Assembly: GCA_003552075.1 (NCBI GenBank) | Contig: PUOJ01000027.1 | Location: forward strand, 1-36,073 | Direction of reading: 5' to 3' | Source of the DNA: Bacteroidales bacterium | Lineage (GTDB): Bacteria > Bacteroidota > Bacteroidia > Bacteroidales > UBA7960 | DNA length: 36,073 bases | Part shown: positions 1 through 36,073 of the stretch, one piece after another | How positions within the stretch are numbered: position 1 is the stretch's first letter | How the letters are laid out: each line of letters opens with the position of its first letter | Made by a program: the position numbers and the translations under genes | The notes under the pieces: generated by a model | Told to the model about the DNA's origin: nothing | Seen by the model: the letters and a program-made list of their open reading frames with translations, nothing else | The model's database searches: none

Positions 1-54
1 TGCCAGAATGAGATCCCGGAGAAGTGGTGGCAGGTTTACCAAAAGTTCGTATAA
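1..54 (+). CDS. Possible C-terminal end of a truncated upstream gene
   Basis: The frame beginning at base 1 is open for 17 codons and stops with TAA at 52-54. The encoded tail is rich in Trp, Gln and Lys (NEIPEKWWQVYQKFV), which looks like a plausible protein C terminus. It lies on the same strand as the T9SS operon. The stretch is too short to identify, and the open frame could be chance. No function is assigned. Confidence 0.3.
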   Translation, partial: CQNEIPEKWWQVYQKFV

Positions 55-355
55 TTGGCCGCAAAATGGTAACCACATACGGAACAATACCAATAAGAAA
101 AAAAATTGTTGTATTTTTGGTAAATTATGTGTTTGTTGTCAATAACCCGTTTTTTTCTGCGTTATCATTGACGGTTTCATTGCTTGCCCTTGCTGTCGTG
201 TTGGTGAAGCCGCAGCTTTTTTTGCTTCACTCAAAACACAGCGTCGCACATGGCCAAAGATATGCAAGGATGCGTTAATCAGAGAAGACGTGAAGACCAG
301 GGCCTGGGCCGGCCAAAGCAGCGCTAACATGGCAACAAGGTTAAAAATATTGTAT
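55..355 (+). other. Upstream region of the T9SS operon, no gene seen
   Basis: This A/T-rich stretch precedes porP/sprF. It contains an exact Bacteroidota -7 type octamer, TATTTTTG at 112-119, but no convincing -33 TTG at the right distance. A 7-bp inverted repeat (GTGAAGC 204-210, GCTTCAC 224-230) could form a hairpin in the leader. An in-frame GTG at 290 and an ATG at 329 could extend porP upstream, but they would place non-signal residues before a good signal peptide. Confidence 0.35.
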
Positions 356-1303
356 ATGCTAAAGCGTCTCCCATCGATCCTTATCCTGCTGCTTTTCAGC
401 AGCACTGCCTTTGCGCAGCAGGAGGTGCAGTTTACCCATAACATGTTTAACAACATGGGGGTAAACCCGGGGCTTGCAGGCATGCGGAATGCGATATGCG
501 CCACCGGGCTTGCCAGGCAGCAGTGGGTCGGATTCAGGGATGAAGAGGGAAACCGGCTGAATCCGGAAACATACTCACTGAACGTGGATGCTCCCATCAG
601 GTTGATCCGGGGCGGGCTGGCGGTGGGCTTCATGCAGGACGAGCTCGGGCCGGAGACCGGTGTGGGGGTGAACCTCTCTTACTCCTACCACCTTGATCTG
701 ACCATGGGAAGACTCGGCATTGGCGGCCGGATAGGCTTCCTTGACAAGCGTATAGATTTCGGGTCACTGAATCCGCTAGACCCTGGTGACCCCGCCCTGG
801 ATGGTGGCGAGGAAAGCAGCATCTTCACCGACTTCTCCCTTGGCGCATTTTACATGCTAGATGAGGAGGCCTGGGCAGGATTGTCATTTACCCAGCTCCG
901 GCAGGCCAGGGGGGGACTGGGCGAAAGCGACTTTGCCTTACAACGCCACATCTACCTGACCGGAGGCTACAGCTACCCACTGCCTGGAAACAGCAGCTAT
1001 GAAATCAGCCATTCCTCGCTCATAAAAACAGACCTCAATGCATTACAGTTTGATGTAAACACGATGGTTACGTACAATAACCGATTTTGGGGCGGCGTTA
1101 CATATAGACCTCAGGATGCAGTGGCTTTGATGTTTGGGGTCCAGCTTGACCAGATCAGCATTGGCTATTCATACGACATCACCACGTCGCCGCTGGGAAG
1201 AATGGGGCGCAGCTACGGCACACATGAGATCATGCTGCAGTATTGTTTCGACCTGGGACTGGACCGGATAGAGAAAACACAGAGAAATATCAGATTTTTG
1301 TAA
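356..1303 (+). CDS. porP: PorP/SprF family type IX secretion outer-membrane protein
   Basis: A 315-residue protein of the PorP/SprF family, predicted outer-membrane beta-barrels linked to the type IX secretion and gliding apparatus. I chose the ATG at 356 because it opens directly on a signal peptide (MLKRLPSILILLLFSSTAFA, cleavage before QQ). The mature N terminus QEVQFTHNMFNNMGVNPGLAGM matches the family's usual opening, in which a QFxxYMFN-like block precedes an NPAxAG-like block. The rest alternates short aromatic and hydrophobic strands with Gly-rich turns, as expected of a barrel. It is the first gene of a porP-gldK-gldL-gldM-gldN run, the usual T9SS order. In-frame starts at 290 (GTG) and 329 (ATG) are possible but less likely. 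PorP versus SprF cannot be separated without a phylogeny. Confidence 0.9.
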   Translation: MLKRLPSILILLLFSSTAFAQQEVQFTHNMFNNMGVNPGLAGMRNAICATGLARQQWVGFRDEEGNRLNPETYSLNVDAPIRLIRGGLAVGFMQDELGPETGVGVNLSYSYHLDLTMGRLGIGGRIGFLDKRIDFGSLNPLDPGDPALDGGEESSIFTDFSLGAFYMLDEEAWAGLSFTQLRQARGGLGESDFALQRHIYLTGGYSYPLPGNSSYEISHSSLIKTDLNALQFDVNTMVTYNNRFWGGVTYRPQDAVALMFGVQLDQISIGYSYDITTSPLGRMGRSYGTHEIMLQYCFDLGLDRIEKTQRNIRFL

Positions 1304-1352
1304 CTTTGCGGTCTGATATTGCAGAGATTATATAAAAACCACGGAATAAATC

Positions 1353-1372
1353 AACGACATCATGATGTCGTT
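1353..1372. promoter_or_regulatory. 20-bp perfect palindrome in the gldK leader
   Basis: AACGACATCATGATGTCGTT is a perfect dyad in the 180-bp porP-gldK gap, 111 bp before the gldK start. As RNA it would form an 8-bp stem with a CAUG loop; as DNA it could be an operator. A partial copy (AACGACGATGAT) follows at 1424-1435. A second inverted pair, GCCATGC 1400-1406 and GCATGGC 1440-1446, lies between the palindrome and gldK. There is no poly-T tail, so it does not look like a terminator. A -7 type octamer TAACTTTG (1301-1308) overlaps the porP stop codon, but no clear -33 element goes with it. The role is inferred only. Confidence 0.45.
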
Positions 1373-1483
1373 CATGTCATTCAACCTGCCATGAACCGAG
1401 CCATGCCAGCGGGATTGACACATAACGACGATGATTTTTGCATGGCGAGCTCCATGTGACAGAAATATAAAAATTATAAACAC

Positions 1484-2836
1484 ATGAAAAAATTTTCCCT
1501 GTTGTTGTTAATCGCGGTGCTTTTCGCAGGATGCGGAATGCGGGGCGACAGGGGCCATGTCATTGGCGTGCAGGACAGGCCCAGCGACTTCTATGCAGAT
1601 CCTCCAGGCATGGTGTACGTCCCGATGGGCAGCTTCACGATGGGGCCGTCAGACCAGGATATCGCGTATGCACAAAACGCCACGTCCAGGACGGTCTCTG
1701 TGCCCGCCTTCTACATGGACGAAACAGAAATCACCAACAACCAGTACAGGCAGTTTGTATATTGGGTGCGTGATTCCATTGCAAGGAATATGCTATATCT
1801 TGATGGCGGAATAGAGGATTATGTGCAGATGGATCTGGAAGATGCCTATGGCGTCCCCTACGACCCTCCTTTTCTTGACTGGGACGCCGGAATAGACTTT
1901 GCTGACCTGGATGATGAGGAGTTGATTATCCTGATGGAAGGTGGTTTGTTCCATATGGATGAAGGCGAGCGCTTCTTCCGGCGCCGGGAAATTGATGTGG
2001 ACCGGCTGGAATACCGCTACTTCACCATTGATCTGAGGGAGGCGGCCAGGTATACACCCCAGCAAAGAAGGGAGGAGGGCATCGTCAGGCAAGACTTTGT
2101 CACGGAGCATACAACCCATGTATACCCCGATACGCTGGTATGGATCAGGGATTTCACTTATTCCTACAATGAACCAATGACCAAGATGTACTTCTGGCAC
2201 CCCACTTATGATCACTATCCGGTTGTAGGGGTCAACTGGGATCAGGCAAGGGCATTCAACGTATGGCGGACACAATACCTCAACAGCCACCTTGCCGGGC
2301 AAGGTCAGCCATTTGCCATGGATTTTGAGCTGCCTTCTGAAACACAATGGGAATATGCTGCCCGTGGCGGCCTTGACCTCAGCCCATACCCCTGGGGCGG
2401 GCCATACATGCGCACCAAAGAAGGTTGCTTCCTGGCCAACTTTAAACCGCTACGGGGCGATTATACCGCAACGGGAGCCATGTATACCACGATTGCGGGA
2501 TACTATCCGCCCAACGATTATGGACTATACGACATGGCAGGAAACGTATCAGAGTGGACACGCAACACCTACGACGAATCTTTCTATTATTTCGGGCCTG
2601 ACATGAACCCTGATTTTCAACATGAGTTTGATCCGGCCACGGACCATATTTCGATGAGTCGCAAGGTCATTCGTGGAGGCTCCTGGAAGGATATTGGCTA
2701 TTTTCTCCAGGTAAGCACAAGAGCATATGAGTACCAGGACACTGCAAAATCCTACATCGGGTTCCGCAGCGTACAGACATATCCTGGAGCATCAAGAGAA
2801 ATGATGGAACAACGCAATCCATCAAATGTGTGGTAA
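1484..2836 (+). CDS. gldK: GldK/PorK T9SS ring lipoprotein
   Basis: A 450-residue lipoprotein forming, with GldN, the periplasmic ring of the T9SS under the outer membrane. The N terminus is a lipoprotein signal with lipobox LFAGC (lipidated Cys17). No acidic cluster follows the Cys, consistent with retention on the periplasmic side. The body is a formylglycine-generating-enzyme/SUMF1-like fold. Hallmarks are GSFTMG near residue 50, DETEITNNQYRQF, VGVNWDQARAFNVW, LPSETQWEYAARGG, YDMAGNVSEW and VIRGGSWKD. Length and motif order fit the GldK/PorK family; in this family the fold is structural, not catalytic. The gene is followed 35 bp later by gldL. Confidence 0.95.
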   Translation: MKKFSLLLLIAVLFAGCGMRGDRGHVIGVQDRPSDFYADPPGMVYVPMGSFTMGPSDQDIAYAQNATSRTVSVPAFYMDETEITNNQYRQFVYWVRDSIARNMLYLDGGIEDYVQMDLEDAYGVPYDPPFLDWDAGIDFADLDDEELIILMEGGLFHMDEGERFFRRREIDVDRLEYRYFTIDLREAARYTPQQRREEGIVRQDFVTEHTTHVYPDTLVWIRDFTYSYNEPMTKMYFWHPTYDHYPVVGVNWDQARAFNVWRTQYLNSHLAGQGQPFAMDFELPSETQWEYAARGGLDLSPYPWGGPYMRTKEGCFLANFKPLRGDYTATGAMYTTIAGYYPPNDYGLYDMAGNVSEWTRNTYDESFYYFGPDMNPDFQHEFDPATDHISMSRKVIRGGSWKDIGYFLQVSTRAYEYQDTAKSYIGFRSVQTYPGASREMMEQRNPSNVW

Positions 2837-2871
2837 AACATATTACAAACCCAATAAATTCAACACCAACA

Positions 2872-3765
2872 ATGAAATTTGCAAAAAGGAAAGCATGGAA
2901 GGTTTTCATGTCCAGATTATACGGGTGGGGGGCATCAGCCGTAATCATCGGGGCATTGTTTAAAATTATGCACTGGCCGGGCGCTGACTATGCCCTGGTT
3001 ATCGGAATGGGCGTAGAGGCCCTGGTGTTCTTTTTCTCCGCCTTTGAAGACATCCCGGAGGAACCCAACTGGAGCCTGGTATATCCTGAGCTGGCCGGCA
3101 TTGAGGGAGAGGCACCCCCTCAACGCAGGGTTGCTGCAGGTCCTGCCACGCAACAACATATTACCCTGTCTTCTAACCTGGACAAGCTGATGGAAGAGGC
3201 CGACATTGGCCCCGAGCTCATTAACAACCTGGGGCGTGGACTTAGAAACCTGAGTGACAATGCCGCGCGACTTGCCGACCTCAGCAATGCCACCGTGGCC
3301 ACCAACCAGTATATCCAGAACATGGAAACAGCTTCAAAGTCTGTCCTCGAGCTGAGCCAGTCTTACCAAAACAAGGCAGAGTACCTTAAACACGACCTCA
3401 GCCTTTCGGAGGAGTATAACAACAACCTGCAAAATGCCATTGGCTCACTGGGTCAGATGAATGAAGCATACAGGGAGTCTGCAATGAAAGCAAAGGATGG
3501 TGTACAAGCCTCAGAAAACCTGACAAAAAACCTGTCGGCACTAAACACCGCCTATGAACTGCAAATGCAGGCTGCCACCAACCAGGCCGAAAACGCCAAA
3601 AAGTACGAGCAGGCCATCGGCAGCGTAGTGAATAACCTGGAAAGCTCCGCGGAGAGCTCAAGGAGGTACAAAGAAGAGATGGAGAAGCTGACCAAAAACA
3701 TCGAGGCACTGAACTCCGTTTACGGAAACATGCTTTCCGCAATGAATTTTAATGTGAACAGATAA
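2872..3765 (+). CDS. gldL: GldL/PorL T9SS motor inner-membrane protein
   Basis: A 297-residue stator-like subunit of the proton-driven GldLM motor that powers type IX secretion and gliding. Two hydrophobic helices lie near residues 16-33 and 40-57, followed by a long, mostly helical, heptad-like cytoplasmic region (about 110-295) rich in Asn, Leu and Gln. With the ATG at 2872, a Glu falls at position 49 inside the second helix (IGMGVEALVFF). This matches the intramembrane Glu49 known to be essential in Flavobacterium johnsoniae GldL, which supports the start. A longer in-frame reading from 2830 would overlap gldK and spoil that numbering. The gene lies 35 bp after gldK and 43 bp before gldM. 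Confidence 0.95.
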   Translation: MKFAKRKAWKVFMSRLYGWGASAVIIGALFKIMHWPGADYALVIGMGVEALVFFFSAFEDIPEEPNWSLVYPELAGIEGEAPPQRRVAAGPATQQHITLSSNLDKLMEEADIGPELINNLGRGLRNLSDNAARLADLSNATVATNQYIQNMETASKSVLELSQSYQNKAEYLKHDLSLSEEYNNNLQNAIGSLGQMNEAYRESAMKAKDGVQASENLTKNLSALNTAYELQMQAATNQAENAKKYEQAIGSVVNNLESSAESSRRYKEEMEKLTKNIEALNSVYGNMLSAMNFNVNR

Positions 3766-3808
3766 TCACGTTTGTCTTTGACAGGCAAACTTTAAGATAT
3801 ACATAATT

Positions 3809-5404
3809 ATGGCAGGTGGAAAACAAACCCCCAGGCAGAAGCTGATTGGCTTGATGTACCTGATCTTCCTCTCGCTCATGGCGTTAAACGTATCCGTGGA
3901 GGTGCTTGACTCCTTTCCGTTGATCGACCGGAGCATCCAGGAAACAAACAGGAACTTCGAAGCCAAAGTGGAGTCTGTCTATTATGACTTTGAGGAACAA
4001 AGGGCCAACTTTTCGGATGAACACGTCCACCCCTTTTACGGTGAAGCGCTATATGTGGGGGAATTGGCAGATTCTCTGGTAAACTACATCCTCACCAAGC
4101 GCACGGAGATGCTGGCTGAGGTCAACAACATCTCATTTGAAGAAGCAGACACATTAGACCTTGACGATAGCCGGCGAAAAGACAACTACAGCATTTCCTC
4201 GCGCTTCTGGCTCATCGAAGGGAGCACGGACCCCGGAGCCAGGGATGGCGGTCCGGGTACCAGGGCCTATACGCTTAAAGAGAAAATCAGTCATTTTAAA
4301 AATGAAATCGACAGCATCCTGGCATTGCATGACCAGGAACTGAAAATGGCCCTGGACGTGGAAGGGCCTTTCCGCGTACAGGACCGTAGCGTTACCTGGC
4401 AGGAGTTTACCTTTGACCGTGTCATCTCGGTAGCGGTAGCCACCAACCTGAGCAGGCTCGTCACAGAGGTCCGGAACGTGCACTTCGACGCCATCAATAT
4501 GCTCTACGACCTGATCACTGCCGGGCAGTTCCGTTTTGATGACGTCACGGCGGCCATCGTGCCCAGGAGTGAAATCGTAATGACCGGCGGCCATTATGAA
4601 GCAGACATCTTCGTGGCGGCGATAGACACCAGGCAGGACCCGGAGATCAGCGTGCAGGGTGTGGGTTCCATCCCCGTGCAGGACGGCGTAGGTCGCCTGC
4701 GCATCCCGGCAACACAGCCAGGTACCAGAACAATAAGGGGAACGATCGAAGTGATCTCCCCGGCAGGTGTCCGCGTACCCCATACATTTGAGACCCAATA
4801 TACCGTGGAACGCCCGATGGCAACAGTTTCTGCTACCGGGATGAACCTCTTTTACATTGGCCTCGACAACCCGGTGTCCATCTCTGCACCCGGTGTTCCG
4901 TCGGAAAACCTGCGCCCCGAAATATCTGCGGGAGCATCTTTGTCAAGGCAGCCCGATGGCAGCTACATCGTCAACGTAGAACCAGACACCAGGGAAGTAA
5001 CCATCACGGTAAATGCGATGGTGGAAGGACGTGTTGAAACGATGGAAACCATGGATTTCCGTGCACTTCCCCTTCCTTCACCAGAGCCAATCATTGCCGG
5101 TTCCGGCGGAGGAAGGATTGACCGCCAGGTACTCACCCGGGCTGCAGTTGTGGAGGCAACCATGGGCCCCGGATTTGCCTTTGACCTGAGCTATGATGTC
5201 GGTTCATTTGAAATGACCACCATCCGGGCCGGAGAGCAAAGAACCGCAAGACAACCCGACGGCGCAGCGCTGACAGAGGAAATGATTAATTATATCAACG
5301 ATGCCAGATCCGGACAGGTCATCACCTTTGCCAACATCATGACCCGCCCTGGACCCGATGGGGAAGAAAGGAACCTGGGTTCCATGTCGTTTACAATCAG
5401 ATAG
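3809..5404 (+). CDS. gldM: GldM/PorM T9SS motor and transperiplasmic shaft
   Basis: A 531-residue protein with one N-terminal membrane helix (about residues 12-32, LIGLMYLIFLSLMALNVSVEV) and a long periplasmic part of stacked beta-rich domains. In the family, the GldM dimer sits inside a GldL pentamer and carries motion across the periplasm to the GldKN ring. The cytoplasmic N terminus MAGGKQTPR puts an Arg at position 9, matching the conserved Arg9 that interacts with GldL Glu49 in the known structure. The opening MAGGKxTPRQKLIGLMYL is diagnostic. Length is normal. Only 24 bp separate the stop from gldN. Confidence 0.96.
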   Translation: MAGGKQTPRQKLIGLMYLIFLSLMALNVSVEVLDSFPLIDRSIQETNRNFEAKVESVYYDFEEQRANFSDEHVHPFYGEALYVGELADSLVNYILTKRTEMLAEVNNISFEEADTLDLDDSRRKDNYSISSRFWLIEGSTDPGARDGGPGTRAYTLKEKISHFKNEIDSILALHDQELKMALDVEGPFRVQDRSVTWQEFTFDRVISVAVATNLSRLVTEVRNVHFDAINMLYDLITAGQFRFDDVTAAIVPRSEIVMTGGHYEADIFVAAIDTRQDPEISVQGVGSIPVQDGVGRLRIPATQPGTRTIRGTIEVISPAGVRVPHTFETQYTVERPMATVSATGMNLFYIGLDNPVSISAPGVPSENLRPEISAGASLSRQPDGSYIVNVEPDTREVTITVNAMVEGRVETMETMDFRALPLPSPEPIIAGSGGGRIDRQVLTRAAVVEATMGPGFAFDLSYDVGSFEMTTIRAGEQRTARQPDGAALTEEMINYINDARSGQVITFANIMTRPGPDGEERNLGSMSFTIR

Positions 5405-5428
5405 TTTTAAAAATTCAGGAGGTTAGCC

Positions 5429-6271
5429 ATGTTAAAACGCTTTGTGTTATTATGTACAACCCTGCTGCTTTGCTTGCCGCTACTGGCGCAAGAACGGCCT
5501 GAACAGGAACCGCCCCGCAGCACTTTTTATGAGAGAACAGAGTGGGGTGAACGAAACCCTGCAGAGCTTGCCAATGTGCGCCAGGCCGACATCCTCTGGT
5601 CCAAGAAGGTCTGGCAAAGAATCGACGTAAGGGAGAAAATGAATCAACCACTCTATTTCCCGGAGTCGCCTTCCGGAGATTTCCGGAGCCTGATGCAGGT
5701 GCTCACTGATGCCATCATGGAAGGAGAAGTCAGGGCTTATGACGTAGACGACGACAGTTTTCGGAATGACCCCCTGGACCCCCAACAACTCTTCGAGGAA
5801 GACCTTACCCGCATGGTCACCTTTACAGTGGAAGGTGAAGAGGTCACAGAGGTGATCGACTTCGACCCCAGCGACGTGTATATATTCCGGATCATGGAGG
5901 AATGGTTCATCGACGCAAGCCGCGGCCAGCTGGACGTCAGAATCATTGGCCTGTCTCCTGCACGCCTGGTGACAGATGAAGAGACAGGGGAACTCACCAA
6001 TGTCCAGGATCCTTTGTTCTGGGTTCCGTTCGAAGAAGCAAGGGAAGCACTGGCCAACGCGCCTGTTTACAGCAGAAGAAACGATGCGCAGCAAATGACA
6101 TTCGACGACTATTTCATCCGTCGCTTTTTTACCGCCACCATTTACCGTGAAGAACGACCAGACAACAGGGTGATCATGGAGTATATTGATGACCCCTATG
6201 AACAGTTGTTGGAGGCAGAACGCATCAAGGAGGAGATCCGCAACAAAGAGCTTGACCTCTGGCATTACTAA
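5429..6271 (+). CDS. gldN: GldN/PorN T9SS ring protein
   Basis: A 280-residue secreted protein with a signal peptide (MLKRFVLLCTTLLLCLPLLA, cleavage before QE). The mature protein contains blocks typical of GldN/PorN: a Trp/Arg-rich start (WSKKVWQRIDVREKMNQPLYFPE), a GDFRSLMQVL segment, the central IDASRGQLDVRIIGLSPAR and PLFWVPFEEARE, and the C-terminal TIYREERPDNRVIMEYI. It partners with GldK in the periplasmic ring. A consensus Shine-Dalgarno AGGAGG (5417-5422) lies 6 bp before the ATG; that is notable because Bacteroidota starts seldom carry a strong SD. The gene ends the operon, followed by a strong terminator. Confidence 0.95.
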   Translation: MLKRFVLLCTTLLLCLPLLAQERPEQEPPRSTFYERTEWGERNPAELANVRQADILWSKKVWQRIDVREKMNQPLYFPESPSGDFRSLMQVLTDAIMEGEVRAYDVDDDSFRNDPLDPQQLFEEDLTRMVTFTVEGEEVTEVIDFDPSDVYIFRIMEEWFIDASRGQLDVRIIGLSPARLVTDEETGELTNVQDPLFWVPFEEAREALANAPVYSRRNDAQQMTFDDYFIRRFFTATIYREERPDNRVIMEYIDDPYEQLLEAERIKEEIRNKELDLWHY

Positions 6272-6293
6272 CCGCCAGGCTGGTAAGAAACAT

Positions 6294-6332
6294 AACAAAG
6301 AGGGGGCTTTTGCGGAAAGCCCCCTCTTTGTT
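6294..6332. terminator. Bidirectional terminator after gldN
   Basis: A perfect 17-bp stem with a 5-nt loop (TGCGG, 6311-6315): 5' arm 6294-6310, 3' arm 6316-6332. The arms carry a GGGGGC/GCCCCC core flanked by AAAGA/TCTTT, with T- and A-rich ends, so it can act from either side. It separates the + strand T9SS operon from the converging fumC. The remaining 179 bp up to the fumC stop hold nothing I recognise. Confidence 0.85.
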
Positions 6333-6511
6333 TATCAGTGCCATGTCGCCCTGCACTATGTCTTGGAAAAAATTTGTTGCCGCGCCGGGATAGATCTGCA
6401 ACAATTGCAGCACACAGCATTGCGCAGGATCTGTCTTTATCCATTATGCCTCTCGTCGTGCAATTATATGCTGCTGGTTTCAGATGCCTGTAGTGATAAC
6501 GCCCCTGAAAA

Positions 6512-7891
6512 CTACACCATGCGTTTCGGATCCACCCAGCGGTCAAATTCCTCCTCGCTGAGGTGGCCGCTCCGGAGGGCAGCCTCCTTAAGGGTGAGGC
6601 CCTCCTCGTGGGCCATCCTGGCAATCTTTGCAGCGCGATCATATCCGATTTGCGGATTCAATGCAGTAACTAACATCAGGGAATTTTTCAGGTGTGCGGC
6701 AATCTGCACTTCATTCATTTCAATGCCCACCACGCATTTATCGGCAAAGCTCCGTGCGCCATCAGCCATCAGCCTGGCAGACTGCAAGAGGTTATAAATG
6801 ATCACCGGCTTGAACACGTTCAGCTGGAAATGACCATTCATGCCTCCTGCCGTAATTGCGACATCATTGCCAATGACCTGGGCAGCCACCATAGTAAGGG
6901 CCTCCGGCTGTGTGGGGTTCACCTTGCCCGGCATGATGGAGCTTCCGGGCTCATTGGCGGGCAGCGTGATCTCTCCAATGCCGCAACGCGGACCGGATGC
7001 CAGCAGCCGGATGTCGTTGGCGATCTTCATCAGGCTCACCGCAAGCGCCTTTAAGGCCCCGCTGCTTTTCACCAATGCATCATGTGCCGCCAGCGCCTCA
7101 AACTTGTTGGGTGCCGTAACAAAGGGATGTCGGGTCAATTCTGCAATTTTTGTCGCCACATCACGGTCAAACCCCTCCGGGGCATTGATGCCGGTACCCA
7201 CCGCAGTACCTCCCAGGGCAAGCTCCCGCAAGTGTTGCAGGCTGTAACGCAAGCTGTCCAACCCATGATCCAGTTGCGACACAAATCCGCTAAACTCCTG
7301 ACCCAGGGTCAGGGGCGTGGCATCCATCAAATGCGTCCGCCCGATCTTTACCCGCTCACGAAAAGCATCAGACCTTTCGGCCAGTGCATCGCGCAAATGA
7401 ACGAGCGCAGGCAAAGTGTCCTTGACTATCAAGTCGTAAGCCGCCATGTGCATGGCAGTCGGAAAGGTGTCGTTCGACGACTGCGACTTGTTTGCGTGGT
7501 CGTTGGGGTGTACCTTCTTTTTCGGGTCATCCAGCTTGCCGCCCAGAATAACATGCGCCCGGTTGGCGATTACCTCATTGACGTTCATGTTCGTTTGCGT
7601 GCCACTGCCTGTTTGCCAAACCACCAGCGGAAAATGCTCATCCAGCTCTCCCGCAGCGATCTCATCGCAAGCCTGCATCATGGCCTTAGCAATGTCATCA
7701 GGAAGCAGTTGACGTTCCAGGTTGACCGATGCCGCCGCTTTTTTCAGGAAAGCAAAGGCACGAATGATGGGCAGGGGCATCTTTTCCTCGCCAATACGGA
7801 AGTTGCCGATGGCGCGTTGTGTCTGCGGGCCCCAGTATTTGTCTGCAGGGACTTCTACCGGACCCAGGGTGTCCAATTCGGTTCTGTACAT
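6512..7891 (-). CDS. fumC: Class II fumarate hydratase
   Basis: A 459-residue oxygen-stable fumarase that interconverts fumarate and (S)-malate in the TCA cycle. The family signature [11 protein letters not shown] is at 316-326, with the catalytic-loop Ser at 318. Other class II landmarks are [22 protein letters not shown] (about 91-112), [21 protein letters not shown] and [10 protein letters not shown], with His187 in the position of the E. coli catalytic-site His. The start at 7891 gives the family's usual opening ([26 protein letters not shown]). A 33-residue in-frame extension upstream shows no family similarity. The gene lies 301 bp downstream of a class I fumarase on the same strand; an A-type repeat element lies between them. 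Confidence 0.97.
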
Positions 7892-8192
7892 AGGTTTTCG
7901 TTTAGATTCACAAAACACCAGTCCCGAGGGAAAGGGTCTTTTCCGTAATAAAAGGAATAAATGCTGGGTTTTGTTTAGTCCGAACGACACCGGCAGAATA
8001 AGGTACCTTGACTAGTGTCTTGTGAACGACACAGTAGCATTGACGCGACACTAGCGTTTTATCTGTTTGTGTTTTCAAGAGGCCTGCTGTTGACTAATGG
8101 CCTTTAACTTTCTTGCCAAAAGCCAATAGCCAAAAGCTAATAGCTCCTTGACAATAATCAACCCCCTGTGTGTCAAGAAATCCTTGCATGGC
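7892..8192 (-). other. fumA-fumC gap with hairpins and an A element
   Basis: This 301-bp gap holds no gene. The half near fumA carries an A-type heptad element (8058-8144). Next to it are overlapping inverted repeats: CTAGTGTC 8012-8019 pairs with GACACTAG 8047-8054, while the inner GTGTC 8015-8019 can instead pair with GACAC 8028-8032. These are mutually exclusive hairpins in the fumC leader. I found no exact TAnnTTTG promoter for fumC. Confidence 0.5.
8058..8144 (-). repeat. A-type heptad element (site 1)
   Basis: Read in the sense of fumA/fumC, it runs as in-phase heptamers GCTATTA, GCTTTTG, GCTATTG, GCTTTTG. Then come the core GCAAGAAA, further units GTTAAAG, GCCATTA, GTCAACA, GCAGGCC, and a tail CTTGAAAACACAAACAGATA. 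Core and tail recur at 18132-18239 in the same orientation relative to transcription, with the same last units (GYMAACA, GCADDCC). It lies 48 bp after the fumA stop. Confidence 0.7.
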
Positions 8193-9812
<1,620 letters not shown>

Positions 9813-9925
9813 GGGATGATGGGTTTTGGTTTATGAGGAATAACGAAAGTTACAATTTTTCGGCCAAGGATCCAAAAAAACAGGTCTTTTTGCTTTACCA
9901 GGAATGCATCCCTGGCGCACAAAAC

Positions 9926-9954
9926 TTGACAATCCTTAAAAATCCGTACCTTTG
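9926..9954 (+). promoter_or_regulatory. Bacteroidota-type promoter of rbfA
   Basis: TTGAC at 9926-9930 and TACCTTTG at 9947-9954 match the -33 (TTG) and -7 (TAnnTTTG) elements of the Bacteroidota primary sigma factor, with 18 bp between TTG and TA. This is the best promoter in the window. The rbfA ATG at 9961 is only 7 bp beyond the -7 box, about where transcription should begin, so the mRNA may be leaderless or nearly so. Confidence 0.75.
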
Positions 9955-9960
9955 CGTGGT

Positions 9961-10296
9961 ATGGAAACACAACGTCAACAACGGGTCAGCCGTCTTATTC
10001 AGAAGGATATTGGCGAGATTCTGCAGCAGTCAGGCAGGGAATGGTTTCCCGGTGAAATGATCACAGTCACCAAGGTGTATGTCACCGCAGACCTCTCCAT
10101 CGCCAAGGTGTACCTGAGCATTTTTGGCAAGGATGCCAGCGAGGTGATCAGAAAGGTAGAGATGAAGGGCGGTGAAATCCGCAAGCATTTGGGTTTCAGG
10201 GTTAAAAACCAGTTGCGGCAGGTTCCTGAGCTCCGTTTTTTTGTGGACGACAGCCTGGATTACATCGACAACATTGACAAGCTGCTGAACCAATAG
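9961..10296 (+). CDS. rbfA: 30S ribosome-binding factor A
   Basis: A 111-residue RbfA, a small KH-fold protein that binds immature 30S subunits near the 5' end of 16S rRNA and helps late maturation, notably in the cold. Recognisable blocks are METQRQQRVSRLIQKDIGEIL at the start, VTVTKVxVTxDLSxAKVYLSIFG-like strands (here ITVTKVYVTADLSIAKVYLSIFG) and the C-terminal RVPELRFFxDDS-like motif (VPELRFFVDDSLDYIDNIDKLL). I chose ATG 9961; an in-frame TTG at 9952 overlaps the -7 promoter box. The next gene starts 11 bp after the stop. The rbfA to FtsX-permease linkage is common in Bacteroidota. Confidence 0.93.
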   Translation: METQRQQRVSRLIQKDIGEILQQSGREWFPGEMITVTKVYVTADLSIAKVYLSIFGKDASEVIRKVEMKGGEIRKHLGFRVKNQLRQVPELRFFVDDSLDYIDNIDKLLNQ

Positions 10297-10307
10297 GTCC
10301 CCCTCAC

Positions 10308-11141
10308 ATGCATTACGACCCCATCAAACGGCGCCTGGGTAAACTGTTCAACTACAGGCCGTGGACCCGCAGGATGTTTTATCGCCTGCTGGACATCCTG
10401 CTGTTACGCACATGGCACATCCACAGGGCGCTGCGCCAGTTCAGCCACGCGAAAGGCCCAGGACCGTTGCATGTCCTGGATGCCGGCAGCGGCTTTGGCC
10501 AGTACACCTGGCATATGGCTCGCAAAAACAAGCACTGGCAGATCACGGCCATCGATATCAAGACGGATGAGATCAAAGAATGTCAGCAGTTTTTCAAGCA
10601 GGCCGGCAGGGAGGATGTCCGGTTCATGGTCAAAGACCTCACCGAACACGTGGCCCCCGAAGCCTATGACCTGATCCTCTCGGTAGATGTGATGGAACAC
10701 ATCGAAGCGGATGAAAAGGTGTTCCGGAACTTCTGTAATTCCCTCAAGCCCGAGGGGTTGCTGCTGATCAGCACCCCCTCAGACCAGGGGGGCAGCGATG
10801 TGCATCATCAGGAAGACCAGTCATTCATTGAAGAGCACGTGCGGGATGGCTACGGCAAACAGGAGATCCGCCAAAAGCTGCTCGCCGCCGGATTCGACCT
10901 GGTAGAGAGCCAGTATACCTATGGAAAACCCGGCAGCCTGGCCTGGCGTATCTCGATGAAATATCCCATCCTCTGGCTGGGAAAATCCAAAGCCCTGTTG
11001 GCCGTATTGCCTTTGTATTACCTTGTGACGATGCCCCTGGTGCTCCTGCTTAACCTGGCCGACTTAAAGGGCAAGCACAAAAGCGGCACCGGCCTGATGG
11101 TGAAGGCCTGGAAAATACAGGACAAGAATAACAATGGATAA
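10308..11141 (+). CDS. Class I SAM-dependent methyltransferase with C-terminal hydrophobic segment
   Basis: A 277-residue Rossmann-fold methyltransferase of unknown substrate. SAM-binding motif I is VLDAGSGFGQ (about 56-65), motif II is ITAIDIK, and a motif IV-like LILSVDVMEHIEADEKVF follows, giving a Methyltransf_11/UbiE-like profile. After the catalytic domain comes a basic amphipathic stretch and a hydrophobic segment near 224-250 (LLAVLPLYYLVTMPLVLLLNLADL), which suggests membrane association. It is tightly linked to rbfA (11-bp gap) and followed by an FtsX-type permease 109 bp later. It may act on a lipid or envelope substrate, but that is inference from the hydrophobic tail and neighbour only. 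Confidence 0.8.
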   Translation: MHYDPIKRRLGKLFNYRPWTRRMFYRLLDILLLRTWHIHRALRQFSHAKGPGPLHVLDAGSGFGQYTWHMARKNKHWQITAIDIKTDEIKECQQFFKQAGREDVRFMVKDLTEHVAPEAYDLILSVDVMEHIEADEKVFRNFCNSLKPEGLLLISTPSDQGGSDVHHQEDQSFIEEHVRDGYGKQEIRQKLLAAGFDLVESQYTYGKPGSLAWRISMKYPILWLGKSKALLAVLPLYYLVTMPLVLLLNLADLKGKHKSGTGLMVKAWKIQDKNNNG

Positions 11142-11250
11142 GTTACAACTATGTTGAATAAGGCTGTTGGCTCAGGGCAAGACAGCAGAAAGTGAAAAGT
11201 CTCAAAAAAAACATATAAACATTTGATATAGGAAATTCCCACGATTACTG

Positions 11251-12486
11251 ATGAAGCACTTCCCCCTATACATCGCCTGGCGCTACCTCTTTGCCAAAAA
11301 GCGGCACAACGCCATCAACATCTTGACGATGGTGTCGGTGGTGGGAGTCGCCGTGGGCACCATGGCCCTGGTGATCGTCCTGTCGGTATTCAACGGCTTT
11401 GAAAAGCTGATCCTTTCGCTTTTCCACGCGTTTCACCCCGACATGGAGATCAGCCTTGTAGAGGGAAAAACCTTTTCCCTGGACGAGCTGCCGGTCGATG
11501 AAATGGCCAGCATACCCGGGGTTATTCACTACAGTGAGGTGCTCGAAGAGGCCGCGATGATCACATACCGCGACAGGCAACACCTGGTGAGGATACGTGG
11601 TGTGGGGCCGGCTTATGAAGACATCACGGGCATCGACACCTTGCTGGTGCAAGGAGAATATACCCTTCGCGACAATGGCCGGGATTACCTGCTGCCCGGA
11701 CAAGGGGTGGCCTGGATCATCAATGCGAGCATCCACGACTACCTGAACCCCATAGATGTATATATCCCACGGCGCGGTCGCACGGCAGGGCTCCACCCGG
11801 GACAGGCGTTCAACAGCTCAAGCAATTATGCCAGCGGCATTTTTGCCGTTCAGTCGGAATATGATACAGAATATGTGCTTGCACCGATCCGGATGATGCG
11901 GCGCCTGCTCGAGTATGAAGATGAGCTAAGCGCCCTGGCAATCCGCATCGATGAGGGATATAGCCACAACAGGATACAAGAGCAGCTTCAGCGGCTCGCC
12001 GGCCCGGAGTTTCAGGTCAGAAACCGCTTGCAGCAACAGGAGTTTCTCTATCGCGTCATGCGATCAGAAAAGTGGGCCATATTCTTCATTCTCAGCTTTA
12101 TCCTGGTCATCGCCAGCTTCAACGTAATCGGGTCGCTTACCATGCTGGTCATTGAAAAACGACGCGACATCTCCGTGCTTCGAAGCATGGGCGCATCCCG
12201 GAAGCTGGTCAAGCGAATTTTCCTGGTTGAAGGGGTCCTGATCAGCATGGCCGGGGCCCTTGGCGGGATTTTCCTGGGAGGACTGGTGTCGTGGGTCCAA
12301 ATGCGCTTCGGGCTCGTTAGGCTTTACGCAGAGGGGGCCTTCATCGTGGATGCCTATCCGGTAGACGTACAGGTGCCGGACCTCCTGCTTGTCGGCGCCA
12401 CCGTGTTCTGCATCGGCATGGTGGCCTCGCTCATCCCCCTGCAAAACATGTGGAAAAAGATGGACAAGCCACCGAGTGGGGAGTAG
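11251..12486 (+). CDS. LolC/LolE-like FtsX-family ABC permease
   Basis: A 411-residue inner-membrane permease of the FtsX/MacB_PCD type. The topology is typical: one N-terminal helix (about 20-50, ILTMVSVVGVAVGTMALVIVLSVFNGF), a large periplasmic domain (about 50-265), then three helices near 273-300, 325-350 and 378-402. The opening FPLYIAWRYLFAKKRHNAINILTMVSVVGVAVGTMAL resembles LolC/LolE, which release lipoproteins from the inner membrane to LolA. No ATPase gene is adjacent, so a LolD partner would be elsewhere. The stop codon (12484-12486) directly abuts the converging pheT stop with no gap. Confidence 0.87.
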   Translation: MKHFPLYIAWRYLFAKKRHNAINILTMVSVVGVAVGTMALVIVLSVFNGFEKLILSLFHAFHPDMEISLVEGKTFSLDELPVDEMASIPGVIHYSEVLEEAAMITYRDRQHLVRIRGVGPAYEDITGIDTLLVQGEYTLRDNGRDYLLPGQGVAWIINASIHDYLNPIDVYIPRRGRTAGLHPGQAFNSSSNYASGIFAVQSEYDTEYVLAPIRMMRRLLEYEDELSALAIRIDEGYSHNRIQEQLQRLAGPEFQVRNRLQQQEFLYRVMRSEKWAIFFILSFILVIASFNVIGSLTMLVIEKRRDISVLRSMGASRKLVKRIFLVEGVLISMAGALGGIFLGGLVSWVQMRFGLVRLYAEGAFIVDAYPVDVQVPDLLLVGATVFCIGMVASLIPLQNMWKKMDKPPSGE

Positions 12487-14946
12487 TTACCTGATCGCAG
12501 CACCCAACTGCTTTTCGTAGGTCCTGGCGAGTTTTTCCATCACCTTGTCCACCTCCTTGTCTTTAAGCGTCCGGTCAGGATGTTGGAAAATAAAACGCAC
12601 GGCATAGCTCTTCTTATCTTCGCCCAGCTTTTTAGGGTCTTCAAAGACATCAAACAGGCTGACTTCCTGCAGGATATTCTTCTCCGCAGCGAATGCCAAC
12701 CTTTGCAGTTCGGCAAAAGGCACCTCTTTATCCAGCAGCAGGGCAAAGTCGCGGCGCATGGCCGGGAACCGGGGCACTTCTTCATAGGTCACTTCACTGA
12801 CGCCCTGTTGAGTCACCAGCACATCCCATTCGATCACCCCATAAAACACGTCATCCTCCAGTTCAAAGGCCTTGGCCATTTCACGGGTCAGCAGCCCCAT
12901 CCGGCCCAGATAAAGCTTGCCGTGGTATATATCGATGCCATAGGCAAAACGGGGCTGGTCTCCAATCTCCTTGAGCTGCAGATCCGCTTCTTTCAGCCCG
13001 AAGCGCCGAAATACGGCAACTACCGCATTTTTCAAGTCAAAGAAGCCCACCGGCTGTTCCTCTTCGTACCAGGACTCCTCCTGCCGGTTTCCTGTCAGGA
13101 AGAGGCCAAGAGCGAGGCGCTCCTGGTAAGCATCATGGGCTTTGCCCCCTGGCGGCACAGGGTCTTTGCCATATATTTTGCCAAACTCGTACAGGCGCAT
13201 GTGTTGCACCTTGCGGTTTTTGTTATACGCAATGACCTCCAATGCACCGAACACGAGGCTCTGGCGCATCACGTTCAAGTCCTGGCTAAGTGGATTGACA
13301 ATCGGCACGGAGCGTGCAGGTTCAAAGCCAAAGCTTTCATAATACGCCCCTTTGGTCAGCGAATTGTTCATGATCTCGTGGAACCCCCTAGCCGACAGCA
13401 TGTCTGCGATGATGTTCTGCCAGGCTTCCTTGTCGGGAGAGGGTGAGGCAACCAGCGATGTGGCCATTTTGCCGGGAACGTCCACATTGTTGTATCCATA
13501 AATGCGGAGCAATTCTTCCACCACATCAGCCTCGCGCGTCACATCCACCCTGTAGGTGGGCACAGCCACACGCATCTCCTGTCCTGCCTCATGGACAATC
13601 CGAAAATCAAGGCTTTCCAAAATATGTTTGATCGCTGACGCCGGGATGTCTTTGCCGATCAGGGCACACACCCTGTCTTGGTTCAGGTCGATTTCCACTG
13701 GCAAGATTCCTTCGGGGTAGACGTCCTGCACATCGGAGGTGATCTCACCACCCGCCACCTCCTTAATCAGCATGGCCGCGCGCTTAAGCGCATAAATAGT
13801 AATCTCAGGGTCAGCACCCCTTTCAAAGCGGAAGGAGGCCTCGGTCTTCAGCCCGTGGTGTTTCGACGACTTCCGGATGGTCACCGGGTCGAAGCAGGCG
13901 CTTTCGAGGAACACACGCGTAGTCTTTTCCGCCACGCCGGATCCGATGCCCCCGTAAATGCCAGCCATGCACATGGGGTCTTCCACGTTACATATCATCA
14001 GGTCATCACCTGTCAGCTCCAGCTTCTCTGCATCCAGGGTTTCAAACACGGTGCCGGCAGGAGACTTTCTGACGACCACCTTGTTCCCTGTAATGGCGTC
14101 CACATCAAAAGCATGCAGGGGTTGTCCCATCTCTTGCAGCACGAAGTTGGTGATGTCGACCACATTGTTAATGGGTTTTTGGCCGACAGCCATCAGCTTA
14201 TCCTTCAGCCACTGCGGCGATTCCCTGACGGTCACACCCGATAGTGTCAGGCTGCTGTATCGAAGGCAGGCCTTCGGGTCTTCGATGGTTACTGGGATCA
14301 GCAGGTCGTCATTGTCGGCCTTGAAGCCGGACACGTCCGGCCAAAGCACGGAATGCTTCTGCTGGTTTTGATGCGAAAGCACGGCTGCCACGTCGCGTGC
14401 CGCCCCGATATGGGAAGCGCCATCAATCCGGTTGGGTGTCAGGCCGATCTCATATACCCAGTCGCTGGTCACCTGGAAGAATTCCGCTGCGGGCATCCCC
14501 ACCGGCGTGCCTTTGGGAAGGACCATGATGCCTTCGTGAGAGTCGCCCAGGCCCAGTTCGTCTTCGGCACAAATCATGCCCTCCGAGACCTCGCCGCGGA
14601 TCTTTGCCTTTTTGATGGGAAACGCTCCCTGGGCAGTGTAGAGCGTGCTTCCGGGCAGGGCTACCACGACCTTCTGGCCGGCAGCCACATTGGGCGCACC
14701 ACATACGATGGGGAGCTCCCGGTCACCGCCCACGTCGACGGTAGTAAGGCTCAGTTTGTCGGCATTGGGATGCGGTTCACAGGTTACGACCTTGCCAGTC
14801 ACCACGCCCTGCAGGCCACCTTTTACAGACTCATACTGCTCCAGTGATTCCACTTCAAGTCCGCTGTCGGTAAGCAGCTGCGAGAGGGCTTCGGGCGACA
14901 TGTCGGTGTCCACATAGTTCTTTAACCAGCTATAGGAAATAAGCAT
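12487..14946 (-). CDS. pheT: Phenylalanyl-tRNA synthetase beta subunit
   Basis: An 819-residue PheRS beta chain, partner of PheS in the alpha2beta2 enzyme that charges tRNA-Phe. Domains in order: N-terminal MLISYSWLKNYV; EMAP-like tRNA-binding domain (about 40-150, with HPNADKLSLTTVDVG and IRGEVSEGMICAEDELGL); B3/B4 editing domain (about 210-385, NNVVDITNFVLQEMGQPLHAFD); B5 (about 400-475); catalytic-like core; and C-terminal FDX-ACB anticodon-binding domain (about 725-818, RFPAMRRDFALLLDKEVPF). I chose ATG 14946 over the TTG two codons upstream. A minus-strand TATTTTTG (14998-14991) could be its promoter -7 box. The gene converges on the FtsX permease with zero spacing. Confidence 0.96.
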   Translation of the reverse strand: MLISYSWLKNYVDTDMSPEALSQLLTDSGLEVESLEQYESVKGGLQGVVTGKVVTCEPHPNADKLSLTTVDVGGDRELPIVCGAPNVAAGQKVVVALPGSTLYTAQGAFPIKKAKIRGEVSEGMICAEDELGLGDSHEGIMVLPKGTPVGMPAAEFFQVTSDWVYEIGLTPNRIDGASHIGAARDVAAVLSHQNQQKHSVLWPDVSGFKADNDDLLIPVTIEDPKACLRYSSLTLSGVTVRESPQWLKDKLMAVGQKPINNVVDITNFVLQEMGQPLHAFDVDAITGNKVVVRKSPAGTVFETLDAEKLELTGDDLMICNVEDPMCMAGIYGGIGSGVAEKTTRVFLESACFDPVTIRKSSKHHGLKTEASFRFERGADPEITIYALKRAAMLIKEVAGGEITSDVQDVYPEGILPVEIDLNQDRVCALIGKDIPASAIKHILESLDFRIVHEAGQEMRVAVPTYRVDVTREADVVEELLRIYGYNNVDVPGKMATSLVASPSPDKEAWQNIIADMLSARGFHEIMNNSLTKGAYYESFGFEPARSVPIVNPLSQDLNVMRQSLVFGALEVIAYNKNRKVQHMRLYEFGKIYGKDPVPPGGKAHDAYQERLALGLFLTGNRQEESWYEEEQPVGFFDLKNAVVAVFRRFGLKEADLQLKEIGDQPRFAYGIDIYHGKLYLGRMGLLTREMAKAFELEDDVFYGVIEWDVLVTQQGVSEVTYEEVPRFPAMRRDFALLLDKEVPFAELQRLAFAAEKNILQEVSLFDVFEDPKKLGEDKKSYAVRFIFQHPDRTLKDKEVDKVMEKLARTYEKQLGAAIR

Positions 14947-15005
14947 TGACAAATGGATTTATTCAGTTCTATATCAGAAATAAGTGCTTGCAAAAATAAG
15001 CAAAA

Positions 15006-16175
15006 TCAGGAAGAGGAAGTGCGCTTTCGGTGCTCCTTGTGCGAGCCGCCAAAGAGTTCATACACATGATACGCGGCTTTAAGCGGACCGTTGTATACCT
15101 GGAACTTGCGTCTGGGCTTCAGTCCAAGGTGCTTCATGGCGCTCAGGTCGGCGCTGATCACGCCGGCCGTATAGCCCTGGAAACGATTTTTCAGGATGTC
15201 GCCGATGTGAATGTACAATGCCCGGGTGTCGCGCGCGGTCATCCGGTGCCCGTATGGTGGGTTTAGCATCACCCAGCCTGATTTTTCTTTGGGATGGTAG
15301 GAAAAGAAGTCCTGCTTTTTAACCTGGATGCTGCCAAGCAGTCCGGCATTCATCGCATTTTGACGGGTAAGGTCGAGCATCATGCCCTTGATGTCGCTGG
15401 CGATCACGGGGACCTTCAAGGCTTGCTGCGTCTCCCTTGCCTTGGTGCGGACCTCCTCGAAGAGCTCCGGGCTGAAGTCGTTCCAGTGCGCAAAGCCAAA
15501 TTCCCGGCGATCGCCCCCTGGGGCAATGCGGGCAGCCATCATGGCGGCCTCGATCGAAAAGGTGCCGCTGCCACACATCGGATCCAGGAAGGGACTTTCC
15601 ATGTCCCAGCCGGAAAGCTTGATCAACCCGGCGGCCAGCACCTCGTTGATGGGGGCCCTGCCCCCACTGCGGCGGTAACCCCGCTTGAACAGCGCGTCGC
15701 CGCTGCTGTCGAGGGACACCCTACACTGGTCCTCATTGACACTCACCACGATACGCACATCAGCCGCAGCCGTATCCACATCCGGACGTCTTCCGTGTGC
15801 TTCCTGGAAACGGTCTACGATGGCATCCTTGCTGAGCTGCGCCAGGAACATGGTGTTTTTAAACACTTCGGAGTCGTAGGCGGTGGCGATCACGGAGATG
15901 GTCTTTTCCGGGGCAAAGAGCTCCGGCCAGGCTACCTCCATCATCTGCGCATAGTAGTCGTCTTTGTTTTCGAAGCTGAAGGCCGTCAACGGCTTGAGGA
16001 TGCTCACGGCGGTGCGCAGCCAGATGTTGGCCTGGTAAAGCAGCGCCTGGTCGCCGGAAAAGGAGACCGCCCGGCGCAAGATGCTGACATCCTCAGCACC
16101 AAGCGCACGCAATTCATCTGAAAGCACAGGCTCAAGCCCGGCCAATGTTTTGGCAATAAAGGGGTTCTTCTGCAT
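15006..16175 (-). CDS. RlmL-like THUMP-domain 23S rRNA methyltransferase
   Basis: A 389-residue protein of the RlmL/YcbY (UPF0020) class, which in relatives makes m2G in 23S rRNA. A THUMP region (about 45-150) precedes a Rossmann methyltransferase domain. SAM motif I is FLDPMCGSGTFSIEAAM; the catalytic amino-methyltransferase motif is LNPPYG; between them is IASDIKGMMLDLTRQNA. Only the N-terminal half of E. coli RlmL is present; the RlmK part is absent, as is common outside gammaproteobacteria. The start at 16175 opens with MQKNPFIAKTLAGLEPVL, 7 bp after the hutI stop. An ATG at 16196 would overlap hutI by 14 bp. It is probably co-transcribed with hutI and perhaps pheT. Confidence 0.88.
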   Translation of the reverse strand: MQKNPFIAKTLAGLEPVLSDELRALGAEDVSILRRAVSFSGDQALLYQANIWLRTAVSILKPLTAFSFENKDDYYAQMMEVAWPELFAPEKTISVIATAYDSEVFKNTMFLAQLSKDAIVDRFQEAHGRRPDVDTAAADVRIVVSVNEDQCRVSLDSSGDALFKRGYRRSGGRAPINEVLAAGLIKLSGWDMESPFLDPMCGSGTFSIEAAMMAARIAPGGDRREFGFAHWNDFSPELFEEVRTKARETQQALKVPVIASDIKGMMLDLTRQNAMNAGLLGSIQVKKQDFFSYHPKEKSGWVMLNPPYGHRMTARDTRALYIHIGDILKNRFQGYTAGVISADLSAMKHLGLKPRRKFQVYNGPLKAAYHVYELFGGSHKEHRKRTSSS

Positions 16176-16182
16176 CTGTTTG

Positions 16183-17439
16183 TTAAATCTTCCCATTGAT
16201 GATCACCTGTTCCACCTTGTTGCTTCCGTAAGCATAAGGCAAAAAGGCATAGGTGGGAATGCGTTTGGTGATGATCAGGTTGGCCTTCTTGCCGGGGGCT
16301 ATGCTCCCCAGCTCATCCTGCACGCCCATGGCATACGCACCATTCAAAGTCACGGCGTGGATCACCTCTTCCGGCAGCATCTTCATCTTGATGCTGCCCA
16401 GCGACATCACAAACTGCATGTTTCCTGACGGAGAAGAGCCAGGGTTATAGTCACTGGCCATGGCCACGGGCAAGCCACTGTCGATCATCTTGCGTGCGGG
16501 CGGCCATACCATCTCCAGGAAAAAAGCAGCGCCAGGCAGCAAGGTGGGCATGGTGTTGCTGTCCTTCAGCGCCCTGATCTCCTCGTCGCCGGTAAACTCC
16601 AGGTGATCTACGGAGAGCGCGTCGTACTTGACGCCCACCTGGATACCGCCGGAATAGTCGAGCTCGTTGGCGTGCAGCTTGGGTTTCAGACCGTGTTTCA
16701 TCGCCGCCATCAGGATGCGGTCGGTCTCTTCCACCGTAAAAAAGCCGCGGTCACAGAACACGTCGATGTAGTCGGCCAGCCCTTCGCCAGCCACCCTGGG
16801 GATCATCTCTTCGATGATCAGGTCCACATAGTCGCCCTGCCGTTTCTTGTATTCCGCCGGTACGGCGTGTGCCCCAAGGAAGGTAGACCTGATGGTCAGG
16901 GGGCTCAATTCCTTGAGCTTGCGAATGACCCGCAGCATCTTCAGCTCACTCTCGGTGGTGAGCCCGTAGCCGCTTTTGATCTCCACAGCTCCGGTACCCA
17001 AAGCCCGCACCTCCTCCAGTCTTTCCAGCGCCTGCTCAACCAGCTGCAGCTCACTGGCATCCTGCATCCTGCGAGCCGAGTTCAGGATGCCTCCGCCCCG
17101 CCTGGCAATCTCCTCATAACTCAAGCCCCGGATCTTGTCAATGTATTCGATCTCGCGACTGCCATCATACACGATGTGGGTGTGCGAATCACAAAAAGCT
17201 GGCATCACCATCCTGCCGGTGGCATCAATCTCATGCACGTCTCCGTGGCTGGAAAGCTTTACAAACTCGCTGTCGGCAAACGCTGCCATCTCGCCAAACC
17301 CCCTGATGACCCCATCTTCGACATACAAATACGCATCTTCCAGCAAGGGGAGCTTTGACATCTCTTTTCCTGCAACCAAAGGACGATTGTCCGGGTCGGT
17401 CTGCAGCAGTGCTTTGATGTTTCGGATCAGTATCTTCAT
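16183..17439 (-). CDS. hutI: Imidazolonepropionase
   Basis: A 418-residue amidohydrolase catalysing the third step of histidine degradation, 4-imidazolone-5-propanoate to N-formimino-L-glutamate. The metal ligands expected from Bacillus subtilis HutI (80, 82, 249, 324) are matched by His86 and His88 (DSHTH), His256 (KLHANEL) and Asp330 (ASDYNPGS). HutI-specific blocks include EIKSGYGL (about 153-160), FLGAHAVPAEY and SSPSGNMQF. No other hut gene is in the window, so this step is uncoupled from its pathway here. Its start lies about 12 bp downstream of a C-type octamer array, and four repeat families fill the gap above it. Confidence 0.96.
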   Translation of the reverse strand: MKILIRNIKALLQTDPDNRPLVAGKEMSKLPLLEDAYLYVEDGVIRGFGEMAAFADSEFVKLSSHGDVHEIDATGRMVMPAFCDSHTHIVYDGSREIEYIDKIRGLSYEEIARRGGGILNSARRMQDASELQLVEQALERLEEVRALGTGAVEIKSGYGLTTESELKMLRVIRKLKELSPLTIRSTFLGAHAVPAEYKKRQGDYVDLIIEEMIPRVAGEGLADYIDVFCDRGFFTVEETDRILMAAMKHGLKPKLHANELDYSGGIQVGVKYDALSVDHLEFTGDEEIRALKDSNTMPTLLPGAAFFLEMVWPPARKMIDSGLPVAMASDYNPGSSPSGNMQFVMSLGSIKMKMLPEEVIHAVTLNGAYAMGVQDELGSIAPGKKANLIITKRIPTYAFLPYAYGSNKVEQVIINGKI

Positions 17440-17450
17440 AATGGGTGGTT

Positions 17451-17505
17451 TTTAAGGACAAAAGGACGAAAGGACAAAAAGTCCAAAGGTCGAAAGGTCT
17501 AAAAG
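17451..17505 (-). repeat. C-type octamer array before hutI
   Basis: On the hutI sense strand this is an in-phase octamer run: CTTTTAGA, CCTTTCGA, CCTTTGGA, CTTTTTGT, CCTTTCGT, CCTTTTGT, then CCTTAAA. It ends 12-18 bp before the hutI ATG. The same unit and orientation occur at 25869-25948, 30761-30809 and 35641-35688. Confidence 0.75.
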
Positions 17506-17523
17506 TACGGGTTTGCAGTGAGT

Positions 17524-17645
17524 TGTGCCTTTAACCCCATAAGCCTTTAACTCCTTAACCCACTAACTCCTATACTTTCTTGCAACAGCCAAAAGCCTTC
17601 TTACTGCTTACTGCCTGCTTCTTACTGCCTGCTCCCAGCTTCCAG
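17524..17645 (-). repeat. B, A and D modules in the SPOR-hutI gap
   Basis: Read in the sense of hutI, the gap holds three modules in sequence. B heptamers come first (17645-17598: AGCAGGC, AGTAAGA, AGCAGGC, AGTAAGC, AGTAAGA). A short A element follows (17597-17571: GGCTTTTGGCTGTTG, then CAAGAAAGTATA). D comes last (17569-17524, repeats of the GGGTTAAGG / GGGGTTAAAGG type). The order B, A, then C is repeated at 25732-25948. With the C array this leaves almost no unique sequence in the 217-bp gap. Confidence 0.65.
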
Positions 17646-17656
17646 CGAACAGCCAC

Positions 17657-18106
17657 CTAATCCGCCCTGATCAACAACCAGACGTCGTGGTATTCAGGGT
17701 AGTTTCTCCTGATATGCGCGATGCGTCTGCGGGCGGGTGCCTCTTCTTCGTATGAATCTACAGAAACCCGGTTAAACCCGGTCTCAGAGAGCAGGATGGT
17801 CGGACTAAAGTTTTGTCCCCGCAGGGTGACCATGAAGTTTTCCGCGTTTTCTCTTTCAATGAAGCTGCCCAGAATCACAAAATAGGTGTTTTCGTCCTGG
17901 GAGACCTCATCTTCTTCCCTCTCAAAGGTAAAACGCTCTTCAACCACCCGTATTTCGGCCTCAGGCGTTGGTTCAGGTTCTGGCTCCGCCTCAGGGATAG
18001 GCTCTTCTTCAGGAACTGGTGGTGGTTCTGCGGGAACCATGTCCTGTGAGCGGCAGGCTACCATCAGCATGCTGACGGAAAGCAGTAGAATGAATAGTTT
18101 GTTCAT
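17657..18106 (-). CDS. SPOR-domain lipoprotein
   Basis: A 149-residue predicted lipoprotein. The signal ends in lipobox LMVAC (Cys18). A Pro/Glu-rich, probably extended linker (about 25-52, PEPEPEP-like) follows. The C terminus (about 72-149) resembles a SPOR domain, the fold that binds denuded peptidoglycan glycan strands: YFVILGSFIERENAENF, then GFNRVSVDSYEEEAPARRRIAHIRRNYPEYHDVWLL. The layout suggests an envelope protein reaching from a membrane to peptidoglycan, perhaps in cell division or wall remodelling. There is no acidic export signal right after the Cys. It is flanked by repeat modules on both sides. Confidence 0.8.
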   Translation of the reverse strand: MNKLFILLLSVSMLMVACRSQDMVPAEPPPVPEEEPIPEAEPEPEPTPEAEIRVVEERFTFEREEDEVSQDENTYFVILGSFIERENAENFMVTLRGQNFSPTILLSETGFNRVSVDSYEEEAPARRRIAHIRRNYPEYHDVWLLIRAD

Positions 18107-18131
18107 CTGTTAGTGATTTGTTATGTTATTT

Positions 18132-18239
18132 GTTATCTGGTGTTTGTGTTTTCAGGCGGAATGCTGTTTGCTATTGGCTTTTGGCTTTTAGCTTTTGGCT
18201 TTCTTGCTAATAGCCAACAGCTAACAGCCAAAAGCCTAC
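18132..18239 (-). repeat. A-type palindromic heptad element (site 2)
   Basis: This is the most complete A element. In the mutB/SPOR sense, the left arm has heptamers GCTTTTG, GCTGTTA, GCTGTTG, GCTATTA. The 8-nt core GCAAGAAA follows. The right arm has heptamers GCCAAAA, GCTAAAA, GCCAAAA, GCCAATA, GCAAACA, GCATTCC, with tail GCCTGAAAACACAAACACC and AGATAA. Left and right arms are complementary, so the element can fold into a long imperfect hairpin with the core at the tip. It begins immediately after the mutB stop codon. Tail and core match site 1 (8058-8144). Confidence 0.75.
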
Positions 18240-20393
<2,154 letters not shown>

Positions 20394-20497
20394 AACTCGC
20401 TATTTTTTATTGAAACACCGGATTTACCGGCATATTTGCTAAACTTTCTTCCTTCTCCCTGCGTTTTCCCCCACAACCCATGCGCTACGCGCTACCC

Positions 20498-20644
20498 TAC
20501 TTCTTACTACTTACTTCCTACTTCCTACTTCCTACTTCCTACTTCCTACTTCTTACTTCCTACTTCCTACTTCCTACTTCTTACTTCTTACTTCCTACTT
20601 CCTACTTCCTACTTCTTACTTCCTACTTCCTACTTCTTACTGCC
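20498..20644 (-). repeat. B-type array: 21 in-phase heptamers
   Basis: These 147 bp are exactly 21 heptamers with no insertion or deletion. On the + strand, 13 are TACTTCC, six are TACTTCT, one is TACTACT and one is TACTGCC. On the mutA/mutB sense strand this is (GGAAGTA)n, with substitutions confined to unit positions 1, 3 and 4. It begins 11 bp after the mutA stop and ends 104 bp before the mutB start. The open frames running through it encode only Tyr/Phe/Leu/Pro/Thr/Ser repeats and are artefacts. Confidence 0.9.
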
Positions 20645-20655
20645 TCCTCCCGTCC

Positions 20656-22506
20656 TCACACGATCCCCAGCACTTCATTATACCTCGTCAATGCCTCCAG
20701 CACATTAGTGCGCACGTGGATGAAATCATCCACACCAGCATCCTTAAGCTTGTCAACCAGGTCTTTGGGGTTTCCAGCCACCACCACCTGGGTGTTGGGC
20801 GCCTCCTTTTTGATCTGGCTGGCTGCAGGAGCCAGCTCTTCGTACTCTTCATCGCTGCTGCAAAGCACCACGATGTGTGCGCCGGACTCCAGGGCAGCCT
20901 TCACCCCGCTTGCCACATCCGGGAAGCCCAGGTTGTCGATGATCGCATAGCCTGCCACGCCAAAGAAGTTCGAGCTGAACCCGGCACGTGCCTTACGCAT
21001 GGCAGGGTTTCCATAGGTAAAGAGAAATACGCGCGGAACATCCAGGCCCTTGCTGGCATGGTTTTCAACTGCCATACGCAAGGCCTCAAAAGCCTGTGCC
21101 CCACGATACTGACGCAAACCGGCAAGATCTGACAGCTTCGCGGTGGGCTCCACCTTGTCGAGCACCCGCTCCTCAGTGTTCGGGTAAAGGTTGGTGCCCA
21201 CAAACACCTGCTTGCGCATGGCAATGTCCATGTCGCGCTTCTGGCAAACCACTTCCACCGACTTGCGGATGAAGTCGGAGGCCACCGCCTGGATAAAGCC
21301 ACCCTGGTCTTCGGTCTGCAGGAAGAGGTCCCAGGCCGCCCTGGCAAGGGAATCGGTAAGGTTCTCGATATAATAGGATCCGGCAGCCGGGTCGGCCACC
21401 TTGTCGAAATAGGCCTCATTTTTCAGGATGATTTGTTGGTTGCGCGCCATCCGGAAAGAGAAGGGATCCGGTTTTTTGTAGCTGCTGTCGAACGGGCCGA
21501 CGGTCATGCTGTCGACGCCGCCGATCGATGCCGCCATGGCCTCGGTGGTTGTGCGCAGCATATTGACATAAGGATCGTATACGCTTTTATTCCAGCCGGA
21601 GGTTACGGCATGGATCTGCATCCGGCCATCCTCAGGAGAAGCACCCGCATACTGTTCCACGATCTTCGCCCAAAGCATCCGGATGGCCCGGATCTTTGCA
21701 ATCTCCATGAAATAAGCGGAGCCTATGGCCAAGGTGAACTGCAGCCGAGGCGTGATGTCTGCTACCGGAACACCCCTCGCGGTAAGCTGAGCCAGGTATT
21801 CGTTGCCCTGAGAGAGCGCGAAGGCGATCTCCTGCACGGCACTGCCCCCGGCATTGTGGATGTACTGGCCGTTGACACGGATGACAGCAAACCCGGGTAA
21901 GCGCGCTTTTGCTTTCTTCAGCAACTCAACCAGCTGATCCATGTCTTCATCCGCACCCTTGTGGAACTTTTTGTACAAAAGATAACGGCCCAAAGGGTCT
22001 GCGTTCAGCGAGCCCTTCGCATCTGCCGTGCCTGCAATGCCAGCAAGGTGATCGAGAAAGGCAGGGTCATACGTGCTTTGCAGAAAATGAACGGGTGTTT
22101 CTTCCATCCGAATGCCTTTTAACAGTTCGGCGAGGTCTTCTTTTGATCCTGGACCGGATACCATCAACCCCACGGACTGTGCCCCTTTGTCCAGCGCTTG
22201 ACGGGCGAGTGCATTGGCTTTCGCCGGATCGGTTTCTTCAAAGTCCTGGCGAATAGTCCAGTCGTTACCAGTCTTCTGGTTGCCCCGTGCATAAGGGGCC
22301 TCGCCGGGCAGGATGCCCACAGGCAGGAGGCCTGCCAGGTGTTCAGCGCGGTAATAAGGCCGCACCTTCAAACCCTCCGGGGTCCTCCAAATCAATTTCT
22401 TCTCATAGTCAGCCCCCTTCAGGTCAGCTTCTATCTTCTCCTCCCAGGCTGCCGTTGGCACGGGAGGGAACTGATCAAAGAGCGTGGTGTGCTTTTCCTG
22501 ATCCAT
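20656..22506 (-). CDS. mutA: Methylmalonyl-CoA mutase small subunit
   Basis: A 616-residue non-catalytic partner of MutB. It shares the mutase barrel (AIGSAYFMEIAKIRAIRMLWAKI, TSGWNKSVYDPYVNMLRTTTEAM, PAAGSYYIENLTDSLARAAW). It has lost the cobalamin motif: where MutB reads DGHDRGAK, the C-terminal domain reads YGNPAMRKARAGF, with no cobalt-ligand His. This loss defines the small subunit of heterodimeric mutases such as that of Propionibacterium. It lies first in a mutA-mutB pair. It is divergent from leuS across 440 bp, which contain a diverged A-like element in the mutA sense. Confidence 0.95.
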   Translation of the reverse strand: MDQEKHTTLFDQFPPVPTAAWEEKIEADLKGADYEKKLIWRTPEGLKVRPYYRAEHLAGLLPVGILPGEAPYARGNQKTGNDWTIRQDFEETDPAKANALARQALDKGAQSVGLMVSGPGSKEDLAELLKGIRMEETPVHFLQSTYDPAFLDHLAGIAGTADAKGSLNADPLGRYLLYKKFHKGADEDMDQLVELLKKAKARLPGFAVIRVNGQYIHNAGGSAVQEIAFALSQGNEYLAQLTARGVPVADITPRLQFTLAIGSAYFMEIAKIRAIRMLWAKIVEQYAGASPEDGRMQIHAVTSGWNKSVYDPYVNMLRTTTEAMAASIGGVDSMTVGPFDSSYKKPDPFSFRMARNQQIILKNEAYFDKVADPAAGSYYIENLTDSLARAAWDLFLQTEDQGGFIQAVASDFIRKSVEVVCQKRDMDIAMRKQVFVGTNLYPNTEERVLDKVEPTAKLSDLAGLRQYRGAQAFEALRMAVENHASKGLDVPRVFLFTYGNPAMRKARAGFSSNFFGVAGYAIIDNLGFPDVASGVKAALESGAHIVVLCSSDEEYEELAPAASQIKKEAPNTQVVVAGNPKDLVDKLKDAGVDDFIHVRTNVLEALTRYNEVLGIV

Positions 22507-22946
22507 AAATCAATCAAATTTTCAGGGTTAATATGCAGGATGTTGTCAACCTGCATGATCATCGGTTTATATTTTCGCGACGCCATGGCCTGCTGTGCAC
22601 TTCTTTTTCAGCTTTCTTGCAGTGGTTTTAGGCCGATGATATGGGCCTGCAACCAGGCTTTTGCCACTGTGCTGAAATGAACTGCCCTTGCAAGACGTCT
22701 CTCGCGCAATGCCCCCGCCTGTCTGTCAACGTCTTGTCATCAGAATGCATCATGCAGGTTAAAATCGCCCCAAAAATACAATAAAAATGGGAACATTTAG
22801 TAATTTCGCACAATCATATAAAAAGGGTGGTGACAGGATAAGGCATTGTGGCCCAGTGTTTCAGCATTTAATTGGAAGCAATGGCCCGTACGGACTAATC
22901 ACAGATGTCACCATCCTACAGAAATAAACCGCTAATACAGGATCAA
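22507..22946. promoter_or_regulatory. Divergent mutA/leuS gap with two inverted repeats
   Basis: The 440-bp gap holds no convincing gene. An imperfect hairpin spans 22606-22677: TTTCAGC 22606-22612 pairs with GCTGAAA 22671-22677, and CAGTGG 22620-22625 pairs with CCACTG 22664-22669. A second inverted repeat pairs CAAGACGT 22691-22698 with ACGTCTTG 22729-22736. The first contains GCAAGAAAGC and AGCAGGCC in the mutA sense, echoing the core and tail of the A element. Possible -7 boxes are TATTTTTG (minus, 22778-22771) and TAATTTCG (plus, 22801-22808), neither with a clear -33 partner. Confidence 0.4.
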
Positions 22947-25706
22947 ATGGAGTACAATTTTCGGGAAGTAGAGCCGCGCTGGCAGGCCTACTGGAAGGAG
23001 CACAAAACCTATCGCGTGTATGCAGACAAGGAAAAACCCAAGTACTATGTGCTGGATATGTTTCCCTATCCGTCGGGTGCCGGCCTGCATGTGGGCCACC
23101 CCCTGGGATACATTGCCTCAGACATCTATGCCAGGTATAAGCGCCAACGTGGTTTCAACGTGTTGCATCCGATGGGTTACGATGCCTTTGGCCTGCCCGC
23201 TGAGCAGTATGCCATCCAAACTGGTCAGCACCCTGAGGTGACCACCGAAAACAACATCCGGCGTTACAGGGAGCAGCTCGATAAGATCGGCTTTAGCTTT
23301 GACTGGGACCGGGAGGTAAGGACCTGTGATCCATCCTATTATAAATGGACCCAGTGGACCTTCATCCAGCTGTTTTCCCATTATTATAATTACAAGACAC
23401 AAAAGGCTGAACCCATTGCCGGACTTGAACGCCAGTTTGCACACAGCGGCAATGTGGACGTAAATGCTGCCTGCGGCGAGGTGACACGCTTCACTGCGGT
23501 GGAGTGGCTCAAGATGGACGAAAAGCAGAAGCGCGAGGTGCTGATGCATTACCGGCTGGCTTACCAGGCCGACACCTTTGTGAACTGGTGCCCAAAGCTG
23601 GGTACGGTGCTAGCCAATGATGAGGTGAGGGAGGGACTGTCTGTCCGCGGCGGCCATCCAGTAGAACGCAAACGGATGAAACAGTGGTTTTTGCGCATTA
23701 CGGCCTATGCCGATCGTCTGCTCGACGGACTGGAGGAACTGGCGTGGAGCGAGTCACTCAAGGAAATGCAGCGCAATTGGATTGGTCGTTCCGAGGGAGC
23801 AACCATCTTCTTCGGCCTCAAAGACCACAGGGAAAAGATCGAGGTGTTCACCACCCGACCCGACACAGTGTTTGGCGCCACCTTCATGGTGCTCGCCCCG
23901 GAGCACGTCCTGGTGAAAAAGATCACCACGAAGGATTACCAGCAGCAGGTGGATGCCTATGTGGCCGCTGCCGCGGGAAAGTCGGACGTGGAACGCATGT
24001 CAGAGGTCAAGACCGTCTCAGGCCAGTTTACCGGAGGCTACGCCGTACATCCGTTCAGCGGCGAACCCATCCCAGTATATATCGCCGATTATGTACTTGC
24101 CGGATATGGCACCGGGGCCATCATGGCCGTGCCGGGTCACGACAGCCGGGACCATGCCTTTGCCAGACATTTCGGACTGCCCATCGTCGAAGTCGTCACC
24201 GGGGGCGATGTCTCCGAAGGGTCGCACGACGACAAGGAAGGCACACTTGTCAACAGCGATTTCATGGATGGAATGGACGTGCCCACGGCCATCCGCACGG
24301 TTATCCAACACCTGGAAAGCAAAGGCATCGGAGAGAGAAAAATAAACTACCGCCTGCGTGACGCCATTTTCAGCCGGCAGCGCTACTGGGGAGAGCCCTT
24401 CCCTGTTTACTACAAGGAGGGCGTGCCTTATGTCCTCCCGGAGTCGGCACTGCCGCTGGAGCTGCCTCCCGTTGACAAGTACCTGCCGACGGAGAGTGGC
24501 GAGCCACCGCTGGCCCGGGCCAAAAACTGGGAAACCGAAGAGGGGTATCCGCTGGAATGCAACACAATGCCTGGATTTGCAGGGTCCAGCGCCTACTACA
24601 TCCGCTATATGGACCCGCACAACGACCAGGAGCTGGTGTCGCAGGATGCCGTGAGCTATTGGGAAAACGTCGACCTGTATATCGGGGGCGCCGAACACGC
24701 CACAGGGCACCTGATCTATGCACGCTTCTGGAACAAATTCCTCTGCGACACTGGTGTGGTGGTCAGGGATGAACCCTTCAAAAAGCTGATCAACCAGGGC
24801 ATGATACAGGGGCGCTCCAACTTTGTATACAGGGAAAAAGGGCGAAACCGCTTCATCTCCCACGGACTGAAAGACCAGTATGACACGATGCCCATACACG
24901 TGGACGTGCACATCGTGGAGAACGACATCCTGGACATCAACGCGTTCCGGCAATGGAACCCGGAATACAAGGAGGCGGAGTTCGTACTGGAGGACGGCCA
25001 GTACATCTGCGGCTGGGAGGTGGAAAAGATGTCGAAGTCCTTTCATAACGTGGTCAACCCCGACGACCTCATCGAAAAATATGGTGCCGACACCCTTCGA
25101 CTGTATGAAATGTTCCTCGGGCCCCTGGAGCAGGCCAAGCCCTGGGACACCCAGGGAATCGAAGGGGTGTTCCGCTTTATCCGAAAGTTATGGCGCCTTT
25201 ATCATAAAAACAGTACCTTTATTGTATCTGATGATCCCGCCAGCGACAAGGAGAAAAAAGCCCTGCACAAGTGCATCAGGAAGGTGAGCGAGGACATTGA
25301 AAGGTTTTCCTTTAATACGGCCGTGAGTGCCTTTATGGTATGCGTGAACGAGCTCACAGACCTGCACTGCAACAAGCGGGAGGTCCTGGAACCGCTGGCC
25401 ATCATGGTGGCCTCCTTTGCGCCCCATATCGGCGAAGAGCTCTGGCATCTGCTGGGTCACAAAGAGAGTGTGGCCGTGGCACGCTTCCCCGAGTGGGAAG
25501 AAAAGTACGTACGCGACGACCAGGTGTTGTACCCCGTATCCTTCAATGGCAAAACCCGCTTCAAGATGGAGCTGCCGGCCGGAATGAGCAAGGAAGAGGT
25601 GGAGAAGGCCGTACTCGAAGCCCCGGATGCGCAAAAGTGGCTGGATGGCAAAGCACCCAAGAAGGTGATCGTGGTGCCGGGGAAGATTGTGAATGTGGTC
25701 ATTTAG
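22947..25706 (+). CDS. leuS: Leucyl-tRNA synthetase
   Basis: A 919-residue class I synthetase charging tRNA-Leu. The HIGH-type motif HVGH is at 48-51 ([17 protein letters not shown]) and KMSKS is in [31 protein letters not shown]. The CP1 editing domain includes [19 protein letters not shown] and [19 protein letters not shown]. An insertion before KMSKS ([15 protein letters not shown] to [13 protein letters not shown]) has the form I know from Bacteroidota LeuRS. I chose ATG 22947 because [16 protein letters not shown] is the usual N terminus; an ATG at 22905 would add 14 residues. Repeat modules begin 26 bp after the stop. Confidence 0.96.
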
Positions 25707-25731
25707 GGGGTGTTGCCGGGAGATGGGAGGA

Positions 25732-25862
25732 TGAAGTAAGAAGTAGGCAGTAAGCAGTAAGAAGGCTGTTGGCTTTTAGCTTTTGGCTGTTGGCAAGAAA
25801 GTTCTGCGGGTTGTTTTGATTCACCTGCTCTGTTTGCCAAAAGCTAATAGCTAAAAGCTAAC
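25732..25862 (+). repeat. B and A modules between leuS and the lipoprotein gene
   Basis: In the sense of transcription, B comes first (25732-25765: AGTAAGA, AGTAGGC, AGTAAGC, AGTAAGA). The A left arm follows (25764-25798: GCTGTTG, GCTTTTA, GCTTTTG, GCTGTTG, core GCAAGAAA). After 35 bp of spacer comes the A right arm (25836-25862: GCCAAAA, GCTAATA, GCTAAAA, GCTAAC). The 30 bp at 25736-25765 are identical to the reverse complement of 30942-30971. A C array follows at once. Confidence 0.75.
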
Positions 25863-25868
25863 GGAAGA

Positions 25869-25948
25869 CCTTTCGACCTTTCGTCTTTTTGTCTTTTCGT
25901 CCTATCGACTTTTTGCCCTTTTGTCCTTTCGTCCTTTTGCCCTTTTGC
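25869..25948 (+). repeat. C-type octamer array before the lipoprotein gene
   Basis: Ten octamers run in phase: CCTTTCGA, CCTTTCGT, CTTTTTGT, CTTTTCGT, CCTATCGA, CTTTTTGC, CCTTTTGT, CCTTTCGT, CCTTTTGC, CCTTTTGC. The array ends 18 bp before the ATG at 25967. It is the longest C array in the window. Unit, phase and orientation match the array before hutI. Confidence 0.85.
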
Positions 25949-25966
25949 CACCACAAACCAACCAGT

Positions 25967-26392
25967 ATGAAAACAAAAAAAACCAAAAAAGCTGCCCTGT
26001 TGCTACTGGCCCTCCTGTCGGCTGCCCTCTTGTGGTCTTGCGACAGCGACGACGATGATGAGCGGAGCAAATTCACCGGGCGCTACGAGGTGGAGGAGCA
26101 AAGCCTGGAAACCTATTCCTCCCGGCCGGATTATGAGGTCAGCATCATCAGGGACACCGGGAGTCAGTCACTGGTCATCATCACTAATTTCTATAATTAT
26201 GATTTAGACGTTTACGCACGCGTAGACGGCAACCAGCTCTTCGTGGAGGAGGAGATTCAGGGTCTTTTTGAGTTCAACGGCTCCGGCACGCTCAGCGGAA
26301 CTGTCATCACGCTGGATTATACCGTAACCTCTGTATCGGGCGACACCGGGGTTTTTGACCGTTTACGTGCGGAGATGGTACGCAAAGACTGA
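25967..26392 (+). CDS. Small acidic-tagged lipoprotein, unknown function
   Basis: A 141-residue predicted lipoprotein. A Lys-rich start (MKTKKTKKAA) and hydrophobic core end in lipobox LLWSC (Cys25). The residues after the Cys are DSDDDDE. A Ser/Asp-rich cluster directly after the lipidated Cys is the kind of export signal described for surface lipoproteins in Bacteroidota, so surface display is plausible. The remaining ~110 residues look all-beta (YEVEEQSLETY, YEVSIIRDTGSQSLVIITNFY, GSGTLSGTVITLDYTVTSVSGD), like small lipocalin-type proteins, but I do not recognise a named family. The start at 25967 is set by the signal peptide; upstream in-frame codons lie inside the octamer array. Confidence 0.75.
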   Translation: MKTKKTKKAALLLLALLSAALLWSCDSDDDDERSKFTGRYEVEEQSLETYSSRPDYEVSIIRDTGSQSLVIITNFYNYDLDVYARVDGNQLFVEEEIQGLFEFNGSGTLSGTVITLDYTVTSVSGDTGVFDRLRAEMVRKD

Positions 26393-26533
26393 AATTCACA
26401 TTGCGCCCAATCTCGAGGTTCTTCCGGGGGGAATGATTGTTTTTCTGCCCAGCATAACATGCAGCGCTCTTTATTTTGAACCCACGCACGCCCCCGTGGT
26501 TTTAGAAGATCACCCAGGTTGCCGCCCGCACGA

Positions 26534-26603
26534 CAACCACGAAGTGGTTGAATATGAATTACCCCGAACGAAGTTCAGGGTTATGAACGAAGTTCAGTGT
26601 TAT
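26534..26603. repeat. P-type two-hairpin palindromic element (site 1)
   Basis: Stem 1 is CAACCAC-GAA-GTGGTTG (26534-26550). The linker AATATGAATTA (26551-26561) leads into stem 2, ACCCCGAAC-GAA-GTTCAGGGT (26561-26581, one C/A mismatch). The 19-bp unit containing GAACGAAGTTC is duplicated in tandem (26566-26584 and 26585-26603, one mismatch). The preceding CACGA and the linker match those at 32685-33070, where the stems have other sequences. It lies in the 285-bp convergent gap between the lipoprotein gene and groEL. Confidence 0.7.
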
Positions 26604-26614
26604 TCCAGGGCTAC

Positions 26615-26655
26615 AAAAAAAAGACGAACCTCCAACAGGAAGCCCGTCTTTTTTT
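26615..26655 (-). terminator. groEL terminator
   Basis: On the groEL strand the RNA folds as GACGGGCUUCC, loop UGUU, GGAGGUUCGUC. All 11 positions pair if G-U wobbles are allowed. It is flanked by A7 before and U8 after. On the other strand the wobbles become mismatches, so the hairpin is polarised for groEL. It ends 22 bp after the groEL stop codon. Confidence 0.8.
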
Positions 26656-26677
26656 ATATTGGAAGCGAATGATTGTC

Positions 26678-28342
<1,665 letters not shown>

Positions 28343-28363
28343 TCAAATTTGTTTACTTGTTGA

Positions 28364-28642
28364 TTAAATTACCGCATACACGTCTGATTCACGCATGATG
28401 AGATAATCTTTCCCTTCGAAGGTCAGCTCGGTTCCGGCGTACTTGCCATACAGCACCTTGTCGCCCTCCTTCAGGGTAACCGGGTTGTCTTTGGTACCTT
28501 CGCCAACGGCTACTACGCTACCCATTTGTGGCTTTTCTTTTGCGGTATCCGGAATGATGATTCCACCGGATGTTTTCTCTTCAGCCGGTGCAGGCTCAAC
28601 CAATACGCGATCTGCCAGGGGTTTGATGTTTACTTTTGCCAT
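28364..28642 (-). CDS. groES: Co-chaperonin GroES
   Basis: A 92-residue GroES, the heptameric lid of the GroEL chamber. The opening [36 protein letters not shown] contains the mobile loop (about 15-32), whose hydrophobic GGIII segment contacts Gro[32 protein letters not shown] completes the fold. Length is typical. It is first in the groES-groEL pair and is separated from secG by a strong terminator, so a separate promoter is expected; a candidate is at 28774-28803. Confidence 0.98.
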
Positions 28643-28773
28643 GTTTTTTTTCTTTTAACTGGTTAGACAATTATGATTGTACGAATGAAATGCAAGAAGC
28701 AAGCATGCCTTTCACATGCCAACAGCCACGTTTCACATATTGTGCCAAAGGGAAAAAATGCCGTATGTGTTGA

Positions 28774-28803
28774 CAAATTAGCATATTTCATGTGGGTACA
28801 AAA
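28774..28803 (-). promoter_or_regulatory. Candidate groES promoter
   Basis: On the minus strand, TTTTG (28803-28799) is followed after 18 bp by TAATTTG (28780-28774). This resembles the TTTG / TAnnTTTG promoter with one spacer base missing in the -7 box. It would give a groES leader of about 125 nt. It lies just after the secG terminator, where a groESL promoter is needed. Confidence 0.4.
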
Positions 28804-28841
28804 AAAAAGTGTCAGAATGGTATGCCATTCTGACACTTTTT
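28804..28841. terminator. Terminator after secG
   Basis: A perfect 17-bp stem with a TATG loop: AAAAAGTGTCAGAATGG at 28804-28820 pairs with 28825-28841. On the secG strand it ends in a run of Ts (28808-28798 region), 22 bp after the stop codon. The flanking A and T runs make it potentially bidirectional. It insulates groESL from the secG transcript. Confidence 0.85.
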
Positions 28842-28862
28842 GCAGGTTATTCTGCAGGAATA

Positions 28863-29234
28863 TTAATTTTCAGGGTCAAATGGATCTGCGTCCTGTATAT
28901 CTTCGACCTCCATGTCGATCGGTTCATCCATGACCTGTGTCCGGTCAAAGTCGCGGCGCGACACGCGCTCAATCACTTCGCTTTCAGGGCCTGCAGCCAT
29001 TTGGCCCCGCGGGATCACAAAGGAGGTGGACAGGGTCAGCACCAGCAGGATGATGGCAAGCGTCCATGTAGCTTTTTCAAGGAAGTCGGTTGTTTTCCTG
29101 ACACCCATCACCTGGTTGGAAGAAGAAAAGTTGGAAGCCAGTCCGCCACCCTTGGCATTCTGAACCAGTACAATCATCACCAGCAAAATGCAGGTGATGA
29201 AAATCAATACGGATAATAATACAAAAGCACCCAT
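28863..29234 (-). CDS. secG: SecG protein-translocase subunit
   Basis: A 123-residue inner-membrane subunit that assists SecYEG-SecA protein export. It has two helices (about 4-25 and 54-75) joined by the family's signature loop LVQNAKGGGLASNFSSSNQVMGVRKTTDFLEKATW. A long acidic tail (about 85-123, ending EVEDIQDADPFDPEN) extends beyond the E. coli length, as is usual in Bacteroidota. It starts 3 bp after the TPR-like gene's stop, so the two are co-transcribed. A strong terminator follows. Confidence 0.95.
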   Translation of the reverse strand: MGAFVLLSVLIFITCILLVMIVLVQNAKGGGLASNFSSSNQVMGVRKTTDFLEKATWTLAIILLVLTLSTSFVIPRGQMAAGPESEVIERVSRRDFDRTQVMDEPIDMEVEDIQDADPFDPEN

Positions 29235-29237
29235 TAT

Positions 29238-29945
29238 TTAGTCAGTTTTGTTGTTTTCTTTTGAGACAGCCTCAATTTTTTTTGCAAAGTAACTGCTTTT
29301 TTCCGGAAACTTCAAACTTAATTTCTTAAAAATGCCAATAGCACGGGCTGTTTTTCCTTGCCTGGCCAACACATCGGCCAGGGTTTCACTGATCATATCC
29401 TCAGGTTCTTCGAGACTTTCCGGGGCAAAGTCTCCTTCCGGGATGTCGTCTCTCGGGGCACTGATTCGCGGCTCGTTTTCGATAAATCGATTAATGATCT
29501 CCAGCTGGGCCGCACGGTCTTTTGATGATTTGGCCGCATGCCCCGCCCTGGTGCCGGGACCCTTTGTGCCAGCCTCAGGCTGAGGGCTGCCCGGCAGCTC
29601 ATGGCCTTCCTGCTTGTTATCCCCTGGCATTGTGCTTTTTTGCCGCTGTTGATCATCCGGCTGTTGTTGTCCTCCGGCCCGTCCCCCTATCCTGGGTGCC
29701 CGGTCACTGAGAATATCCCGGAAGGCGACAGGATCAGGAGCAACGGCCGCAGCTTTGTTTACAGCCTCTTCAAACCCGGGCTTGTCAAGTTTTTTAAGCG
29801 CCTTGGCATACATCATCCGCAAAGGCTGCGACCAGGGCTGTTTTTTCAACTCCCTTTCCAGCAGCCTCAAGGCCCTTTTGTCCAGGTCCCGCCGTTGCAA
29901 TATAATTTCCGTCAATCTGTTCACATCCATATCATTTAATCTCAT
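29238..29945 (-). CDS. TPR-like helical protein between lptE and secG
   Basis: A 235-residue, mostly helical, very charged protein. The N-terminal ~85 residues form helical pairs (LTEIILQRRDLDKRALRLLERELKKQPWSQPLRMMYAKALKKL). A low-complexity Gln/Gly/Pro middle (about 90-145) follows. The C terminus has a TPR-like pair (MISETLADVLARQGKTARAIGIFKKLSLKFPEKSSYFAKKIEAV). No enzyme motif is seen. A gene of this kind at this position is common in Bacteroidota, but its function is unknown to me. I chose ATG 29945; ATG 29930 is also possible, and the GTG at 29987 adds residues without support. It precedes secG by 3 bp. Confidence 0.78.
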   Translation of the reverse strand: MRLNDMDVNRLTEIILQRRDLDKRALRLLERELKKQPWSQPLRMMYAKALKKLDKPGFEEAVNKAAAVAPDPVAFRDILSDRAPRIGGRAGGQQQPDDQQRQKSTMPGDNKQEGHELPGSPQPEAGTKGPGTRAGHAAKSSKDRAAQLEIINRFIENEPRISAPRDDIPEGDFAPESLEEPEDMISETLADVLARQGKTARAIGIFKKLSLKFPEKSSYFAKKIEAVSKENNKTD

Positions 29946-30217
29946 AAGCCAATCATCGGGCCATCCAAAGGCGGGGACTTTAAGCACCCAGGGAAATTTA
30001 AGGCAGCTGACAGCTCAAACCCTTTGTCAGCAAATCTTAAGCCTGAATGTACGCAACCCTTTGCAGACTGATATCCCCACAACACATCCGCCCTTTCACC
30101 CATATACATGTCTTAAACTGACAAGCAAAGCGCTCCCTCACGGAGCATGTGTTGAACGAATTAGAAGCATTTGGGATTACAAACGGTTGAAATCAGACTT
30201 GCAAACCCCAAACCTGC
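29946..30217 (-). other. lptE to TPR-gene gap, no gene seen
   Basis: These 272 bp hold no coding region I can support on either strand and none of the heptad families found in other co-directional gaps. One 7-bp inverted repeat (GCTGACA 30006-30012, TGTCAGC 30025-30031) could form a hairpin about 60 bp before the TPR gene. It lacks a T-run, so it is not a convincing terminator. Confidence 0.45.
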
Positions 30218-30727
30218 TTACCAGTTCACCACGGCCTGGTTGAAAATGTCCTGAGCCAGCTCTTCGGTGATCCTGTCAATGGCATCATTTTCAACCTCTG
30301 CAAGGCTTCTGTTGCTGTCGTAATCATAATATCTCGAAAAAGTCCGCTCAAAATCTGCATCCTGATCATATTCATTCAGGAAGGTCACCCGCACCGTGAT
30401 GGTCAGCCTGTTCATCCTGGCGCGGTCATCATCGCCAAGGGCAATAGGTTCTGTTCGGTAGCCAGTGATTGCACCTTCAAAGTGCAGGTCACCAACACCT
30501 TCGATCAGCGTCAGGTTGGTCTGCCGCATGAACATGTCCTGCAACTCATCGGTAAAGCGCTGGCTCAAGGTAGGTTGTACCAGGCTGGCATCGTTGGGGA
30601 AGTGCGCCACCGAAATGGTTTCCGCCTGCGGGGGGATGCTTGCTCCAGTGAATGAATACACTCCGCAGCCTGCAGAAAAAACTGCCAGGAGAAAAATGAT
30701 CAAATATGTTCTAATTTTCAGGTACAT
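30218..30727 (-). CDS. lptE: LptE-like LPS-assembly lipoprotein
   Basis: A 169-residue lipoprotein that in the family plugs the LptD barrel and helps place lipopolysaccharide in the outer leaflet. The signal ends in lipobox FSAGC (Cys21), followed by the typical GVYSFTGASIPPQAETISVAHFPN. A core with LTLIEGVGDLHFEGAITGYRTEPIAL and the C-terminal helix AIDRITEELAQDIFNQAVVNW follow. These match Bacteroidota LptE. It sits downstream of the sigma-54 activator and upstream of the TPR-like gene and secG, all on one strand. A C-type octamer array lies 34 bp before the ATG. Confidence 0.9.
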   Translation of the reverse strand: MYLKIRTYLIIFLLAVFSAGCGVYSFTGASIPPQAETISVAHFPNDASLVQPTLSQRFTDELQDMFMRQTNLTLIEGVGDLHFEGAITGYRTEPIALGDDDRARMNRLTITVRVTFLNEYDQDADFERTFSRYYDYDSNRSLAEVENDAIDRITEELAQDIFNQAVVNW

Positions 30728-30760
30728 TGGATGATCTGCTTCAAGTGTTTACATCATGTT

Positions 30761-30809
30761 AAAAGTCCAAAAGTCAAATTGCCCAAAGGTCTAAAGGTCT
30801 GAAAGTCCC
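30761..30809 (-). repeat. C-type octamer array before lptE
   Basis: On the lptE sense strand: CTTTCAGA, CCTTTAGA, CCTTTGGG, CAATTTGA, CTTTTGGA, CTTTT. The units are in phase but more degenerate than at 25869-25948. The array ends 34 bp before the lptE ATG and has the same orientation to transcription as the other three C arrays. Confidence 0.65.
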
Positions 30810-30911
30810 AGTTTGTGATTTTTTGTGCCAGTGCAAAGAGGTTTTAAGTTATCCACAAATTGACACAAATGGTTTTCACAAATGCCCCGGGTAACTTCAA
30901 GCCTCAAATTG

Positions 30912-30990
30912 CCTCATTCTCATTCTTAACCTTAATCTTAACCTTCTTACTGCTTACTGCCTACTTCTTACAGCTTACTTCTTCCTCCCA
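30912..30990 (-). repeat. B-type heptads with adjoining hexamers before lptE
   Basis: On the lptE sense strand the heptamers are AGTAAGC, TGTAAGA, AGTAGGC, AGTAAGC, AGTAAGA. A hexamer-like run of the GTTAAG / ATTAAG type follows (30942-30924), then AATGAG units. Positions 30942-30971 are identical, as reverse complement, to 25736-25765 (30 of 30 bp). Confidence 0.7.
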
Positions 30991-31212
30991 ACATCCCCCA
31001 AGTCATCAACTGCCATTCACCTGCCTATGCACCCGTCTGCGTGCCTTCTTCAACTTCCTTGCGCCAAACACGAAATACACCACGCGCACAAACACCAGGC
31101 TCACGGGATAATCACATTCACCTTTGGCATGTGACCCGTCCTGGTTTTTTCATGCAAAAAGTGTACCCCAGTTTCAGGACGAGACATTGGGTATCAAGAA
31201 CTGAACCGGGCA

Positions 31213-31264
31213 TTTTTCACTTTTCATTTTTCATTTTTCATTTTTCACTTTTCACTTTTCACTT
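31213..31264 (-). repeat. E-type heptamers after the sigma-54 gene
   Basis: Seven in-phase heptamers, TTTTTCA or CTTTTCA on the + strand (TGAAAAR on the sense strand), end 3 bp from the sigma-54 gene's stop codon. The only variable position is the C/T at unit position 1. A short similar stretch (AAAGTGAAAAGT, 11190-11201) lies in the gap before the FtsX permease, also in the sense orientation. Confidence 0.75.
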
Positions 31265-31267
31265 TGA

Positions 31268-32518
31268 TTACCCCAGGCCATATTCCTTGATCTTTCTGTA
31301 AAGCGTCCGCTCCGAGATTCCAAGCTCCCTGGCTGCCTTTTTCCGGCGGCCGTTGTGTTTGTCCAATGCGCGTTCAATCAAGTCCTTTTCTTTTTCCTGC
31401 AAGGACAGGTTTTCTTCCACATACTCGTGCGTAGCCTCTTCATAGCTTTCCACGGCATCATCTTGATGCGCTTCTTTATCAGGAACGTTCAAATCCTGTT
31501 CGTGGTATACCTGTGGCAGGTCGCGGTCTTTTGCAAGCTTTTCGATCAGGTGGGCGTGTTCTTCCTGGAAGCTCTGGCTCACCTGTTCGTCTTCCAGCAT
31601 CTGCATGATGATCTTTTTCATGTCGGTGATGTCGCGCTTCATCTCAAAGAGGACCTTGTAAAGGATCTCCCGTTCATTCATTCCCGAGGCCTCCGTCTGT
31701 TGCTGATTAAACAGCACCGGCAGAGGGTTGTCCTGTTCCCGGGGAAGGTATCTGTCCAAAATGTCGGCGGTGATGTGCCGGTCTTTTTCAAGCACGGAAA
31801 CCTGCTCCGCAAGGTTCTTTAGCTGACGGACATTCCCTGACCAGCGGTGATTGATCAGCAACTGTTCGGCATCCTGGGTTAGGTGCAGCGGGGGCATGCG
31901 GTATTTCTCGGCAAAATCGGCAGAGAACTTTTTGAACAGCATCACGATATCCTCCTTGCGCTCGCGCAGGGGAGGCACGTTGATGGGCACCGTATTTAAC
32001 CGGTAGTACAGGTCTTCACGAAACTTTCCCTCCGACACGGCTTTTTGCAAGTCTACATTGCTGGCGGCCACCACCCGCACATCGGTTTTGAGCACCTTGG
32101 AAGCGCCCACCTTGATGAACTCTCCGGTCTCCAATATGCGCAATAGACGCACCTGGGTGAGCATCGGCAGTTCGGCCACCTCATCCAGAAAGATCGTGCC
32201 ACCGTTCACCACCTCAAAATACCCTTTTCGTGCATCGTGGGCCCCGGTAAAGGATCCTTTTTCGTGTCCAAAAAGCTCCGAGTCAATTGTACCCTCAGGT
32301 ATGGCGCCGCAGTTCACGGCGATATAGGGTCCGTGCTTGCGCGAACTCAGGTGATGAATGATTTTCGGGAAGGCCTCCTTACCTGTACCGCTTTCCCCGG
32401 TGATGAGCACGGTAATGTCCGTGGGCGCCACCTGGCGTGCCACGTCGATCGCCCGGTCCAGCCTGGGCGAATGACCGATGATCCCAAAACGTTGTTTAAT
32501 GGATTGTATGTCCATCAT
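31268..32518 (-). CDS. Sigma-54-dependent activator without receiver domain
   Basis: A 416-residue AAA+ enhancer-binding protein that drives open-complex formation by RNA polymerase-sigma-54. The AAA+ core starts almost at the N terminus: Walker A GESGTGKE (41-48), the sigma-54 contact loop as GSFTGA (88-93) instead of GAFTGA, Walker B GGTIFLDEV (106-114), and the arginine-finger region FREDLYYRLN. A variable, probably coiled-coil segment (about 260-375) precedes a Fis-type helix-turn-helix (KKAARELGISERTLYRKIKEYGLG). With no receiver or sensor domain, activity may be set by expression, partners or the middle segment. It heads the lptE-secG-groESL cluster, as in many Bacteroidota. Two ATGs (32518, 32515) are equivalent. 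Confidence 0.93.
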   Translation of the reverse strand: MMDIQSIKQRFGIIGHSPRLDRAIDVARQVAPTDITVLITGESGTGKEAFPKIIHHLSSRKHGPYIAVNCGAIPEGTIDSELFGHEKGSFTGAHDARKGYFEVVNGGTIFLDEVAELPMLTQVRLLRILETGEFIKVGASKVLKTDVRVVAASNVDLQKAVSEGKFREDLYYRLNTVPINVPPLRERKEDIVMLFKKFSADFAEKYRMPPLHLTQDAEQLLINHRWSGNVRQLKNLAEQVSVLEKDRHITADILDRYLPREQDNPLPVLFNQQQTEASGMNEREILYKVLFEMKRDITDMKKIIMQMLEDEQVSQSFQEEHAHLIEKLAKDRDLPQVYHEQDLNVPDKEAHQDDAVESYEEATHEYVEENLSLQEKEKDLIERALDKHNGRRKKAARELGISERTLYRKIKEYGLG

Positions 32519-32593
32519 AGCCTACCTCCTGTTTCCTGCTTCGTTTGTCGCTAAGCATGTCATAAAACATGCCATTCCGTCAGTTTATTGTTG

Positions 32594-32627
32594 CAAAGTT
32601 AATGTTTTTTAGCTCCCAAACCCAAAA
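32594..32627 (-). promoter_or_regulatory. Candidate promoter of the sigma-54 activator gene
   Basis: On the minus strand, TTTTG (32627-32623) is followed after 21 bp by TAACTTTG (32601-32594), an exact match to the Bacteroidota -7 consensus. It would give a leader of about 70 nt. It lies at the edge of the GC-rich palindromic block that separates this gene from metG. Confidence 0.6.
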
Positions 32628-32639
32628 CAGGAGCCCCAC

Positions 32640-33180
32640 CCACCCCGAGCCCCGTAAGCATGCCTCCAGGCCCACTAGCATCCCCACCACGAGCCCCGTC
32701 AGGGGCTCAACACGAATAACCCCGCATGCAATGCGGGGCCACAGCGCATGCAATGCGGGGCTACCGCGCATGCAATGCGCAGCCACAGCGCACCACCATG
32801 GCTGAGCGCCAGCGTGGCAGCAGGACTGCGTGGCTACCCTGCCAGCATCGCTACACGCCGACGAGCACCGCCCACCACGAGCCCCGCCAGGGGCTCAACA
32901 CGAATAACCCCGCATGCAATGCGCAGCCACAGCGCACCACCATGGCTGAACGCCAGCGTGGCAGCAGGACTGCAAGGCTACCCTCCCAGCATCGCTACAC
33001 GCCGACTAGCACCGCCCACCACGAGCCCCGCCAGGGGCTCAACACGAATAACCCCGCATGCAATGCGGGGCTACCGCGCATGCAATGCGCGGCCACGTGC
33101 AAGCGGACTAAGAGGCGGCATGCCAGAGGGGCTACCTGCCAGCGGGCTACTCACCTGCCCTGGGGCCACGAGGAGCGTGG
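32640..33180. repeat. P-type palindrome block, tandemly amplified (site 2)
   Basis: Most of the 777-bp divergent gap between the sigma-54 gene and metG is GC-rich repeat. Three copies each contain stem 1 GAGCCCC-GTCA/GCCA-GGGGCTC (at 32691, 32879, 33023), linker AACACGAATAA, and stem 2 CCCCGCAT-GCA-ATGCGGGG. Copy spacings are 188 and 144 bp. The 44-bp difference is two extra copies of a 22-bp hairpin unit (GCATGCAATGCGGGGCYACM-GC), present 3, 1 and 2 times in copies 1-3. The intervening ~92 bp (32779-32870 and 32923-33014) are nearly identical. A degenerate partial copy precedes (32630-32685) and a CCACG-AGGAG-CGTGG hairpin ends the block. Open frames through it are repetitive artefacts. Confidence 0.85.
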
Positions 33181-33203
33181 GAGACCACCTAAGCGAAAAT
33201 CAC

Positions 33204-33211
33204 TACCTTTG
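33204..33211 (+). promoter_or_regulatory. Candidate -7 element for metG
   Basis: TACCTTTG matches the Bacteroidota -7 consensus exactly and is the same octamer as in the rbfA promoter. No TTG is found at the expected distance upstream, where the palindrome block ends. It would give a metG leader of about 80 nt. Confidence 0.45.
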
Positions 33212-33295
33212 CACCCAAAAAAGAACGCACCCGTATAATCAGGGACAAGCTGCAACCGGTAATGCGGCAAGACGCGAACCAAAACACAGAATCAA

Positions 33296-35350
33296 ATGGA
33301 CAGTAAAAGAACACATAAGCGACACACCGTGACGGCAGCCCTGCCTTACGCCAACGGACCCATCCACATCGGCCACCTGGCCGGGGTATACGTACCCGCA
33401 GACATATATGTGCGGTACCTTCGCATGAAGGGTGAGGACGTGGTCTACATCTGCGGAAGCGATGAACACGGCGTTCCCATCACCATCAAGGCCAAACAGG
33501 AAGACAAAACGCCCCAGCAGGTCGTCGACCATTACCACGCGCTGATCAAGGACTCCTTTGCCCGTTTCGGGATCAGTTTTGACGTGTATAGCCGCACCTC
33601 CTCGCCGATTCACCACGAGACGGCCGCTGGCATCTTCAAATCCCTTCACGACAAGGGCGCTTTTACCGAGCACGAGTCGGACCAGTATTTTGATGAGGAA
33701 AACAACCAGTTCCTGGCCGACCGCTACATCACCGGTACCTGTCCGCATTGCGGCTACGAAAAGGCTTATGGCGACCAGTGCGAAAACTGCGGCACCTCCC
33801 TGAGTCCGACCGACCTGATCAATCCGCGCTCAGTACTCAGCGGCAACAAGCCGGTGATGAAAAAGACCCGGCATTGGTATCTCCCCCTGGATCAGCACGA
33901 GGATATGCTGCGCAAGTGGATCCTGGAGGGGCACAAGCACGACTGGAAGTCCAACGTATATGGCCAGTGCAAATCGTGGATCGACCAGGGCCTGCAGCCC
34001 AGGGCGGTCACCCGTGACCTGACCTGGGGGGTGAAACTGCCGCTGGAAAACACCGAAGGAAAGGTGCTTTACGTATGGTTTGACGCACCCATCGGATACA
34101 TTTCGGCCACCCGCGAGTGGGGCGAGGCGCACGGCAAAGACTGGGAAAAATACTGGAAGGATCCGGAAAGCAAGCTGGTGCATTTCATTGGCAAGGACAA
34201 CATCGTGTTTCACTGCATCATCTTTCCAGTGGTATTGCACGCGGAAGGATCGTATATCCTGCCTGACAACGTGCCGGCTAATGAGTTCCTGAACCTGGAG
34301 GGAGACAAGATCTCCACCAGCCGCAACTGGGCGGTCTGGCTGCACGAATACCTGGATGCATTCCCGGGCAAGGAGGACGTGCTCCGCTATGTGTTATGTG
34401 CCGCTGCCCCTGAGGCCAAGGACAATGATTTCACCTGGAGGGACTTCCAGGCACGCAACAACAACGAGCTCCTGGCCATCTTCGGCAACTTTGTCAACCG
34501 CACGCTGGTGCTCACCCATAAGTATTTCGACGGAAAGGTCCCCCCGGCAGGCGAGCTCAAGGCAACCGACAAGGAGGCACTCGAAAGCCTGGCTGGCTTT
34601 CCCGAAAAAATCGGCGAAGCCATTGAAAATTACCGGTTCAGGGAGGCCTTGAGCCAGATGATGAACCTCGCCCGCCTGGGCAACCGCTACCTGACAGAGG
34701 CAGAGCCCTGGAAGATCTTCAAGGGCGACCCGGCCCGGGTGGAAACCATTCTCCACGTATGCCTGCAGATTTGTGCGAGCATGGCCGTTTTGTCCGAACC
34801 CTTCCTGCCGCATACGGCCCAAAAGCTTCAGAAGATGCTGGCGGTGGATAAGGTTCCGGAATGGCAGGAGGCAGGCCAGCCCCAGCTAAGCGCCGGGCAC
34901 CAGATCAACAAGGCGGAGCTGCTTTTTGAAAAAGTCGAGGACGCCACCATCCAGGCACAGGTGGATAAGCTGATGCAGACCCGCAGGGACAACGATGCCG
35001 GCAAGGCAGTGGCGCCACAAAAGGAAGACATTTCTTTTGATGACTTCACGCGCATGGATCTGCGCGTGGCCACCATCCTGGAAGCAGAAAAGATTCCCAA
35101 GACCAAAAAGCTGCTGAAGATGACCGTGGATAGCGGGATCGACAAGCGCACCGTGGTGTCGGGCATCGCCGAATACTACACCCCGGAAGAGGTTTGCGGC
35201 AAAAAGGTGGTACTGCTGGCCAACCTGAAGCCCAGGAAGATCAAGGGCGTGGAGTCGCACGGCATGCTGCTGATGGCAGAGAACCAGGACGGGTCGTTGT
35301 CGTTTCTGTCGCCTGAAAAGGCCTTTGATAATGGTTCCACCATCTCATGA
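33296..35350 (+). CDS. metG: Methionyl-tRNA synthetase with C-terminal tRNA-binding domain
   Basis: A 684-residue class I synthetase charging both initiator and elongator tRNA-Met. HIGH is at 24-27 ([16 protein letters not shown]). The zinc knuckle is [18 protein letters not shown] (about residues 145-165), and the KMSKS loop reads KISTS (about 340, [13 protein letters not shown]). The anticodon-binding helical domain follows. The C-terminal ~110 residues (about 578-684, [20 protein letters not shown] to [19 protein letters not shown]) are an EMAPII/Trbp111-type OB fold that promotes tRNA binding and dimerisation. Length and layout are normal for Bacteroidota. It is divergent from the sigma-54 gene across the palindrome block. 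Confidence 0.97.
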
Positions 35351-35640
35351 TCAGCACGATTCAGGTTTGACGTTGCCCTGGGGTATTTTGAATGATCTTG
35401 GAGTTTTGATGTGTTATTGGGTTACTATGTTAAGGACTTATAGCCTTGCGGGGTTAAAGGGCTTGAGAATAAGGACTGGACTTGGTATGTAAGTGGTTTG
35501 ATGTGACCCGAGGCGGGTTTGATAATCCGGGTACAGGGTTGACTTAACCAGCCCCGGGGTGCAACGCAACCCATCGGGAACGAACAGCTGCCCGGCATTC
35601 ATCAGCAGTGCATAACACATCGCAAACCCGAACTTTAAGA

Positions 35641-35688
35641 CCTTTCGTCTTTTTGTCCTTTCGTCATTATGTCCTTTTGTCTTTTTCA
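35641..35688 (+). repeat. C-type octamer array upstream of the tRNA
   Basis: Six in-phase octamers: CCTTTCGT, CTTTTTGT, CCTTTCGT, CATTATGT, CCTTTTGT, CTTTTTCA. It has the same unit and the same orientation to transcription as the arrays before hutI, lptE and the 25967 lipoprotein gene, but lies farther (116 bp) from its downstream gene. Confidence 0.75.
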
Positions 35689-35765
35689 ATACATTTTAAT
35701 CACCCGCAAAACACCTTTGGTCTAATTTGTTAGCTCCACAGTCCTTTTTTTTGCGATCTGGTTTT

Positions 35766-35793
35766 TAATTTTGCAAAAAAGACTTTATCTTTG
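35766..35793 (+). promoter_or_regulatory. Candidate tRNA-Arg promoter
   Basis: Two exact TAnnTTTG octamers lie 20 bp apart, TAATTTTG (35766-35773) and TATCTTTG (35786-35793). The second ends 11 bp before the mature tRNA 5' end, a suitable place for the -7 box of a tRNA gene. No ideal -33 TTG is seen for either. Confidence 0.5.
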
Positions 35794-35804
35794 CAGACGA
35801 AAAC

Positions 35805-35876
35805 GGCCCCGTAGTTCAACGGATAGAATAGAAGTTTCCTAAACTTTAGATACAGGTTCGATTCCTGTCGGGGCTA
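35805..35876 (+). tRNA. tRNA-Arg (anticodon CCU)
   Basis: The cloverleaf is complete. Acceptor arms are 35805-35811 and 35869-35875, with a G-U first pair. The D stem is GTTC/GAAT (35814-35817, 35826-35829). The anticodon stem is GAAGT/ACTTT with loop TTCCTAA, giving anticodon CCT at 35838-35840, which reads AGG. The variable loop has 4 nt. The T arm is ACAGG-TTCGATT-CCTGT (35852-35868). The discriminator base is A (35876). CCA is not encoded. Confidence 0.95.
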
Positions 35877-35904
35877 CGATCTTTTAACAAGCCGTGATGG
35901 ATGC

Positions 35905-35920
35905 CACCCTGAACAGGGTG
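35905..35920. repeat. Small hairpin between tRNA and the last gene
   Basis: CACCCT (35905-35910), loop GAAC, AGGGTG (35915-35920): a perfect 6-bp stem, not followed by a T-run. It lies in the 80-bp leader of the truncated gene and resembles the small stems of the P elements, but is too short to assign. Confidence 0.4.
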
Positions 35921-35956
35921 AAGTGTCCGCGCAGCTATCATAACAAGGTAAGCGCT

Positions 35957-36073
35957 ATGAACAGGAAAGAAGACAGGCCGAGCAAAATTGCTTATGAGCG
36001 CCATTTGAACCAGCAGGGCATTCCCGAAGATCAGAAAAAGTCCAATGGTGGCCGTATTCCTGACTACGTTAAA
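35957..36073 (+). CDS. N-terminal part of an unknown protein, cut by the window end
   Basis: An ATG at 35957 opens a frame that runs to the end of the window (39 codons). The visible sequence is hydrophilic and charged, MNRKEDRPSKIAYERHLNQQ followed by GIPEDQKKSNGGRIPDYVK. It has no signal peptide, membrane segment or motif I recognise. It starts 80 bp after the tRNA on the same strand and could share its transcript. A cytosolic protein is likely; no function is assigned. Confidence 0.6.
   Translation, partial: MNRKEDRPSKIAYERHLNQQGIPEDQKKSNGGRIPDYVK

Follow-up and report, generated by a model that had tools for sequence, protein, structure and literature searches.

Porphyromonas gingivalis belongs to the Bacteroidales, the order of the source of the DNA studied here. 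Its BrickBuilt MITE, always intergenic and present in 19 copies in one strain, occupies locations that vary between related species (PMC4596501), and going by the portion of that account available it is the nearest described construction that we met. BrickBuilt sets a tandem array between a unique leader and tail in an intergenic position, as does the element reported below. The two differ in their parts: BrickBuilt has a 23-nt unit without spacers and IS5-type terminal inverted repeats, whereas here the units are degenerate, seven nucleotides long and bounded by other ends, and complementary arms and a core, both present here, do not appear in the available portion of the BrickBuilt description (PMC4596501).

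The nearest described words, on a similarly partial account, are the degenerate intergenic heptamers (GGGANTN)n of Xanthomonas and GGGGA(T/C)T of Nostoc (PMC4692102). Like the heptads found here they combine fixed with free positions, vary in length and sequence among close relatives and are sometimes inverted, which makes stem-loops possible. They differ in being a G-quadruplex word and in mostly keeping their place between the same genes when two Xanthomonas species are compared, and the excerpted account describes no common core, tail or left module for them; it does report heptameric repeats to be over-represented in bacteria (PMC4692102). A further heptad, TAACTGA, is known from marine Beggiatoaceae, cyanobacteria and five Bacteroidetes. 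It too is mostly intergenic, near start codons, accompanied by other heptamers in some genomes and patchy over phyla, but it is a single exact word, placed mostly just upstream of starts in its main genome, and no hairpin element is described in the part of the report at hand (PMC4679880). The word found here, GCTNTTR / YAANAGC, is unlike all of these, and 7-nt tandem units in spacers are the common trait.

Palindromes of the REP and GTAG kind resemble the element in another way, being dispersed, placed for the most part after coding regions, believed to work at the RNA level and able to supply stop codons; according to the sections of the source available, they differ in their short stems (5-13 bp) and RAYT partner and carry a GTAG tag, which is seen here in some copies (PMC3733652). 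In the literature searched, which was open-licence papers reached through short result lists, no account of the element or of the GCTNTTR grammar was found, and of 617 papers carrying one of five heptad strings in their text the 15 listed look unrelated by title.

The element behind mutB and its relatives in the window

The window, the whole stretch of 36,073 nucleotides that was analysed, comes from a Bacteroidales assembly (G000) of 2.39 Mb in 198 contigs that is 86.5% complete. Names of its genes such as mutB, leuS, fumarase and gldK are those of the original prediction or putative assignments from the sequences. That prediction placed a composite element at 18132-18239, an arm of (GCTNTTR)n followed by a core and a complementary arm, and such an element is present there as described, on the minus strand. 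Read directly, it begins straight after the stop codon of mutB (18242-18240), leads with GTAG and runs without a left module to the ATG at 18106, making a complete spacer copy at 18107-18239. The sequence reading gives a left arm of four GCTNTTR heptads (18208-18235), a right arm of YAANAGC-type heptads (18170-18198) and an A-rich tail reaching the next start codon (18107-18169); exact search puts the core, GCAAGAAAG, at 18199-18207, and its AAGAAA is predicted to form the loop of the consensus hairpin. A covariance model matches the same place (18102-18240 of the window contig) with an E value of 1.5e-17, the window copy being also part of the model's alignment.

The core was said to recur at three other sites in the window, and it does so exactly, at 8108-8116 and 17575-17583 on the minus strand and at 25793-25801 on the plus strand; a complete copy, among these four sites, is found only behind mutB. 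The second copy, behind the fumarase-like gene on the minus strand, shows part of a left module (TTGACACACAGGGGG..) at 8145-8177, by left-module search and reading, a left arm at 8117-8144 and, at 8059-8116, the core, a degraded right arm and the tail (8059-8078). The claim that this site and the one behind mutB have in common a tail with AGATAA is borne out, as TTGAAAACACAAACA..AGATAA recurs at 8059-8078. Behind the leuS-like gene, on the plus strand, the left arm and core lie at 25765-25801 and a right arm stands separated at 25836-25862, about 35 nt past the core. The partial copy at 17575-17596 (minus strand) consists of the core and two left heptads, followed in the sense direction by GTTAAGG-type heptads. 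Another exact core, the fifth, lies at 22612 and is free of heptads. End-pattern searches and reading also brought up a short relative without heptads at 1391-1483 on the plus strand, which has similar ends (ATGAAC.. to ..ATTATAAACAC) and runs up to the ATG that opens the following ORF (1484).

Other repeats occupy spacers of the window. The mutA-mutB spacer (20496-20645) is filled by about 21 copies of the heptad CCTACTT (GAAGTAG in the gene sense), and an array of this type is absent from the 220 nt upstream of mutB in the genomes G005 and G007. Octad arrays of GGACAAAA and CCTTTCGT types lie at 17454-17506 and 25869-25949, both close to heptad arrays, and at 30761-30808 and 35641-35686. A 144-bp tandem repeat in two copies, with GCATGCAATGCG motifs, occupies 32763-33067.

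A family of spacer repeats in the source genome

Exact copies of GCAAGAAAG number 80 in the 2.39 Mb of G000, against 10 for the reversed pattern, so that the core is not there by chance. By a loose word pattern, 48 of the 80 stand directly behind a heptad and 32 have no heptad there. The sequence around all 80 was examined (386,663 bases, including the window), and a common plan emerged of an optional left module, a heptad hairpin around AAGAAA and an A-rich tail that is about 60 nt long and ends at AT(G). The left module starts near ATGAAAC, holds TTGACACACAGGRGGATGATTATTG and ends near CTAAGTAGG; the middle consists of 1-7 GCTNTTR heptads, the core and then 1-7 YAANAGC heptads; the tail lies near CAGTCCTGTTGAAAACACAAACATCAGATAACCAATTAGTTGAAAAATTATAAACAC and is followed by AT, mostly as ATGAA. 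The left-module pattern had 42 matches against 0 for its control and the right-end pattern 73 against 2. Whole elements are about 130-230 bp long, short, non-coding and dispersed, and there are in addition heptad-less units of about 91 and 120 bp with similar ends, some of them head to tail. The proposal that core and tail are kept among copies was thus confirmed over many more copies than those on which it was based.

A small ORF in the left module (ATGAAACCT..TAG, open in some copies) was considered and rejected, as other copies, inspected by eye, have early stops or shifted frames. A promoter-like TAnnTTTG box is found in the element in 3 of 48 copies forward and 6 of 48 in reverse. The exact left-module pattern had no matches in viral contigs.

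Position was judged against gene calls from a crude, purpose-written gene finder. On these calls all 48 heptad-linked cores are intergenic, lying outside predicted genes, and in the 24 spacers between co-directional genes 23 copies are oriented with both genes and one against. The remaining copies lie in 15 divergent and 5 convergent spacers, with 4 lacking a called neighbour on one side, and wherever a downstream gene was called it is co-oriented in 39 of 45 cases. Some copies in tandem spacers have no left module, their arm beginning at the stop codon itself; this is so behind mutB and, by eye, at L019, L020 (2986), L026 and L034. Right ends carry ATGAA in 24 of 39 copies, found with a fuzzy pattern of which AT is already a part. 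In spite of this figure a rule of start-codon targeting alone was rejected, and only a preference for start codons is claimed, because convergent and non-start sites occur.

A Pfam scan of 20 among the 39 co-oriented downstream genes gave matches for 19 and nothing for the remaining one, and no family is common to the 20. Two folate enzymes and several oxidoreductases among them are put down to chance, and no regulon is evident. The site behind mutB is one member of a dispersed spacer repeat family that respects the direction of its neighbours and is concentrated in one small clade.

Congeners and the possible spread of the element

The extent of that clade was seen in several searches. Exact TTGGCAAGAAAGCCAAAAGC occurs at 17 loci in GTDB contigs, from which the source genome's own records were possibly left out; 15 of the 17 are in the Bacteroidales MAGs CSSed10_80 (PWRF01, 14 loci) and CSSed162cmB_594 (SLEW01, one), and the two others, in a Cellvibrionaceae MAG and a Theseobacter MAG, are taken as chance. 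Among 59 genomes the pattern GCTNTTRGCAAGAAAGCC was found 36 times in G000, 14 times in G005 and once each in G007 and G021, the match in G021 having no heptads around it, and in none of the rest. A covariance model built from 37 copies out of G000, G005 and G007 confirmed that the genome holds further copies, with at least 56 in G000 and at least 44 in the congener G005; these are lower bounds, since up to 57 candidates were scored per genome. Each of the other 57 genomes had at most 3 matches and 50 had none, and matches below E 1e-6 were restricted to G000, G005 and G007.

Peptides neighbouring 22 of the 48 copies were searched in G005 and G007, and 27 orthologous spacers of 19 copies could be compared. 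The core was in 0 of the 27, as were two or more heptad words. Six of the spacers (L109, L103, L104, L114, L121 and L125) contain stretches like the left or right module, three of them reversed, under a both-strand fuzzy pattern that has 2 matches in 106 kb of coding DNA as well; a weaker stretch of this kind was seen by eye in L113. Not every orthologous spacer is therefore a clean empty site. Several are occupied by other short tandem repeats: in the element's place behind mutB there are octads in G007 and hexads in G005, in L112 (G005) a 16-mer near NAATGTRAGCCAGCAG, repeated about nine times, stands where G000 has a heptad hairpin, and the L106 spacer (G005) has complementary octads of GTGCTAAT. 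At L021, L035 and L042, by eye, an upstream part with a TAnnTTTG-like box is also present in a relative and the inserted part lies between this box and the ATG. Congener spacers L106 (G005), L079 (G009) and L068 (G003) hold complementary or long arrays of other words, namely GTGCTAAT, GTTAGAT and TTCAACGA.

The absence of the core from the 27 orthologous congener spacers, six of them with related end modules, makes the repeat look mobile. We consider it probable, on balance, that the site belongs to a dispersed intergenic family of mobile appearance, which inserts into spacers or replaces them in the transcript sense and which may serve as a divider and leader in mRNA. Judging from its position, the element would be part of the mRNA, whether in the stretch that separates a stop codon from the following start codon or within a 5' leader. 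The hairpin could then act as a physical divider, protecting 3' ends or spacing ribosomes or RNases, and the A-rich tail could provide the following gene with its leader. Copies may spread by a copying process, with a transposase acting in trans or by recombination from spacer to spacer, and selection would keep their orientation, because the sense orientation alone would leave a working leader before the downstream ATG.

Heptad words beyond the genus

A period of seven extends beyond the element itself. In 200 spacers sampled around core sites, the lag-7 match was 0.312, against 0.262 in shuffled and 0.240 in coding sequence, and the 18 spacers of the window gave 0.329 against 0.266. Three GCTNTTR units under a strict pattern were found in 25 of 395 genomes of the phylum, one of them the source; the reversed pattern was in 8 of 395. 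Perfect one-word repeats account for several of the 25, and G350, G080, G069, G074 and G398 have degenerate words. The source genus is itself patchy: G000, G004, G005, G007, G008, G013 and G018 have the grammar and 14 of 20 congeners, among them G002, lack it, the reversed pattern being found in 4 of 37 genomes. Around the distant genome G398, which is itself counted, 4 of 40 relatives have the grammar and 3 of 40 the reversed pattern.

In G398 the loci were chosen by word pattern and not by position, and 16 of the 17 taken from the matches listed have paired arms. As raw counts, 15 of these 16 arrays lie within 8 nt of a stop codon, and 12 have an ATG within 14 nt as well; three of six paired arrays in G350 adjoin a stop, again as a raw count. 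The loops in G398 spacers differ, and GCAAGAAAG is in 0 of the 17 loci. Neighbouring genes of the G398 arrays presumably include rplB-rpsS, rpsG-fusA and pheS-pheT. At L231 in G350 (997-1047), two convergent genes have as their stop codons TAG units of one and the same 49-bp heptad palindrome. At L182 in G201, right-arm words form four arrays within 3.5 kb; three of the arrays end near an ATG, and the region may be a prophage or another mobile segment.

A single mobile element fails to explain the same heptad grammar, coreless, in distant genomes. As a tentative wider reading, which we hold to be possible and still some way from probable, Bacteroidota may share a seven-letter spacer grammar of TRGCTNT units, with TAG/TGG stop-like in phase; in certain genomes a hairpin would fill the exact gap from stop to start, the free positions varying independently between arms and copies. 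Such spacers, seemingly including those of ribosomal-protein and pheS-pheT operons, might be built by an active process, either a templated system that writes or copies degenerate repeats or a factor that reads the words. An active process is suggested because the grammar, unlike the core, is common to distant genomes and may be missing from close relatives.

The words could alternatively be recognition units for a DNA- or RNA-binding protein, with the arrays and palindromes as multi-site targets and the hairpin as a by-product of word polarity. Five of the seven heptad positions are nearly fixed and two vary independently in the two arms, as such recognition would suggest, in figures that are biased upward because loose word patterns chose 37 of the 55 copies, a selection that favours this reading; the same words also recur in distant Bacteroidota. 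No candidate protein was found, however, the words are patchy even within one genus, and the core and tail need another reason, so that we regard protein recognition as unlikely.

Hairpin and covariation

A fold of the transcript with the core at its tip had been proposed, and it is indeed predicted: the folding energy is -38.3 kcal/mol (z -4.8) for the consensus, whose stem has 26 pairs, and -37 (z -5.5) for the window copy. After the hairpin, by eye, the U-tract of an intrinsic terminator is absent, with CAGTCCTGTTGAAAAC-type sequence there instead. The arms had also been called complementary, which holds at the level of the word; mismatches are frequent at the variable base of the heptads, and the innermost facing pair is A.A in 33 of 48 copies. 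From heptad 1 to heptad 4, the facing variable bases pair in 2/48, 8/36, 12/25 and 4/15 copies, against shuffled means of 3.0, 10.2, 11.7 and 4.6. RNAalifold, run on the copies of G000, G005 and G007, kept 9 pairs, none of which showed a compensatory change, and its covariation term was unfavourable. When right arms were exchanged among 37 copies, the mean folding energy was -33.2 for real and -33.4 for exchanged molecules, and 42 of 60 exchanges were at or below the real mean. In 27 paired arrays from distant genomes, the facing variable bases are complementary in 23 of 99 cases, and the permutation mean is 0.28. Covariation as proof of structure was rejected on both sets, the copies of the three genomes and the distant arrays.

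The hairpin is thus a consequence of the words, because swapped arms fold equally well and none of the nine pairs is compensatory. It is the words that are kept and not the pairs, which is a constraint at word level. The original prediction had proposed constraint on a structured element, which would make it a structured cis-regulatory RNA, whether leader or 3' element, with selection acting on base pairs. The strong predicted hairpin, the kept core and tail and the transcript sense all agree with this. Since RNAalifold, the shuffles and the arm swaps were all negative, no covariation beyond repeat periodicity was found, the result that the prediction itself had named as telling against it, and the arms are uncoupled within copies. 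The confinement of the strong model matches to three of 59 genomes, the absence of the core from the 27 orthologous spacers and the lack of a family common to the 20 downstream genes scanned also speak against a structured RNA, as does the Rfam search of the whole window, in which nothing but one tRNA reached the gathering score. A vertically kept RNA is already largely refuted, and we judge selection on base pairs to be improbable.

Comparison with known mobile repeats

By its behaviour the family resembles both MITEs and REPs, but membership of either class fails on the ends, the stem length and the partner gene. Terminal inverted repeats were not found, the ends ATGAAAC.. and ..AAACACAT having, by eye, only ATG/CAT in common. 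Tandem units ending in ATGAA suggested an ATGAA target-site duplication, which was rejected; in six copies (L013, L017, L037, L044, L052 and L088) a left ATGAA faces a different right pentamer, the remaining copies being uninformative. Among the end-pattern matches in the fragmented assembly, inspection by eye gave no left-right end pair framing a gene, as an autonomous relative would have. One Y1_Tnp gene was found in the incomplete assembly, and heptads, core and ends are absent from its 2947-bp locus.

A degraded or atypical REP/RAYT-type family, with palindromes moved by Y1 transposases, would account for hairpins that adjoin stop codons and for the GTAG that 18 of 44 copies of the source genome and 5 of 14 in G005 have at the foot of the hairpin. 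GTAG REPs often supply a TAG stop (PMC3733652), and RAYT subclass 2.6, according to the available part of its description, is mostly from Bacteroidetes and is flanked by atypical structures with copies elsewhere (PMC6006769). Against this, 26 pairs exceed the 5-13 bp stems of GTAG REPs, Bacteroidetes are not listed among GTAG repeat hosts in the accessible sections of that work (PMC3733652), and the sole Y1 transposase gene found has no element parts in its locus; we give such an origin little credence. Ordinary replication slippage of heptamers with a chance inverted arrangement, which would fit the heptad number of 1 to 7 per arm and the stated over-representation of heptameric repeats in bacteria (PMC4692102), is highly improbable and is refuted as the sole cause because unique flanking modules are shared, the same core, tail and left module recurring at dozens of unrelated loci with an orientation bias of 23:1. 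The original prediction, too, had set simple slippage aside.

Implications

If the dispersed, direction-respecting family is confirmed, the spacers of these genomes would be rewritten by a modular repeat that respects both the direction of the transcript and the edges of genes, and different repeat dialects would fill the same spacer in sister species. Should the phylum-wide grammar be the work of one process, the question of why heptamers are over-represented in bacterial spacers would become testable.
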